Below are positions 1 to 64,000 of a DNA stretch of 64,000 nt, piece by piece. Within the stretch, counting starts at the first letter, position 1; each line of letters opens with the position of its first letter. The DNA comes from Sporomusa malonica (GTDB lineage Bacteria; Bacillota; Negativicutes; Sporomusales; Sporomusaceae), in contig NZ_FWXI01000006.1 in assembly GCF_900176355.1 (NCBI RefSeq), positions 125,140-189,139 on the forward strand, in the 5' to 3' direction. The notes under the pieces were generated by a model, which made no database searches, had not been told where the DNA came from, and saw only the letters and a program-made list of their open reading frames with translations. A program made the position numbers and the translations under genes.

Positions 1-1439
1 GCCACTTGGCCACGCTGTTTGTCCATGGTTACAACAACAATTAGTATTCCATCTTGCGAAAGCTGACGGCGGTCTCTAAGCACGATGTTTCCTACATCAC
101 CTACACCAAGACCATCAACTAAGACATTGCCTGATGTCACCTTTCCGGTTACCGCTCCTTTGTCGGGGGTAAATTCCAGTACTTGACCATTTTCAGCAAC
201 AAAAACATTTTCTTTAGGCATACCTAACGACTGAGCCAGTTTAGAATGCTTAATTAAATGGCGGTATTCTCCATGTACAGGTATAAAGAATTTAGGACGA
301 ATAAGATTGTGTATAAGCTTAAGCTCTTCCTGGCTGGCATGCCCAGATACATGGATGCCTGAGGTTGATTCATAAACTACTTCTGCACCCTGCCGGAAAA
401 GAAAATCAATAGTGCGCGATACTAGCTTTTCATTCCCTGGTATGGGCGTAGCTGAAATGATCACGGTATCACCAGGGATAATCTCAACCTTCTTATGATC
501 AGACATTGCCATCCTCGTTAAAGCAGACATTGGCTCACCTTGACTACCGGTCGTTAAGATAACAATCCCTGATGATGGATAATTGTTAATTTCATCAATA
601 TCGATGATAACGTCTTCCGGTACATTCAAGTAACCAAGTTCTAAAGCAATATTGACAACATTGACCATACTGCGTCCAAGGATAGCTACCTTGCGCCGGT
701 GTTTGCAAGCGGTATCGATTGCCTGCTGAATGCGGTGAACGTTAGACGAAAAAGAAGCGATAATAATGCGCTCTCTCGCATTGCGAAAGGTTTCATCAAA
801 TGTTACGCCGACCGATTTTTCACTTTGTGTATAGCCAGGTCTCTCAGCGTTTGTACTATCAGCTAAAAGTACAAGCACCCCTTGATCGCCTAACTCTGCA
901 AATCGATAAAAATCGGTGACCTTGCCGTCGACTGGAGTTTGATCAAGCTTGAAATCCCCAGTATGAACAATGACACCCACAGGTGTTTTTACCGACAATG
1001 CTACTGCATCGGCGATACTATGACTTACGCGAATGAAGCCAATTTTAAAATTACCTATCTGAATTTGATCTCCGGGCTTAACAGCATTTAAGTTGTTAAC
1101 AGAAACATTGTTTTCTTTCAAACGCCCTTCTAAAATTCCAAGCGTTAAGCGAGTGCCGTATACAGGTACGTTAAGTTGTTTCAATACATAAGGCAAAGCT
1201 CCAATATGATCTTCATGCCCATGTGTTAAAACAATAGCTTTTACTAAATCACGATTGTCCAATAGATAGGTGATGTCAGGAATAACTAAGTCAATGCCTA
1301 ACATATCGTCTTCAGGAAACATTAATCCTGAGTCAATTACTATTATTTCATCACCATAACGGATTACCGTCATATTTTTGCCGATTTCCCCCATCCCGCC
1401 CAGGGGAATAATTTGTACTTTGTTTGGTTGTCGTGCCAA
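1..1439 (-). CDS. rnjB: Ribonuclease J (RnjB-like), C-terminus beyond window edge
   Basis: Metallo-beta-lactamase/beta-CASP ribonuclease that processes and degrades RNA as endonuclease and 5'-3' exonuclease. About 479 codons are present; the reading frame is still open at base 1, so the family's C-terminal ~75 residues lie outside. The N-terminal half carries the zinc-binding motif HGHEDH, and further on are HTGDFK and the beta-CASP motif HVSGHA. The start is TTG at 1439, preceded by GGAGGTG (1449-1455) nine bases upstream. Its place directly after dapA matches rnjB (ymfA) of Bacillus subtilis. I choose RnjB over RnjA from gene order alone; the RNase J assignment itself is firm. Confidence 0.95.
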   Translation of the reverse strand, partial: MARQPNKVQIIPLGGMGEIGKNMTVIRYGDEIIVIDSGLMFPEDDMLGIDLVIPDITYLLDNRDLVKAIVLTHGHEDHIGALPYVLKQLNVPVYGTRLTLGILEGRLKENNVSVNNLNAVKPGDQIQIGNFKIGFIRVSHSIADAVALSVKTPVGVIVHTGDFKLDQTPVDGKVTDFYRFAELGDQGVLVLLADSTNAERPGYTQSEKSVGVTFDETFRNARERIIIASFSSNVHRIQQAIDTACKHRRKVAILGRSMVNVVNIALELGYLNVPEDVIIDIDEINNYPSSGIVILTTGSQGEPMSALTRMAMSDHKKVEIIPGDTVIISATPIPGNEKLVSRTIDFLFRQGAEVVYESTSGIHVSGHASQEELKLIHNLIRPKFFIPVHGEYRHLIKHSKLAQSLGMPKENVFVAENGQVLEFTPDKGAVTGKVTSGNVLVDGLGVGDVGNIVLRDRRQLSQDGILIVVVTMDKQRGQV

Positions 1440-1554
1440 AAAAACATACACCTCCAAAATAATTAATAAATGTAATTTAGCAAATTAAGTTTGTAACCGC
1501 CCGTTCATTAAAACTCATAAATAAAAAACCGGCCGTCCTGTCCACTTGTGAATA

Positions 1555-1583
1555 ATTATAACCTATTTAACTGCCTCTGACAA
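1555..1583 (-). promoter_or_regulatory. SigA-type promoter for the RNase J gene
   Basis: On the minus strand, TTGTCA (1578-1583) and TATAAT (1555-1560) are separated by 17 bases. Transcription would start near 1548 and give a leader of about 110 bases before the TTG start. It lies just downstream of the dapA terminator, so RNase J appears to be its own transcription unit. Confidence 0.75.
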
Positions 1584-1634
1584 CAAGTGGCAATCTCGCT
1601 CTGCAATATTATATGCAAATCCTGTCTACACATA

Positions 1635-1663
1635 CAAAAAAACCGGCAGCTTTCGCTACCGGT
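1635..1663 (-). terminator. Rho-independent terminator of the lysine-pathway operon
   Basis: On the minus strand a 9-bp stem (ACCGGTAGC / GCTGCCGGT, one G-U pair) with a GAAA tetraloop is followed by a run of seven T. It lies about 135 bases beyond the dapA stop and should end the dapB-asd-lysC-dapA transcript. Confidence 0.85.
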
Positions 1664-1698
1664 AAGTCAATTTTATCCGATGACTAACCCGCTCTAAG

Positions 1699-1785
1699 AC
1701 TCCCTCTTCTACAAGTGGGAGTTTAGGAGGCTTCCCTGGAAGTTGGGCGACTAACCTTCAGGTGGGATTAAAACCCCATCTGAAG
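1699..1785. repeat. Two-hairpin element between dapA and its terminator; possible IS200/IS605-type remnant
   Basis: Two inverted repeats lie side by side: ACTCCC...GGGAGT (1699-1722) and CTTCAGGTGGG...CCCATCTGAAG (1756-1785). They are joined by a conserved-looking linker. The second hairpin ends about 11 bases from the dapA stop codon. No transposase gene is present. From memory, the layout resembles the structured ends of IS200/IS605 (TnpB) elements in clostridia and Negativicutes, but I could not check this. The rest of the 1440-1796 gap holds only the terminator and the RNase J promoter. Confidence 0.4.
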
Positions 1786-1796
1786 CTAAGTCTACT

Positions 1797-2678
1797 TTAT
1801 AGCACCCCTATTGATTGCATTACTTTTTTGAGCTGCTCGGTTTCACTGACAGTAGGCGACACTAACGGCAGCCTCATTGGACCGGCTTTTATACCGATAA
1901 GGTTAACTGCATCTTTAATAGGTATTGGATTTGTTGTAATAAAGATAACTTTAAAGAAAGGCAGGAGTTCTAGGTGTAGTGCTTGAGCTTTAGCAATATC
2001 GCCGGCATAAAAGGCAGCTATCATCTCCTGCATACGTTTTCCTACAATATGAGCGGCTACACTGATAACGCCATTCCCTCCCACGGACAGTAATGGCAGC
2101 GTCAGCCCATCATCACCGCTGTACACTAAAAAATCATTAGGAGTATTACGGATAATCTCAGAAACTTGCTCCAAGCTACCACTTGCCTCTTTCACAGCTA
2201 CAATATTGTTAATCTCAGCCAACCGCGCAATTGTTCCCGGCAGAATATTCGAACCTGTGCGACCCGGAACATTATACACAATAAGTGGTAAAGTTGTGGA
2301 ATCGGCAATAGCCTTAAAATGCTGATAGTATCCTTCTTGTGGGGGTTTATTATAGTAAGGTCCAACAAGCATGGCACCATGCACACCGACCTTTTCAGCT
2401 TCTTTGGTTAATTCTATCGAGGCTCTGGTATCATTTGAACCTGTGCCGGCAATTACAGTAGCTCTATCGCCTACGGCTTCCAATACCGCCCTAAAGAGAT
2501 TAACCTTCTCACTGTTACTCAGTGTTGCCGATTCACCAGTGCTACCAGCCACAACAATGCCATCTGAACCATTATCTACAAGGTATTGTGCCAATTTTGC
2601 AGCTTCACTATAGTTAATACTATAATCATCATTAAACGGGGTTACCATTGCGGTTAAAACACGCCCGAAATTCCTCAT
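1797..2678 (-). CDS. dapA: 4-hydroxy-tetrahydrodipicolinate synthase
   Basis: Condenses pyruvate with aspartate semialdehyde, the first committed step to diaminopimelate and lysine; a cytosolic TIM-barrel enzyme. 293 aa, the normal length. Visible motifs are GSTGES near residue 45, YNVPGRT with catalytic Tyr135, and the Schiff-base lysine Lys163 in VAVKEASG. It is the last gene of the riboswitch-controlled operon, 15 bases after lysC. In a spore-former the same pathway also feeds dipicolinate and peptidoglycan. Confidence 0.97.
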   Translation of the reverse strand: MRNFGRVLTAMVTPFNDDYSINYSEAAKLAQYLVDNGSDGIVVAGSTGESATLSNSEKVNLFRAVLEAVGDRATVIAGTGSNDTRASIELTKEAEKVGVHGAMLVGPYYNKPPQEGYYQHFKAIADSTTLPLIVYNVPGRTGSNILPGTIARLAEINNIVAVKEASGSLEQVSEIIRNTPNDFLVYSGDDGLTLPLLSVGGNGVISVAAHIVGKRMQEMIAAFYAGDIAKAQALHLELLPFFKVIFITTNPIPIKDAVNLIGIKAGPMRLPLVSPTVSETEQLKKVMQSIGVL

Positions 2679-2693
2679 TAAACTCTCCCCTTA

Positions 2694-3914
2694 TTAAGTT
2701 GATAAACCAAACTTCTCATGAAGTGATTTAACTGCTGCTCCAACATCGCTTTGTGGCACAAGCACCGAAATGGAGGTATGAGAGTCTACTGTTTGGAGAA
2801 TAGCAATCTTATTACATGACAATGCTTCAATAAAACTTGCCATAACTCCAGGTACTTCACGCATTCCGCCGCCAACAACCGATACTTTAGCGCAGTTTTC
2901 TAAGAGTTCAATTTCATACCCTTGGCGTTTGAGTTTAGCTGCTGCCCTTTCAGCGTGATCCGCATTAATCGTAAACATGATTTGACCTGGATGAACATTA
3001 ATTAAATCAACGCTGATATCACTGTCGGCCAGTGTTTTGAATACTTTGAAACTGGCGTCACTCGCCATAGTTTCATCAAGATGAACTTTAATCTGAACAA
3101 TATTTGTCAAATAAGTTACACCTGTAGCTACTTTATCGATTACTGCCGCTCCATCGGTATCTTCTTTGGCAATATTAGTGATTAGCGTACCAGGCGCGTC
3201 AGAAAACGTTGATTTTACTACAAGTGGAATATTTTTCTGCATAGCAATTTCTACTGCCCGAGGATGAATGACTTTAGCACCTTGATGAGCCAATTGACAT
3301 ACCTCCCCGTAGCTTATACAATCAAGAATCTTAGCATCATTGACAATTCTTGGGTCTGCTGTCATAATTCCGTCAACATCGGTATATATCTCTACCATCT
3401 CGGCATTTAGCGATGCGCCTAAGGCTGAAGCACTAGTATCACTTCCCCCCCGCCCCAGAGTGGTAAATTCGCCGTCGCCTGTCATCCCCTGGAAGCCACA
3501 TATAACAGGTACTTTTCCTTGCTTTAAGAGGCTAATTATACGTGTAGGATCACATTTTAAAATCCGAGCATTATTAAATGTCGCATCAGTAATAATACCA
3601 GCGTGCCCTCCTGTTAGCATAACGGCTTCCATACCTGCGGCCTGTAGCGTTCCGGCCATAACCACAGCTGAAATCATCTCACCGCAATACATAATCTGAT
3701 CGAGCTCACGAGCTGCAATACCCTTATATGCCGTTCGCGCTATTCCGATTAACGTGTCCGTCGCGTAGGGAGCTCCCTGGCGTCCCATTGCCGATACGAC
3801 AACAACCGGACTAAATCCTTGGTCACGTGCCCGCTCAACCTTGCGCAATACCAGTTCCCGCACTTCGGGTGAAGCTACTGATGTTCCCCCGAATTTCTGG
3901 ACAATTATTCGCAT
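2694..3914 (-). CDS. lysC: Aspartate kinase, monofunctional
   Basis: Phosphorylates aspartate, the entry step of the aspartate family pathway. 406 aa, begins with the typical VQKFGGTSVA signature, and has the kinase domain to about residue 245 (GRGGSDTSA motif). Two ACT domains follow, the usual site of feedback inhibition by lysine or meso-diaminopimelate. Position between asd and dapA matches dapG of Bacillus, so dapG is an equally good name. Ten bases separate it from asd. Its length argues against a bifunctional kinase/homoserine dehydrogenase. Confidence 0.95.
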   Translation of the reverse strand: MRIIVQKFGGTSVASPEVRELVLRKVERARDQGFSPVVVVSAMGRQGAPYATDTLIGIARTAYKGIAARELDQIMYCGEMISAVVMAGTLQAAGMEAVMLTGGHAGIITDATFNNARILKCDPTRIISLLKQGKVPVICGFQGMTGDGEFTTLGRGGSDTSASALGASLNAEMVEIYTDVDGIMTADPRIVNDAKILDCISYGEVCQLAHQGAKVIHPRAVEIAMQKNIPLVVKSTFSDAPGTLITNIAKEDTDGAAVIDKVATGVTYLTNIVQIKVHLDETMASDASFKVFKTLADSDISVDLINVHPGQIMFTINADHAERAAAKLKRQGYEIELLENCAKVSVVGGGMREVPGVMASFIEALSCNKIAILQTVDSHTSISVLVPQSDVGAAVKSLHEKFGLST

Positions 3915-3924
3915 TTTTTACACC

Positions 3925-4956
3925 TCAAATTAAATTATGTTCAACCATGTACTCGGCAATCTGCACAGCATTAAGCGCCGCACCTTTCCTGATTTGATCG
4001 CCTACTACCCACATATTTAACCCGTGAGGCACGGTTTTATCTGCGCGAATCCGACCAACAGATACTTCGTTACGGTCAGAAGTATACAATGGCATAGGAT
4101 ATAACATCTCAGCCGGATTATCTTCCACAATAACGCCGGGAAACTTAGCCAGTACCTGTTTAGCTTCTTCAGGAGACATTGGACCATCAAGCTCAATATT
4201 AACTGATTCAGAATGACTCCGATATACTGGTACTCGTACTGTTGTTGCAGTTATACCAACAGTGTAGTCATTCAATATTTTATGGGTTTCATGTACCATC
4301 TTCATTTCTTCTTTGGTGTAGTCATCTTCGACAAATACGTCAATTTGGGGTAACAGGTTAAAGGCTATCTGATAATGTTTTGGTAAACTCGCGCCTGGCA
4401 GTATGTTAGCCTCAACCGGACTTTTTTCCATAACTGCCTTAACCTGATCTGTCAACTCATCAATTGCTTCTTTGCCTGCGCCGGAAACAGCCTGGTAAGT
4501 TGAAACAACAATCCGCTTTATCTTAACAACATCATAGATCGGCTTGAGCGCCATAACCATAATAATTGTGGAACAATTAGGGTTAGCAATAATTCCTTTA
4601 TGATTTTTTATTGCCTCAGGATTCACCTCAGGTACGACTAGGGGTACTTCCGGGTCCATACGGAACGCACTGGAATTGTCGATAACAACAGCGCCACGCT
4701 TGACTGCTTCTGGCGCTAACGTTTTGCTAGTTGCCCCACCAGCAAACAAGGCAATGTGCACGTCCTTGAATGAATCAGGTTTTGCTTCTTCAACTATGTA
4801 GTCCTTGCCCATAAATTCGATCACTTTGCCGGCTGACCGCTCAGACGCTAGAAGCTTTAATTCATTAAACGGAAACTCCCGCTCTTCAATTAGTTTTAAA
4901 AATTCCTGGCCAACTGCTCCTGTTGCCCCCAAAATTGCCACATTATATTTTTTCAT
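3925..4956 (-). CDS. asd: Aspartate-semialdehyde dehydrogenase
   Basis: Reduces aspartyl phosphate to aspartate semialdehyde with NADPH. 343 aa. The N-terminal nucleotide-binding loop is GATGAVGQ (residues 10-17), and the catalytic cysteine is Cys128 in NPNCST. The gene sits between dapB and lysC in the lysine operon, 52 bases after dapB. In Bacillus the dipicolinate synthase genes spoVFA/spoVFB precede asd; here dapB takes that place. Confidence 0.97.
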   Translation of the reverse strand: MKKYNVAILGATGAVGQEFLKLIEEREFPFNELKLLASERSAGKVIEFMGKDYIVEEAKPDSFKDVHIALFAGGATSKTLAPEAVKRGAVVIDNSSAFRMDPEVPLVVPEVNPEAIKNHKGIIANPNCSTIIMVMALKPIYDVVKIKRIVVSTYQAVSGAGKEAIDELTDQVKAVMEKSPVEANILPGASLPKHYQIAFNLLPQIDVFVEDDYTKEEMKMVHETHKILNDYTVGITATTVRVPVYRSHSESVNIELDGPMSPEEAKQVLAKFPGVIVEDNPAEMLYPMPLYTSDRNEVSVGRIRADKTVPHGLNMWVVGDQIRKGAALNAVQIAEYMVEHNLI

Positions 4957-5008
4957 TTAGACAGCTCCCCCATACTTTTGACGTTATCTTATGCTACTTT
5001 GCAAAGCT

Positions 5009-5803
5009 TTAGCCCATTATATGTTCAAGACCATAAATTAGTCCATCAACAGTCAATACTTTTTTACAGGCCAGTACTACTCCAGGCATAAATGATTCCC
5101 GTGATATTGAGTCGTGGCGAATCGTAAGCGTTTGACCTAAACCGCCAAAAATAACTTCCTGGTGAGCTACATAACCTGGCAATCGGACACTATGCAACCT
5201 GATTCCCGCTAAATCTCCCCCCCGAGCACCTGTTAGTTTTTCTACCTCATCTGGATGGCCTTGACGCATATCGCCCCGTACCTTGGAAATTAACTCAGCA
5301 GTCCGAAGTGCTGTACCGGAAGGAGCGTCAAGCTTCTGATCATGGTGCATCTCAATAATTTCAACATGTGGCAGGTATTTTGCAGCTTCTTGCGCCAGTT
5401 TCATCATGAGAATAGCACCTATTGCAAAATTAGGTGCAATAATTGCATTAACCTTTGCAGCTGCGCAAAGCTCGCGAACTTCATTAAGCTCGGCTTCCCC
5501 TAGACCAGTAGTGCCTACTACTGGACATACTCCGTTTTTTATTGCAATTCTAATATTATTCATTACTGCTTCTGGGTTAGTAAAATCAACCATGACTTGG
5601 GGTTTTGTTTCGTTGATGACGGTAGTTAAATCGTTACCAACAGTTACGCCAGTCTTTCCTGCACCAATTATATCCCCAACATCGGCAAAAGCGGAGTTTT
5701 TGTCCACTGCACCTACTACGCTCAACTGCTGATCTTTATGAACTGCTAGTAAGACCTCCCGCCCCATTTTACCATAGGCTCCACAAACCATTACTCTAAT
5801 CAA
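5009..5803 (-). CDS. dapB: 4-hydroxy-tetrahydrodipicolinate reductase
   Basis: NAD(P)H-dependent reductase that follows DapA in diaminopimelate synthesis. 264 aa, with the N-terminal Rossmann motif GAYGKMGRE and the catalytic and substrate motifs EIIEMHHDQK and DAPSGTA. The start is TTG, preceded by AGGAGGTGG at a spacing of about eight bases. It is the first gene of the operon, so the upstream lysine riboswitch controls it and the three genes after it. Confidence 0.97.
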   Translation of the reverse strand: MIRVMVCGAYGKMGREVLLAVHKDQQLSVVGAVDKNSAFADVGDIIGAGKTGVTVGNDLTTVINETKPQVMVDFTNPEAVMNNIRIAIKNGVCPVVGTTGLGEAELNEVRELCAAAKVNAIIAPNFAIGAILMMKLAQEAAKYLPHVEIIEMHHDQKLDAPSGTALRTAELISKVRGDMRQGHPDEVEKLTGARGGDLAGIRLHSVRLPGYVAHQEVIFGGLGQTLTIRHDSISRESFMPGVVLACKKVLTVDGLIYGLEHIMG

Positions 5804-5821
5804 GCGCTATCCACCTCCTGT

Positions 5822-5862
5822 TAATAAAAAGCAGCCGGTGAGCGCGTTTCTCACCGGCTGCC
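5822..5862 (-). terminator. Expression-platform terminator of the lysine riboswitch
   Basis: On the minus strand a 12-bp perfect GC-rich stem (GCAGCCGGTGAG / CTCACCGGCTGC) with a 7-base loop is followed by TTTTTATT. It lies between the lysine aptamer and the dapB start. It should form when lysine is bound and stop transcription before dapB. Confidence 0.92.
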
Positions 5863-5916
5863 AAATGGCAACGTTTTTCTGACCATAGGAAAATAAAATA
5901 TATCTTCCCCTGACCA

Positions 5917-6085
5917 GATGAGATAGCGCTCCACCAAGTAATGGTGACAGTCTTAAATCTATTTGATGTAAGACCAATAAGAAGACTTGGCAGTCTTGCT
6001 TACTTCGGCGGTCGCCCCTTTTCTCTCAGGTCATTGATGCCACTCTCCCTGAAAGTACTCTTGACGCCCGCACCTCTACTTCATC
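5917..6085 (-). promoter_or_regulatory. Lysine riboswitch (L box) aptamer
   Basis: The minus strand carries the conserved L-box blocks in order: AGAGGTGCG with GCGTCAAGAGTA, AAAGGGGCGACCGCCGAAG, TTGGTCTTAC, and CTGTCACC...GGTGGAGCGCTATCTC. The ends GATGAAGTAG (6076-6085) and CTATCTCATC (5917-5926) pair to form P1 with two internal mismatches. The lysine-biosynthesis gene dapB follows, with a terminator between. This is established L-box architecture: lysine binding favours termination. Plus-strand open frames across it are chance. Confidence 0.95.
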
Positions 6086-6120
6086 CTGTACAGGATGTTG
6101 CTTATTCATTTTATACACAT

Positions 6121-6148
6121 TTTATACTAAAGGTTCCAGTATTGTCAA
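6121..6148 (-). promoter_or_regulatory. SigA-type promoter of the lysine operon
   Basis: On the minus strand, TTGACA (6143-6148) and TATAAA (6121-6126) are separated by 16 bases. The predicted start near 6114 lies about 30 bases upstream of riboswitch helix P1, the usual layout. Confidence 0.8.
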
Positions 6149-6202
6149 TAAATATTAAAAAACTGTATACTTGCAAACAAAATCCCCATAAGAAAACCCC
6201 AG

Positions 6203-6868
6203 TTATTTTAACGCGTGAGTTTCGACATCTTTAGCGCCATTTTGTCTAAGTACCTGAGCTGCTTGATTAACCTTAACAGCATCAGAACGAATAATAGCAA
6301 GAATTCCGCCCTGTGCTACCTGCTGCTCATAACGCCTGCCTGCTTCTGCCGGAATACCCCAGTCGATAAGACCGCCGGCAATACCACCTGCGACTGCTCC
6401 GCTTAAAGCTGCAGCAATAGGTCCTGCGGCAAGGATTGGTCCGACACCAGGAATAGCCAAGGCACCAGCACCTAGAAGCAAACCTCCAATACCACCCAAA
6501 GTACCGCCTGTTAGGGCACCGTCAGTAATATCATCCTCAAAATATTCCTCTCCCTGCTGGGCTCGATTATTTTTGTTCTTAGAAACAATATTAATTTCCT
6601 CAGTTGTAAACCCTTGTGATCTAAGTGCATTAACAGCCCGCTCGGCATTATCACGAGAATTGAATACGCCAATTACACTTTTAACACCTTGAGTACTCCC
6701 TTGCATTGCTCCAGACTGAGTTTGAACAGAGGAGCTTGGAGACTGCGTCTGGGAATTGACAGATTGAGTCTGAGCTTGGGCATAGCTATTGACCAAGGCG
6801 TTTCCTGCCTGACCTGTAGTCTGAGTTGGTGCTTGGCTGCCACCACTGGTATTGTTTGTGTTCGCCAT
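6203..6868 (-). CDS. YflT-like general stress protein with glycine-rich central segment
   Basis: 221 aa. Residues 1-60 are Gln/Ser/Thr-rich and low in complexity. Then comes a domain beginning VIGVFNSRDNAERAV, which resembles the heat-induced stress protein YflT/general stress protein family. It is followed by a strongly Gly/Ala-rich hydrophobic stretch of glycine-zipper type, and a C-terminal half-domain (GGILAIIRSD...). The exact role of such proteins is unknown; I infer a stress function. I choose the ATG at 6868, eight bases from AGGAGG, over the TTG three bases upstream. The ribosome-binding site overlaps a strong hairpin, described separately. Confidence 0.75.
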   Translation of the reverse strand: MANTNNTSGGSQAPTQTTGQAGNALVNSYAQAQTQSVNSQTQSPSSSVQTQSGAMQGSTQGVKSVIGVFNSRDNAERAVNALRSQGFTTEEINIVSKNKNNRAQQGEEYFEDDITDGALTGGTLGGIGGLLLGAGALAIPGVGPILAAGPIAAALSGAVAGGIAGGLIDWGIPAEAGRRYEQQVAQGGILAIIRSDAVKVNQAAQVLRQNGAKDVETHALK

Positions 6869-6876
6869 CAATAAAG

Positions 6877-6913
6877 CCTCCTAACATTAGTCTGATATTC
6901 GTCTAATGTTAGG
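6877..6913 (-). promoter_or_regulatory. Hairpin overlapping the Shine-Dalgarno site of the stress gene
   Basis: A perfect 11-bp inverted repeat (CCTAACATTAG at 6880-6890, CTAATGTTAGG at 6903-6913) with a 12-base loop lies in the 65 bases between ymxH and the stress gene. In the mRNA its 3' arm runs into the AGGAGG site (6877-6882), pairing half of it. There is no T run, so it does not look like a terminator. It could limit translation until melted or bound. Confidence 0.55.
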
Positions 6914-6933
6914 TTTAACCAGCATAAGATTTT

Positions 6934-7209
6934 TTATTCCCGGCTAAATCGCGAATACATACGGTCGTAGGCATTATTTAAATCGACAATGACAACTTCA
7001 TCACCAATGCGTCTAATAGCCTGCCACGGTATTGTTGTTATTTGCCTGTCATTTAAAAATTGAAACACTGTTTTAGGTTTTGGCAGTATTAATCCGCTAA
7101 TCGCACCAGTTTGACTGTCAAAAGTTAGTTCACATTCACCAATTGTACCTAGCCGGGCACCATCTCCCAAATTAATAACTTCTTTCCCTGCCATTTCGCT
7201 TATCCGCAT
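6934..7209 (-). CDS. ymxH: YlmC/YmxH family PRC-barrel protein
   Basis: 91 aa, matching the small YlmC/YmxH sporulation-associated family. It begins MRISEMAGKEVINL and keeps the PRC-barrel-like pattern with GTIGECEL and the C-terminal YDRM motif. Molecular function is not established for the family. In Bacillus subtilis ymxH follows mlpA directly; here dut and a small membrane-protein gene lie between them. Thirteen bases separate it from the upstream membrane-protein gene, suggesting co-transcription. Confidence 0.85.
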   Translation of the reverse strand: MRISEMAGKEVINLGDGARLGTIGECELTFDSQTGAISGLILPKPKTVFQFLNDRQITTIPWQAIRRIGDEVVIVDLNNAYDRMYSRFSRE

Positions 7210-7222
7210 ACAATCACCTACT

Positions 7223-7543
7223 TTACTTATTGCCGAATGATTTACTAAGCAGCGGTTGAATAACCGCTACTCCAATAGCCGTCATTGCTAAAGGATCGAA
7301 GGCGAGTATACTTATCGTTATTCTCTCAGGCAGTTCAAGCTTCAAGAATGAAACGATCATAACTAACGATAGATATACACCGCCCGCAGTGGCCACCAAT
7401 TCCTGCACAGCATTGGAAAAGGGTGATGGCCGAGGCTCTATTGGCGGAACATTATCCAGCCCTACACGGGAGCGACAGACACGAAGCCAAATAGACCAAA
7501 TAGCTGCCAGAATAATCACAACTAACGTCGCCCATGTATACAT
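7223..7543 (-). CDS. Small membrane protein of unknown function
   Basis: 106 aa that I do not recognise. There is an N-terminal membrane segment (about residues 5-20), a polar proline-rich stretch (IEPRPSPFSN), a second hydrophobic segment (about 50-68) and a third weakly hydrophobic one near 80-98. A GGGGGG-rich ribosome-binding site precedes the ATG. It follows the dut terminator and runs into ymxH. The 90-base gap upstream holds that terminator and a short inverted repeat, CTACCA/TGGTAG (7567-7585), that could be part of its promoter region. Confidence 0.6.
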   Translation of the reverse strand: MYTWATLVVIILAAIWSIWLRVCRSRVGLDNVPPIEPRPSPFSNAVQELVATAGGVYLSLVMIVSFLKLELPERITISILAFDPLAMTAIGVAVIQPLLSKSFGNK

Positions 7544-7601
7544 GGCAGCCCCCCCTTAACCTGCTTCTACCAATGTATATGGTAGCTTAAAGTAAGTTAT
7601 G

Positions 7602-7634
7602 AAAAAACTTCAAGGGCAAAATCCCTTGAAGTTT
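7602..7634 (-). terminator. Rho-independent terminator after dut
   Basis: On the minus strand a 12-bp stem (AAACTTCAAGGG / CCCTTGAAGTTT) closes a 6-base loop and runs into TTTTTTC. It begins at the last base of the dut stop codon and ends the mlpA-dut unit. Confidence 0.9.
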
Positions 7635-8077
7635 TATTTTCCAGTACTGCCTAAGCCACCCATGCGCTCATTGCCGGAGCAATCATTATCGGTTTTTAAA
7701 TATTTATAAAAAATTCCCTGAGCCAAGCGAGTTCCTTTAGTTATTACTACCGACTTATCACCATGATTAAATATTGCAATTAAAATATGTCCTTCATTAT
7801 CCTGATTATTATAATAATCAGCATCAATGATTCCCTGTCCGTTAATTAAACTCAGGCTATGCTTGACAGCCAGCCCGGAGCGGATATGAATACCCAAATA
7901 TTCATCACTTTCCATATAGGCTTTTAGCCCTGTAGGTACTAATGTAACCTTCCCAGGATCTAAAGTTGCATCATATCCGGCGGCAATATCATACCCAGCG
8001 CTTAACGCGGTCTTACGAGCAGGCAAGATAATCCCACAATCTTGATACTTACTAATTATTTCAAAACCTCTAGCCAT
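7634..8077 (-). CDS. dut: dUTP diphosphatase (dUTPase)
   Basis: Trimeric dUTPase that hydrolyses dUTP to dUMP and pyrophosphate, keeping uracil out of DNA. 147 aa. The family motifs are in order: SAGYDIAAGYD (I), RSGLAVKH (II), GIIDADYYN (III), GTRLAQGIF (IV) and GGLGSTGK (V). I start at the ATG at 8077, which has GAAGGAG just upstream. A longer frame reaching into mlpA adds a hydrophobic stretch foreign to the family. Thirteen bases separate it from mlpA, so the two are likely co-transcribed. Confidence 0.93.
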   Translation of the reverse strand: MARGFEIISKYQDCGIILPARKTALSAGYDIAAGYDATLDPGKVTLVPTGLKAYMESDEYLGIHIRSGLAVKHSLSLINGQGIIDADYYNNQDNEGHILIAIFNHGDKSVVITKGTRLAQGIFYKYLKTDNDCSGNERMGGLGSTGK

Positions 8078-8090
8078 AATATCTCCTTCG

Positions 8091-9344
8091 TTAAAATTTA
8101 AAATTAGTATCAATACCGGCAGCATCAACAGGACCAAGGGCAGTAAAACATATGTTTTCAGTAGTAAACATGCGTTCAATCATTTGGTTAATATCTGTCA
8201 GCGTCACTTGATCAATCTTGCTTACGACTTGATCTAAGGAGATAAATTTACCTAAGGAAACTTCCATCTTGCCTATACGCGACATCCGGCTACTTGAACT
8301 TTCTAAACCAAGCAATAAACTACCTTTTATTTGTTCTTTAGACTTGATCAATTCTTGCTGACTTATTCCTTTGTTTTTCAAGTCCTTTAAGTTTTCCATA
8401 ATAAGATCCAAAACCTGGTTAATATTGCTGGGACGAGTACCCGCGTACACTGTGAGTAATCCAGCATCCTTATAATTATTCTGATAGGAATATACCGAGT
8501 AAGCCAAACCACGTTCTTCACGAATGGATTGGAATAACCTAGAGCTTATTCCTCCACCCAAAACATTGTTCATGATATGCACAGGATATATTTCCGGAGA
8601 ATCTTGAGGTACACTCAACGTTCCTAGGCACACATGCACCTGCTCAATATCCTTACTAATGATTGTTTGGGACGGAGTAAGCCGTGGTGCCGTTATTGCC
8701 ATTATTCGTCGTTGGCCTGTCATCGCACTAAAATAGCGCGAAGCTAACTTCACCAATTCTTCGTGTGTTATATTGCCGGCTGCAGCGATAACCATATTTT
8801 CTGGTGTATAGAAATTCCGATAATATTCCATGACTAACTCACGATTGAACCGTCCGATCGAATCAGTCGTGCCCAAAATATTCCGGCCAAGCGGATGACT
8901 AGGCCAAACAGTATCGAGATGAATATCATGCACCAGTTCATCTGGTGAGTCTTCGTACATATGTACTTCCTCAATTACAACCTGCCGCTCCCGTTCAATA
9001 TCTTCTTCCGCAAACTTCGATGCGAGCAGCATATCACTCAAAATATCCAAAGCCAACTCAGCATGGGAATCTAGAACTTTTAAATAATAACAAGTATATT
9101 CTTTAGCTGTAAAAGCATTGAGCTGACCGCCCACAGCATCTACTACCTCTGCAATATCTTTTGCTGAACGCTGGGCAGTTCCTTTAAACATTAAATGCTC
9201 GATGAAATGGGAAATACCATGATTATATTCTTCTTCAAACCTTGATCCTGTTCCTATCCATATACCCATAGTAACTGATTTTACATACGGAATCGTTTCG
9301 GAAACAACACGAATTCCGTTAGGCAATACTGATTTTTGATACAT
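8091..9344 (-). CDS. mlpA: M16 family zinc peptidase (MlpA/PepR-like)
   Basis: 417 aa pitrilysin-type zinc metallopeptidase. The inverted zinc motif HFIEH (residues 46-50) and the downstream glutamate in EEVHMYEDSPDE are visible. The C-terminal half is the second, non-catalytic repeat, including the RGLAYSVYS motif. Position matches mlpA (ymxG) of Bacillus subtilis, which lies between ylxY and ymxH. Substrate is unknown. The 198-base upstream gap contains the amidase terminator; I do not see a convincing promoter. Confidence 0.92.
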   Translation of the reverse strand: MYQKSVLPNGIRVVSETIPYVKSVTMGIWIGTGSRFEEEYNHGISHFIEHLMFKGTAQRSAKDIAEVVDAVGGQLNAFTAKEYTCYYLKVLDSHAELALDILSDMLLASKFAEEDIERERQVVIEEVHMYEDSPDELVHDIHLDTVWPSHPLGRNILGTTDSIGRFNRELVMEYYRNFYTPENMVIAAAGNITHEELVKLASRYFSAMTGQRRIMAITAPRLTPSQTIISKDIEQVHVCLGTLSVPQDSPEIYPVHIMNNVLGGGISSRLFQSIREERGLAYSVYSYQNNYKDAGLLTVYAGTRPSNINQVLDLIMENLKDLKNKGISQQELIKSKEQIKGSLLLGLESSSSRMSRIGKMEVSLGKFISLDQVVSKIDQVTLTDINQMIERMFTTENICFTALGPVDAAGIDTNFKF

Positions 9345-9485
9345 AAAATCTCCTTTTCATTAACCCAAAATAAGACACCTTAATTCATTTTATCAACAGT
9401 AACAGCAAGTACAGCAACTCTACTAATGCTTCAAACAAACAATTTGTCAGATAAGTATATTCCTTATTATACCTAAAGTTGCTAA

Positions 9486-9527
9486 ATAAAAAAACAGAGA
9501 TATTCGATTTAACGTTTATCTCTGTTT
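9486..9527 (-). terminator. Rho-independent terminator of the GH18-amidase unit
   Basis: On the minus strand an 11-bp stem (AAACAGAGATA / TATCTCTGTTT) with a 14-base loop runs into TTTTTTTATTT. It is about 16 bases beyond the amidase stop. Confidence 0.88.
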
Positions 9528-9542
9528 AAAAGATTTTATCTG

Positions 9543-10418
9543 CTAGTTGTTGAGGTATTTAACTACCCCGTTAAAGATACCCTGGGCTATTTTATTTCGG
9601 TAGCTATCCTCCTGCAGCTTGCGGGCTTCACCAGTGTTGCTTACAAATCCCATCTCAACCAAAATACTTGGCATTGTTGTGTTCCGTAGAACATAGAAAG
9701 TAGCCGAGGAAGTGCCTTTATCTGCAGCGCCAGTTTCTCTGATAATATTGTCCTGAACCTCCAACGCCAATTTGGATGACTTACCGCTTGGGAAAAAGGT
9801 CATCGCTCCATAAATTTCAGGATTGGGGTTAGAGTTTGAGTGAACACTAACAAATATATCAGCATTGTTAGCTTCGGCAATATCAACCCTTGCAGCCAAC
9901 TCCTGCCCAAGAGAGCTGCCTTCAGACGCAACTGTGCGATCGGTTTCTCTAGTCATAACTACTTTCGCTCCAGCTTTAGTAAGCTTGTCTCTTAATTTTA
10001 AACTAACAGCTAAATTATTGTCGGTCTCTCTGGTGCCATTGGCTACTGCACCAGGATTGCTGCCACCATGGCCAGGATCAATAACGATTACTTTACCACG
10101 TAGTACACCACTATCTGTAATCCCTGAGTTCCCAGTTTGCGGTGGAAGTGGAGTTACTTTAACTGGATTGTCCGGTGAGGTAGTCGTAGATTTATTTCCT
10201 CCAAAAACATTCAATATTGGGCCAAGGATTTTATCGAACAATAAGCTGAACAATTTACTGAAAACATTGGAACCACCATCGGTCGAAGGAACACTTGAAG
10301 CCCCCAAGGTTGCAATTACACTGTCTAAAGACGCGGCATGACTTACTTGTACTGGGCCCAATATATTAAATACCAAAACAAACAGCATTAATAGTGTCAA
10401 TATTTTTTTGCTATGCAC
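9543..10418 (-). CDS. N-acetylmuramoyl-L-alanine amidase, secreted
   Basis: Amidase_3-type zinc enzyme that cuts the bond between muramic acid and the stem peptide. 291 aa: a signal peptide (residues 1-28, ending SHA), a linker of about 80 residues, then the catalytic domain from about 108. Zinc ligands appear as His117 (DPGHGG), Glu131 (RETDNN) and His193 (SVHSN), with the catalytic Glu255 in LVEMGFVSN. It has no obvious cell-wall-binding repeat. The GTG start has AGGAGG upstream. It lies 25 bases after the GH18 gene, so the two probably act together on peptidoglycan; CwlD-like spore-cortex work is possible but unproven. Confidence 0.92.
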   Translation of the reverse strand: MHSKKILTLLMLFVLVFNILGPVQVSHAASLDSVIATLGASSVPSTDGGSNVFSKLFSLLFDKILGPILNVFGGNKSTTTSPDNPVKVTPLPPQTGNSGITDSGVLRGKVIVIDPGHGGSNPGAVANGTRETDNNLAVSLKLRDKLTKAGAKVVMTRETDRTVASEGSSLGQELAARVDIAEANNADIFVSVHSNSNPNPEIYGAMTFFPSGKSSKLALEVQDNIIRETGAADKGTSSATFYVLRNTTMPSILVEMGFVSNTGEARKLQEDSYRNKIAQGIFNGVVKYLNN

Positions 10419-10443
10419 AGAAAACCTCCTGTATTATTATTTT

Positions 10444-11679
10444 TTACTTGTGGAACTTGTCCTGCAATACCGGCCAGTACGCCGGGTCTTCTTCGCCAAG
10501 CTTCCACATGGCGGCACCAGCAATATCATACTTGCTGATAAGGGCCAGTTTGTATTTCAAACTTTCGCTGTTTTCAAACCAAACAGTATGCGCTGTACCG
10601 TCATTTGCGGTATAGCTAAAATACGGAGATTTAGAAGTGTCATCCCATTGTGCTGCTTTACCATATCGCTGAGCCAAATCCATCGTCGCCTTAAACTCTA
10701 AAGAATGCGTACCTTGGGCAGACCAGTCATAACCATAAGCTGCAATACCAAGATAGAGTTTATTTTTAGGAATAAACTTGAGCGCATATTTTAGATTGTT
10801 TTCTACCCACCGAATATCAGCAAGTGGTCCTGGACCGCTCCACGTGCCGTGGTTGTCGTATGTCATAATCATAATTTTATCAGCATACTTGGCAAGTTCG
10901 GCATAGTCGTATGCAGCTGCCACATCGTTACTTTCATCCTGCTTTGGAAAAACATCAATTGACACAATATAGCCCTGGGGTTTAAGACGGGCATAAAGCT
11001 CGCGCATAAATGCCGTCAGATTATCACGATCTTCGGCAGGCACCATTTCAAAGTCAACATTGATACCGTCAAGATCGTATTTTTTTATATAATCTTCAAA
11101 GTTGTCGATGGCTTTAGTCCTAAGCATAGGATTTGACAATACATTGTGAACAGGCAAGGTAGCGCCAGCTTCTTTGGCGTTGTTAACCAAAAGCAGCACT
11201 GTTATATTTTTCTGATGGGCAGTTTTGACCACAGATGCGTGATCATTTCCTCCACGGTCTATGACTGTACCATCAGCCTGCATTGTAGCCCAAAATGGAG
11301 CAATTGTTTTAATTACATCAGCATTCTTTACCATAGAGTTATAAGAAGAAGTATCTGTTCCCCACCATTCAGCATAAAAGCCGATAAACTCTTTCGGTGA
11401 AGCATTCATTAAGCCGCTGGCAGGATCACTTTTGGCTGTTTCATCTGTTGGATCATTAAAAGCATTTCCCATAAACTTGCCCATAAAGAGCCCCAGCAAA
11501 ATATTCAGCAGGCCTTTACCGTTACTCATGTCAGCCGCCCCGCCAGAATCATTAGAACTAGTAGTCTGTCCCAATAAATCTGATACTGAAAAAGCATTCG
11601 CGGTCGTCACTGGCAGCAAGATGGTCATCATAAAAACCATCATTATCAGCCAGGATATTAGATTCTTATGCTTGTCCAT
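10444..11679 (-). CDS. Glycoside hydrolase family 18 protein, secreted
   Basis: 411 aa with a signal peptide (residues 1-29) and a linker to about residue 95, then a GH18 barrel. The catalytic signature DGINVDFE spans residues 204-211 with the acid Glu211, and later motifs IMTYDNHG and GIAAYGYDW fit the family. The domain resembles the SleL/YaaH-type peptidoglycan N-acetylglucosaminidases of spore-formers but lacks N-terminal LysM repeats. The gene pair with the downstream amidase suggests cell-wall or cortex lysis. Chitinase activity cannot be excluded from sequence alone. Confidence 0.88.
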   Translation of the reverse strand: MDKHKNLISWLIMMVFMMTILLPVTTANAFSVSDLLGQTTSSNDSGGAADMSNGKGLLNILLGLFMGKFMGNAFNDPTDETAKSDPASGLMNASPKEFIGFYAEWWGTDTSSYNSMVKNADVIKTIAPFWATMQADGTVIDRGGNDHASVVKTAHQKNITVLLLVNNAKEAGATLPVHNVLSNPMLRTKAIDNFEDYIKKYDLDGINVDFEMVPAEDRDNLTAFMRELYARLKPQGYIVSIDVFPKQDESNDVAAAYDYAELAKYADKIMIMTYDNHGTWSGPGPLADIRWVENNLKYALKFIPKNKLYLGIAAYGYDWSAQGTHSLEFKATMDLAQRYGKAAQWDDTSKSPYFSYTANDGTAHTVWFENSESLKYKLALISKYDIAGAAMWKLGEEDPAYWPVLQDKFHK

Positions 11680-11714
11680 CGTTCAGCCTCCATTCCAGCA
11701 GCCAAGCAAGTAAA

Positions 11715-11738
11715 TTACATAATTATTTTATTATGTAA
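11715..11738. promoter_or_regulatory. Perfect 9-bp inverted repeat upstream of the GH18 gene
   Basis: TTACATAAT and ATTATGTAA flank six bases, about 40 bases upstream of the GH18 start. It has no T run. It may be an operator for a dimeric regulator or part of the promoter; nothing identifies the protein. Confidence 0.4.
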
Positions 11739-11772
11739 ACACTATGCTATCATATTTATCGTCTTTTATCAA

Positions 11773-11797
11773 TAAAAAAAACAGGCTTTCGCCTGCC
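11773..11797 (-). terminator. Rho-independent terminator after the YlxY-like gene
   Basis: On the minus strand GCAGGC-GAAA-GCCTGT is followed by eight T. It is also flanked by T on the plus strand, so it could work in both directions, but only minus-strand genes are nearby. Confidence 0.88.
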
Positions 11798-11805
11798 TTT
11801 TTTTG

Positions 11806-12528
11806 TTATTTAAGTATATCAGATACTGTAGTTATCGTATATCCACGTTTTTTTATTTCAGCGATAAGGTCTGGAAGGGCCTGCGCAGTCGGCGCAGTCG
11901 GATGCATTAGGATAATAGCACCGTTATGGAGTTTTTTTAGTACTCGATCTTTAAGAACTTGGGGCGGCGGCCGTTTCCAGTCCACTGTGTCAATGCTCCA
12001 CATAATCGTAGTATAATTCAGGTCCTTAGCAGCCATCAGTACTGTATTATTGTATTCTCCATAAGGCGGCGCGTATAAGCTAGTTTTAATTCCGGTAACA
12101 TTTGCTACAAGCTCTTCTGTCTTTAGTATCTGTTCTTTATTTTTTTCTTTGCTCAAGTTATTAGGGTGCGGATGGCTATATGTATGGTTGCCCAGTTCGT
12201 GTCCTCTGTTGGCTAAATCTTTAAGTATTTCTGGATATTTATTAGCCCAGCTTCCACCAATAAAAAAAGTAATATGTACATTATTTTCATCAAGTGTTTT
12301 GAGCATATTGGGGAGATATTCTTCGCCCCAGAACACATTGCAAGCCAGAGCGACTTGAGGCTGAGACGTGTTGCCCTGGAAAAGAGGTGGCGGTACTGAT
12401 GGAAGACTCGTAGTGGCTATTAATGGTTGAAGAATACCTGATAACATAGCTACTGTCATAAAAACACCAACAGCAAAATACACATACCAGTGGCGAATCT
12501 TTCCTACAACCACCATTTTACACTGCAT
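11806..12528 (-). CDS. YlxY-like polysaccharide deacetylase family protein, degenerate active site
   Basis: 240 aa from the ATG at 12528, with GCAGGAG nine bases upstream; an upstream TTG would add three residues. An N-terminal membrane anchor is followed by a NodB-type barrel. Numbering from that upstream TTG, motif 1, normally TFDDGP, reads ACNVFWG (residues 65-71), so both aspartates are lost. Motif 2 keeps GNHTYSHPHP, and motif 3 is APPYG without its arginine. Position beside pnp and near mlpA matches ylxY of Bacillus. In this sporulation-associated family such loss suggests a non-catalytic or altered role, which is inference. Confidence 0.85.
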   Translation of the reverse strand: MQCKMVVVGKIRHWYVYFAVGVFMTVAMLSGILQPLIATTSLPSVPPPLFQGNTSQPQVALACNVFWGEEYLPNMLKTLDENNVHITFFIGGSWANKYPEILKDLANRGHELGNHTYSHPHPNNLSKEKNKEQILKTEELVANVTGIKTSLYAPPYGEYNNTVLMAAKDLNYTTIMWSIDTVDWKRPPPQVLKDRVLKKLHNGAIILMHPTAPTAQALPDLIAEIKKRGYTITTVSDILK

Positions 12529-12594
12529 ATCAATCAACTCCTGCCCGCACTTACATGTAGTACAGTGTATTAGTGTTGGTGGCTATTTATGAGC

Positions 12595-12624
12595 AAAATA
12601 AAAAGACTTGGCTTATGCCAAGTC
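12595..12624 (-). terminator. Rho-independent terminator after pnp
   Basis: On the minus strand an 8-bp stem (GACTTGGC / GCCAAGTC) with an ATAA loop is followed by TTTTTATTTT, about 15 bases beyond the pnp stop. Confidence 0.92.
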
Positions 12625-12638
12625 CCGATAGGTACTTA

Positions 12639-14750
12639 TTATTGTTCTGCGCCTTCAAGGGCTGCTTCCCGTGGCTCTGCTTTTAGCAATTCCTTACGTG
12701 ACAAATTAATGCGGCCTTGACGGTCAATTTCAGTGACTTTGACCATAATTTCATCGCCTACTTTAACAACGTCTTCAACTTTAGCAACACGTTCACGTGC
12801 TAGTTGCGAAATGTGTACAAGTCCTTCCTTGCCAGGAAGAATTTCGACAAATGCGCCAAAATTCATTAGACGAGTGACTTTGCCACTGTAGACTGCACCA
12901 ATTTCCACACTACGCACTAGAGTTTCGATGATGCGTACTGCCTTTTGACCAGCCTCAACATCAACGGCGGCAATAAATACCTTACCATCATCCTCAATGT
13001 CGATGGTAACACCTGTTTCCTCAATAATCTTTTTAATCGTCTTACCACCTGGTCCAATAACATCACGGATTTTGTCTGGATCAATTTCCATCGTAATAAT
13101 GCGTGGTGCAAAGGGCGACAATTCTTTTCTTGGCTCGTCAATAGCCTCAAGCATTTTTCCTAATATGTGCATTCGGCCGCGTTTTGCTTGAGCTAACGCA
13201 TCTACAAAAATCTCTTTGGTGATACCTGATATTTTCATATCCATCTGCATAGCAGTCACGCCTTGAGCAGTACCGGCAACTTTGAAATCCATATCGCCAA
13301 GCGCGTCTTCCATGCCTTGGATGTCAGTCAAGATTGTGTGATTTTCACCATCTTTAACCAAGCCCATAGCAACGCCAGATACCGGCGACTTAATCGGTAC
13401 TCCTGCATCCATTAGTGATAGTGTACTGCCGCATACGCTTCCCATGGAGGTTGAACCGTTGGACTCAATAACCTCCGACACCAAACGAATAGTGTACGGG
13501 AATTCAACCTCTGAGGGGATAACAGGTACTAGCGCCCGCTCAGCTAACGCTCCATGGCCGATTTCGCGACGTCCCGGACCACGTGACGGTCTGGTCTCGC
13601 CTACACTAAATGATGGGAAGTTATAATGATGCATGTAGCGTTTCGATTCCTCAACACCAAGACCATCAAGAATCTGCTCATCCCCGATAGCGCCCAGAGT
13701 AGTAATTGTAAAGACTTGAGTCTGACCACGGGTGAACAAGCCTGAGCCATGAGTACGCGCCAAAAGACCTACCTCACAGGTAATGGGCCGTACTTCGTCA
13801 ATCTTGCGACCGTCTGGACGGATTTTATCGACAGTAATCATTTTACGGACAATTTCTTTGAGAATTTTTTGGAACATGTAACTAATGTCTTTTGCATTCT
13901 CAGGATAAATTGCTAAGAAATGCTCTGTAGCTTCAGACTTAACCTGTTTGATGTTCTCCTCGCGCTCGAGCTTGTCAGAATTAGATACAGCAATTTTCAA
14001 CTTATCGGTTATGTAGTCCCTCATAGCTGCATCAATTTGACTTGGGACTTCATAAATAGGTTTTTCTTTCTTAGGTTTGCCGATTTTTGCAATAATCTCT
14101 TCTTGAAAAGCAACAATTTCCTTAATCGCAGCATGCCCAAATAAAATAGCTTCAAGCATGGTCTCTTCAGATAACTCGTTCGCTCCAGCTTCAACCATCA
14201 AAATGGCATCTTTAGTTCCTGCCACTACTAAGTTAAGGTCACTTTTCTCTTGCTGATCTATGGTAGGATTCAAAACAAACTGGTTATTGAGTAATCCAAC
14301 GCGAACGCCGCCAATAGGCCCATTAAAAACAATGTCAGAAACGCCTAGGGCACAAGATGCACCAATCATTGCTGCAATATCAGGCGGGTTATTCTGATCC
14401 ACTGACATTACTGTGGCTACCACATGAACGTCATTACGCAGGCCCTCGGAAAATAGCGGGCGAATAGGCCGGTCAATTAAACGACCAGCTAAAATTGCAG
14501 CTTCACTCGGACGTCCTTCCCGTTTGATAAATCCTCCAGGAATTTTACCTACCGAATACAAGCGTTCTTCATAATCCACTGTTAATGGAAAAAAATCAAT
14601 CCCTTGTCTTGGCTCAGCCGATTGAGTTGCAGCTACCAATACAGCAGTATCGCCGTAGCGAACCAGCACAGCACCGCTAGCCTGCTTGGCCATTTTACCT
14701 GATTCAATGATCAAGGTCCGGCCACCTAATTCCATCTGGAATTTGTCCAT
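12639..14750 (-). CDS. pnp: Polyribonucleotide nucleotidyltransferase (PNPase)
   Basis: Phosphorolytic 3'-5' exoribonuclease, usually in the RNA degradosome. 703 aa, full length. Two RNase PH domains are seen, the first starting [13 protein letters not shown] and the second near residue 310, with the phosphate-site region [13 protein letters not shown] helical linker lies between them. A KH domain ([11 protein letters not shown]) and an S1 domain ([15 protein letters not shown]) finish the protein. Its order after rpsO is the classical one, although rpsO has its own terminator. Confidence 0.98.
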
Positions 14751-14860
14751 ATTTTGTTTTCCTCCTCTGATTAAACCCCTTTTCTTTTAGCAAAGATTAA
14801 CTGTTCGACATTTTTCTTATTATTCCCTTTTTTATTTTTCTTTAACCTGGAAAATAAATA

Positions 14861-14888
14861 AAAAAAAAGCGGAAAGTCCGCTTTTTTT
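14861..14888 (-). terminator. Terminator at the rpsO stop codon
   Basis: GCGGA/TCCGC with a 3-base loop, extended by A:T pairs, is followed by eight T on the minus strand. The upstream A run overlaps the rpsO stop codon. Some read-through into pnp would give the familiar rpsO-pnp cotranscript. Confidence 0.88.
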
Positions 14889-15154
14889 TATTTTCTCAGG
14901 TTTAGTTTTTCCAAAATTGAACGGTAACGCTCAATCTCACTTTCACGCAGATAGTTCAAGAGACCTCTGCGTTGACCAACCATTTTCAATAGACCACGAC
15001 GGGAGTGATGGTCTTTTTTGTGCTCTCGCAAATGCTCAGTGAGGTAATTAATACGCTCGGTAAGAATAGCAATCTGAACTTCCGGAGATCCGGTATCATT
15101 TAAGTGCACACGATATTTTTCAATAAGTTTTTGTTTGTTTTCAGGTGTCAACAC
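14888..15154 (-). CDS. rpsO: 30S ribosomal protein S15
   Basis: 88 aa, exact family length. S15 binds the central domain of 16S rRNA early in 30S assembly. The S15 signature runs from [14 protein letters not shown] through [12 protein letters not shown], and the protein ends with [25 protein letters not shown] ribosome-binding site precedes the start. Its own promoter and a leader of about 100 bases precede it. Confidence 0.98.
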
Positions 15155-15258
15155 GATGGTTCACCTCCTTCTTCTTGCTTATCCCCATTAGCCAAGACAT
15201 CGCCGGAGACTCGATTATCCTCGCTACGGTTAATAGAGTGACTAAAGCACTGTAATAT

Positions 15259-15287
15259 ATTTTACCATAAACTTTATGCCATGTAAA
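15259..15287 (-). promoter_or_regulatory. SigA-type promoter for rpsO
   Basis: TTTACA (15282-15287) and TAAAAT (15259-15264) are 17 bases apart on the minus strand, just after the ribF stop codon. The start near 15252 gives a leader of roughly 100 bases. Confidence 0.7.
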
Positions 15288-15292
15288 CCTTG

Positions 15293-16219
15293 TTAGCTAA
15301 CAAAATAATTTTTCCGGGCAAATTCAATATCAGCCTTCATTTGCTGCTTAAGTTGTTCAATACTGGTAAAAGCAATCTCGCCTCGAATGCGGTCAATAAA
15401 TTCTATTTTTAACCGCTGTCCATAAATGAAGCGATCGAAATCCAAGATATGCACTTCTATCCGACGTGTTTGCCTTGTGAAAGTAGGATTATTACCGATA
15501 TTAGCAACACCACTCAACTTTTCACCTGTTTCGTTATGGACATACACGGCGTACACCCCATCAGCAGGAACTAAGAGCCCCTGAGGAATAGCTAAATTTG
15601 CTGTAGGAAACCCTAACTTTCGCCCTCGCTGATCACCCTCAATAATTTTCCCAGTTATGGTTGCTGGCCGCCCAAGCAAATCTGCAGCAGGCTTGACAGC
15701 ACCATCAGCAACCAGTTGCCTAATGGTGGTGCTGCTTACAATGACCCCTTCCACATCTACCATGTTCACTACATCGACAGTGAAACCGTGTTTAGAGCCA
15801 GCCGTTGTCAATAACGCTGGCGTTCCGGCACCTCTGTATCCATAAGTAAAGTTTGCTCCTACGACAACATGCCTAAGATTAATATTATTTACAATTTTTT
15901 GAAGAAATTTTTCAGGCGTTAAACGTAAAAGCTCAGTAGTAAAAGGAACATTAAATAACATGTCCACACCCAATTCTGCAATAAGATCAACTTTTTCCTG
16001 ATTAGTTATAATGAGTGGTGGACAGCGGTCAGCATCAATCACGTTGAGAGGATGATTACTAAAAGTAAACACAGCGCTAGAACAGTTTTTGCTTCTTGCT
16101 TGCTGAGCAGTACGCTTAATGATCGCCTGATGCCCAATATGAATACCATCAAAAGTTCCTAACGCCATATAGACGGGCGGATACTGACGAACATTTTCTA
16201 TCTGGGTAAAGACTTTCAT
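15293..16219 (-). CDS. ribF: Bifunctional riboflavin kinase/FAD synthetase
   Basis: Makes FMN and then FAD from riboflavin. The N-terminal nucleotidyltransferase domain shows ALGTFDGIHIGHQ near residue 21, and the C-terminal flavokinase domain shows GRKLGFPTANL. I start at the ATG at 16219, 308 aa, which has GAGGAG upstream and begins MKVFTQIENV as is usual. An ATG 21 bases further upstream gives a seven-residue extension (MRRNRNS) and has a poorer site. It follows truB by about 45 bases and ends the rimP-nusA-infB operon. Confidence 0.96.
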   Translation of the reverse strand: MKVFTQIENVRQYPPVYMALGTFDGIHIGHQAIIKRTAQQARSKNCSSAVFTFSNHPLNVIDADRCPPLIITNQEKVDLIAELGVDMLFNVPFTTELLRLTPEKFLQKIVNNINLRHVVVGANFTYGYRGAGTPALLTTAGSKHGFTVDVVNMVDVEGVIVSSTTIRQLVADGAVKPAADLLGRPATITGKIIEGDQRGRKLGFPTANLAIPQGLLVPADGVYAVYVHNETGEKLSGVANIGNNPTFTRQTRRIEVHILDFDRFIYGQRLKIEFIDRIRGEIAFTSIEQLKQQMKADIEFARKNYFVS

Positions 16220-16266
16220 ACTGTTTCTGTTTCTCCTCATTACCGCCTATGTAAGAATCCGGATCG

Positions 16267-17151
16267 TTACCGATCCGGACTTAAGATTTTTACTGGCGTC
16301 AGTGTCGCATGACCTTCAGCCTGATATATTTCCCGACCGATTCCAATGAAATTATTCTGATAATCATAGATTTTTACTAAATCAGCACCGCTTTTTTCGC
16401 AACAGATAGTACGCCCATTTTTTACTGCCTGAGATTCTTGTTCAGATAAAACTATAGCAGGAACATGAGTCAGAACGCTATCCGCACTTTGAACAGCCTG
16501 TTCTTTATTAGCAAGAATTTCTTCGAGTGTTAAGGACTGTTCTAGAGAGAAGCTACCCACCCGTGTTCTGACCAAAAAGCTCATTACCGCCAGGCAATTC
16601 AGCTTGTAGCCAATATCAGCGCACAATGTACGAATATATGTTCCCTTAGAACAGGTCACATCAAAGACAATACCAGTTTCATACTCTGTCACAAGTGCAA
16701 TATTGTCAATCATAATTTTGCGTGGTTTCCGCTCAACAGTCTGACCTGCGCGGGCCAGTTCATATAACTTTTTGCCACCGACTTTGATAGCTGAATACAT
16801 GGGGGGGATTTGCTCGGTAGCACCAATAAAAGAAGTCAGCACTTCTTTTATCTGGCTCGCACTTGGCTTGTTATACGAACGTCTATTAATAATCTGGCCA
16901 GTATCGTCACCAGTGTCTGTTTCCAGGCCAAACGTAAGTTCAGCCCGATAACTTTTATCTGCATCGGTCAAATACTCAACTAGTCTAGTGGCATTGCCGA
17001 TAAATACCGGCAAAATACCAGCTGCTGCTGGATCCAACGTACCGGCATGTCCGACACGTTTTATACTATACAGACGTCGGATAAACGCTACTACATCATG
17101 GGATGTCATTCCCGGGGGTTTTAGAACATTAATTATACCACTCTGCATCAT
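16267..17151 (-). CDS. truB: tRNA pseudouridine-55 synthase
   Basis: Converts U55 in the tRNA T-loop to pseudouridine. 294 aa, with the catalytic aspartate in HAGTLDPAAAGILPV near residue 41 and the later motifs KVGGKKLYELAR and CSKGTYIRTLCADIG. A C-terminal PUA-like portion follows. Its start overlaps the nrnA stop by four bases (ATGA), so translation is probably coupled. Confidence 0.97.
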   Translation of the reverse strand: MMQSGIINVLKPPGMTSHDVVAFIRRLYSIKRVGHAGTLDPAAAGILPVFIGNATRLVEYLTDADKSYRAELTFGLETDTGDDTGQIINRRSYNKPSASQIKEVLTSFIGATEQIPPMYSAIKVGGKKLYELARAGQTVERKPRKIMIDNIALVTEYETGIVFDVTCSKGTYIRTLCADIGYKLNCLAVMSFLVRTRVGSFSLEQSLTLEEILANKEQAVQSADSVLTHVPAIVLSEQESQAVKNGRTICCEKSGADLVKIYDYQNNFIGIGREIYQAEGHATLTPVKILSPDR

Positions 17152-18116
17152 TCAATCTTAAACCCTTTAGCTAACTGTTTTTTTGCTGCCTCTATAATCA
17201 ACCGCTTAGCTATATTAAGAGGTTCTGTTACAGTGCAGCCAGCTGCCCGTGCATGACCGCCTCCACCAAAAGCGAGTGCGATCTGGCTAACATCTGCAGA
17301 TCTGGAGCGCAAGCTTACTCGTATATTATTATCTGCTTCTTTAAACATGATGGCGATTTCAACGCCCTCAATGTTGCGTGGATAATTAATGAATCCTTCA
17401 GTTTCATCTCTGAGATTAGCTAATATTTCTTGTCTCAATGTCAACGTCGCTATTTGCCCGCTTTGACCACAGTCTACAATCTCCAGTGTCTCAAGCACTT
17501 TGGGCAATACTTCAATAACAGCCCGCGGCTTTGTATCAAGATGTTCAGAAATAATATGTGGCTTAGCACCCGCTGCCACCAGCTCCGAGGCAAATATAAG
17601 TGTTTCTGCCGAAGTATTGGCAAACCGGAAAAATCCGCAGTCAGTAGCTATTGCAGTAAACAATGCAGTGGCCATACTAGGAGTGATAATAGCGTCCACT
17701 TCTTTAAAAAGCTTTACAATTATTTCTCCGGTAGCCGCTGCCTGACTATCTATATACCAGTAGTCAGCAAATTTAAGATTAGATATATGATGGTCCAGAT
17801 TAAGTATCGGCGCTTTCACCGCATCCCGGACTTTACCGATCCGCTCCAAATCGCTAGAATCAAGCACTACCAGCAAATCAGCTTGACTTTCTGAACTATC
17901 TGGTTTCTTGACTTTTTCCCAATCTGAAAGAAATTTAAAGGTTCGCGGTATTTCATCATCAAGCAACATCCTAACCTGTTTTCCTTGGGCCGACAGGTAC
18001 GCATTCAGCGCAAGAAGCGATCCTAAGGCATCACCATCCGGATGAACATGGGCAGTAAGTACAATATTATTAGCTTCCTTTAACAGCTTGGCACTGTATG
18101 CTATAGAAACTTCCAC
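17148..18116 (-). CDS. nrnA: DHH/DHHA1 phosphoesterase, NrnA family
   Basis: Bifunctional oligoribonuclease and 3'-phosphoadenosine-5'-phosphate phosphatase family; it degrades very short RNAs. 322 aa. Motifs are HVHPDGDALGS (metal site), a DSSD aspartate site, LNLDHHISN (the DHH motif) and FGGGGHARAAGC (DHHA1). It starts two bases after the rbfA stop and overlaps truB. The rbfA-nrnA-truB order is common in clostridia and relatives. Confidence 0.93.
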   Translation of the reverse strand: MEVSIAYSAKLLKEANNIVLTAHVHPDGDALGSLLALNAYLSAQGKQVRMLLDDEIPRTFKFLSDWEKVKKPDSSESQADLLVVLDSSDLERIGKVRDAVKAPILNLDHHISNLKFADYWYIDSQAAATGEIIVKLFKEVDAIITPSMATALFTAIATDCGFFRFANTSAETLIFASELVAAGAKPHIISEHLDTKPRAVIEVLPKVLETLEIVDCGQSGQIATLTLRQEILANLRDETEGFINYPRNIEGVEIAIMFKEADNNIRVSLRSRSADVSQIALAFGGGGHARAAGCTVTEPLNIAKRLIIEAAKKQLAKGFKIE

Positions 18117-18118
18117 TG

Positions 18119-18475
18119 TTACTGATTGCCTTCTTCCTGCTTAATTTTTAAGATAAGTTCCTGAATGCGCGCACTATACTCTAGTGTTTCATCAAGGTGT
18201 AGCGACAATTCGGGAGCAAATCTCATGCGAATGCGTTTACCAATTTCGGCCCGCATATAACCTAACGATTTCGTAAGTCCGGCCCAGGTTTCAGCTTTTT
18301 GGTCATCGGTGCCCATGAGGCTAACATACACCTTAGCACTGCGTAAATCGCCAGTAGCTTCCACTCTGGTAACTGTTACGAAACCAATACGAGGATCTTT
18401 AAGTTCAGTCAAAATCATTTTACTAATTTCCTGCTTGATAAATTCCTGAACCTTTTCTGCCCTCAGTTGTCCCAT
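18119..18475 (-). CDS. rbfA: Ribosome-binding factor A
   Basis: 30S maturation factor with a KH-like fold acting on 16S rRNA, important in the cold. 118 aa, with the typical KVQEFIKQEISKMI start and DPRIGFVTVTRVEATGDL motif. It follows infB directly; the ylxP gene found between them in Bacillus is absent. Confidence 0.96.
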   Translation of the reverse strand: MGQLRAEKVQEFIKQEISKMILTELKDPRIGFVTVTRVEATGDLRSAKVYVSLMGTDDQKAETWAGLTKSLGYMRAEIGKRIRMRFAPELSLHLDETLEYSARIQELILKIKQEEGNQ

Positions 18476-18505
18476 AGTAATTCCTCCGGTATCTAAACGT
18501 ATGCT

Positions 18506-21085
18506 TTAACCTTTTGGGGTGACTTGTTCCATAATAAATGCTTCAATAATGTCGCCTTCTTTAACATCACGGAACTTTTCAACTGTTATACCACACTCAT
18601 AGCCTTGTGCAACTTCTTTAACATCATCTTTAAAGCGGCGCAATGACTCAAGTTTCCCTTCATGTATAACAATACTATCTCGTATAAGTCGCACTTGGGC
18701 GGTACTGGTTATTTTTCCTTCAAGAATATATGAACCGGCAACAACTGCCTTAGGAATTGAAATTACCTGACGTACTTCAGCACGCCCCAAAATGACTTCT
18801 TTGAACTCAGGCGCCAGCATGCCAGTAATAGCGGCTTCAACATCATTAATTGCATCATAAATAACCCGGTAATTTCTAATATCAATTTTTTCATTGTCTG
18901 CGGCTTTACGAGCATTGCCGTCAGGACGAACATTAAAACCAATAATAAGGGCATTAGACGCCGCAGCCAGCATAACGTCTGATTCATTAATAGCGCCTAC
19001 ACCGGCATGAACTATGTTTACCCTTACTTCCTTATTTTTAATGGCTACGAGCGACTGGCGAAGGGCCTCGATTGATCCCTGAACATCAGCTTTAACTACA
19101 ATGTTTAGGTCTTTTATGCTGCCTTCTTGAATTTGCTTAAATAAATCATCCAGTGAAACCTTCTGCGATTGCTTGATTTCATCTGTACGTTTTTTAGCTA
19201 CACGTTTCTCGGCTACAGCCCTGGCTGTTCGCTCGTCAATAGCTACTAAAGTGTCGCCAGCTTGCGGAACATCAGCTAGACCAAGTACTTCTACCGGTGT
19301 AGCCGGTTCAGCTTTCTTTATTTTCTCGCCCCGGTCATTAACCATTGCCCGCACTTTACCATAAGCCGTGCCAGCAATTATTGTGTCGCCGATTCTAAGC
19401 GTACCTTTTTGCACTAAAACAGTTGATACTGGACCCCGTCCTTTATCAAGCTTAGCTTCGATAATTGTTCCATAAGCTAAGCGGTTAGGATTTGCCTTAA
19501 GATCAAGCATCTCCGCTACTAACAAAATCATCTCGAGTAGTTCGTTGATACCAGTCTTCTGATGGGCTGACACGGGAGCCATGATAGTATCGCCGCCCCA
19601 ATCTTCAGGTATTAGCTGGTGCTCAGCCAATTGTTGCTTGACTCGATCTGGATTTGCTCCTGGTCGGTCCATTTTATTGATTGCAACAATAATTGGAACT
19701 TTTGCCGATTTGGCATGGTTGATTGCTTCAATAGTCTGAGGCATAACACCGTCATCGGCGGCAACTACCAGAATGGCAATATCAGTCACTTGTGCACCAC
19801 GTGCGCGCATAGCCGTAAAAGCCTCGTGGCCCGGAGTATCTAAAAAGACAATTTTTTTGCCTTGACACATTACTTGATAAGCGCCAATATGCTGAGTTAT
19901 CCCGCCTGCTTCCTGAGAAGTAACATGAGTTTGCCGGATAGAGTCTAAGAGCGACGTTTTACCATGGTCAACATGACCCATAACGGTAACAACCGGTGGG
20001 CGATAGACCAAATCTTTCTCATCGTCTTCAATTTCAGGAATTTCTGTCGGGTCTTCTTCTGGCGGAATTGCTTCTACCGCAACCCCGAATTCGCCACCTA
20101 AGATGGTAGCAGTGTCAAAATCAACTTCCTGGTTTATACTAACCATCGTTCCTAGCATCATTAGTTTTTTGATTACTTCGCCTGCTTCACGACCCATTTT
20201 TCCAGCAAGTTCTTTAACTGTAATCGATTCACCAATTTTAATGCTCTTAGGTTTGGGCATCTCAGCCTTGACCTGCGCAGCCTGATTTCTGTTAGGCTGA
20301 TTCCTATGTTGGTTAGAACGCTGCTGTGAGTTTCTATTTCCCGGGCTTGAACCGCCACTATTTCGCGTGTTATTATTAGGCGGTCGACGATTGTTGTTTT
20401 GGAACTGCGAATTCTGCTGTCCTTGAGGTCTGTTGTCGGCACCTCCAGGACGATTCTGAGGCTGAGCAGCAGTCTGCGGGCGTTGTGGTGGTCGATTCTG
20501 TTGATTATTGTAGTTTGGACGATTTTGTGGTTGCTGTTGATTATTATATGCCGGCCGATTTTGCGGCTGTTGCTGTTGATTATTATATGCCGGCCGATTT
20601 TGCGGCTGTTGCTGTTGATTATTATATGCCGGCCGATTTTGTGGCTGTTGCTGTTGATTGTTATAAGGCGGCCGATTCTGCGGTGGTTGCTGTTGATTAT
20701 TATATGTCGGCCGATTTTGCGGCTGTTGCTGTTGATTATTATATGTCGGCCGATTTTGCGGCTGTTGCTGTTGATTATTATATGCCGGCCGATTTTGCGG
20801 CTGTTGCTGTTGATTATTATATGTCGGCCGATTTTGCGGTTGTTGACTAGGAGTATGTACTTCTTTAGCTGGCTGCGACATTTCACGTTGTTCGGCTTTA
20901 GCTGCGGGTTGTTCAGGTGCTCCCGTTTTCCGCGCAAAAGTCCGCTCAATAGCCACCTTTGCATCTTCATCCACACTGCTCATATGATTCTTTGCAGTGA
21001 TCTCATGACGTCCTAAAATATCTATGATAACTTTACTTGTAGTACTATATTCCTTGGCTAATTCATATACTCTGTATTTGGACAT
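18506..21085 (-). CDS. infB: Translation initiation factor IF-2, with Gln/Pro/Asn repeat tract
   Basis: GTPase that delivers initiator tRNA. 859 aa from the ATG at 21085, which has GGGGGTGG upstream; an upstream in-frame ATG would add ten residues with no family support. An N-terminal IF2_N helix domain ([13 protein letters not shown]) is followed by nine copies of a 13-residue repeat (about 78-195) and a basic Asn/Arg-rich linker. A second IF2_N domain comes next, then the G domain with GHVDHGKT near 367, DTPGHEAF and NKMD, and C-terminal domains. Only the linker is unusual. Confidence 0.97.
20507..20850 (-). repeat. Nine tandem 39-bp repeats inside infB
   Basis: Nine near-identical units encode QNRPxYNN followed by QQQQP, where x reads T, A, T, T, P, A, A, A, N from the N-terminus. 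The first eight are 39 bp apart; the last is shorter by one codon. Such identity between units suggests recent copy-number change. Plus-strand open frames across it are by-products of the repeat. Confidence 0.95.
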
Positions 21086-21123
21086 TGATCCACCCCCATT
21101 TTCTTTCTCTCCCACAGTACTAT

Positions 21124-21429
21124 TTATTCTTCGAGAGCCCGTACAATCGGCGTGACAAAACCAGCATCGGTTACTACCACAGCCGCCCGTAATGCTTTAC
21201 CTATAGCACCACCTAACTGCTCTTTAGTTAAAGCGCAGTAAACAGTAATATTCCTGTATTCAGCTTGATATTGATATTCTTTTTTTGTACTGTTAGATGC
21301 ATCTGTTGCAATAATGAGTATTCTGGCTTTACCTGATTTAATAGCACCTTGCACAGCAAAATCGCCTGACACTATCTTACCAGCTTTTTGAGCCAGACCC
21401 AAAACCGACATTAGCTTTTGCTCATTCAT
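21124..21429 (-). CDS. ylxQ: L7Ae family RNA-binding protein YlxQ
   Basis: 101 aa, L7Ae/L30e/S12e/Gadd45 family, binding kink-turn RNA. It shows the family pattern [13 protein letters not shown] and [15 protein letters not shown]. Located between rnpM and infB as in Bacillus; overlaps rnpM by four bases. Its exact RNA target is not established. Confidence 0.92.
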
Positions 21430-21689
21430 TCCGTAATCCCAACCCTAAGCGCATTGTAGACATCTTCAGCAATCTGGTGTTTGAGAGCTCTTTCTAGTCG
21501 CTTCTCTTTAAAAGCTTTAGTCAAACACTGCTCACTGCGGCACATGTAGGCACCTCTTCCGGCTCTTTTTCCAGTAGGATCAAGCACAACTTCATCTTCT
21601 GGCGTTCTAACAACTCTCAGTAAATCCTTTTTTGATTTCATCTCTTGACAGCCAACGCACATTCTGAGAGGAATTTTTTTCGGCTTCAC
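21426..21689 (-). CDS. rnpM: RNase P modulator RnpM (YlxR)
   Basis: 87 aa, YlxR family; shown in Bacillus to bind RNase P RNA and modulate its activity. The signature RMCVGCQEMKSKKDLLR (residues 9-25) and GRGAYMCRSEQCL are present. It overlaps both nusA and ylxQ by four bases, indicating tight translational coupling. Confidence 0.93.
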   Translation of the reverse strand: MKPKKIPLRMCVGCQEMKSKKDLLRVVRTPEDEVVLDPTGKRAGRGAYMCRSEQCLTKAFKEKRLERALKHQIAEDVYNALRVGITE

Positions 21690-22765
21690 ACCAATTCCTC
21701 CAGCGCCGCACTCGGTGAAAAGGCTGGTGATTGAGTAACCTGAGATTCGCTCTTGATATCAATTTTCCAACCGGTAAGTTTAGCAGCAAGACGGGCATTT
21801 TGTCCTTCTTTGCCTATAGCCAGCGATAGCTGATAGTCAGGCACAACTACCCGTGACATCTTTTCGGTTTCCTGAACTTCAACTGAAACTACCTTCGCCG
21901 GACTTAACGCATTAGCTATATATTTTGCCGGGTCGGCGTTCCATTTTACAATATCAATTTTTTCCCCTTTCAATTCGTTCACTATAGTTTGTACCCGCAT
22001 GCCTTTGTGACCTACACATGAACCTACCGGATCAACTGTCTCATCACGAGAATAAACGGCAATTTTAGATCTTAGACCAGGCTCACGCGCTACTGATTTT
22101 ATTTCAACCACACCATCGTGAATTTCAGGCACTTCTAATTCAAACAGGCGCTTTAACAAACCTGGATGGGTTCGGGACACCAGTATCTGAGGCCCTTTCG
22201 TAGTTTTCTTAACCTCAACTATATAGCTTTTCAACCGATCGCCATGTTTGTATGTTTCATCTGGAATCTGCTCAGATGGCGCTAAAATAGCTTCAGCCTT
22301 GCCCAAGTCAATAAAAACATTCTTCTGTTCAATTCGCTGAACAATACCTGTAACGATATCGCTTTCCCTATTAGAAAACTCCTCATAAATCATTCCACGT
22401 TCAGCTTCCCGGATTCGCTGCACAACAACCTGCTTAGCCGTTTGAGCAGCAATTCGCCCGAAATTCTTCGGTGTAACCTCAAGTTCGACTACATCATCAA
22501 GTTCATAGCGTGGATCAATTGCTTTGGCTTCACTAAGAGATAATTCAAGACGTGTATCACTGACATCCTGCACAACATTTTTTCGCGCATATACATGTAT
22601 TTCACCGGTAGTCCGTTCTAATGACACTCGTACATTTTGCGCTGACCCAAAATTTCGTTTATATGCTGAAATCAAAGCAGCCTCAATGGCATCAAACAGT
22701 ATTTCAGGTGCAATACCCTTTTCTCTTCCTAGCTGTTCAAATGCTTGCATAAATTCTGCATTCAT
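21686..22765 (-). CDS. nusA: Transcription termination/antitermination factor NusA
   Basis: RNA polymerase-associated factor controlling pausing and termination. 359 aa, the compact Gram-positive form. An N-terminal polymerase-binding domain (MNAEFMQAFEQLGREKGI) leads into an S1 domain (DIVTGIVQRIEQKNVFIDLG) and two KH domains (DPVGSCVGHKGMRVQ and AIGKEGQNARLAAKLTGW). No acidic C-terminal repeats, as expected outside Proteobacteria. It is the second gene of the operon, and the leader holds a hairpin that could be its own target. Confidence 0.97.
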   Translation of the reverse strand: MNAEFMQAFEQLGREKGIAPEILFDAIEAALISAYKRNFGSAQNVRVSLERTTGEIHVYARKNVVQDVSDTRLELSLSEAKAIDPRYELDDVVELEVTPKNFGRIAAQTAKQVVVQRIREAERGMIYEEFSNRESDIVTGIVQRIEQKNVFIDLGKAEAILAPSEQIPDETYKHGDRLKSYIVEVKKTTKGPQILVSRTHPGLLKRLFELEVPEIHDGVVEIKSVAREPGLRSKIAVYSRDETVDPVGSCVGHKGMRVQTIVNELKGEKIDIVKWNADPAKYIANALSPAKVVSVEVQETEKMSRVVVPDYQLSLAIGKEGQNARLAAKLTGWKIDIKSESQVTQSPAFSPSAALEELV

Positions 22766-22794
22766 TAAAATTCCCCCTATTCAATTTTCACTGC

Positions 22795-23253
22795 TTAAAA
22801 TTCAATATGAAGCCTGACTTGAGCAGTCTTTTCTCGCGGAATACTCACGACTTGCCCGTCAACCTCAATGCGAACATCGCCATCAGCCAAACCAATTAGT
22901 TTGCCTATAAATAACCTTTGTTCATTGATCGGCTCATATGTCTTTATTTCTACTTTATCACCAGCATGACGAATAAAGTCACGTTCCTTCTTTAGTGGAC
23001 GGTCAAGACCTGGTGAAGACACTTCAAGGTAATAATGGTCTTTAATCAAATTGATCTCATCTAGTTTGGCCTCAAGGCGCTCGCTCACCCACTGACAATC
23101 ATCAATCTCAATCCCCGCTTCTTTGTCTAAGAACACCCTCAGATACCAGTCGCGTTCTTTAACATATTCAGCATCAACCAGTTCGAGAGCACTATCAGCA
23201 ATTATATCTGATACAAGCTTTTCAACAACTGATTCTATTTTTTCTTTCGACAT
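22795..23253 (-). CDS. rimP: Ribosome maturation factor RimP
   Basis: 152 aa; assists 30S maturation. The family motif YLEVSSPGLDRPLKKERDF (residues 76-94) is present, with an N-terminal alpha/beta domain and C-terminal Sm-like domain. First gene of the rimP-nusA-infB operon. The 233-base region upstream, back to polC, holds one good promoter and a hairpin. Confidence 0.96.
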   Translation of the reverse strand: MSKEKIESVVEKLVSDIIADSALELVDAEYVKERDWYLRVFLDKEAGIEIDDCQWVSERLEAKLDEINLIKDHYYLEVSSPGLDRPLKKERDFIRHAGDKVEIKTYEPINEQRLFIGKLIGLADGDVRIEVDGQVVSIPREKTAQVRLHIEF

Positions 23254-23377
23254 GTCTTATTAACACCTCCGATTAACGGTTCTAAGCCGTAACAGTCTCT
23301 TGCTTTTTATTGTTACCTGATATCTTACCCCTCATACCTAATTATGGTAAGAAGTATTAACGCCTAAAATAAGATGA

Positions 23378-23404
23378 AAGAGTGGGTGCTCGGTACCCAC
23401 TCTT
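23378..23404 (-). terminator. Strong hairpin with weak T tract in the rimP-nusA leader
   Basis: A perfect 10-bp stem (AAGAGTGGGT / ACCCACTCTT) with a 7-base loop is followed on the minus strand by TCATCTTATTTT. It lies between the promoter at 23434-23462 and rimP, so it can work as an attenuator for the operon, as well as a terminator for polC transcripts. A weak T tract is typical of NusA-dependent terminators. Confidence 0.7.
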
Positions 23405-23433
23405 GAAAAGTCAAATACTTTTATACTGCAATT

Positions 23434-23462
23434 ATTATACCATTAAAATGGTAATCTTACAA
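23434..23462 (-). promoter_or_regulatory. SigA-type promoter for the rimP-nusA-infB operon
   Basis: TTGTAA (23457-23462) and TATAAT (23434-23439) are 17 bases apart on the minus strand, right after the polC stop codon. The leader to rimP would be about 174 bases and includes the hairpin at 23378-23404. A weaker candidate, TTACCA-17-TAAGAT (23322-23350), lies downstream of the hairpin. Confidence 0.75.
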
Positions 23463-23486
23463 CCGGCTTTGGTCAATTTCTTAAAG

Positions 23487-26400
23487 TCATGCAAAAAGCA
23501 TGATTTGATCCGTATCATCTAGCCCTTCTAAACAACCATGATTCTTTAAAATATCGATAACCGTTTTAGACACTCTACTGCGCGAACGTACATCTTCAAT
23601 GGATGAAAAATGTTTGCTTTGACGGGCAGCTACAATGTTCTGCGCAGCTGATACACCTACTCCCTGAAGGGAACCAAGTGGCGGCAAGAGACCGTTACCA
23701 ACAATTTTGAATTTGGTGGCATCCGATTTATATAAATCTACCCGATGTAAGACGAAACCGCGCAAGTACATCTCGTGCGCCATTTCTAAGACTGTTTGAA
23801 TACTTTTCTCTTTAGTGGAAAGCGTATTTCCTTTTTCCTCTAGGGCTACAAGTTCATCCTTAAGCACTTTGGTTCCTTTAACAATCAAGTCAGCATCAAA
23901 ATCTGTAGCCCTAACGGTAAAATAAGCCGCATAAAATGCCAACGGATGATGTACTTTACAATAAGCTATACGAAAAGCCATCATAACATAAGCTACAGCG
24001 TGAGCCTTAGGAAACATGTATTTAATCTTTTGGCAAGATTCAACATACCACTCAGGTACATTTTTGGCTCTGATCTTCTCGACATCATCGGGCTTAACGC
24101 CTTTACCTTTACGTACACCTTCCATAACCTTGAACGCTAACTGCGAGTCAACGCCTTTATGAATAAGATAAACCATAATATCATCGCGTGTGGAGATGGC
24201 TTCCGACAGTTTAGCCGTGCCACTTCTAATAAGATCCTGGGCATTATTGAGCCAGACGTCAGTACCATGGGAAAAACCGCTTATCCGTACCAATTCACTA
24301 AAGGTTTTAGGCTTAGTATCTTCAAGCATTTGTCTTACAAACTTAGTTCCAAATTCAGGTATACCGAATGTGGCAACCGTACTATTAAGCTCTTCAGGTG
24401 TAAGTTCAAGAGCATCTGTCGATGAAAATAAGCTCATCGTTACAGCATCGTCAAAGGGAATACTTTTTGCATCAATACCTGTCAAGTCTTCAAGCATTTT
24501 TATTACCGTCGGATCGTCATGCCCTAGAATATCAAGCTTAACTAGTCGACTGCTAATCGAATGATAATCAAAATGAGTCGTAATTGTTGAAGAGTTTTTG
24601 TCATCTGCTGGATATTGGATCGGTGTAAAATGATGCACATCCATATCACGCGGAATAACCATGATACCTCCTGGGTGTTGCCCAGTCGTTCTTTTTACTC
24701 CGGTGCAGCCACCAAGCAGTCGATTTATATGAGCATTACGGGCACCACAGCCTTTTTCACTTAAATAGTTCTTAACAAATCCGTACGCTGTCTTTTCCGC
24801 TATTGTAGCAATTGTTCCTGCTCTAAATACATTATCACGGCCAAATAATTCTTCAGTATATTTATGAGCTACCGGCTGGTAATCACCGGAAAAGTTAAGA
24901 TCAATATCAGGCACCTTGTCACCGTGGAAGCCCATAAATACGGCAAATGGGATATCATGCCCATTTTTCTCCATTTGAGTCTGGCAGTTAGGACACTCTT
25001 TATCAGGCAGATCAAATCCACCTCCATAACTGCCATCATTTATAAATTCACTATATTTGCAGTTAGGGCAGCGCCAATGCGGCGGCAGTGGATTAACTTC
25101 AGTTATACCTGTCATGGTAGCAACAAAGGATGAGCCTACCGAACCCCGGGAGCCTACTAGGTAGCCGTCATCCATTGACTTTTTAACAAGCTTATGAGCG
25201 ATAAGGTATAACACAGCAAACCCGTTATTTATGATGGATTTGAGCTCATACTCAAGACGTTCAGACACAAGTTCAGGCAATGGCGTCCCGTATAGCAATT
25301 CCGCGTTTTGATAAGACATAAATTTGATTTCTTCTTCTGCTCCAGGTATCTGGGGTGAATATAATTCTTCGGGGATTGGTTTAATGTTTTCAATAAGATC
25401 ATTGATGCGACGCGGAGTCTCTACTACAACTTCATAGGCTTTGTCAGGACCAAGGTAGCTAAACTCAGACAGCATTTCATCAGTTGTCCGGAAAAAGAGC
25501 GGCGGCTGCCGATCGGCGTCATCATACCCTTGGCCAGCCATAAGAATGCGACGGTATACTTCATCTTCTGGATTTAAAAAGTGCACATCACAGGTAGCAA
25601 CAACTGGTATCCCCAGCTTTTTGCCAATATCGCAAACTCTAATATTAATATCTCGCAGGCCTTGCTCATCAGCTACTTTTCCTTTACGCAATAAGAATTC
25701 ATTGTTTCCGGTAGGCTGAATCTCGAGATAGTCGTAATACTTAGCAATATTTTTTAATTCCTCTTCACTGCTTCCATTTATCATAGCATGGATTAATTCG
25801 CCAGCCTCGCAGGCCGAACCTAGTATCAAACCTTCGCGATGACCATCAAGTATTATCCGGGGTATGCGCGGTTTACGATGCAGATATCTCAGATGCGATA
25901 TCGATACCAGACGGTACAGGTTTCGCAGACCAATGTTGTTTTGCGCTAAAATTATAATATGGCGAGATTGGTTGATATCGTCATCAAATAGATAACCCTC
26001 CATACCATAAATCACTTTTATTCCAGCACTGCTTGCTTCCTCATATGCTTCAGGAAATGCCTGCACCACACCATGGTCGGTGATAGCAACAGCCGGGTGC
26101 CCCCATTTAGCCGCAGTCTTAATAAGATTTTTTGCAGAAACAATAGCATCTAGTGCACTCATACGAGTATGAGCATGAAGTTCAACCCGACGGATAGGCG
26201 CATTATCTTGGCGTTCAATTCTTTCCTCCGCCCTGCACATGCTATCGGCAAATAATACTAATTCATTAGCAAATTTGTCGTACTGAACCGTGCCTTTAAC
26301 AGTAACCTGCATACCGTTTTTAATGAGTCCAGATGTCTTGTTAAATTGTTCTTTATTATCAAAAAATACTTTTCCGCTAATGCCATCAGTCAAGTCAACA

Positions 26401-27167
26401 AGATCAAAAGTTAATAAAAACCGACCTGATTTTAATTCTTTTAATTCGTGATTAATGATTTGACCGGTAAGAATAACATTCCGTGCTTCTTCTTGGATAG
26501 CGTTTATAGGCTGCACAGAATCGGCGACGCCTCTTATATTGCGACCAAATATTATTGGACTATCACCAGATTTAGATTTGAGCTGCGGTGCAGCCACTTC
26601 AATCAGGGCTTCCTTATATGCAGGCGTTAATAACGCATCATCACACTCGACCGGCGCTTCAACAGCTGAGCTGGTAAACTTGACTTCACAAATTTGGCCA
26701 AAGTCTTGAATAATAAACGATTTTATGGTCTGTTCCATACCACGATCTGTTAAAATTGCTGTTGATAGGTCGCCAACAGTCTCTATTGTTAATGTTTCTT
26801 CGTCATAGACCCAAGAAGCACTCAATAACAGGTGTTTAATGGCATGATGGCCTTGAACAACTCGTTCCACAAATCGGGGCCAGTTTTGCGTCAAATATTG
26901 TTTCAAATCTTTGATCTGTTGGTTAAATACAACTTTACTCAAGCCACATTTCTGACATAAATGCTCTGCAGCAACGTTAAGCACCTGCTCTGAAATAGGT
27001 TTGGCAGCAGTTATATGTATAATCCAAGCCCCAACAGAAGGATTAATTTCAACTTTATTTACTTGAGCCGTCATTAGTAATTCACGATCAGCCGAATCAA
27101 CTGGCAACCCATCGACAAACTGGAAAAAACTCTGGCAATTCTCTGGTATAACACAATAACTAAGCAT
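23487..27167 (-). CDS. polC: DNA polymerase III alpha subunit, PolC type, lacking the proofreading exonuclease domain
   Basis: Replicative polymerase of Bacillota. 1226 aa, about 210 shorter than the 1437-aa Bacillus enzyme. Order: N-terminal region, OB fold near residue 230-320, PHP domain from 327 (HAHTRMS, ITDHG, GMEGY, TCDVHF), zinc-finger cysteines near 700-740 (CPNCKYS, ECPNCQTQ), palm with PDIDLNFSGD near 754, and a C-terminal clamp-binding end (QIMLF). In Bacillus PolC a DnaQ-like exonuclease interrupts PHP after GMEGY; here GYLFDD (about 392) passes into YRLVSISH (about 420), with no DVETTGL-type motif. PHP metal ligands look intact. Confidence 0.96.
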   Translation of the reverse strand: MLSYCVIPENCQSFFQFVDGLPVDSADRELLMTAQVNKVEINPSVGAWIIHITAAKPISEQVLNVAAEHLCQKCGLSKVVFNQQIKDLKQYLTQNWPRFVERVVQGHHAIKHLLLSASWVYDEETLTIETVGDLSTAILTDRGMEQTIKSFIIQDFGQICEVKFTSSAVEAPVECDDALLTPAYKEALIEVAAPQLKSKSGDSPIIFGRNIRGVADSVQPINAIQEEARNVILTGQIINHELKELKSGRFLLTFDLVDLTDGISGKVFFDNKEQFNKTSGLIKNGMQVTVKGTVQYDKFANELVLFADSMCRAEERIERQDNAPIRRVELHAHTRMSALDAIVSAKNLIKTAAKWGHPAVAITDHGVVQAFPEAYEEASSAGIKVIYGMEGYLFDDDINQSRHIIILAQNNIGLRNLYRLVSISHLRYLHRKPRIPRIILDGHREGLILGSACEAGELIHAMINGSSEEELKNIAKYYDYLEIQPTGNNEFLLRKGKVADEQGLRDINIRVCDIGKKLGIPVVATCDVHFLNPEDEVYRRILMAGQGYDDADRQPPLFFRTTDEMLSEFSYLGPDKAYEVVVETPRRINDLIENIKPIPEELYSPQIPGAEEEIKFMSYQNAELLYGTPLPELVSERLEYELKSIINNGFAVLYLIAHKLVKKSMDDGYLVGSRGSVGSSFVATMTGITEVNPLPPHWRCPNCKYSEFINDGSYGGGFDLPDKECPNCQTQMEKNGHDIPFAVFMGFHGDKVPDIDLNFSGDYQPVAHKYTEELFGRDNVFRAGTIATIAEKTAYGFVKNYLSEKGCGARNAHINRLLGGCTGVKRTTGQHPGGIMVIPRDMDVHHFTPIQYPADDKNSSTITTHFDYHSISSRLVKLDILGHDDPTVIKMLEDLTGIDAKSIPFDDAVTMSLFSSTDALELTPEELNSTVATFGIPEFGTKFVRQMLEDTKPKTFSELVRISGFSHGTDVWLNNAQDLIRSGTAKLSEAISTRDDIMVYLIHKGVDSQLAFKVMEGVRKGKGVKPDDVEKIRAKNVPEWYVESCQKIKYMFPKAHAVAYVMMAFRIAYCKVHHPLAFYAAYFTVRATDFDADLIVKGTKVLKDELVALEEKGNTLSTKEKSIQTVLEMAHEMYLRGFVLHRVDLYKSDATKFKIVGNGLLPPLGSLQGVGVSAAQNIVAARQSKHFSSIEDVRSRSRVSKTVIDILKNHGCLEGLDDTDQIMLFA

Positions 27168-27202
27168 TAAACCTCTCCCATCAATAACAGGTCACAACTA
27201 TT

Positions 27203-27874
27203 TTAACATGGTTTATCAATGGAAAGCACCCCGTCAATTTCAGTCAGTTCTGCAAATATCTGTATCATATCGGCATTTGACGGTATTTTTAGGACAAACT
27301 CAAGGTTTATTACTTTTTCTTCTGGAACATGGTGCATGGTTATATTTTTAATACCGATACCATGTTTTCCGAAAAAAATGCCCACCTTTCCAAGCTGACC
27401 TGGTTGATCGCGTACAACAATCTTAACTCTGTCACAATATTTATTGCTCCAATGGTGTCGTTCCATCTGACCAAATAGCACTAATGTCAGAAATACAAGC
27501 GCAGTTCCCGCAATACCAGTAAAGAATAGACCACAGCCGATAGCTAAACCGATCCCCGCTACTACCCATAAACTGGCCGCAGTAGTAAGCCCTTTGACAG
27601 TCAGACCTTCTCTAAGAATAGTCCCTGCCCCTAAAAAGCCGATACCGCTAACGACTTGAGCAGCAATTCTACCTGGATCTTTATTTACAGATTCATAACC
27701 GGCAAAACCATAAATAGATACTATCATCATTAATGTCGAACCCACGCATACCAGAATATGAGTACGCAAACCTGCAGGACGCTCAAGGCTCTCACGTTCC
27801 ATTCCAATTAAACCGCCAAGAATGCAGGAGATAACCAGCCGCAAAACAATATCCACTTCACTGATTGGAACCAT
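27203..27874 (-). CDS. MgtC/SapB family membrane protein
   Basis: 223 aa. Four to five membrane segments occupy the first 140 residues, with family motifs GGLIGMERE near residue 20, RTHILVCVGS, and GIGFLGAGTI. A soluble C-terminal ACT-like domain (about 145-223) follows. MgtC homologues are linked with magnesium limitation and inhibition of F-type ATPase in some pathogens, but function varies. It lies between the proS terminator and polC, 35 bases before polC; I see no clear promoter of its own. Confidence 0.88.
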   Translation of the reverse strand: MVPISEVDIVLRLVISCILGGLIGMERESLERPAGLRTHILVCVGSTLMMIVSIYGFAGYESVNKDPGRIAAQVVSGIGFLGAGTILREGLTVKGLTTAASLWVVAGIGLAIGCGLFFTGIAGTALVFLTLVLFGQMERHHWSNKYCDRVKIVVRDQPGQLGKVGIFFGKHGIGIKNITMHHVPEEKVINLEFVLKIPSNADMIQIFAELTEIDGVLSIDKPC

Positions 27875-27908
27875 ACCGTCACCCTTTCTACTCTTTTTAT
27901 TCGCTAAT

Positions 27909-27939
27909 GTAAAAAGCGTGATAACCAGGTATCACGCTT
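27909..27939 (-). terminator. Rho-independent terminator after proS
   Basis: On the minus strand a 10-bp stem (AAGCGTGATA / TATCACGCTT) with a 6-base loop is followed by TTTACATT. It ends the long uppS-to-proS transcript about 25 bases beyond the proS stop. Confidence 0.85.
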
Positions 27940-27964
27940 AAGAGTATGAATTAGCTACGTCAAG

Positions 27965-29680
27965 TTACAGTTTAGCAAGCAATTCCTTGATGCCATCCAG
28001 ATAATCTGTTGGGCCAAAATAAAGTGTCTCGCCTGTACGCCGTACTTTAACCTCAATTAGATTCTCATTAATAGCTTTAGGACCAACCGTAATCTTCAGT
28101 GGATACCCGATAAGGTCTGCGTCTTTAAACTTAACCCCTGGACGCTCATTACGGTCATCAAATGTGGCTTCCACGCCTTTAGCATTTAACTCACCATATA
28201 TTTTTTCCGCTAAAGCCATCTGAGCTTCATCTTTGCTATTAACCGGAACAACTACCGCATGATAAGGAGCGATAGGCACAGGCCAGATTATACCATTTTG
28301 ATCATAATTTTGTTCAACAGCTGCTGCCATTGTACGGCTAACACCCACACCGTAACAGCCCATAACCATCGGCTTCTCTTTGCCATCTTCACCAATAAAA
28401 GTCGCTTGCAGCGAAGTGCTATATTTAGTAAACAGCTTAAATACCTGACCAACCTCAATCCCTCGAGCCGTTTTAACTGGCTCACCGCAACGCGGACAAG
28501 GATCGTTCTCCTGAATTAGGCGGATATCCGCAACAATGGAAGGCTTAAAATCACGGACAGGATTGACGTTAATATAATGCTTGTCTTGTTTGTTAGCACC
28601 ACACACGGCATTGTACATCTTCATAACAGTACCATCGGCAACAATAATGATATCTTTTTTATCGCCAAGACCTACTGGCCCAATATATCCCGCGCTGCTC
28701 TGCAACACATTTAATATAGCCTCCTCATTAGCCATATCAAGTTGTAAGCAACCAACCTTGTTTAACAATTTTATCTCATTAACTTCATGATCTCCGCGAA
28801 CAAGAGCCAGAACAATGGTGCCGGTATCTGTGCGATAAGCCAAAGTCTTTATAGTTTTTTCGGGGCTGATACCCAGAAACTGGCTAAGATCGGCAATTGA
28901 CTTAGTTCCTGGCGTATCTTTTTCTGTCATAGGCATGCTTTCTTCAGCTTGAGTAGTCATCGGATACAGCTCGGCTTTCTCGACATTAGCAGCGTAATCA
29001 CAGCTACCGCAGTAAATAATTGCCGCTTCCCCTGATTCGGCAAGAACCATGAATTCATGTGAACCACTGCCGCCAATAGCGCCGGAATCAGCCTCTACCG
29101 CACGGAAAGTCAAGCCACAGCGGGTAAATATCCGTGAATAAGCATCATACATCTTATTATAGCTCCGGTCCAGCCCTGCCTCATCGCGATCAAATGAATA
29201 TAAATCTTTCATTATGAATTCACGGCCACGCATAAGGCCAAACCTCGGCCTAATCTCATCTCTATATTTATTCTGAACTTGATACAGCATGAGGGGCAAC
29301 TGACGGTAAGAACGAACCTCGCCCCGGACAAGAGTGGTAATCATTTCTTCATGAGTTGGTCCCAAGCAGAAATTACGATTATGTCGGTCTTTCAGGCGGA
29401 ACATCTCATCGCCATAGACGCTCCACCGACCAGTTTCCTGCCACATTTCAGCTGGCTGAATAATCGGCATTGCCAGTTCCTGACCACCTTTGGCATTCAT
29501 CTCTTCCCGTACTATTGTTTCAATTTTTTTTAATACACGCCAAGCCAAAGGTAAGTATGAATAGATGCCTCCTGCCGCCTTACGGATAAAGCCTGCCCGT
29601 AACATTAGTTGATGGCTTATTACCTCGGCTTCTGCCGGAGTTTCTCTTAAAGTTGGTGCAAATAATTGGGAAACACGCAT
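27965..29680 (-). CDS. proS: Prolyl-tRNA synthetase, bacterial type with editing domain
   Basis: Class II synthetase, 571 aa, of the bacterial type with the YbaK-like editing domain inserted between motifs 2 and 3 (about residues 240-380). Visible are motif 1 (the P-loop region ending in PIIQPAEMW), motif 2 ([19 protein letters not shown]) and the motif 3 region ([14 protein letters not shown]). A C-terminal anticodon-binding domain follows ([17 protein letters not shown]). It starts three bases after ispG. Confidence 0.97.
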
Positions 29681-29683
29681 TTA

Positions 29684-30751
29684 TTAATTGTCCTCCTTAT
29701 TAAGTTTATCAATTTCAGCAAACAGCGCACTTACAAGTTCATTTTCCGGTACTTTTCGGATAATCTCGCCTTTACTAAACAGTAGGCCTTCACCTTTGCC
29801 GCCGGCAATACCAACATCAGCTTCCTTTGCTTCACCTGGGCCGTTTACAATGCATCCCATTACGGCAACAGTTATTGGCTTATTCACAAGCTTAAGCTTG
29901 TCTTCCACTGTTTCAGCAATATCTACTAGATTAATTTGACAGCGGCCACATGTTGGACAAGATACCAGAGTAGGGCCGTATTGCCTTAGTCCCAAAGATT
30001 TAAGGATTTCATTAGCTACTCGGACCTCCTCCACCGGATCTCCAGTAAGAGACACCCGAAGAGTATCACCAATTCCCTGCGCTAAGAGCGCCCCTATCCC
30101 CACTGCTGATTTTATTACACCAGACCGCACTGTTCCTGCTTCAGTTATCCCAAGGTGCAATGGATAGTCTACAACCTCTGACATAAGCTGATAGGCCATG
30201 AGAGTAAGTGGCACATCGTGTGCCTTCAATGATATTTTAATATCATAAAAGTTATGGCTCTCTAAAATACCTATATGACTGAGTGCACTTTCCACCATTG
30301 CCTGTGCAGTAGGACGCCCGCCATGTTTGGCAAGCATCTCCTTGCTGAGCGATCCAGCATTAACACCAATACGAATTGGAATGCGCCGCTTTTTGGCTTC
30401 TCTCACAACTACCGCTACATGCTCGGAATCTCCAATATTACCTGGATTTAAGCGAAGAGCATCTATACCTCGTTCGATAGCTGCCAGGGCCAGACGGTAA
30501 TCAAAGTGAATATCGGCAACAAGCGGGACATCGACAGCCGTTTTTATTTGATCTATCGCCAAGGCGGCCGACATATCAGGTACTGCAACCCGAACTATAT
30601 CACACCCAACGTCAAGTAATCTCTTAATCTGCGCTACAGTATCAGTAACATTTTCTGTACGGGTATTGGTCATAGATTGTACAGATATCGGGGCAGTGCC
30701 CCCTATAAGAACTTTACCAATTCGAATTGGACATGTTTTCTTCCTCTGCAT
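29684..30751 (-). CDS. ispG: 4-hydroxy-3-methylbut-2-en-1-yl diphosphate synthase
   Basis: [4Fe-4S] enzyme of the MEP isoprenoid pathway, converting MEcPP to HMBPP. 355 aa. The N-terminal TIM-barrel begins with the typical VQSMTNTRT, and the cluster cysteines are in SCPTCGRC and GCIVNGPGEA. It lies with dxr and uppS from the same pathway. IspG needs reduced ferredoxin or flavodoxin; a ferredoxin gene occurs upstream in this locus. Confidence 0.97.
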   Translation of the reverse strand: MQRKKTCPIRIGKVLIGGTAPISVQSMTNTRTENVTDTVAQIKRLLDVGCDIVRVAVPDMSAALAIDQIKTAVDVPLVADIHFDYRLALAAIERGIDALRLNPGNIGDSEHVAVVVREAKKRRIPIRIGVNAGSLSKEMLAKHGGRPTAQAMVESALSHIGILESHNFYDIKISLKAHDVPLTLMAYQLMSEVVDYPLHLGITEAGTVRSGVIKSAVGIGALLAQGIGDTLRVSLTGDPVEEVRVANEILKSLGLRQYGPTLVSCPTCGRCQINLVDIAETVEDKLKLVNKPITVAVMGCIVNGPGEAKEADVGIAGGKGEGLLFSKGEIIRKVPENELVSALFAEIDKLNKEDN

Positions 30752-30766
30752 ACTTTAATCACCAGC

Positions 30767-31798
30767 TTAAAACAATTTTAATCGTGATATGTCTTTAAAG
30801 GTTGCCACAACAAATAGAAGCATTAACAGAGCAAAACCAATCATTTGAATAAATTGCATTTGATTCTTGTTAAGCGGTTTGCCTCTCAAACCTTCAACAG
30901 CCAGAGTTACGACATGCCCCCCATCCAATACCGGAACTGGCAGAAGATTGATTAAGCCTAAATTAATGCTTAAAAACGCAGCAAATTGCAACAAAGGAAT
31001 GATTCCGAGTTGAGCCACTTCTCCAGCCATTTGCGCTACACCAATTGGCCCTGCCACATCAGCTGCCGTCTTGCCGGTAATCATTTCCCCAATACCAACA
31101 AGCATGCTTTGAGCAACAATACCAGTTTGCTTAGCAGCTAAAACTGAGGCTTCTAACATCCCTGGATTATATTTATCAATTTGAGGAGTTACCCCGATTA
31201 TACCCCGTTTGCCTTTTTCGTCATATTCAGGAGTAAGTGTGGCAGTTCTTCCTGTCTCAGTGCCGCGCGAATAAGTGATAACAAGCTTAGATCCGGCATT
31301 TGTCTGAACAACGCTAACAAATTGACGCCAAGAATCTATAGATGCCCCATTTACTGCTGTGATCCGGTCACCGGGCAAGAGTCCAGCTGTAGCGGCCGGT
31401 TTCTCTGAAAAAACCGTACCGATTAGTGGCTGATTGGAAGGAGTATCAATACCTGCACTCATAAATACGATAAAAAGCAAAATAATAGGCAATACGAAAT
31501 TCATAGCTGAACCAGCCACAATAACCAGCATCCTAGCCCAGATAGGCTTGGCGCTGAATGAACGTTCATCCTGCTCTTCATCCGGATCCATACCGGCAAT
31601 TTTATTGAATCCGCCTAGAGGTATAATACGAATGGAGTAGACTGTTTCTCCGACTTTCCGGCTTATCAGCTTAGGCCCAAAACCGATAGCAAACTCATCA
31701 ACCCTCATACCGACACTTTTAGCTGTAATAAAGTGACCAAGCTCGTGAAACAAAATCAATAGGCCAAAAACAAAAATAGTCGCTATAACTGTGAACAA
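30767..31798 (-). CDS. rseP: RIP metalloprotease RseP (site-2 protease family)
   Basis: Membrane zinc protease that cleaves anti-sigma factors and other membrane segments (RasP in Bacillus). 343 aa. The zinc motif HELGH is near residue 18 in the first membrane helix, a PDZ domain spans about 120-200, and the second zinc motif LDGGH is near residue 290. Position between dxr and proS matches rasP. The acting substrate here is unknown. Confidence 0.96.
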   Translation of the reverse strand: MFTVIATIFVFGLLILFHELGHFITAKSVGMRVDEFAIGFGPKLISRKVGETVYSIRIIPLGGFNKIAGMDPDEEQDERSFSAKPIWARMLVIVAGSAMNFVLPIILLFIVFMSAGIDTPSNQPLIGTVFSEKPAATAGLLPGDRITAVNGASIDSWRQFVSVVQTNAGSKLVITYSRGTETGRTATLTPEYDEKGKRGIIGVTPQIDKYNPGMLEASVLAAKQTGIVAQSMLVGIGEMITGKTAADVAGPIGVAQMAGEVAQLGIIPLLQFAAFLSINLGLINLLPVPVLDGGHVVTLAVEGLRGKPLNKNQMQFIQMIGFALLMLLFVVATFKDISRLKLF

Positions 31799-31824
31799 TT
31801 TTTCACCAACCTTTCAAGTACTGG

Positions 31825-32985
31825 TTACCGTTTTCTGAAATCAGCTACAGCCGTAAGCGCACAGCGCCTGGCCCAAGTATCTGCTATATATATTTGGTCT
31901 AGATCTATATTATGAACGATTGTATGACTTTCCATAGTATTAGCTATTACTTTTGGGATATCAAGAAAGCGAATTTCGTTATTCAGAAAGGCGTATACTG
32001 CCACTTCATTGGCAGCATTGAAAACACACGGCATTGTTCCTCCCTTTTTCCCAGCATCATAAGCTAATTTTAATGCTGGAAAATTAACGGTGTCAGGCAC
32101 ATCAAATGTTAAAGCTGACAAAGCCTTAAAGTCTAGGCGCGGGAAACTAGTTGGTAACCGCTCAGGGTAAGACAAAGCATATTGGATTGGCAACCGCATA
32201 TCAGGCAAGCCGAGCTGGGCCATAACGCTGCCATCAATAAATTCGACCATAGAATGAATTATACTCTGTGGATGAACACACACGTCAATTTGCTCATAGT
32301 CCACGCCAAATAACCATTTTGCTTCAATGACTTCCAATCCTTTATTGGCTAGTGTAGCTGAGTCAATAGTAATTTTGCGCCCCATAGACCAGTTAGGATG
32401 ACGTAAACAATCCTCAACAGTAACATTCTCTAGTTCATCAATTGTCCGTCCTCGGAATGGCCCACCAGAAGCAGTTAAAATAATACGAGCAATCTGTCTT
32501 TTGCTTTCTCCTTGCAAACATTGAAAAACAGCACAATGTTCGCTATCGACAGGGTAAATGCTCACATTATGTTCTTTCGCTAAAGCCATGACGAATTCAC
32601 CGGCAGCTACTAACGTTTCCTTATTTGCCAGAGCAATATTTTTTCCTGCTTTTATGGCAGCAATAGTTGGCTTTAGACCGGCAAAACCAACTAGAGATGT
32701 TAAAACTGTATCTGTCTGTTGAAAAGTCGCAGCTTCCAGAAGCCCTTCCTCACCAGTTAAAATTTTTGTCGGTCCATGATATCTGGCAGCCATACGATCA
32801 GCCGCTTGTTTATCAATTAACACAGCAAATTTAGGTTTAAAATATTCAATTTGCTCTGCCAGCAACTGTTCGCTTTGGTAAGCAGCCAAAACAGTTATTT
32901 TGTATTTATCCGTATTAGCGGCAATAACATCCAATGCTTGTGTGCCAATTGACCCAGTACTTCCTAAAACGGCGATTTGCTGCAT
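31825..32985 (-). CDS. dxr: 1-deoxy-D-xylulose-5-phosphate reductoisomerase
   Basis: First committed MEP-pathway enzyme, NADPH-dependent. 386 aa. It has the N-terminal LGSTGSIGTQALDV nucleotide loop, SEHCAVFQCLQG, and the metal-binding LTASGGPFRG and MGRKITIDSATLANKG blocks. It lies 24 bases after cdsA. Confidence 0.97.
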   Translation of the reverse strand: MQQIAVLGSTGSIGTQALDVIAANTDKYKITVLAAYQSEQLLAEQIEYFKPKFAVLIDKQAADRMAARYHGPTKILTGEEGLLEAATFQQTDTVLTSLVGFAGLKPTIAAIKAGKNIALANKETLVAAGEFVMALAKEHNVSIYPVDSEHCAVFQCLQGESKRQIARIILTASGGPFRGRTIDELENVTVEDCLRHPNWSMGRKITIDSATLANKGLEVIEAKWLFGVDYEQIDVCVHPQSIIHSMVEFIDGSVMAQLGLPDMRLPIQYALSYPERLPTSFPRLDFKALSALTFDVPDTVNFPALKLAYDAGKKGGTMPCVFNAANEVAVYAFLNNEIRFLDIPKVIANTMESHTIVHNIDLDQIYIADTWARRCALTAVADFRKR

Positions 32986-33009
32986 AAAGAGGCTCTCCTG
33001 TCTAAAATT

Positions 33010-33846
33010 CTACGATATAATAAAAGCTTTAACATAATAATATACTACCGGAACGGCAAACATAATGGCGTCAAAACGATCGAGCACTCCCCCATGCCCT
33101 GGCAGTGCGTTACCAGAATCCTTGACTCCGGTAAATCGCTTTAATGCAGATTCTGCAAGGTCACCTACTGGAGCGGCGATACCTACCAAAAATCCTAGGA
33201 TTAAAGTATGTATAAGCGACAATCCACCTAGTGCCCCCATAGCGGTAATACCAATAACACTGCCAACTAACCCTCCAGCCGCTCCCTCATACGTTTTCCC
33301 AGGACTGATGGCCGGACATAACTTGTGGCGCCCAAATATTGAACCTACAAAATATGCCATGGTATCACTGGCCCATGTTCCGATAAAAGCCAGCCAGAGA
33401 TAAACTGCGCCAGCAGATAAATTGCCTAGTATGGTGGGTATGTATTGCTGTTGTTCAGTGAATCGAAGAAGTAATAAATGGGAAAATGGCAAGCTAACAT
33501 ATAGTGTCCCCAAAAGGGTAATAGCCGCATCAATAATCCCAAAATTATTATGGGAAATTACCGTTTTTGCCATTATCAGTAAAACAAGCAAGAGAATTAC
33601 CATAATCAATTCCTGCTCGTTACCAAGCCATGCACAACCTAAGGCTAAAATGATGCTAAGTAGTCCAATACCATATTGAACATTTATATCTTTGGCATAC
33701 ATCATTTTAGCAAACTCATGCCATGCAACCACCGCAAGCAATGCTACAGCAGTGGCAAATACCCATGTTCCGTAATTGATAATGTAAATGGCGACTGGTA
33801 TTCCAATAACTGCTGTTAAGATACGCATACCAAGCAATGTAGGCAC
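33010..33846 (-). CDS. cdsA: Phosphatidate cytidylyltransferase
   Basis: Makes CDP-diacylglycerol for phospholipid synthesis. 278 aa with about seven or eight membrane segments. The C-terminal family signature is SALKRFTGVKDSGNALPGHG, followed by GVLDRFDA. It starts directly after the uppS stop, with no spacer. Confidence 0.96.
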   Translation of the reverse strand: MPTLLGMRILTAVIGIPVAIYIINYGTWVFATAVALLAVVAWHEFAKMMYAKDINVQYGIGLLSIILALGCAWLGNEQELIMVILLLVLLIMAKTVISHNNFGIIDAAITLLGTLYVSLPFSHLLLLRFTEQQQYIPTILGNLSAGAVYLWLAFIGTWASDTMAYFVGSIFGRHKLCPAISPGKTYEGAAGGLVGSVIGITAMGALGGLSLIHTLILGFLVGIAAPVGDLAESALKRFTGVKDSGNALPGHGGVLDRFDAIMFAVPVVYYYVKAFIIS

Positions 33847-34629
33847 CTACCGTTTTTTCGTATTTTTAATACCACCAAACCGCCGTTCCCGCTGTTGAAA
33901 TTCGTATATTGCCTGTACTAAATGCTCTGGTTTAAAATCTGGCCAGTTAATCTCGGTAAACCAAAATTCAGTATATGCCATCTGCCATAACAAAAAATTA
34001 CTAATACGAAAATCTCCGCTTGGCCTGATTAATAAATCTGGCGCTGGCAGGTTAACAGTATATAGGTTTTCTTCAATAGTTGACTCATTAATATCTTGTA
34101 GCTCTAGTTCTTTATTTAGAACTTGTTCTGAAATTATTTTAACAGCACGCAAGATCTCAGTCCGTCCACCATAATTTACGGCTAAATTTAAAATCAAGCC
34201 GGTATTGTGAGCCGTTTGCGCCTGAGCTTTTTCAATTTTCTTCTGCAAGGTTGGGGCCAGTTCATCAATCTTACCAATAAACCGAATCTGCACATTATTC
34301 TGCTCAAGTTCGGCAATCTCATTATCCAGATAATCAGCCAGCAGACTCATAAGTAAACTAACTTCCTCGTCCGGCCGCCGCCAATTTTCAGTAGAAAATG
34401 CATAAGCAGTTAATACCTGTATACCAATTTCAGCAGATGCTTTCACAACTTCCCGTAAGGTTTCAGCACCAGCTCGGTGGCCTAAAGTACGGGGAAAACC
34501 TCTTTTTTGAGCCCATCGGCCGTTACCATCCATAATTATAGCGACATGCTTAGGAATTCTTGCTGAGTCAATATTGTTATAGCTTGTTTGTTCCTGATTA
34601 TCTTTTTTAGAAAACCACTTCTTCCACAC
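33847..34629 (-). CDS. uppS: Undecaprenyl diphosphate synthase
   Basis: cis-Prenyltransferase making the C55 lipid carrier for peptidoglycan. 260 aa, with IIMDGNGRWAQKRG near residue 31, the HRAGAE loop, and RPSGDFRISNFLLWQ. A divergent N-terminal 25 residues precede the domain. It follows the ferredoxin terminator by about 80 bases, so it should have its own promoter. TTGGCT and GATAAT boxes exist there but at a poor 19-base spacing. Confidence 0.96.
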   Translation of the reverse strand: MWKKWFSKKDNQEQTSYNNIDSARIPKHVAIIMDGNGRWAQKRGFPRTLGHRAGAETLREVVKASAEIGIQVLTAYAFSTENWRRPDEEVSLLMSLLADYLDNEIAELEQNNVQIRFIGKIDELAPTLQKKIEKAQAQTAHNTGLILNLAVNYGGRTEILRAVKIISEQVLNKELELQDINESTIEENLYTVNLPAPDLLIRPSGDFRISNFLLWQMAYTEFWFTEINWPDFKPEHLVQAIYEFQQRERRFGGIKNTKKR

Positions 34630-34710
34630 ACTAAGCCCTCCGCTAAACTTTAGCTGTATTCATTACCAAAATTATCCCCTAAATCTAGTAAATTTAGCCA
34701 ACGAATATCA

Positions 34711-34745
34711 AATTTAAACCCCCTCTTGCGAGGGGGATTTAAATT
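34711..34745 (-). terminator. Long terminator-like hairpin at the ferredoxin stop
   Basis: A 14-15-bp stem, AATTTAAATCCCCCTC with GAGGGGGTTTAAATT and a GCAA loop, begins inside the ferredoxin stop codon. The T tract is part of the stem rather than a clean run, so it may stabilise the 3' end as well as terminate. Confidence 0.7.
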
Positions 34746-34914
34746 ATTCCGGAGCTTTAATTGCACCAGTCGGGCAAACTGCCGCACAAGCGCCACACTC
34801 AACACATTCATCAGTGATGGTGTAAATAGGCTCACCTTCTTTGATGGCTTCAACCGGACAAGTGGCAGCGCAAGAACCGCATGCAACACAGTCGTCTGTA
34901 ATTTTGTAGGCCAT
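34744..34914 (-). CDS. 2[4Fe-4S] ferredoxin
   Basis: A 56-aa clostridial-type ferredoxin. Two CxxCxxCxxxCP motifs are exact: Cys9, 12, 15, 19 and Cys37, 40, 43, 47. Each set would ligate one cluster with the pseudo-symmetric partner. GGAGGTG lies ahead of the ATG, inside the end of the preceding 66-aa ORF, which stops three bases before this start. It sits between frr and uppS, an uncommon place. A role supplying electrons to IspG is possible but only inferred from proximity. Confidence 0.95.
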   Translation of the reverse strand: MAYKITDDCVACGSCAATCPVEAIKEGEPIYTITDECVECGACAAVCPTGAIKAPE

Positions 34915-34917
34915 TAC

Positions 34918-35118
34918 TTAAAACACCTCCTTTCCCATTTTAGCAGCAACTGTTAAATTATAAATACCATTGGCGTCTGATTGCTGCCTAATAACATAAA
35001 GCGTATCTTGCAGTTGAAACATTGTGCGTGAAGGCTGAGTCATTGTAACAGTATAGTTAATATTCTCTTGTTTCAACTTACATATTACCGCAGATAATGG
35101 TTGCGCAACTGTATCCAA
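34918..35118 (-). CDS. Small protein of unknown function between frr and ferredoxin
   Basis: 66 aa, not recognised. The start is TTG with GGAAG eight bases upstream, overlapping the very end of frr. It is a mixed alpha/beta-looking protein with TVTMTQPSRTMFQL and TLYVIRQ segments that may form beta strands. Its last codons contain the ferredoxin ribosome-binding site, so the two genes are likely coupled. Tight spacing on both sides supports a real gene, but I have no homology evidence. Confidence 0.6.
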   Translation of the reverse strand: MDTVAQPLSAVICKLKQENINYTVTMTQPSRTMFQLQDTLYVIRQQSDANGIYNLTVAAKMGKEVF

Positions 35119-35122
35119 TCCG

Positions 35123-36435
<1,313 letters not shown>

Positions 36436-36512
36436 CTACGAATAGTGAATAAATCCTTTATTTGGCACAATATTTTTTTATCCTGATAGAAAGTATAACT
36501 ATCTCCTGGATA

Positions 36513-36559
36513 AGGCCAACATCGGCTTGCGCTTCGCCAACGGCTTGGCGCTAGCCGTG
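36513..36559. repeat. GC-rich imperfect repeat between tsf and pyrH
   Basis: Two imperfect copies built on CCAAC..GGCTTG.CGCT lie side by side. The second can fold as GCCAA-GCCG-TTGGC on the minus strand. The element stands out in GC content from its AT-rich surroundings. It looks like a short dispersed intergenic repeat; the window has no second copy that I noticed. Confidence 0.35.
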
Positions 36560-36568
36560 TTTTCTTTA

Positions 36569-36594
36569 GAAAAAAGAGAACACAAAGTGTTCTC
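36569..36594 (-). terminator. Rho-independent terminator after tsf
   Basis: On the minus strand GAGAACAC-TTT-GTGTTCTC is followed by TTTTTTC, starting at the tsf stop. Confidence 0.92.
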
Positions 36595-37242
36595 CTATTT
36601 TTTAACAGCTGCCATCACTTCAGCCGCAAAATCATTGGCTTTTTTCTCAATACCTTCACCTAATTGATATCTGGTAAAACGACGGACAGAGATGTTTTCG
36701 CCAATTTTGGCCACTCTTTCAGTAATTAATTGAGTTATGGTTTTATCCGTATCCTTGATGAAAGTTTGTTCTAAAAGACAAGTTTCTTCATAAAACTTTT
36801 TCAAGCGGCCTTCAATCATTTTCTCAACGATATGAGCCGGTTTACCTTCATTAAGTGCCTGAGCCCGAAGTATTTCTCTTTCATGATTCAATATTTCCTC
36901 AGGTACTTCTTGGCGAGCAACATAGCTTGGGTTAGCAGCAGCTATTTGCATGGCTATATCTCTTACTAATGACTTAAAGTCATCAGTTTTGGCAACAAAG
37001 TCGGTTTCACAGTTAACTTCAACAAGGACACCGATCCGTCCTGATCCATGGATATATGCTTCAACAAGTCCTTCAGAAGCTACGCGGCTAGCTTTTTTTG
37101 CTGCAGCAGCCAATCCATTCTCCCGTAAAAAGTCAACAGCTTTTTCCATATCTCCGTTGGTTTCGCTCAGCGCCTTTTTACAATCCATCATGCCTGCACC
37201 AGTACGTTCCCGTAATTCTTTAACCATTCCAGCAGTTATCAT
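36595..37242 (-). CDS. tsf: Elongation factor Ts, short form
   Basis: Guanine nucleotide exchange factor for EF-Tu. 215 aa, compared with about 290 in Bacillus and Escherichia, so it is the short type. The N-terminal UBA-like domain ([19 protein letters not shown]) and the core ([13 protein letters not shown]) are intact. It follows rpsB by about 75 bases that hold a stable hairpin. Confidence 0.96.
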
Positions 37243-37263
37243 ATAAAATCCTCCTAGCTATCA

Positions 37264-37300
37264 TTAAAGGTAAGAGGGCAAAAAAGCCCCTTACCTTTAA
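37264..37300 (-). promoter_or_regulatory. Long hairpin in the rpsB-tsf spacer
   Basis: An 11-bp stem (TTAAAGGTAAG / CTTACCTTTAA) plus a GGGC/GCCC extension with one bulged base closes a six-T loop on the minus strand. No T run follows, so it is not a typical terminator. It may adjust the rpsB to tsf ratio or protect the mRNA. Confidence 0.6.
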
Positions 37301-37316
37301 ACTGTACATAATAAGG

Positions 37317-38015
37317 TTATTCTGCCATCTGTTCGCCTTGACGACCTTCCAAAATAGCGTCAGCAACTTTTGCAGTAAGTAACTTGACAGCGCGAATTGC
37401 GTCATCGTTACCGGGGATAACATAGTCAATTTCATCAGGATCACAATTGGTATCAACAATACCAACAATAGGAATACCTAAATTACGGGCTTCAGCCACA
37501 GCAATGCGTTCTTTGCGGGGGTCAATAATAAAGAGCGCGCCTGGAAGTTTGTGCATATTTTTAATGCCACCGAGAAACTTCTGCAGCCTTTCCATCTCAT
37601 GGCGCAAAGTAATTACTTCTTTCTTAGGCAACACTTCAAACATGCCTTTTTCTTCCATATTTTCAAGTTCACGCAATCTGTTAATGCGTTTTTGAATAGT
37701 CTGGAAATTGGTCAGCATACCGCCAAGCCATCTTTCATTAACATAAAACATGTCACATCTGATCGCTTCTTCTTTCACGGCTTCCTGAGCCTGCTTTTTG
37801 GTACCTACGAACAGCATGGTTTGCCCTTGGGCAGCTAGGTCGCGCACAAAATTATACGCTTCCTCCACCTTTTTAACTGTTTTTTGTAGATCAATAATGT
37901 AGATACCGTTACGCTCCGTAAATATGTACGGGGCCATTTTGGGGTTCCACCTTCTGGTTTGATGTCCGAAATGCACACCAGCTTCCAAAAGCTGTTTCAT
38001 GGAAATAACTGACAT
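37317..38015 (-). CDS. rpsB: 30S ribosomal protein S2
   Basis: 232 aa from the ATG at 38015, with GGAGGTG seven to eight bases upstream; an ATG three codons earlier overlaps that site. Family motifs [28 protein letters not shown] and PGNDDAIRA are present. It has its own promoter and a structured leader, and is followed by tsf, the usual pair. Confidence 0.97.
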
Positions 38016-38042
38016 AATATACACCTCCTGTTAAATTACCGC

Positions 38043-38102
38043 CGCAATCCGCATTTTTTGCCGACACCATTTTTTCTGGCACAGTGGCAAAATTGGATTG
38101 CG
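38043..38102 (-). promoter_or_regulatory. Structured leader of rpsB
   Basis: In the rpsB leader RNA, an outer stem CGCAATCC/GGATTGCG encloses an inner stem TTTTGCC/GGCAAAA and a terminal TGCCA/TGGTG hairpin. There is no terminator T run. Ribosomal protein operons often control themselves through such leaders; binding of S2 here is inference. Confidence 0.6.
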
Positions 38103-38123
38103 TGTGTGATAACACCGAAAAAT

Positions 38124-38152
38124 AGTATAGCATAACTTTCTCTGGATAACAA
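38124..38152 (-). promoter_or_regulatory. SigA-type promoter for rpsB-tsf
   Basis: TTGTTA (38147-38152) and TATACT (38124-38129) are 17 bases apart on the minus strand, with an extended -10 TG. The start falls near 38117, about 100 bases before rpsB. Confidence 0.75.
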
Positions 38153-38204
38153 GTCAAACTCTCTTAAAAGTTCTTATTTTTCACTTTTTATTATGCCAAT
38201 CCTT

Positions 38205-38774
38205 TTATTTTTTATTCAACTGTAGAAGAAGCATAATTTCGCCTTTACCCATACCAGTAGCTTTAGCAATCTCAGTAACATTATATCCTTGATCGGCCAT
38301 AGCAATAATAAGTTGGTGTTTTTTATTAGTATTCACCGGTTCCTTGACCACAGGCCTATCAATTATATCTGGTTTATCAAAAGGTTTGACTATTTCATAT
38401 TGACCTAAAGCCGTCGCCCTATCATTAATATTAGAGTCCGGTAAGGCGACCTTATTTTGTCCAGCCACAACCCACTTGTTTTCTAAATTAATTAATTGTT
38501 CAACAATTCGATTGGCATGCTCAACTTGACGGCTAAGTATGCTAATCTTTGCCTCAGCTTCATCTAATAAGAGCTCAATCTTTTCTGCCTCATCCTCTAG
38601 CCGCTTAACTACCGAATCAGCAGTTCGTTCGATTTGCTGGGTAAACTCATTAGCCGGGGTAGATACGTTTAAGGCAAACATCTTCATAATCATTTCCTTT
38701 TTGTATATCAGGAAAAATACCAAAAGCAATACGGCAAGGATGAAAATAATAACGTTGGTAAGCAAGAGCAGCAC
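38205..38774 (-). CDS. SwrB-like membrane-anchored coiled-coil protein
   Basis: 189 aa. A membrane segment at residues 2-24 is followed by a coiled-coil of about 50 residues (near 45-95), a polar linker, and a C-terminal helix-turn-helix-like end (GYNVTEIAKATGMGKGEI). Layout and position, last gene of the fla/che cluster before rpsB, match SwrB (YlxL) of Bacillus subtilis, an activator of flagellar export assembly. Sequence identity is too low for me to claim orthology. Confidence 0.7.
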   Translation of the reverse strand: MLLLLTNVIIFILAVLLLVFFLIYKKEMIMKMFALNVSTPANEFTQQIERTADSVVKRLEDEAEKIELLLDEAEAKISILSRQVEHANRIVEQLINLENKWVVAGQNKVALPDSNINDRATALGQYEIVKPFDKPDIIDRPVVKEPVNTNKKHQLIIAMADQGYNVTEIAKATGMGKGEIMLLLQLNKK

Positions 38775-38781
38775 CTCGTAG

Positions 38782-39132
38782 TTACATTTTTATATCAATA
38801 ATATGGCCAAGCACGGGGTCCTGACCGATAGCAGCGTTTTCGGAATTCTCTTGATCAGAAATTTCTACCTGACCATCGGCAGTATTTTGCTGCGGATAGC
38901 GATTAGAACGCTGTTTACTGTGTTGATCTTTTGTTTCATCACGTTCTACCTTTCCACCCTGACCTTTCACCAAGCCTTGAACTTGCTGCTGTCTTACTTC
39001 TGCTATTTTTTGCATTTGCTCAGCAAACTGCTGCTGTTGCAACGTACCTTGCTGGGTAATACTGCTCTGATGTTTTTGAGCTTCTGTGGCTCTTGGAATA
39101 AGCACCTGCATATCAATTGATCTGATGCTCAT
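38782..39132 (-). CDS. Gln-rich hypothetical protein in the flagellar operon
   Basis: 116 aa, not recognised. A conserved-looking N-terminus (MSIRSIDMQVLIPRATEAQK) is followed by a Gln-rich, helical stretch to about residue 60, then a charged disordered middle. The end, GHIIDIKM, may be a short strand. No signal peptide or membrane segment. Spacing of seven bases to the SwrB-like gene suggests translation from the fla/che transcript. Confidence 0.6.
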   Translation of the reverse strand: MSIRSIDMQVLIPRATEAQKHQSSITQQGTLQQQQFAEQMQKIAEVRQQQVQGLVKGQGGKVERDETKDQHSKQRSNRYPQQNTADGQVEISDQENSENAAIGQDPVLGHIIDIKM

Positions 39133-39180
39133 TTTGCATCACCGCCCAATCATAAATTTAAGCTGATTGGTGGATTATCG

Positions 39181-40803
39181 CTACTTATAAGAACCTGCTT
39201 TAATTTCCCCGTCTTCAGCGTAGAAACTGGCAAACTTGATAGAATCCCGGACTGGCTTTACCAGTGTTCCTACCACCAATTTAACTCCTGGATAAACAAT
39301 ATCAGATACTTTAATATGCCCATAGCGCATTTCTTCCAGCCCAAGTTCAATTTCAGCAATTCGGTTGCGCATAGTTTCAATTTGACCAATTAGATGAAAT
39401 TGGGCTTTAGTGAGTTTAAGAAGCATCTCGCGCTTCTCTGGCGGCAAACAATTTTGATCCATAGCTCTTAATATAGTTAGCGCCTTCTGCGCTTGCTCAA
39501 GATTAAATTCGAGTTTTCTCACTTCTTTGCGTACCTCTTGGTACTCTTCACGCAATTGAGGATTTACACCGACTTCAATATCAGTGTTCGTTGCTGAACC
39601 AGTACCAATAATTTTTGCCCTGATTTCCTCACCAGCCGATATCTGGCCGCCTACGATTAAACCGCGGCGCTCTTCCACGATTACCCGTTTGGCAGCATTT
39701 ACCTTGCTGTGCAGAATAACATCGCTTACAATAACATCCTTGCCGGCATGAACTGTTGCATTTTCAATATATTTTGCGACTACATTCTCAGTTGCTTTGA
39801 TATAACCTCTGTGCATGCCTTGAATCCCCATACGAACAGTAACATTTTTTCCTTCGACAATTCCGCCGCTGATATTGCCAGCAATCTCAACATTACCTTC
39901 GGCTTTAACACTAAACCCGGTTTGGACCGACCCCTGAATCAGTACGCTGCCAACAAATTCAATGTTACCGGTAGATAAATCAACATCACCCTTAATCTCA
40001 ATAATGGGTATTACGTTTATTTTATTATTAACAGCAACAAGCTGGCCGGCTTGCGCAGCATGTACCTTTAAACCTTCAATAGCATATACATTTTTTCCCA
40101 TCGGTACCATTATATCTCTGCCTGGCTTAGCTGGAACTTCATTCCCCAAAATATCAATTCCAGCCGTACCTGGTGTAGGCGGTATCTTTTCTGCCAACAA
40201 CTCATCTTTCTGAACAGTGGTGAACATATTGAGATTTTTAAAGTCAACCCGCCCGTCTTCTAACTCAACAGGACGCCCTTTATTCTCCAAATCTATATAA
40301 TAAGTAATATAGGCGTTAGCCCCATCGACAGGCCTTAACCCTTTTGCACAAACGACTGTACTCCCAGGTCGAGCAATTGCCGATTCAATTGCCGCAAGGT
40401 CAATTCCATAAACTATACCAGAACCTTTCGCCTTGCTCATAATGTCATCAACAGTTAGTAAACGGCAACCCTTCGGTAGATCAACCTGTAACGAAGCTTC
40501 CATTCTATCACGTGCGACCAGAATCTGAATATCTGGTTCAACTTCGGCCGGCTTCTCAGCAACCTTAACCGGAGTTCCCAACGCCTCTTTTACAACACGT
40601 AAAAGCAAAGTGTTGTCCACTTTGCTAATCCCGCGGCCAGCCAAGTTCTCAATGATCTGTGGGATTTTTACAGGGTGCCCCGCACCTTGTGGCGGGTAGA
40701 CAGCTAAATAAACGCCCTGATCATCTGTTGAAATATTAAAATATCCGTCAAGGGAACTAATTTTATCATCAGCCTGTTCTAAAAAGCGTTCATTATCGCT
40801 CAT
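39181..40803 (-). CDS. FapA family protein (DUF342)
   Basis: 540 aa from the ATG at 40803 with GGGGGAG upstream; the longer frame overlapping sigD has no such site. DUF342/FapA family: a mixed N-terminal domain, then a parallel beta-helix-like region of short glycine-rich turns (GNVEIAGNISGGIVEGKNVTV at about 315-340), and a C-terminal coiled-coil (about 425-490). These proteins are thought to scaffold or regulate at the envelope; the molecular role is not settled. Found between sigD and the Gln-rich gene. Confidence 0.85.
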   Translation of the reverse strand: MSDNERFLEQADDKISSLDGYFNISTDDQGVYLAVYPPQGAGHPVKIPQIIENLAGRGISKVDNTLLLRVVKEALGTPVKVAEKPAEVEPDIQILVARDRMEASLQVDLPKGCRLLTVDDIMSKAKGSGIVYGIDLAAIESAIARPGSTVVCAKGLRPVDGANAYITYYIDLENKGRPVELEDGRVDFKNLNMFTTVQKDELLAEKIPPTPGTAGIDILGNEVPAKPGRDIMVPMGKNVYAIEGLKVHAAQAGQLVAVNNKINVIPIIEIKGDVDLSTGNIEFVGSVLIQGSVQTGFSVKAEGNVEIAGNISGGIVEGKNVTVRMGIQGMHRGYIKATENVVAKYIENATVHAGKDVIVSDVILHSKVNAAKRVIVEERRGLIVGGQISAGEEIRAKIIGTGSATNTDIEVGVNPQLREEYQEVRKEVRKLEFNLEQAQKALTILRAMDQNCLPPEKREMLLKLTKAQFHLIGQIETMRNRIAEIELGLEEMRYGHIKVSDIVYPGVKLVVGTLVKPVRDSIKFASFYAEDGEIKAGSYK

Positions 40804-40841
40804 ATGTCTCCCCCATCTCAATACCACTAAATGATTAAAAT

Positions 40842-41603
40842 TCAAACAAGACTTGATTTTAATCTTGATAAAGCGCCACGCAATCGGAAGATGGCCTTAG
40901 TGTGAAGTTGTGAAATGCGCGCTTCCGACAATTTTAAAATTAAACTTATTTCTTTCAGTGTTAGTCCGTCATAGTAATATAGACTAACTACCAAACGTTC
41001 CTTCTCCGGCAGCTTGTCTATACTTTTTGCTAGCATAGCTTTTACATCTTCTTCTTCAAGGTGTTGAGACGGATTTGGCGTGTGCTGTGAAGCAGTCTCC
41101 GTTCTGGTAAACTCCTCTAATGGAATAAGTGTACTGGTATTCAAATGATTGATAAGTGTGTATAATTCACTAAGAGAAATTTTCATTGCCATAGCAATTT
41201 CTTCATCGCTTACCGAGCGACCAAGCCCATGTTCTAACTTGGCTACGGTCTGTTCATACTGCCGGGCTTTCTGCCTAATTGTAGCAGGAACCCAATCCTG
41301 GGCTCTAAGCGAATCTAGGATAGCTCCCCTGATACGTACAACTGCATAGGTCTCAAATTTAACGCCTCTGTTAGGATCAAAACGCTCAATGGATTCCATA
41401 AGTCCTAAAAAGCCATTACTGATTAAATCATCCTTGTCTACATGCTGAGGGAGACTGACTGCAATCCGACCTGCCACTAGCTTAACTAATGACAGATAAT
41501 TCTCAATAAGCTTTTCCCTAATCTCTAGGTTGCGGTTAATACAATATTCTTGCCAAAGCTTGAGTGTGTTAGCAGCCTTCTGTTCAGCGTCATTACCTGC
41601 CAT
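40842..41603 (-). CDS. sigD: Flagellar sigma factor (SigD/FliA/WhiG family)
   Basis: 253 aa alternative sigma factor for late flagellar and chemotaxis genes. Region 2 (DLISNGFLGLMESIERFDP, FETYAVVRIRGAILDSLR), region 3 (RSVSDEEIAMAM) and region 4 (LPEKERLVVSLYYYDGLTLKEI) are all seen. The FliA-type DWVPATIRQKAR motif separates it from general sigma factors. Position after cheD is as in Bacillus. Its anti-sigma FlgM is not in this window. Confidence 0.96.
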   Translation of the reverse strand: MAGNDAEQKAANTLKLWQEYCINRNLEIREKLIENYLSLVKLVAGRIAVSLPQHVDKDDLISNGFLGLMESIERFDPNRGVKFETYAVVRIRGAILDSLRAQDWVPATIRQKARQYEQTVAKLEHGLGRSVSDEEIAMAMKISLSELYTLINHLNTSTLIPLEEFTRTETASQHTPNPSQHLEEEDVKAMLAKSIDKLPEKERLVVSLYYYDGLTLKEISLILKLSEARISQLHTKAIFRLRGALSRLKSSLV

Positions 41604-41620
41604 TAACGCTTACCCCCATC

Positions 41621-41941
41621 CTACTTTTGAGTTAGTGTTATATTTTCAAAGCTTTCAGGATTCAGGGGCTTAAATTCCGAAGCTGGCAGCTCATCCCCGT
41701 GTTCGTCAAGACTAATAACATCAATCGGCTTGCCCGCCGGCGCTGTTTCATCAAGTTTTTCCCGCAGGTAACGTTCAGCAAATTGCCCAGATGTATATCC
41801 TAATATCGCAAAAAGGACTACAGATACTAATGCCCGGTATAAAATAACAGTTGGTGTAACACTGCTCATAACACCAACCAATAAGGTCAACATGCCAGCA
41901 ATAAGCGCCATATATAGGCCGACCCGTAACTTTAGCGTCAT
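41621..41941 (-). CDS. Small two-pass membrane protein in the chemotaxis cluster
   Basis: 106 aa from the ATG at 41941, with GGAGGAAGG upstream; a longer frame overlaps cheD. Two membrane segments (about residues 7-25 and 31-50) are followed by an acidic cytosolic tail ending ENITLTQK. Not recognised. It lies between cheD and sigD, where Bacillus has no gene, so it may be lineage-specific. Confidence 0.7.
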   Translation of the reverse strand: MTLKLRVGLYMALIAGMLTLLVGVMSSVTPTVILYRALVSVVLFAILGYTSGQFAERYLREKLDETAPAGKPIDVISLDEHGDELPASEFKPLNPESFENITLTQK

Positions 41942-41957
41942 AGTCCTTCCTCCAAAA

Positions 41958-42443
41958 TTACAGTTCTTTTTCACCTTTATCAATAGTTTTTACTCGAAAA
42001 ATCCCTGTATCCAGTTTCAATTCGACTGTGCGTCCATAGTTGCCACCAGTATCTTCGGCAACTAATCTAATCTCCAACTTTTTAAGTATTAACCGTACTG
42101 CCTCAGCATTACGTTCACCCACTCGCATAATATCAGTAGTATTGGTAAACGTAAACATTTGTGCACCGCCGGCAATCTTAGCTGTAATCCGCGATCTGAC
42201 TGCCCCCATTTTAATGATTTCACTAAGCATCAAAGGTAAAGCAGTATCAGCAAACTTTGCCGGATTATCAGCTGAACGGGCTTGCGTACTGTCCGGCAAC
42301 ATAATATGAGCCAAACCTCCGACCTTTGTAATCGGATCAAATAAAGCAATCCCAACACAAGATCCTAATCCGTAACTGATTAAACTATCGGGATTACGCC
42401 CAACCTTGTAATCAGCCATTCCTACTTTTATTAGTTCCGCCAT
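41958..42443 (-). CDS. cheD: Chemoreceptor glutamine deamidase CheD
   Basis: 161 aa; deamidates receptor glutamines and binds CheC. The catalytic Cys29 (GLGSCVGIAL) and His46 (AHIMLPDS) are present, with the C-terminal GGNYGRTVEL. It abuts cheC, sharing base 42443 (overlap of start and stop). Confidence 0.96.
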   Translation of the reverse strand: MAELIKVGMADYKVGRNPDSLISYGLGSCVGIALFDPITKVGGLAHIMLPDSTQARSADNPAKFADTALPLMLSEIIKMGAVRSRITAKIAGGAQMFTFTNTTDIMRVGERNAEAVRLILKKLEIRLVAEDTGGNYGRTVELKLDTGIFRVKTIDKGEKEL

Positions 42444-43063
42444 TATTCCTTCACCCCAATTGCCGTCAAAATTGTATTGAGGGAACCGGGGTCAGGAATA
42501 AGGAAAAAATGCCCCTTTACACCGTCATTATCAGTAGTAAACTCGGTCTCTATAACCAAAGCATGATCACCCATTTGCCCTATCTGAATCAAAATGACAC
42601 TTAGAATAGCTCCAGCCATATCAATCGCTAAAGCAGGAATAGATGGCAGCAATGTTAATTTGGTAAAATGGGATAGAGCATTCAAATAAGCGCCTGCTAA
42701 TATGTTACCAATTTCCATTAAGGCTGATTCATCCATGGAATTAAGAAGCTGAGTTTCACCTTGAGTACGCCCCATTAGCATATCAACCAGATAAAAGGCA
42801 CTTTCACGGGGAAGGAGGAATAAAATACTGCCAGGCGCCGGGCCAAAAACTCTGAGATAGACGCCTGCTACCATTGCATCAGGACCACCCACCACCTCAG
42901 GCACTTCACCTAAAGGTAAAATTGATACCTCAGGAACTGTCATATCAATTTTTTGATTAATGAGTTGGGATAAGGCTGTTGCGGCATTGCCGGCTCCAAC
43001 ATTACCAATCTCCCTCAAAGCGTCTAACTGCAATGGCGATAGTTTCAATATATCTTCAGACAA
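42443..43063 (-). CDS. cheC: CheY-P phosphatase CheC
   Basis: 206 aa from a TTG at 43063 with GGGGTGGAG directly upstream; an ATG 21 bases earlier lacks a site. CheC/FliN family phosphatase that also binds CheD. Two active-site helices are visible: DALREIGNVGAGNAATALS near the start and ALMEIGNILAGAYLNALS in the middle. Confidence 0.94.
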   Translation of the reverse strand: MSEDILKLSPLQLDALREIGNVGAGNAATALSQLINQKIDMTVPEVSILPLGEVPEVVGGPDAMVAGVYLRVFGPAPGSILFLLPRESAFYLVDMLMGRTQGETQLLNSMDESALMEIGNILAGAYLNALSHFTKLTLLPSIPALAIDMAGAILSVILIQIGQMGDHALVIETEFTTDNDGVKGHFFLIPDPGSLNTILTAIGVKE

Positions 43064-43097
43064 ATTTCTCCACCCCTTTAACATCTGTAGCTAAATA

Positions 43098-43562
43098 TTA
43101 GCCAGCTTTAACTTCCTGGCCTATACCAATTATCGCATCTGCGTTAAGCAAGATTAAAAGCCGGTCTTCCATTTTACCTACACCACTCAAATAGTCAGCA
43201 GCAATACCACCTACTACCGCTTGTGGAGGCTCAATGTTATTTTGATCAATTGTTGTTACTTCTGACACAGCATCAACAATCATACCAATAGTTATATCCT
43301 CAACCTTAATAATAATTATCCGAGTATCATCTGTATAATCCTGCTGTGGTAAATTTAACCTTTTTTTTAAGTCAATAACTGGCAATACACTGCCACGCAA
43401 ATTCATTACACCTTTTATGTAGTCAGGTGAATGCGGCACACGGGTAATCTCGGTCATTCGCTTAATCTCCTGGACCTGCAGGATACTGACACCATACTCT
43501 TCGCGCCCCAGTTTAAATACTACCAACTGGATTTCATTGCCGGAATACGTTACCTCAGACAT
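43098..43562 (-). CDS. cheW: Chemotaxis coupling protein CheW
   Basis: 154 aa scaffold linking receptors to CheA. CheW-like double barrel with the motif RGSVLPVIDLKKRL and the preceding VPHSPDYIKGVMNL. Thirteen bases separate it from the cheC ATG. Confidence 0.96.
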   Translation of the reverse strand: MSEVTYSGNEIQLVVFKLGREEYGVSILQVQEIKRMTEITRVPHSPDYIKGVMNLRGSVLPVIDLKKRLNLPQQDYTDDTRIIIIKVEDITIGMIVDAVSEVTTIDQNNIEPPQAVVGGIAADYLSGVGKMEDRLLILLNADAIIGIGQEVKAG

Positions 43563-43577
43563 CTTATTCCCTCCTGC

Positions 43578-45647
43578 TTATTGCTTTAATGCGCCAACAT
43601 CCAGAATAAGCGCTACTTGACCGTTACCTAAAATAGTAGCACCAGCAATAACTTTAATGCCAGCCAACAATTTGCCCATAGATTTAATTACGATTTCTTG
43701 CTGCCCAATAAGTGTATCGACAATTATCCCTGCACGATGTTCACCCATATGAACAATTACGACAAACAATTCATCCTGATTATGAGTGCATGTATTAGGA
43801 ACATTAAGGACATTTGCTAAACGCACAATGGGAATGATTTGTCCCCTAAGCAGGATAACTTCTTGGTTTTGAATAGTTTTTATATCTTCTGGAGTGATAT
43901 TTATTGTACTGTCAATTGCCCCTAGCGGGATGGCATAAATCTCTTCACAAACTTTTACGAGTAACGCCTGAATAATAGCTAATGTTAACGGCAGTCGAAT
44001 CTTGAACTTACTGCCTTCATTAATTCTCGTTTCAACATCTACCATGCCGCCTAATGATTCAATCTTAGTCTTAACGGCATCCATGCCTACGCCACGCCCA
44101 GAGACATCGGTGACTACATCAGCAGTGGAAAAACCGGGTAGAAATACAAGCCTGACGGCCTCTGCCGGTTCCATTTTATCTGCTTCAGCTTGAGTAATAA
44201 GCCCCTTTTCCAGTGCTTTTTGTTTAATGATATCGGCATTTATGCCTTTACCATCATCTTCGACCATTATAATGACATTATTACCTTCATGGCGAGCAAT
44301 TAGGCGAATTTCCCCGACAGGATTTTTACCTTTAGCCTGACGCTCAGCCGGTTGCTCAACACCATGATCAATAGAATTTCTTAAGAGATGCACTAATGGA
44401 TCGCCGATTTCGTCAATAACAGTACGGTCAAGCTCAGTTTCTTCGCCTTGGATTATAAGGTTAACCTCTTTATTCAACTCGCGTGACAAATCACGAACCA
44501 TTCGTGGAAAGCGGTTGAAGACTTGGCCAACCGGAACCATGCGGACTTTCATGACAACTGCTTGTAAATCTGTAGTGACCCTATCCATTTGTTCGATTGT
44601 CTCGACAAGTTCAGCAAGCCGGTGAGTTAAACCTATTTGCTCAAGCCTCGTTTTATTAATAACTAACTCACCAACAAGATTGAGTAAACTATCCAGCTTG
44701 TCAATATCCACCCTTACCGATTGACCACTTTTAAGTTTTTTATCAGCTACAGATGCATGTTCATTAATAGTTGGCTTGTCAGGTTTATCTCCCGCAGTCT
44801 TTTTGTCAATTTTATTAATTTCCAAGCTTTCTGATTGTGAAATAGAATTTTGCAGTGATCTTTGCTTATTATCGGGAGTTACTGATGAAACAACGGTAGC
44901 GTTCTCTACTTCCGAAATACTTAAGACAGTATTCTCAATCTTTTCAGAGTCAACACCGGTCAAAATAAGAACTTGAAAAGTATGGTCAAAGTTTTCTTTT
45001 TCCAACTCTTCAACGGCTGGGATACTCTTAATGACTTCACCAAGTTCCTCTAAGGCATTCATTACCATGTAGGCTCTGGCAGATTTAAGCAGACACCCTG
45101 TCCGCAGGGTAACATGAACTTCATAACACTCAATACCCTGCTTTTTTGCAGCCTTGACAACATTAATCTCGGTCTCGTCGAGTTTAATGGCTTCGATTAA
45201 ATTAGACTCCTCGTCAGATCGATTCATTACAGGCTGTGCCATTTGAGTTTTAGATGCCGCAAAAAATTCACCCTTGGCAATAGCTACAAGTTTTGAAATA
45301 AGCGGTTTAATGTCAATGGGATTATCAGCGTTTGATGCTACATTCTCTACTAATTGCTCTAATGTATCAACACATTTGAATAAAATATCCGTAATATCGT
45401 CATTGGCCTGAAGTGTTCCTTTACGTAACAAATCAAGAACGTTCTCCATTTCATGGGTTAGCTCAGCAATTGTAGTAAAGCCCATAGTGGCAGACATGCC
45501 TTTTATGGTATGAGCACTTCTAAATATTTCATCAAGTACCGATAAACTCCCTGGGTCATTTTCGAGATCAAGTAAACAATTGTTTAATGTCTGCAGATGC
45601 TCTCGTGATTCTTCTAAAAACATCCCCATATATTGACTAATGTCCAT
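43578..45647 (-). CDS. cheA: Chemotaxis histidine kinase CheA
   Basis: 689 aa. P1 HPt domain with phospho-accepting His46 (SAHTIKG), P2 CheY-binding domain near 160-260, P3 dimerisation helices (DKLDSLLNLVGELVI), P4 kinase with N box HLLRNSIDHG, VEDDGKGI and GRGVGMDAV, and P5 CheW-like regulatory domain to the end. All canonical motifs are intact. Confidence 0.97.
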   Translation of the reverse strand: MDISQYMGMFLEESREHLQTLNNCLLDLENDPGSLSVLDEIFRSAHTIKGMSATMGFTTIAELTHEMENVLDLLRKGTLQANDDITDILFKCVDTLEQLVENVASNADNPIDIKPLISKLVAIAKGEFFAASKTQMAQPVMNRSDEESNLIEAIKLDETEINVVKAAKKQGIECYEVHVTLRTGCLLKSARAYMVMNALEELGEVIKSIPAVEELEKENFDHTFQVLILTGVDSEKIENTVLSISEVENATVVSSVTPDNKQRSLQNSISQSESLEINKIDKKTAGDKPDKPTINEHASVADKKLKSGQSVRVDIDKLDSLLNLVGELVINKTRLEQIGLTHRLAELVETIEQMDRVTTDLQAVVMKVRMVPVGQVFNRFPRMVRDLSRELNKEVNLIIQGEETELDRTVIDEIGDPLVHLLRNSIDHGVEQPAERQAKGKNPVGEIRLIARHEGNNVIIMVEDDGKGINADIIKQKALEKGLITQAEADKMEPAEAVRLVFLPGFSTADVVTDVSGRGVGMDAVKTKIESLGGMVDVETRINEGSKFKIRLPLTLAIIQALLVKVCEEIYAIPLGAIDSTINITPEDIKTIQNQEVILLRGQIIPIVRLANVLNVPNTCTHNQDELFVVIVHMGEHRAGIIVDTLIGQQEIVIKSMGKLLAGIKVIAGATILGNGQVALILDVGALKQ

Positions 45648-45677
45648 CCATCAACACCCCCGTATCACATTTTCTGC

Positions 45678-46727
45678 TTATTGTTTAGATAAAGCTCTAA
45701 GTATTTCAGCGGCTACACCAGTAATAGGTGTTATTTTATCAACTACACCCATTTCAATTGCTGATTTCGGCATTCCAAATACAACTGCCGTTGATTGATC
45801 TTCGGCAATGGTTTGGCCGTTCTGGCGCTTGATAGCCTGGATTCCTTTAGCTCCGTCATGCCCCATGCCGGTTAAAATAACCCCAATTGCCTTACTACCA
45901 AAAATACGTGCTACTGATTCCAGCATGGGATCTACTGCCGGCCTATGCCCACCAAGCGGGGGATTTTGATTAAGTTTAATAACTGCCTTCCCCCCTTCTC
46001 TTTCTACTACCATATGGTAATCTCCTGGTGCAATTAGAACTAGACCTGGACGTATAATATCATTATGCTCGGCTTCTTTAACAGTAACAGAAGATAATGA
46101 ATTTAACCTCTCAGCCAATGATTTAGTAAAACCAGGCGGCATATGCTGGACAATAACAATTCCGCAGGGAATGTTACCCGGGAGCTTAGTGATAATCTCC
46201 TGCAAGGCGCGAGGCCCTCCAGTAGAAGTACCAATAGCAACAATGCGTCCGTCCGCAAACACCCCCATCGGCGGAGACGTTTTTAGCGATGTGTTTAACA
46301 TGTTTGCCGGTTGCACCTTTACAAGCTGAGAAACATTGGCTTTTACGGCTTCCCTGCATTTGCTCAATATCTCAGCTCGTATTTCTAAAATGTTGGAAAT
46401 AGGCCCAGCTGTTTTAGCAACAAAATCAACAGCACCTAACTCAAGGGCCTGCAAAGTTGCCTCAGCGCCAGCTTGAGTTAAACTGCTAATCATAACTACA
46501 GGTGTCGGGCATTCTTTCATAACCTGTTCTAATGCCTTGATGCCATCTAATACCGGCATCTCAACATCCATTGTAACTAAGTCAGGCTTAAGACGTTTCA
46601 CTTTATCAATTGCGTCTTTGCCGTTACGAGCAGTATCAACAACCGTAAAATCAGCTTCACTTGCAAATAAATCGCTCAGAAGCTTACGCATGAATACAGA
46701 GTCATCTACAATCAGCACTTTTATCAC
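45678..46727 (-). CDS. cheB: Protein-glutamate methylesterase/deamidase CheB
   Basis: 349 aa. N-terminal receiver (DDSVFMRKLL, phospho-acceptor Asp in VTMDVEMPVLDG), linker, and C-terminal esterase with the catalytic Ser in GTSTGGPRAL, His in VQHMPPGFT, and GMGHDGAKG. Resets adaptation by removing receptor methyl groups. Confidence 0.97.
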   Translation of the reverse strand: MIKVLIVDDSVFMRKLLSDLFASEADFTVVDTARNGKDAIDKVKRLKPDLVTMDVEMPVLDGIKALEQVMKECPTPVVMISSLTQAGAEATLQALELGAVDFVAKTAGPISNILEIRAEILSKCREAVKANVSQLVKVQPANMLNTSLKTSPPMGVFADGRIVAIGTSTGGPRALQEIITKLPGNIPCGIVIVQHMPPGFTKSLAERLNSLSSVTVKEAEHNDIIRPGLVLIAPGDYHMVVEREGGKAVIKLNQNPPLGGHRPAVDPMLESVARIFGSKAIGVILTGMGHDGAKGIQAIKRQNGQTIAEDQSTAVVFGMPKSAIEMGVVDKITPITGVAAEILRALSKQ

Positions 46728-46754
46728 ACAAGCTCACCACCAATACGCTAAAAG

Positions 46755-47417
46755 TCATTCCAGGCCTTTACGACGCTGCTCAAGTTGCCTTTTGAAGATA
46801 AATTTAATAATATTGCCACGGTCCTTTTCGTTAATTTCCAGAAACTTAATCCCCACCCAAAATACCTCTCTGTCCGGTTGGGGCTGTTGCACCCTGATAA
46901 CTTGACTTCTCAAGGTAACTGGCCCAATTTCAGGATAGTTAACTGTAATCAATAGATTAGTACCAATATGCCAATGGCGGTTAATAGCTATTTGTACGCC
47001 GCCGCCACTAATATCTTTTGTTACTGCATTAATTATTTTATCTTCGACTACCTTACCATCAATAATTTCTGCAATTTGTACCGGCAAAGCAGTGTCAATC
47101 CTAACAAAAGCTCGCTGTTGAATTTTTTTCACATCGTAAGGCAGAGTAATAATCCACGCTGGCAGAGGCTGAAGCTGCTTGGCAATCAAAGAGGTTGTAA
47201 ACTCATACGCTACACAATCTTCCACTAACCGCCCGAAAAATACTTCACCCCGCTGCAGCATTATAGGTACTCCCTTACTCATAGGCATGGCAATAACCAT
47301 ATTATCTGTAATATCTTCAATTCGACTGCGGTATTTCTCGGCAAGCCCACTCCGGTTGGGCACAATAACTTCGATACGCTGATTAATTTTAAAAATATCT
47401 TCAGGCTTAATACTAAT
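46755..47417 (-). CDS. PilZ-domain c-di-GMP-binding flagellar brake protein (YcgR-like), probable AUU start
   Basis: About 220 aa. An N-terminal YcgR-type domain precedes a PilZ domain whose c-di-GMP residues are in QQRAFVRID (RxxxR) and DISGGGVQI. Placed between flhG and cheB. The open frame between the flhG stop and the first in-frame GTG (47363) has no ATG, GTG or TTG; a strong AGGAGG (47423-47428) points to ATT at 47417. Starting at GTG would lose family-like residues IKPEDIFKINQRIEV and has no ribosome-binding site. Sequence error is the alternative. Confidence 0.8.
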   Translation of the reverse strand: MSIKPEDIFKINQRIEVIVPNRSGLAEKYRSRIEDITDNMVIAMPMSKGVPIMLQRGEVFFGRLVEDCVAYEFTTSLIAKQLQPLPAWIITLPYDVKKIQQRAFVRIDTALPVQIAEIIDGKVVEDKIINAVTKDISGGGVQIAINRHWHIGTNLLITVNYPEIGPVTLRSQVIRVQQPQPDREVFWVGIKFLEINEKDRGNIIKFIFKRQLEQRRKGLE

Positions 47418-47444
47418 CAGAACCTCCTCCTCACCATAGAGGAA

Positions 47445-48326
47445 CTACCAGATAAATTCTAAAAACTTATGAAAAAATCCTCTCATCCCTCGAGGCTTAT
47501 GAGTATTTTCGCCATAAAGTAAACGTTGAGCAATGTTCTCAATACACCGAGACGATATGGCATCTGGGAATGACATTAAAAGCGGTATCTGGGTTTTAAC
47601 AGCTTTAACCATATTGCGATCTTCATATACATAACCAAGGTTATTGATGGATACATCAAGAAACCTCTGGGAAACGCGCAGTAGTTTGTCTACAACCATT
47701 TGACCTTCGTCAAGATCTAAGATGCGGTTAACGACCAATCGAAGCGGTGCAACCCCATTTTGTCCCGTATACGCTTTCATCATGGCATACGCGTCGGTAA
47801 TGGCTGTAGGTTCAGGTGTGGTAATAATAATAACCTCATCGGCAGCCATAACAAAATTTAAGACATTACGACTAAGACCAGCCCCTGTATCAACTAAAAC
47901 AATATCAGCCCAATTATCAAATAAAGATATTTGGCCCACAATATGCTTTAGATGAGCATCACTTAGATTAGCCAAATGATAAATTCCAGATCCTCCGGCC
48001 ATAAATTTAATGCCGCGTGGGCCTTCAGTGACAACATCATTAATATTGAGCCCATCTTCCAACAAATTAAGAATATTATAAGCAGCTGAACACCCCAACA
48101 CAACCTCAACATTGGCCATCCCTAAATCGGCGTCAATAACTAATACCTTTTGGTCAAGTGCCGCTAAAGCCAGCGCCAGATTTACAGTAAAATTGGTCTT
48201 TCCCACACCACCTTTACCACTGGTAACCGTGATTACTCGGCTTTTAGGACTTTGCTTAATAATCGGACTTTTAGGGATTGAAGAATTTAGTGTCATTTGA
48301 CGTAGTTTCTCAGCTTGATCACTCAT
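47445..48326 (-). CDS. flhG: Flagellar number regulator FlhG (MinD-like ATPase)
   Basis: 293 aa ParA/MinD ATPase that works with FlhF in placing flagella. Deviant Walker A SGKGGVGKTNF, VLVIDADLGMANVEV, and DTGAGLSRNVL. N-terminal DQAEKLRQM helix is typical of FlhF-activating FlhG proteins. Four bases separate it from flhF. Confidence 0.96.
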   Translation of the reverse strand: MSDQAEKLRQMTLNSSIPKSPIIKQSPKSRVITVTSGKGGVGKTNFTVNLALALAALDQKVLVIDADLGMANVEVVLGCSAAYNILNLLEDGLNINDVVTEGPRGIKFMAGGSGIYHLANLSDAHLKHIVGQISLFDNWADIVLVDTGAGLSRNVLNFVMAADEVIIITTPEPTAITDAYAMMKAYTGQNGVAPLRLVVNRILDLDEGQMVVDKLLRVSQRFLDVSINNLGYVYEDRNMVKAVKTQIPLLMSFPDAISSRCIENIAQRLLYGENTHKPRGMRGFFHKFLEFIW

Positions 48327-48330
48327 TTTT

Positions 48331-49419
48331 TTAATCCCTCAAAATCATATTTGCCAATTTAGTAGAACTAGCTAACTCAATATCATCAGGAACACTCTGT
48401 CCTGTAGTCATATAAGATACTGTTGTGGGAAAGTGATACAACAAATTAAGAATGGTTCCTAAATTACTTGCTTCATCAACTTTAGTAAACAAGAACTTCT
48501 GCGGAGAACAAACCGAAAACTTATTTACTATTTCTAAGGCATCTTTATATTTAGTTGTCGTACTCAACACAAGGTGTGTCTCGATATACGGATCAACGGC
48601 TAAAAGCGCCTGCAGCTCAGTCAACTGATAGTGATTGCTAGGACTACGCCCAGCAGTATCAATTAAAACTAAGTTTTTATCATTGTGCCTGTACAGGGCA
48701 GCTTTAAGTTCATCTGGAGAATACACAATCTCTATTGGAACTCCAATAATGTCGCCATATATTTTCAGTTGTTCAACGGCTGCAATACGATAGGTATCGG
48801 CTGTAACCAATGCTACCTTATACCCTTCTTTTAATGCAAAATTAGCAGCCAATTTAGCGACAGTAGTAGTCTTGCCAACACCTGTTGGGCCAATCAAAGC
48901 CACAGTCTTGCAACCCGAAGGTGATATATCAATACCATCAATTTTTTGCAAAAAATTCACAATTCGGTCAAGTAGAAGTTTGCGAACAATACTTTGATCA
49001 CTGCCGACAAGTGATTTTTCATCAGGCAGACCTTTTACGAGATTAGCGGCAATAAGCGGCTCTATATCATTCTTTATTAATAAGTCCATGAGCGAAGAAT
49101 ATTGCTTGCTATTTTGGGGTAACTGGCATAGCACTTGCTCTATCATTTTTCGCATATTGGACATCTCAAGTTGGAGCGCCGTCATCTGAGTATCATCAGT
49201 AGCAGCAGGCACAACTATCTTAGGTTTTTTCTCAGATATTGTTGCTGCTGCCGAATCCACTGCAGCCATAACTTCCACCATTTCTTTACCAAAAAAACCA
49301 AAAATAGCTCCTTTTCGGAAACGGCGAGTATGCAATATAATGGCATCCCGGCCTAAATCCTGCTTAACCTGAGCCATTGCTTCAGCCATATTTTGTGCTG
49401 TAAATAGTTTAACTTTCAA
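48331..49419 (-). CDS. flhF: Flagellar biosynthesis GTPase FlhF
   Basis: 362 aa SRP-type GTPase. N-terminal FlhF-specific region starts MKVKLFTAQNMAEAMAQVK; G1 LIGPTGVGKTTTVAKL near 181, then DTYRIAAVEQL, DTAGRSP, and TKVDEASNLG. Full length, with all nucleotide-binding boxes. Confidence 0.96.
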   Translation of the reverse strand: MKVKLFTAQNMAEAMAQVKQDLGRDAIILHTRRFRKGAIFGFFGKEMVEVMAAVDSAAATISEKKPKIVVPAATDDTQMTALQLEMSNMRKMIEQVLCQLPQNSKQYSSLMDLLIKNDIEPLIAANLVKGLPDEKSLVGSDQSIVRKLLLDRIVNFLQKIDGIDISPSGCKTVALIGPTGVGKTTTVAKLAANFALKEGYKVALVTADTYRIAAVEQLKIYGDIIGVPIEIVYSPDELKAALYRHNDKNLVLIDTAGRSPSNHYQLTELQALLAVDPYIETHLVLSTTTKYKDALEIVNKFSVCSPQKFLFTKVDEASNLGTILNLLYHFPTTVSYMTTGQSVPDDIELASSTKLANMILRD

Positions 49420-49420
49420 G

Positions 49421-51487
49421 CTATAACCTCACCATCCCTAGCGCCTGCACTTCGATTTTTGCATCCAGTTCAGCGTATGATAAAATAGTTAAGTTTGGCG
49501 CTACCCGTTCTGTTAATTTGCGAAAATATAACCTAGCTCCTGGGCTAGTAAGCACTACTGGCTGATAACCCATATTGGTAAGTTTCGGTAGCTCATTTGT
49601 AAGACTGCTGATAATCGCTTGAACCCGTTGGGGTTCCAACGCAACATATGAACCTTGTTCGGTACGCTGTACAGCGTTAATTACTGTATTTTCGAGCTGT
49701 GGGTCGATAGTCAGACATGTTAAAATATTGTTATTCACAAACTGCTTAGAGATTTGACGGGCTAATGCATGACGAACATACTCAGTTAAAACTTCCGTGT
49801 CTTTGGTTAGCTGAGCATAATCAGCTAGCGTTTCAAAAATTGTTACTAAATCCCTGATCGAAATTTTCTCACGCAGCAAATTCGAAAGTACTTTTTGGAT
49901 TTCGCCAAGCGACAGGAGATTTGGTGTCAGTTCATCAACTACTGCCGAATTGTTTTGCTTTACAGACTCAATTAAGGTCTGTACTTCTTGACGTCCCAAT
50001 ATTTCTGCAGCATGTGACTTGATAATCTCGGTTAGATGAGTCGCCAGCACTGAGACTGGATCAACCACTGTATACCCGGCAAGTTCAGCTTGCTCACGAT
50101 AAGATTCCTGAATCCAAAGCGCAGGTAAACCAAAAGCCGGCTCAACAGTTTCAATTCCCGGCACTGGCTCAAATGCTGCTCCTGAATCCATAGCTAAAAA
50201 ATGATCAAGCATTAATTCGCCTCTGGCAATTTCAATTCCTTTTAATTTTATCACGTAGATGTTGGGTTTAAGCTGAATGTTATCGCGTATCCTGATTGTT
50301 GGAACAATCAGTCCAAGCTCCAGCGCACACTGACGGCGAATCATTACAACCCGGTCTAATAAGTCCCCTCCCTGACTGACATCCACTAACGGAATCAGGC
50401 TATAGCCAATCTCCAGTTCCATGGGGTCAACCTGCAGCAAAGAAACAATATTCTCAGGCTTGCGCACTTCTTCTTTTTCTTTTTCTTCTTGCTGAGACAT
50501 TTCCATCTGAACTTCAGACTGCTGAGTCCTTATAAGAAGATAACCAATTCCCCCTGTAATAAGACTAAGCAGAAAGAACGGAAAGCCTGGTAATCCAGGG
50601 ATAATACCTAACAAACACAATACACCTGACGCAATAAAAAATATCCGAGGGTTATTAATTATTTGTCTGGTAAGATCTTTTCCCAAATTAGCCTCAGATG
50701 CAGCCCGGGTTACAACAATACCAGTAGCAGTAGATATTAATAGCGCAGGTATTTGGTTGACTAGCCCCTCACCGACTGTTAACAACGTATAGGTCTGTAA
50801 CGCCTGCAGAACATCCATGTTACGCTGAAGCATGCCGATAATAAAACCGCCAACAATATTTATAATAATAATAATAATGGCGGCAATTGCATCACCTTTA
50901 ACAAACTTACTTGCACCATCCATAGCACCATAAAAGTCGGCTTCCCGCTGAATATTTTTGCGGCGATCACGAGCCTCTTTATCAGTAATAAGTCCGGCAT
51001 TAAGGTCGGCGTCAATACTCATTTGTTTACCAGGCATAGCATCCAGCGTAAAGCGAGCCGCAACTTCGGCAACACGTTCTGCGCCTTTGGTAATTACGAT
51101 AAACTGAATGATAATCAAGATAACAAATACGATAAAGCCAACTACGGCATTACCACCTACTACGAAATTACCAAAGGCAGCAATTACCTCTCCGGCATGG
51201 CCGTCAAGCAAAATTAGACGGGTTGAAGACACATTGAGCGCCAATCGAAATAAGGTAGTTATTAAAAGGAGTGACGGAAATACCGAAAACTCCAAAGGCT
51301 CTATATTGTAGACCGCCACCATCACAATGATTAAAGCCAGAGTAATGTTAAGCGTCAAGAGCAGATCAAGGAGAATTGTCGGCAACGGAATGATCATCAT
51401 TACCACGATAGTAATAATGGCAACAGATATCATAATGTCGCTGTATTTTTCCAGACCTGCAAACAGCCTGGATTGTTGAGTAGCCAT
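49421..51487 (-). CDS. flhA: Flagellar export gate protein FlhA
   Basis: 688 aa. Eight membrane segments occupy the first ~320 residues, with the FHIPEP-family loop (ARFTLDAMPGKQMSIDADLN and GAMDGASKFVKGDA). The C-terminal cytosolic domain binds chaperone-cargo complexes. Part of the type III export gate with FlhB, FliP, FliQ and FliR. Confidence 0.97.
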   Translation of the reverse strand: MATQQSRLFAGLEKYSDIMISVAIITIVVMMIIPLPTILLDLLLTLNITLALIIVMVAVYNIEPLEFSVFPSLLLITTLFRLALNVSSTRLILLDGHAGEVIAAFGNFVVGGNAVVGFIVFVILIIIQFIVITKGAERVAEVAARFTLDAMPGKQMSIDADLNAGLITDKEARDRRKNIQREADFYGAMDGASKFVKGDAIAAIIIIIINIVGGFIIGMLQRNMDVLQALQTYTLLTVGEGLVNQIPALLISTATGIVVTRAASEANLGKDLTRQIINNPRIFFIASGVLCLLGIIPGLPGFPFFLLSLITGGIGYLLIRTQQSEVQMEMSQQEEKEKEEVRKPENIVSLLQVDPMELEIGYSLIPLVDVSQGGDLLDRVVMIRRQCALELGLIVPTIRIRDNIQLKPNIYVIKLKGIEIARGELMLDHFLAMDSGAAFEPVPGIETVEPAFGLPALWIQESYREQAELAGYTVVDPVSVLATHLTEIIKSHAAEILGRQEVQTLIESVKQNNSAVVDELTPNLLSLGEIQKVLSNLLREKISIRDLVTIFETLADYAQLTKDTEVLTEYVRHALARQISKQFVNNNILTCLTIDPQLENTVINAVQRTEQGSYVALEPQRVQAIISSLTNELPKLTNMGYQPVVLTSPGARLYFRKLTERVAPNLTILSYAELDAKIEVQALGMVRL

Positions 51488-51506
51488 TATTTATTCGCTC
51501 CTTCTA

Positions 51507-52652
51507 CTAGGACAGGCGTTTCTTTAAACGGTATACATAGGCTAAAACCTCTGCAACTGCCTGATATAACTCAGGCGGTATCACATTGCCTATTTCAACA
51601 ACAGGATAGAGTGCTCGGGCTAGCGGTTTGTTTTCCACTACCACAATTTTATTTTCCCGTGCTACCTGTTTGATACGTTCAGCCAGAAAATCCTGGCCCT
51701 TTGCCAAAACTACCGGAGCTGACATATTCTTATCATACTTTAGAGCAATCGCCAAGTGAGTAGGGTTTGTCACTATAACATCGGCCTTGGGTATTTCCTG
51801 CATCATTCGTCGCATAGCAATAGCCCGTTGCTTTTCTTTAATTTTACCTTTAATCTGCGGATTGCCTTCAGTTTGTTTGAATTCCTCTTTTATTTCTTGC
51901 TTAGACATTTTAAGACTTTGGTTATGCTCCCACCACTGATAAAAATAATCACAGGCTGCAAGAACCATCATAACGGCGATAATCTGAAAAGCTAGGTCAA
52001 TCGTTAAGGAACCAGCTAACTTAAGAGAGTCAATTAACTCCATGCTAATTAGTTTGGGGATATTAGCGGTCTGACTAATAGCAAACCGGTAAATAAAGTA
52101 ACCGATAATAGCTACCTTAAAAATAGCCTTTACAAGCTCAACAAGTGATCTTTTAGAAAACAGGCGCCCAAAACCAGTTAAAGGGTTGATTTTGTTAAAG
52201 TCTGGCATTAGAACATTCGTTGAAAAAATAACTCCAACCTGCATATAGTTAACCGCCACTGCTATTACCATAATAACTAACAGAATTGGAAAAACAGTTT
52301 TTAAAAGAACCAGAATTACATTCAAAAATAATATATGAATAGAATTAATAGTGAAATCTGTTGTCGCCAAGCTAGAGAAGATTGCTTTCATATAGCCAGC
52401 CAATTCAGTATAAATACTAACACCTAGCAACTTCAGCGTATAGAAGGCACCCATAATTATAAATACAGCACTAATTTCAGTACTTTTTGCTACTTGGCCC
52501 TTATTTCTAGACTCTTCCTTACGTTTAGGAGTAGCATCTTCTGTCTTTTCACCATTAAACAATTGTAAATCAAATGTGTTAAATTTATACTGATTATCTT
52601 TAAACTGGCGCGAAGCTTCCGAGGAGGCGATAAATATCGTGGAAAGAACCAT
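51507..52652 (-). CDS. flhB: Flagellar export switch protein FlhB
   Basis: 381 aa. Four membrane segments, cytosolic domain with the self-cleavage site NPTH (in VIVTNPTHLAIAL). The first 30 residues lie over the last 53 bases of fliR; GGAGGTGAT is eight bases before the ATG at 52652, so that extended start is well supported. The family core begins at FDLQLFNGEKTEDATP. Confidence 0.95.
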   Translation of the reverse strand: MVLSTIFIASSEASRQFKDNQYKFNTFDLQLFNGEKTEDATPKRKEESRNKGQVAKSTEISAVFIIMGAFYTLKLLGVSIYTELAGYMKAIFSSLATTDFTINSIHILFLNVILVLLKTVFPILLVIMVIAVAVNYMQVGVIFSTNVLMPDFNKINPLTGFGRLFSKRSLVELVKAIFKVAIIGYFIYRFAISQTANIPKLISMELIDSLKLAGSLTIDLAFQIIAVMMVLAACDYFYQWWEHNQSLKMSKQEIKEEFKQTEGNPQIKGKIKEKQRAIAMRRMMQEIPKADVIVTNPTHLAIALKYDKNMSAPVVLAKGQDFLAERIKQVARENKIVVVENKPLARALYPVVEIGNVIPPELYQAVAEVLAYVYRLKKRLS

Positions 52653-53385
52653 TGAAAATCACCTCCAAAAAGCCTATATAAAATGGCAAGGCCAAAGATA
52701 GTACAAAAATGCCGACAATAATTTTGCCCGGCACACCAACAACAAAAATATTCATTTGAGGCATAGTGCGGGCTAAAATACCAAGCGCCACATCAGTAAG
52801 CAACAGTGAGACCAATACAGGCAAACTAATTTTTAGTGCAATTACAAAAATACTAGTAACCATATCAACTGCAATAGTAGCTACATCTGCCCTAAAAACT
52901 CCTTCAGTTACCGGAATAAGCTTAAAGCTTGAGAATAAAGCTGAAAGAAAAAGATGATGACTATTACTTACCAAAAACACCAACATTGCTAAGATATATT
53001 TAAAATTACCAACAAGTGGAACCTGTTGACCAAATTGGGGATCTAAGACATTAACAATACCAAACCCAATCTGAGTATCAAGAAGCGAACCAGCCATCTG
53101 TATTCCATAAAAAATAAATGAACAGGCAAATCCTAGAATTAAACCAATCATAAATTCCCCAATTACAAGCGCTACATAAGGCAACAGAGAATCGGGAGCA
53201 ACAAAAGTAGGTCGAATTAAAAGCGGCAGTAAAATATAGGATATTATTAATGACAGCCCTGCTTTGACTATTACTGGAACGTTGCGGGAACCAAATATAG
53301 GGGCTGATGAAAAGATCCCGCTAATTCGCGCAAACATCAGCAAGAAAAATCCTACCTGATTTTGCAGTAAAGTAAATAAATCCAA
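52600..53385 (-). CDS. fliR: Flagellar export gate protein FliR
   Basis: 261 aa, six membrane segments. Family features are the early SAPIFGSRNVP and the LDTQIGFGIVNVLDPQFGQQ region. The 3' end overlaps flhB by 53 bases. Confidence 0.96.
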   Translation of the reverse strand: MDLFTLLQNQVGFFLLMFARISGIFSSAPIFGSRNVPVIVKAGLSLIISYILLPLLIRPTFVAPDSLLPYVALVIGEFMIGLILGFACSFIFYGIQMAGSLLDTQIGFGIVNVLDPQFGQQVPLVGNFKYILAMLVFLVSNSHHLFLSALFSSFKLIPVTEGVFRADVATIAVDMVTSIFVIALKISLPVLVSLLLTDVALGILARTMPQMNIFVVGVPGKIIVGIFVLSLALPFYIGFLEVIFNGSFHDIYRLLGSFAPV

Positions 53386-53431
53386 TATGTCTTACCACCT
53401 ATCTAATATATGGGGGCTGGCCTCCTTTTAG

Positions 53432-53701
53432 CTAATGTATCATATTGGGAAGACTTAAAAAAAGCTCCCGTGTATAATCGACAATCAGGCTAAGCATCCA
53501 CGGCCCAAAAACCAGTATGGCGACAAAGACGGCAATAATTTTAGGAATGAACGCAAGTGACTGTTCCTGTATTTGCGTTGTTGCTTGAAATACGCTTACA
53601 AGGATACCAACTATTAGACCTAGACCCAGCATAGGGGCTGAAACCAGCATGACCATAGCTAACGCATCACGTCCAATTTGGATGGCCATATCTCCCGACA
53701 T
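53432..53701 (-). CDS. fliQ: Flagellar export gate protein FliQ
   Basis: 89 aa, two membrane hairpin helices and the family motif QATTQIQEQSLAFIPKI. Twelve bases after fliP. Confidence 0.96.
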   Translation of the reverse strand: MSGDMAIQIGRDALAMVMLVSAPMLGLGLIVGILVSVFQATTQIQEQSLAFIPKIIAVFVAILVFGPWMLSLIVDYTRELFLSLPNMIH

Positions 53702-53713
53702 CGGCGCCCCCCC

Positions 53714-54496
53714 CTAATTAAAACTAGTAACCAATGACCGGACAATTAGATGCCAGCCATCGACTAGAATAAATAGTAATATTTTAAACGGCAGAGATAT
53801 CATAACAGGCGGCACCATCATCATGCCCATTGCCATAAGAGTGCTAGCTACCACCATATCAATTACGATAAAAGGAATATATATTAAAAAACCAATTTGA
53901 AATGCAGTTTTTAGTTCACTAATAACAAATGAAGGGATTAAGACAGATGTTGGAACATCCTCTGGCGAATTGGGCCGCGGCGTTTCTGATAAGTTGACAA
54001 ACAGTGCCAAATCATTTTCGCGAGTCTGTTTAAACATAAACTCTCGCATCGGCTTCATAGCCTCAGTCATGGCTGTTTCCTGAGTAATTGCCCCAGTAAG
54101 CATAGGCTGCAACGCACCCTTGTTTACCTGGTCAAAATACGGTGACATAGTAAAGAAAGTTAAAAACAATGCAAGGCCAACTAATATTTGATTTGGAGGC
54201 ATTTGCTGAGTTCCCATTGCACTTCGTAAAAATGACAATACAATAATAATTCTCGTAAAGGATGTCATCATAATTAGAATCGATGGCGCAAGTGAAAGCA
54301 CCGTTAGCGTCAACAGAACCTGCAGACTAAGGGCTGTGTCTTGCGGGCTATTAGCTTGCTCCACCCCAATGTTAACATTGGGAATAGGTATCAGTGGAGC
54401 TGCCTCAGCTATCAGCGGAAATGCCACTGCCAAACCTATCGCTAACAGCCAAACATGATATTTGCATGTTTTTAAATAGTTAACATGTCGTGACAC
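53714..54496 (-). CDS. fliP: Flagellar export gate protein FliP
   Basis: 260 aa, with a signal peptide (cleavage near AEA, residues 30-32) and four membrane segments. LVGLALFLTFF and the MGMMMVPPVMISLPFKI signature are intact. Confidence 0.97.
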   Translation of the reverse strand: MSRHVNYLKTCKYHVWLLAIGLAVAFPLIAEAAPLIPIPNVNIGVEQANSPQDTALSLQVLLTLTVLSLAPSILIMMTSFTRIIIVLSFLRSAMGTQQMPPNQILVGLALFLTFFTMSPYFDQVNKGALQPMLTGAITQETAMTEAMKPMREFMFKQTRENDLALFVNLSETPRPNSPEDVPTSVLIPSFVISELKTAFQIGFLIYIPFIVIDMVVASTLMAMGMMMVPPVMISLPFKILLFILVDGWHLIVRSLVTSFN

Positions 54497-54501
54497 TCTA
54501 T

Positions 54502-55074
54502 TTACCTCTTCCTAATGTCGTTCTCATGCTCCTTCTCGTTTAATTCGCGAGTGTCTGAACCAAAAGCAGCGGGAAATCTTTTATTCAACTGTTTAAGGGA
54601 ATTTAACTGACGGTGAAAAACATTTTCAAACTGCTCAGGCGGTAAATTATTATTCATTGGAACTTTTAGTTGCTCAATATCCTCCAGAGCGGTAATCTCC
54701 TTGAGCAGCGAAATACTGTGTTCAGTAACGCCCAAAACCATAAACTTACCTGCTATCTCTACTACGTAAACAGCACGATTAGCGCCTAATGATAAGGTAG
54801 CATGAATTTTTCCGCTATTAAGCCCTGTGGAACCATTGATTCTCTGTGCTAAAAATCGAGAAGTAAAGTAGGCAAGACCAAGAACTAAGAGAAAAGTTAA
54901 TACTAATGACACAATATAACCACTGGCCGCAAGCCAAGAGGATGCTGGCGGCTGCGGTTCTTGATATTTAAGATATTCACCTGTTTCTCCAGCGGCCAAC
55001 CCATGGGTTGTAAACAACAATGTAATTAAAAAAATTACTAACATACTACCACAGAAGCGCTGATGATTTAACAT
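54502..55074 (-). CDS. fliO: Flagellar biosynthesis protein FliO/FliZ
   Basis: 190 aa from the ATG at 55074, eight bases beyond the cheY stop. A signal-like N-terminus ending LAAG, a periplasmic stretch, one membrane segment (about residues 52-72), then the FliO domain (VVEIAGKFMVLGVTEHSISLL). The frame stays open for 159 bases into cheY, but that extension has no family resemblance. No strong ribosome-binding site at either start. FliO assists FliP complex assembly. Confidence 0.88.
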   Translation of the reverse strand: MLNHQRFCGSMLVIFLITLLFTTHGLAAGETGEYLKYQEPQPPASSWLAASGYIVSLVLTFLLVLGLAYFTSRFLAQRINGSTGLNSGKIHATLSLGANRAVYVVEIAGKFMVLGVTEHSISLLKEITALEDIEQLKVPMNNNLPPEQFENVFHRQLNSLKQLNKRFPAAFGSDTRELNEKEHENDIRKR

Positions 55075-55084
55075 GAGTAACTGG

Positions 55085-55447
55085 CTAACCGACTGCCTTG
55101 CGTACAGCTTCAAGGACACGGTCAGGCTGAAACGGCTTAACGATAAAGTCACGCGCTCCTGATTGAATTGCCTCAATAACCATAGCCTGCTGCCCCATTG
55201 CACTACACATGATAACTTTGGCGGCAGCATCAATTTTCTTAATCTCTTTTACTGCAGTAATTCCATCCATTTCCGGCATGGTAATATCCATAGTTGTCAA
55301 ATCGGGCTTAAGCTCCTGATATTTTTCTACTGCCTTAAGACCATTCTCCGCTTCGCCAACTACATCGTAGCCATTTTTTGATAAGATATCTTTAATCATC
55401 ATTCTCATAAATGCAGCGTCATCTACAACTAAAACTCGAATTGCCAT
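55085..55447 (-). CDS. cheY: Chemotaxis response regulator CheY
   Basis: 120-aa single receiver domain. Acidic pocket DDAAFMR, phospho-acceptor Asp in TTMDITMPEMDG, and the KPF motif are present. Its location between fliY and fliO is the classical one. Confidence 0.97.
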   Translation of the reverse strand: MAIRVLVVDDAAFMRMMIKDILSKNGYDVVGEAENGLKAVEKYQELKPDLTTMDITMPEMDGITAVKEIKKIDAAAKVIMCSAMGQQAMVIEAIQSGARDFIVKPFQPDRVLEAVRKAVG

Positions 55448-55486
55448 TAAACTTATCGCTCCTATCTCAAATAAAATTTGGAATTA

Positions 55487-56587
55487 CTACTGAAGATTGT
55501 GAGCCCGTTCCAAAGGACTCACTATATCGGTAATCCTCACGCCGAAGTTTTCATCAATTACCACGACTTCACCTTTGGCGATTAGTTTACCATTAACCAG
55601 AATATCTACAGGCTCGCCAGCAAGTTTATCAAGCTCAACGACTGAACCTGGCGTCAATTCCAGAATATCGCGAATTAATTTGCGGGTGCGCCCGAGCTCT
55701 ACAGTTATCTGTAGCGGTACATCCATAAGGAGACCAATATTAGTATCAGTACCAGGCATGCCTACCGGCTTTAATGGTGCAAACTGAACCGGCTGTACAG
55801 CAACATTTTGCGCAGGCTGCGGCGCTGCAGGTTGCGCGTAGGTGGGGGCAGGCTGTGGCGTAGCTGCAGGTTTAGGAGGTGCTGCAGGTGTAGGCGGTGG
55901 TGAGGCGGCTGGCTGAACAGCACTCATCAGGTTTTCCACCATTTCCTTCGCAACATTAAGCGGCAATATCTGCATAAGCTCACTGTCAATTAAATCTTCT
56001 ACTTCCATACGGAAAGACACACGTACTAATGCATCGTCACCGGAAATAATATTTGTAACATTGGGGTCCAGTGCAAAATCTAACAAATTAACCTTAGGTG
56101 GAGCTATATCTACTTTCTTTTTGAAAATAGTGGATATTGAGGTTGCCGTCGAACCCATCATCTGATTCATGGATTCGCTAACAGCACTCATATATAGTTC
56201 ATTCAATTCTGATGGCGGGTTAGTTCCCTCTCCACCCATCATTAAATCGGCAATAATGAGTGCATCCTGTTCACGCATAGCAAGAATATTAGTTCCTAAT
56301 AAACCATGAGTATAGCCGACTTCAATGACTAAATACGGAAGTGGATATTGACGTTTTATTTCATTTAAATTTGATATTGAAACTTTGGGAGTAGTAATTG
56401 ATACCCGTCTTCCTAAAAGCACAGACAAAGTAGTGGCAGCAGTCCCCATTGATATATTTCCAATTTCGCCCAGAGCATCTTTTTCAATATCTGACAATTC
56501 AGACCCAGCCGGAGATGGCGAGGCTGCAACTGGTTCGCCTCGTAGTAAAGCGTCTATTTCCTCTTGGGACAGAAATCCGTCACTCAT
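55487..56587 (-). CDS. fliY: Flagellar switch protein FliY
   Basis: About 366 aa. N-terminal FliM-type CheY-P-binding motif FLSQEEIDALLRGE, CheC-like phosphatase domain (ALGEIGNISMGTAATTLS and a second ESMNQMMGSTATSIS helix), a Pro/Ala-rich linker near 235-265, and a C-terminal FliN/SpoA domain (VELGRTRKLIRDILEL). Start is one of two adjacent ATGs (56587, 56590) behind AAGGAG; it overlaps the fliM stop. Confidence 0.95.
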   Translation of the reverse strand: MSDGFLSQEEIDALLRGEPVAASPSPAGSELSDIEKDALGEIGNISMGTAATTLSVLLGRRVSITTPKVSISNLNEIKRQYPLPYLVIEVGYTHGLLGTNILAMREQDALIIADLMMGGEGTNPPSELNELYMSAVSESMNQMMGSTATSISTIFKKKVDIAPPKVNLLDFALDPNVTNIISGDDALVRVSFRMEVEDLIDSELMQILPLNVAKEMVENLMSAVQPAASPPPTPAAPPKPAATPQPAPTYAQPAAPQPAQNVAVQPVQFAPLKPVGMPGTDTNIGLLMDVPLQITVELGRTRKLIRDILELTPGSVVELDKLAGEPVDILVNGKLIAKGEVVVIDENFGVRITDIVSPLERAHNLQ

Positions 56588-57584
56588 CATTATCATCTCC
56601 TTGGGAAATTACTTGAGTAATTTGAATCGCATTTTTTAGGCCAACTAAACCGGGTTTGCACTTAAACTTTTCCCGGTTGCCGATAATTATACTTAAGTCA
56701 CTTTCAGCTTTAGTTTCAAGTTGTAGCACATCGCCCACGCCTAAATCTAATAGTTCGTGAACGGTAACAGTAGCCTGTCCAAGCTCAACAATCACCGGTA
56801 TAAGCGTTCTTTCCAGTTTCCGCTGCAGGGCATTTACTGTTTCCGGCGATGCTTGTTTGGCAGCGGCAGAAGCCACCCAAAAACTCGTGGTAAGTTTAGA
56901 CATAATTGGTTCAAGCACTAGATAAGGAATACATATATTCATTAACCCTTCAGCCTGACCAATTTTAGCTTGAAGAGTAATGAGCACCACCATGTCATTA
57001 GGAGGAACAATTTGAGTAAACTGGGGATTGGTTTCCAAAGCCTCCATACGGGGCTCAATGGTTACAACTTGTTTCCAGGCTTCCTGCATACTTTCCATGC
57101 ACTTGTTGATTACACGCCTAATGATAGCTTCCTCAATATCAGTCAAAGAACGTGGTTTAGCCGGCGGCGAACCTAGACCACCAAACAACCTGTCAATAAT
57201 AGCCAATACAATATTAGGATTCATCTCCAATATTGCGTTACCTTTAAGCGGACGCATCTGAAAAATACTTATAACGCTGGGATTTGGCATTGAACGGATA
57301 AATTCTTCATACGTCAACTGGTCAACAGAAGCAACATCAATATGAATAAGAGTCCGAAGATGCGCTGAAAGATAGGTATTAATCAGCCGGGCAAAGTTTT
57401 CATGAAGCATATAAATAGTTCGTATTTGATCTTTAGAAAACTTATCCGGGCGCTTAAAATCGTATGTTTTGATTTTGCGCTGTCTCTCTTCGGTTTTTAT
57501 TTCCTCAGCAGTTACAACACCGGTAGACAAAGCTGACAATAGTTCATCTATCTCGGCTTGCGATAAAACATCTGGCCCTGCCAA
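56580..57584 (-). CDS. fliM: Flagellar motor switch protein FliM
   Basis: 334 aa from a TTG at 57584 with GGAGGGG five bases upstream, giving MAGPDVLSQAEIDELLSALSTG as in other FliM proteins. A middle domain and C-terminal SpoA domain follow. A longer frame from an ATG at 57626 reads through the ribosome-binding site and is unlikely. Ends eight bases inside fliY. Confidence 0.95.
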   Translation of the reverse strand: MAGPDVLSQAEIDELLSALSTGVVTAEEIKTEERQRKIKTYDFKRPDKFSKDQIRTIYMLHENFARLINTYLSAHLRTLIHIDVASVDQLTYEEFIRSMPNPSVISIFQMRPLKGNAILEMNPNIVLAIIDRLFGGLGSPPAKPRSLTDIEEAIIRRVINKCMESMQEAWKQVVTIEPRMEALETNPQFTQIVPPNDMVVLITLQAKIGQAEGLMNICIPYLVLEPIMSKLTTSFWVASAAAKQASPETVNALQRKLERTLIPVIVELGQATVTVHELLDLGVGDVLQLETKAESDLSIIIGNREKFKCKPGLVGLKNAIQITQVISQGDDNDE

Positions 57585-57666
57585 TCTTTCCCCTCCTTTC
57601 GCATCAGAAAAAAGATAATCTATCAAAAATAATCATATTAATCAATAGTCATTTTTATTATACTAA

Positions 57667-57706
57667 AATAATTGATATGAATCTACAATTATCGATACGA
57701 ATCTAC
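57667..57706. repeat. Tandem 20-bp direct repeat between fliL and fliM
   Basis: Two head-to-tail 20-bp units match at 17 of 20 positions (AATAATTGATATGAATCTAC and AATTATCGATACGAATCTAC on the plus strand). They run across the fliL stop codon. The 118-base spacer is AT-rich and has a TATAAT-like box (near 57660) without a clear -35. Confidence 0.75.
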
Positions 57707-58182
57707 TGTAAAACGAAATTGGTTATATAGATATCATAGACCCTTTCTTCAGTGAGAGTCTTATTAATTTCATTTTTCAGCATCTCTTTTAGCTGATCTT
57801 GTTTTGCCGGATCAAAGTCTTCCAGTTTCTGTGACCGTAAAACATAGACAGCGGTGTCTAATATCCTAATTTCTTCAGGGGATTGCGTTTTTCCCTCTTT
57901 CGGTGCTGCATTCTTATCAGGCTTTAGTTCTACGATTAAGCCAATTTTAAGATAGCGACCACTGTTTACACCGCCGATATTGAGAATAAGCCCTTCCTTT
58001 GTATCACCAAGCTTAATAAACTGTCCTGGCTCACGCTGGGATGCTTTTTTTTCGACTGTTTTGTCAGCCACAACTCGGGTAGCAATCAAATATGAAATAC
58101 CACCGGCTAAAATTAAGCCAACCACAATCAAGATGATGATGACCATCATCGACATTTTCTTTGGTTTTTCTTCTTCAGCCAC
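57703..58182 (-). CDS. fliL: Flagellar basal body-associated protein FliL
   Basis: 159 aa, with a single membrane segment (about residues 9-32) and the FliL domain with DTAVYVLRSQKLEDFD and the ending TNFVLQ. Stabilises the stator around the motor. The stop codon lies inside the 20-bp tandem repeat. Confidence 0.95.
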   Translation of the reverse strand: MAEEEKPKKMSMMVIIILIVVGLILAGGISYLIATRVVADKTVEKKASQREPGQFIKLGDTKEGLILNIGGVNSGRYLKIGLIVELKPDKNAAPKEGKTQSPEEIRILDTAVYVLRSQKLEDFDPAKQDQLKEMLKNEINKTLTEERVYDIYITNFVLQ

Positions 58183-58254
58183 TGGTGCACCTCCATTTAC
58201 AGTGTATTTTTCCTAGTTTCTAAATTATATTAATACATAAACTGTTATGTTAGT

Positions 58255-58452
58255 TTACCGCATATTTTTAAACAAGGCTCGGCGATAATCCATTACTTTG
58301 CGTACAATTTCATCCATCGACTCTTCAACAATTAGTTTCTTGCCACTAGTCAATGTGATTACTGTGTCTGGCGTCTCTTCAATGGTCTCGATTAGCTCCG
58401 CATTAACAATAAAATCACGATCCTGTGACTTAAGTTTTGTAACCCTAATCAT
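58255..58452 (-). CDS. swrD: Flagellar protein FlbD/SwrD
   Basis: 65 aa from the ATG at 58452, with GGAGGGATTAG upstream. FlbD family (SwrD/YlzI of Bacillus, which raises flagellar power). It begins MIRVTKLKSQDRDFIVNAE and keeps the pattern TLTSGKKLIVEES. Placed between flgE and fliL as in Bacillus. Confidence 0.92.
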   Translation of the reverse strand: MIRVTKLKSQDRDFIVNAELIETIEETPDTVITLTSGKKLIVEESMDEIVRKVMDYRRALFKNMR

Positions 58453-58528
58453 ACTAATCCCTCCTAATCTAAATTTCTCAAAGAATAAGTAGCGGAAGGG
58501 AGGCATTCCCCCCGCTACCTTACATTAG

Positions 58529-60631
58529 TTACCGTTTCAGATTAGCCAATTGTTCCAGCATTTCGTCAGAAGTTGTAATGATTTTGGAGTTCGCCTGGAA
58601 GCCGCGCTGAGTAATGATCATATTACTGAATTCTTGCGCTAAGTCAACATTCGACATCTCTAACGAGCCTGGGCTAAATTTACCCCGCCCCCCAGTGTCA
58701 CTTGTCCCAATTTGCGGATCACCTGAGTTGGTAGATTTAACAAACATACTCTCGCCCACTTTATTTAAACCTGCAGGATTATTAAAGACCGCTAAAGCAA
58801 CTTGAGCTAAGTTCTGACTCATTCCATTAGTGAACCGCCCGACAATAGTCCCTGTGGGGTCAATGGATACAGTACTCAAGGTACCTGCTGCATAGCCATC
58901 CTGTCCGCTGGCCAGAGCAGTAGACTCACCCCCATACTGGGTCATAGTAGAAAAGTCTGGAGTCACAGTAAACGGACCAGCGCCAGAATATGGACTGGGG
59001 GGTGTAAGACCAGTTGGATCAATTGTAAATGTTGCCGAGGAGGCACTTGCAAATGTCCCATCAGTATTAAAGCTAACTACTACCGGCACAGAGGAAGACA
59101 GGTTAGCTACAGTCACACCATTTGAGTCCACCACCGTGCTGTCAGGCATAAACGACCATGTATTGTCTGCTGTTTTTTCAAATGTTCCATTCAGTTTATA
59201 GGCATTTCCCTGCGAATCATATACATTAATAGAAGTTGGAACATCGGATGTTTTATCATTTGCAGCGGCAGCTGTCGTTGCCGCTGTGGCCGTTGCCGTT
59301 ACAGCTAAGTCTGCAGTGGTCTTAGCTGTAACGGCATCTGTAGCCAGACCCGCAGCCGCTCCTGCAGTAACCGCAGTTTGAGCAGTAGTTACTGCAGTTT
59401 GAGCGGCAGTAGCTGCCTTCTTGGCGGCAGTAGCGGCTGTAGCAGTTAAAGCAATTGCATCTTCAGGTGTCCCTGAAGCAGGCGTAGTACCATATGCAGC
59501 TATTACCGCTGCTTGAGCAGCTACTGCTGCTGTATCAGCAGCTATAGCTGCATCATTAGCAGCTATAGCTGCTGCTTTCGCAGCTGCTGTGGCTGCATCT
59601 AAGGTCGTAGCTTTAGCTAGGCTTGCGTTTGTTGATGCAACTGCAGCTGTCGTATCAATTACGGCTTTAGCGGTAGCTGTAAGCGTGCCATATGTTAAAT
59701 TGTAAGTCGCAATAGCTGCAGCATCTCCAGCTACCAGTGCAGCAGTAGCTGCAGCATCGTTTGCAATAAATTGCGGATTTGTGGGATCATATGCCAGTGC
59801 CGCTTTGGCATCAACTGACGCTTTGGCTGTGGTCGATAACAAAGCATAAGCTGTATTAACACTTGTAAGCAATGCAGCATCTCCGGCAACAATTCCGGAA
59901 TTAGCTGTAGCTAGGTCTGCAACAGCTGCATCGTATACTGCTTTAGCTGTAGTTTTCGCTATGGCTGCTGTGGCGGCTTCATTTGTCGCTGTAGTTAAGA
60001 GAGCAGCTGCATCTGTAACGGCATTTGCGGTTGCTGCTGTAGCTAACGGAGCAGCATTTGTAGCCGCAGATGCAGGCCCTAGCGCATTAGCACTCGCCGA
60101 TAAATTATTGACATAAGACAACTTACTTGTCACTTGCGCAGGCATAGCGGAACCTACTGGAATCTGAATACTTTTTGCTTCTTGTTTGGAGTTAATCACA
60201 CCTTTAGAATCTGCTGCCCACCCCATTACCTTGTAACCTGTACCAGGTACCAAGTAGTTACCTTCAGTATCAAAGTCAAACGCACCGGCACGGGTAAATA
60301 CTTGGTTAAGCCCATCACTCAGAACAAAAAACCCCTGTCCTGAAATGGCTAAATCTGTCTGCTTGCCTGTTGGCTGAAAGCTTCCGTCAGTAAATATCGT
60401 ATCAATACTGGCCAAACCCATGCCCATCCCGATCTGCATCGGATTAGTGCCGCCACGGTTGCCTTGAGCACTGGAGGCGCCTTGCAGTGTCTGACTTAAC
60501 ATATCCTGAAAAGTGACGCGACCTGATTTAAAACCTACAGTATTCACATTGGCAATATTATTACCAATAACATCCATACGGGTCTGATGGTTTTTGAGGC
60601 CGGAAACGCCGGCAAATAATGAACGCATCAT
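58529..60631 (-). CDS. flgE: Flagellar hook protein FlgE with large Ala-rich insert
   Basis: 700 aa, almost twice the usual ~400. The N-terminal rod/hook signature MRSLFAGVSGLKNHQTRMDVIGNNIAN and the C-terminal DLAQEFSNMIITQRGFQANSK are normal, as is the core LAISGQGFFVLSDG. Residues 179-460 are an insert of about 280 residues dominated by Ala and Thr, joining NNLSAS to TSDVPTSINVYDSQGN. AGAGGAGG is upstream of the start. Confidence 0.95.
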   Translation of the reverse strand: MMRSLFAGVSGLKNHQTRMDVIGNNIANVNTVGFKSGRVTFQDMLSQTLQGASSAQGNRGGTNPMQIGMGMGLASIDTIFTDGSFQPTGKQTDLAISGQGFFVLSDGLNQVFTRAGAFDFDTEGNYLVPGTGYKVMGWAADSKGVINSKQEAKSIQIPVGSAMPAQVTSKLSYVNNLSASANALGPASAATNAAPLATAATANAVTDAAALLTTATNEAATAAIAKTTAKAVYDAAVADLATANSGIVAGDAALLTSVNTAYALLSTTAKASVDAKAALAYDPTNPQFIANDAAATAALVAGDAAAIATYNLTYGTLTATAKAVIDTTAAVASTNASLAKATTLDAATAAAKAAAIAANDAAIAADTAAVAAQAAVIAAYGTTPASGTPEDAIALTATAATAAKKAATAAQTAVTTAQTAVTAGAAAGLATDAVTAKTTADLAVTATATAATTAAAANDKTSDVPTSINVYDSQGNAYKLNGTFEKTADNTWSFMPDSTVVDSNGVTVANLSSSVPVVVSFNTDGTFASASSATFTIDPTGLTPPSPYSGAGPFTVTPDFSTMTQYGGESTALASGQDGYAAGTLSTVSIDPTGTIVGRFTNGMSQNLAQVALAVFNNPAGLNKVGESMFVKSTNSGDPQIGTSDTGGRGKFSPGSLEMSNVDLAQEFSNMIITQRGFQANSKIITTSDEMLEQLANLKR
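59252..60097 (-). repeat. Ala/Thr-rich internally duplicated insert in flgE
   Basis: About 282 codons of low-complexity coding sequence. A clear internal duplication pairs residues 249-279 (AGDAALLTSVNTAYALL..TTAKASVDAKAA) with 301-330 (AGDAAAIATYNLTYGTLTATAKAVIDTTAA). Helical heptad-like alternation suggests coiled helices on the outer hook surface. Confidence 0.85.
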
Positions 60632-60727
60632 AGTAGAATAATGACCTCCTCTAAATTAAAATTCAATTAAATTTAGCTGCATCTGTCAGTCAGCAGCTTT
60701 GACGGGCTTCCTCAAGAGGTCCAGCCC

Positions 60728-61129
60728 TTAAATAATTACTGCACTGTCAATATTAGTAAATACATTATCTTTCATACTGTCGCCATCCAAAGCCGTGATT
60801 ACTGTCCTATTTTTAACACTTACAACAAAGGCTAGGCTGTTATTCATTAAGATTAGTGACTCTTTTGCACCTTTTTGTGCCGCTTTCTCGACAGCCTGGC
60901 TTAGTTGGCTGAGTTGACTGCTGTCAAGCTGGATCTTGCGGCTGTTTAGCCGCTGCAATGCATGCTGCGAAAACTTGACACCAGATATCTCTTGTTCTAA
61001 CATCTGGTTAAAACTAGAGCCTGTGCCTGCTTTATTCGCTGCAGTACTTGGCTGGGCTCCTACCGGTTTGAGTGGTGAAACAACCGTTGGCATTGGCTGG
61101 TACGGATTATAAATACGACTATCAGCCAT
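60728..61129 (-). CDS. Flagellar operon protein (TIGR02530 type)
   Basis: 133 aa, the small conserved protein found between flgD and flgE in many Bacillota. Family core GVKFSQHALQRLNSRKIQLD, followed by the ending VKNRTVITALDGDSMKDNVFTNID. Role unknown; no membrane segment. It abuts flgD (shared base 61129). The 96-base gap after it contains only small inverted repeats. Confidence 0.88.
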   Translation of the reverse strand: MADSRIYNPYQPMPTVVSPLKPVGAQPSTAANKAGTGSSFNQMLEQEISGVKFSQHALQRLNSRKIQLDSSQLSQLSQAVEKAAQKGAKESLILMNNSLAFVVSVKNRTVITALDGDSMKDNVFTNIDSAVII

Positions 61130-61542
61130 TATGCTTTAGTCAGCCCTGGAATCTCCACAGCCGTTACAGCACTTAATTCAACTGAGGTGTCGCCAATAAG
61201 TAACTTAGGTTCACCATCAACCATTCTTACTGAGGTAACTATACCAGTCTGTTCTACAGCATTACTATCAGTATATTTTATTTGCATACCAATCATATTG
61301 CTGGCTTGTGTCATAGCCATGGAAGAATTCATATTCTGCATTTGTTCCAAACTTGAAAATTGCGCCATTTGAGCAATGAATTCTTTATCTTCCATCGGAT
61401 TCATCGGGTCTTGATATTGAAGCTGAGTAGTCAATAATTTTAAGAAATCATTTTTTCCCAGTTCGTCATTCGCCTTACGATTCGTTTGACTTGTATCAGA
61501 TGTGCTCTGATTCGTATTACCAACTCCAAATACACTAGCCAT
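61129..61542 (-). CDS. flgD: Flagellar hook capping protein FlgD
   Basis: 137 aa, the short form with the conserved N-terminus ([36 protein letters not shown]) and a short C-terminal barrel fragment. Caps the growing hook. Confidence 0.95.
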
Positions 61543-61560
61543 CTCAAATTCCTCCTTATT

Positions 61561-63111
61561 CTAGATACGGTAATCTACACCCGATTGCGTACCCAATCCA
61601 GTGACTTTCCCTGAATTATTCTCGCTCCCAATTGCCTCAATAAAGTCGTCTGACGATTTCTTATTATTTAACTTAATTATCTGCTGACGCGAACTGCGAT
61701 CATGATCTTGATTTGGAGAAAATTGGCTTAGTCCGGCATATACGCTCACATTTTCTACTTTTAGACCATTATTAGCCAAATCTTGTTTAAGTTGGGGAAG
61801 AGATGCCTCAATGATACTGCGTACTTCAGTATTATCAGAATGGAAACTAGCTTTGACTGTGCCATTCTCAATAACTACCTTGAGGGTAAGTTCACCAAGA
61901 TGTTCAGGCTTAAGCTTAATAATCATTTCCGTATTTTGTGGCTTAGAAATAATTTTTGTTTGCTCAACTATCTGGTCGACGACTTGATGGATATCTGTTA
62001 ACGAATTCGGTTGCTGTTGAGTCTCCGTAACTGATGTTGTCCCAAGTGTATCACTTTTAGCCAATAGCGATTCCATACCTTGTACAATCATGTGGGGAGT
62101 AAATATGTCGACAGTGTCAGCACTTGTATCTTGAACCACTTGAGGCTGTGTGAACAGGTTTTGGTCTGTTGAGCTTTCGTTTTGTCTCTCACTATTAAAC
62201 TGTTGTTTAGAACTTTTATCCTGCAAACTTACGACAGGGATAAAGTTTGGATCTACAGCTTGCATAGAATCACTCGCTATGGTTTTCGACAACACCGACT
62301 CAGTAACAGCAGTTGTAAGAAGTGTTGATGAGGTATCAGCTTGGTCTGGGCTGTTTGTTAGAATAGCATTCATGTTTTTTATCTGCATAGGCTGCTGATC
62401 AATACCAGTTTCAAAAAGTGTTGAGGAAGGATCAGCTTGGTCTGGGCTGTTTGTTAAAATAACATTCTCAGTTCTCGCTGTTGTTGGCTGATCCTTACTG
62501 GACTGATGTAAGCTTGGCAACAGATCCGGTGTCTGGTTAATTTGACTATTCACTACGTCACAATTATCAGCAAGTGTTGCAAGCGACTGAACATTCTGCC
62601 CTGACGAGACTACAGGTGCTTCAGAAAAATTGACCGAAACCGCAGCTATAGAGGCAGTAGTTGATTCTGTTGGTGCATCCGCCACATCGGTGGCCGTTTG
62701 CACCGGAATTATCATTTGCACAACTATTGCACTATTATTAATAGCAATTGGCATATCCGGACTTGACTGTGCTGTCTCTACAGAATCAGCTTCGGGTGTA
62801 TTAATATCGAGAATACTAGACAAATCAGTCCCCGTTTGGTCGGTGGTAGAATCTAGATTTTTCTTTACTAAGTTAGCCACACCACTAGGAACTATAGATG
62901 TATTAAGTGGCTTAATCTCGACAGCATTTAACTGCTCGACAGTATTCTGGTTCTTTTCTTGAGTAGTTTTGTTAGATTGCGACACTGCGTTATTGAGAGA
63001 ATCACTAAAGCTAGTTCTCTGCGCACTCTTCGTCTTAGGATTAACAGTTTTACCAGGTAATGCCGACGTTTCCATCTGGTTCGGTTTCAACATATTTAAT
63101 GCTACATTCAT
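61561..63111 (-). CDS. fliK: Flagellar hook-length control protein FliK
   Basis: 516 aa from the ATG at 63111 behind GGAGGTG. Long Ser/Thr/Gln/Asp-rich ruler region to about 370, then the FliK C-terminal domain (EMIIKLKPEHLGELTLKVVIENG), which contacts FlhB. The ruler contains a 51-bp duplication. Confidence 0.93.
   Translation of the reverse strand: MNVALNMLKPNQMETSALPGKTVNPKTKSAQRTSFSDSLNNAVSQSNKTTQEKNQNTVEQLNAVEIKPLNTSIVPSGVANLVKKNLDSTTDQTGTDLSSILDINTPEADSVETAQSSPDMPIAINNSAIVVQMIIPVQTATDVADAPTESTTASIAAVSVNFSEAPVVSSGQNVQSLATLADNCDVVNSQINQTPDLLPSLHQSSKDQPTTARTENVILTNSPDQADPSSTLFETGIDQQPMQIKNMNAILTNSPDQADTSSTLLTTAVTESVLSKTIASDSMQAVDPNFIPVVSLQDKSSKQQFNSERQNESSTDQNLFTQPQVVQDTSADTVDIFTPHMIVQGMESLLAKSDTLGTTSVTETQQQPNSLTDIHQVVDQIVEQTKIISKPQNTEMIIKLKPEHLGELTLKVVIENGTVKASFHSDNTEVRSIIEASLPQLKQDLANNGLKVENVSVYAGLSQFSPNQDHDRSSRQQIIKLNNKKSSDDFIEAIGSENNSGKVTGLGTQSGVDYRI
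62321..62467 (-). repeat. 51-bp direct repeat in fliK
   Basis: Copies at 62321-62371 and 62417-62467 match at about 46 of 51 bases and encode AILTNSPDQADTSSTL and ILTNSPDQADPSSTL. Offset of 96 bases is a whole number of codons. Confidence 0.85.
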
Positions 63112-63144
63112 TTTTTCACCTCCTTTCAACTTCTTGGAATTATA

Positions 63145-63768
63145 CTAAAGGGTAAGCGGCTGAGCCTGCCCTTTAAGCATATCTTGAGTTAAGCGAGCGG
63201 CCCGTTTAGAGTCAAGCAACGCCAGAATTTTAGACACTTGTTCTTCTTCCATTTTACTGAAGATAGCAATAACAGTAGGATCATCAAGCTCTTGCATAAT
63301 GGCTATGGCTTCTTCAGGTTTCATTGCACCATACAAACGGGCCAGTTTGGAAATACGCTTAGCTTCTTCCTGTTGCTTAAGCTTAGCTTGTTTCTCTAAG
63401 TCTTCTTTTGTGATTATATTAGGGTTTGCTGGCTGAGGAACTGGAAGAGTCGGTATTGGCTGTCGTGTCTGTGTCTGATTTGGTTTAACAGGTGCTGTTT
63501 GCTGGCCATTCGAACCATCTTCTTCTAATTCTACAGTCTCAAAGTTGGTTTTCGGAAAAAAACCACCAATTACCGGGTATTTAGCTAAATTCATATCATT
63601 AGCCAATTTTTCTACGTCAATCAATTTCAAGTAGATACCGGCGGCAAAACCGATAACGATTAAAATCAATAATGCTACGGCTATTGCCATAACTTTAAAC
63701 ATCAAGCCTGACTTAGACTGTGGCAGCTGTTTAGAGTTTGCAACAGGAGCTTTTGGTTTTTCAGCCAT
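63145..63768 (-). CDS. MotE/YlxF-like flagellar membrane protein
   Basis: 207 aa. A membrane segment (about residues 25-47), a Pro/Gln-rich linker, coiled-coil (EDLEKQAKLKQQEEAKR) and a C-terminal MgtE N-domain (KPEEAIAIMQELDDPTVIAI). This corresponds in position and layout to YlxF before fliK in Bacillus. Function uncertain; MotE of rhizobia is a stator chaperone. Confidence 0.88.
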   Translation of the reverse strand: MAEKPKAPVANSKQLPQSKSGLMFKVMAIAVALLILIVIGFAAGIYLKLIDVEKLANDMNLAKYPVIGGFFPKTNFETVELEEDGSNGQQTAPVKPNQTQTRQPIPTLPVPQPANPNIITKEDLEKQAKLKQQEEAKRISKLARLYGAMKPEEAIAIMQELDDPTVIAIFSKMEEEQVSKILALLDSKRAARLTQDMLKGQAQPLTL

Positions 63769-63785
63769 GATTTAGTCAGACTCCT

Positions 63786-64000
63786 CTACTTGGCCAGTGA
63801 TAATACCCTGGCTACATAGTTGCGTGTTTCACTGTACGGCGGAACACCGTTATAATTTTTTACTGCTTGCGGCCCAGCATTATAGGCAGCTACAGCTTTA
63901 GTAACATCGCCACCAAACATTGTCAGCATCTGTTTTAGATAACGAACACCACCGTCAATATTCTCATACGGATCAGTAATATTACGCACATCGAGCGAGC
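63786..64000 (-). CDS. Lytic transglycosylase (GH23), N-terminal part beyond window
   Basis: Only the last ~71 codons are present; the frame runs off base 64000. The GH23 C-terminal motifs [14 protein letters not shown] and [17 protein letters not shown] are clear, followed by [14 protein letters not shown]. The glutamate catalytic site lies upstream of the window. In a flagellar operon it likely opens peptidoglycan for the rod. Eighteen bases separate it from the MotE-like gene. Confidence 0.9.

Follow-up and report, generated by a model that had tools for sequence, protein, structure and literature searches.

The ycgR/motI-like gene in the flagellar operon of Sporomusa malonica very probably has a conserved weak AUU start codon behind a strong Shine-Dalgarno (SD) sequence, through which a c-di-GMP flagellar brake would be kept at a low level, probably in an IF3-sensitive manner. 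Codons homologous to this AUU are AUU, AUC or AUA (AUH) in 38 of 80 flhG-linked orthologues, spread over 15 families. This conservation suggests, at the level of sequence comparison, that weak translation of the brake is deliberately maintained.

The start site of the ycgR/motI-like gene

The window, a stretch of 64,000 nucleotides, contains the gene between flhG and cheB. The following features are relevant to its start.

46755..47417, minus strand: ycgR/motI-like PilZ gene encoding 220 aa, with AUU as start and TGA (46757-46755) as stop
47415..47417, minus strand: start codon ATT (AUU), the homologous codon being AUH in 38/80 flhG-linked orthologues from 15 families
47423..47428, minus strand: SD sequence AGGAGG, from direct sequence reading
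47445..48326, minus strand: flhG, 293 aa, ATG start, the operon gene upstream of ycgR
45678..46727, minus strand: cheB, GTG start, downstream of ycgR and used as a control

The flhG stop codon TAG (47447-47445) is located 27 nt upstream of the AUU, and the stretch from this stop to ATT 47417 on the minus strand is TTCCTCTATGGTGAGGAGGAGGTTCTG. The SD sequence AGGAGG (47428-47423) sits within GAGGAGGAGG and is separated from the ATT (47417-47415) by the 5-base spacer TTCTG. The codons that follow the flhG stop in frame are TTC CTC TAT GGT GAG GAG GAG GTT CTG ATT AGT ATT AAG, and direct reading finds no in-frame ATG, GTG or TTG from this stop up to the GTG at 47363. The preliminary description, which had proposed an ATT start with AGGAGG five bases ahead and no earlier in-frame NUG (here AUG, GUG or UUG), is therefore borne out by the sequence.

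The peptide read from ATT 47417 is ISIKPEDIF, that is (M)SIKPEDIF. The earlier view that the N-terminus is of the YcgR type holds, but the peptide then given, IKPEDIF, begins two codons past the SD-spaced ATT. Its first codon is a second ATT at 47411, with an SD spacing of 11; this was rejected as a start, codon 3 varying between ATT, ACT, AAT and AGT among relatives. The in-frame CTG at 47420 was likewise rejected, as it is not conserved in relatives. An altered initiator tRNA is ruled out, since all four initiator tRNA genes in the S. malonica genome carry the CAU anticodon.

The gene product

The Pfam domains PilZNR (PF12945, 2.8e-15) and PilZ (PF07238, 2.1e-11) both score over the cut-off, giving an architecture of an N-terminal YcgR-N (PilZNR) followed by a PilZ domain. 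The nearest solved relatives by sequence are Bacillus subtilis MotI/YpfA (5vx6, 2e-20) and Escherichia coli YcgR (5y6f, 1e-4), and the fold of the predicted model matches the same two structures. The prediction has a mean pLDDT of 89 and a pTM of 0.53, so that the arrangement of the domains is uncertain. The c-di-GMP-binding motifs RxxxR and (D/N)xSxxG are present as RAFVR and DISGGG, in regions that are invariant or nearly so among 14 orthologues. Domains, fold match and intact motifs agree with the PilZ/YcgR assignment given in the preliminary description. Judged from these features, the product is a flagellar-operon YcgR/MotI-type c-di-GMP effector. Its family and its place between flhG and cheB indicate that it would bind c-di-GMP and slow the flagellar motor.

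Conservation of the start codon in the Negativicutes

Orthologues were collected from relatives and from the class, with flhG required upstream. Of the 81 loci obtained, 80 were scored; L047 was omitted because either ATT or GTG could be its start. The start codons are ATT in 29, ATA in 6, ATC in 3, ATG in 38, GTG in 3 and TTG in 1, so that AUH occupies the SD-spaced start in 38/80 and NUG in 42/80. Conservation of the ATT among relatives, which the preliminary description had proposed as a check, is thus clearly favourable to it. In family f1 the orthologues have ATT or ATC in 10 of 11 cases, the eleventh being G004 with its ATG. The AUH orthologues mostly carry AAGGAGG or AGGAGG 7–8 nt ahead of the AUH.

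The frame of these codons was considered with the SD chosen blind to the start, counting the codons 5–9 nt behind it in each frame. AUH was found there in the gene's own frame in 37/38, and 4 and 0 times in the other frames. None of the 38 AUH-scored orthologues has a NUG codon 5–9 nt past the SD. Loci without a NUG in the first ten codons include L001-L004, L006-L008, L010, L011, L014, L017-L021, L025-L027, L048, L050, L062, L069 and L080. A TTG or GTG is found 2–5 codons past the AUH in most of family f12 and in L012, L015, L023, L066 and L074, whereas in L009 an in-frame ATG precedes the AUH; the AUH call is individually less certain in these cases.

The flanking genes behave differently under the same rule. 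Starts of flhG are NUG in 37/37 loci and those of cheB in 35/37, the remaining two being misassignments beside an ATG. Outside the class, NUG was found in the 29 phylum loci sampled, with the choice of start ambiguous in L175.

A match to SD plus AUH in a lone genome was rejected as proof of such a start. Across about 1.05 Mb and 852 genes of the S. malonica genome, ATT satisfies the SD rule with the same frequency as control codons such as TTT and AAA, and AUH codons that follow an SD without a good NUG are no more frequent than control codons behind an SD. The claim of an AUU start therefore rests on its conservation.

Selection for a weak start, or tolerance

On a tree of the flhG plus ycgR proteins, five changes between AUH and NUG are needed, and the AUH rows alone require seven changes among AUU, AUC and AUA. 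The third base (T, C or A) differs even between close relatives. One of the five changes lies within the Sporomusa group, where G004 has ATG in the same alignment column as the ATT, and family f18, which we take to be Selenomonadaceae-type, has ATG in all genomes sampled. These changes, with the strong SD that could offset a weak start, are what would be expected if the AUU were merely tolerated, through drift or a need for a low dose, with no dedicated role linked to IF3. This appears a rather unlikely reading, as AUH persists over 15 families while its third base shifts among U, C and A and rarely to G, although AUA needs just one transition to become AUG. Conservation of AUU, AUC and AUA, and not of AUG, fits a low-expression, IF3-sensitive start at the sequence level. 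The gene has AUG, GUG or UUG in roughly half of the class loci, all sampled f18 genomes among them; this counts against the proposed weak start, and low initiation is therefore not universally required.

The proposed weak start would operate as follows. Translation would begin at AUU 47417, steered by the strong SD. The initiator tRNA (CAU) would mispair at the third base of AUH, resulting in weak initiation, and IF3 would discriminate against it. Compared with flhG and cheB, which share its mRNA, the brake would be synthesised less, and its output would be tied to IF3 activity, as it is for infC. The infC gene starts with AUU in 34/35 genomes of the class and with AUA in 1/35, so the classic IF3-regulated start exists in this class. 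The comparison of ycgR with infC as self-limiting, made in the preliminary description, does not carry over, since only infC encodes IF3; ycgR would not be self-limiting because control would be exerted by IF3 and not by YcgR itself.

SD strength and a predicted hairpin between flhG and ycgR

The SD duplex is stronger in AUH orthologues (-12.1 kcal/mol) than in those with NUG (-9.2 kcal/mol), in line with an extended SD plus a weak start. There are few independent changes, and the association between SD strength and start codon is not significant on independent pairs. SD strength was therefore dropped as independent statistical support despite the raw difference.

A predicted structure includes part of the SD.

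47427..47444, minus strand: predicted 6-bp hairpin (ViennaRNA fold), its right arm overlapping the SD

The hairpin is composed of TTCCTC (47444-47439), the loop TATGGT and GAGGAG (47432-47427). The UCCUC arm lies just past the flhG stop. In L001-L010, which comprise the window and the nine loci closest to it, this arm is predicted to pair with the SD; the pairing is absent from most other AUH orthologues. The mean unpaired probability of the SD is about 0.3 in L001-L010 versus roughly 0.6 in the other AUH loci.

The main determinant of expression might then be translational coupling to flhG, mediated by this SD-masking hairpin, with the start codon of minor importance. The pairing of UCCUC with the SD in the predicted folds of all ten loci would suit this explanation. 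The hairpin is limited to that group, whereas the AUH start is class-wide, and no covariation supports the hairpin, its left arm being invariant. Coupling as the main control is accordingly unlikely. It is possible that the predicted hairpin is a coupling device in L001-L010 only. In the Sporomusa group it may mask the SD of the weak AUU start, with ribosomes finishing flhG helping to open it.

Other possible starts

The first in-frame NUG is the next candidate.

47361..47363, minus strand: GTG, codon 19 of the gene and its first in-frame NUG, rejected as the main start

Standard gene callers would pick this GTG, the first canonical codon in frame. Were translation to begin here or at another canonical codon, the AUU would be incidental and the protein shorter. 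There is no SD ahead of the GTG and it lies inside the predicted strand 14–20, the first strand of YcgR-N, most of which would be removed along with the beginning of PilZNR. Its position is also not conserved, the first NUG being codon 19, 36, 41 or 42 across the Sporomusa loci, past the conserved FKINQR motif. Codons 2–18 (residues SIKPEDIFKINQRIEVI) are conserved in frame. The absence of an SD, the location inside strand 14–20 and the unconserved position together make a start at this GTG very unlikely.

A 6-codon out-of-frame ORF (ATG 47437 to TGA 47417) overlaps the AUU and might drive reinitiation there, which is highly improbable: its ATG has no SD and is missing in L003 and most relatives although the AUH stays, and the ORF was rejected as not conserved. 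A sequencing error or a pseudogene is refuted by the ATT in independent assemblies of Sporomusa silvacetica (L032), Sporomusa sp. KB1 (L033) and Sporomusa ovata (L034), by ATH in other families, and by an intact reading frame that keeps the conserved motifs. From these comparisons, the AUU start is neither an error nor unique to S. malonica.

Further candidate genes for AUH starts

Several further genes have AUH at a putative start position. The rny gene (RNase Y; L231:9905, minus strand, in the S. malonica genome; relatives L248-L277 and L328-L356) has AUA, AUC or AUU preceded by a strong GGAGGTG-type SD in essentially every one of the roughly 30 class relatives. Across the phylum, inspection gives an AUH start for rny in about 21 of the 27 loci that are readable. 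A PPDK-regulatory-like gene (L224:11215, plus strand; L278-L307), so named solely from its N-terminal motif, begins with AUA in the majority of Sporomusa loci; over half of the class relatives have AUH, and the others ATG or GTG. A small gene presumed to be DUF3343-like (L203:7582, plus strand; L308-L318) has GCAGGTGAT..ATT/ATA starts in the S. malonica genome and in nine other Sporomusa-family loci. In the S. malonica genome, a transporter-like gene (L203:10216, plus strand) has AAGGAGG and then ATA with no NUG nearby. A gene at 53388 of the window (minus strand), which we take to be fliR-like, reads AGGTGGTAAGAC ATA TTG, and translation may in fact begin at the TTG adjoining the ATA.

It is conceivable, as a tentative proposal, that infC, rny, the PPDK-regulatory and DUF3343-like genes and ycgR form a small conserved set, a translational regulon read by IF3 in the Negativicutes and the wider Bacillota. 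If true, such a regulon would place mRNA decay, central metabolism and also motility under the influence of initiation-factor supply. Bacterial genes known to start with a codon outside the AUG, GUG and UUG set are few. Gene callers miss such starts, and genes with AUH starts are therefore annotated with wrong N-termini. The occurrence of AUU, AUC and AUA over 15 families, with G mostly avoided, is strong comparative evidence for selected weak initiation. Natural contrasts between AUU and AUG suited to the question of IF3 and motility are available in G004 versus its Sporomusa neighbours and in f18 versus the rest. The method used, based on orthologue columns that switch between AUU, AUC and AUA past a strong SD, also found rny phylum-wide and can find more.

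Comparison with known systems

The window protein shares its family and its two-domain YcgR-N/PilZ architecture with B. subtilis MotI/DgrA (5vx6) and E. coli YcgR (5y6f). No report of an AUU or other AUH start for ycgR/motI, in Sporomusa or for rny was found in the open-access literature searched.

Weak AUH starts are already known as a control device (infC, pcnB and S. aureus ccpN). Like ycgR, infC has a conserved AUU behind a strong SD in these genomes. It differs in its direct feedback, its product being IF3, whereas the product of ycgR is a motility effector. In Staphylococcus aureus, AUU and AUA starts yield about 10% of AUG in reporters and are paired with extended SDs, with ccpN reaching 30% in rich medium (PMC13009471). 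The ccpN of S. aureus and B. subtilis (AUA) and the staphylococcal cvfC1 (AUU) have a conserved AUH with an extended SD, as does ycgR, but are different genes; ycgR, PilZ and motility are not mentioned in that paper (PMC13009471). In E. coli, the AUU of pcnB limits translation of the chromosomal gene (Binns and Masters 2002, as cited in PMC13009471), as would that of ycgR, although pcnB encodes poly(A) polymerase and belongs to another phylum. The sigR gene of Streptomyces has a conserved, IF3-repressed GTC start and, like ycgR, is located in an operon where protein ratios matter (PMC5472188). Unlike ycgR, it has GTC and not AUH, encodes a sigma factor, is conserved at the level of the genus and has been demonstrated experimentally (PMC5472188). 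The AUU of infC, the yields from AUU and AUA in S. aureus and the repression of the sigR GTC are the grounds on which initiation of ycgR is predicted to be weak and IF3-sensitive. With AUU, AUC or AUA at optimal SD spacing, no usable NUG, and a non-canonical start whose conservation across species is notably deep (38/80, 15 families), ycgR seems to add a new, class-wide case to the conserved AUH-start genes.
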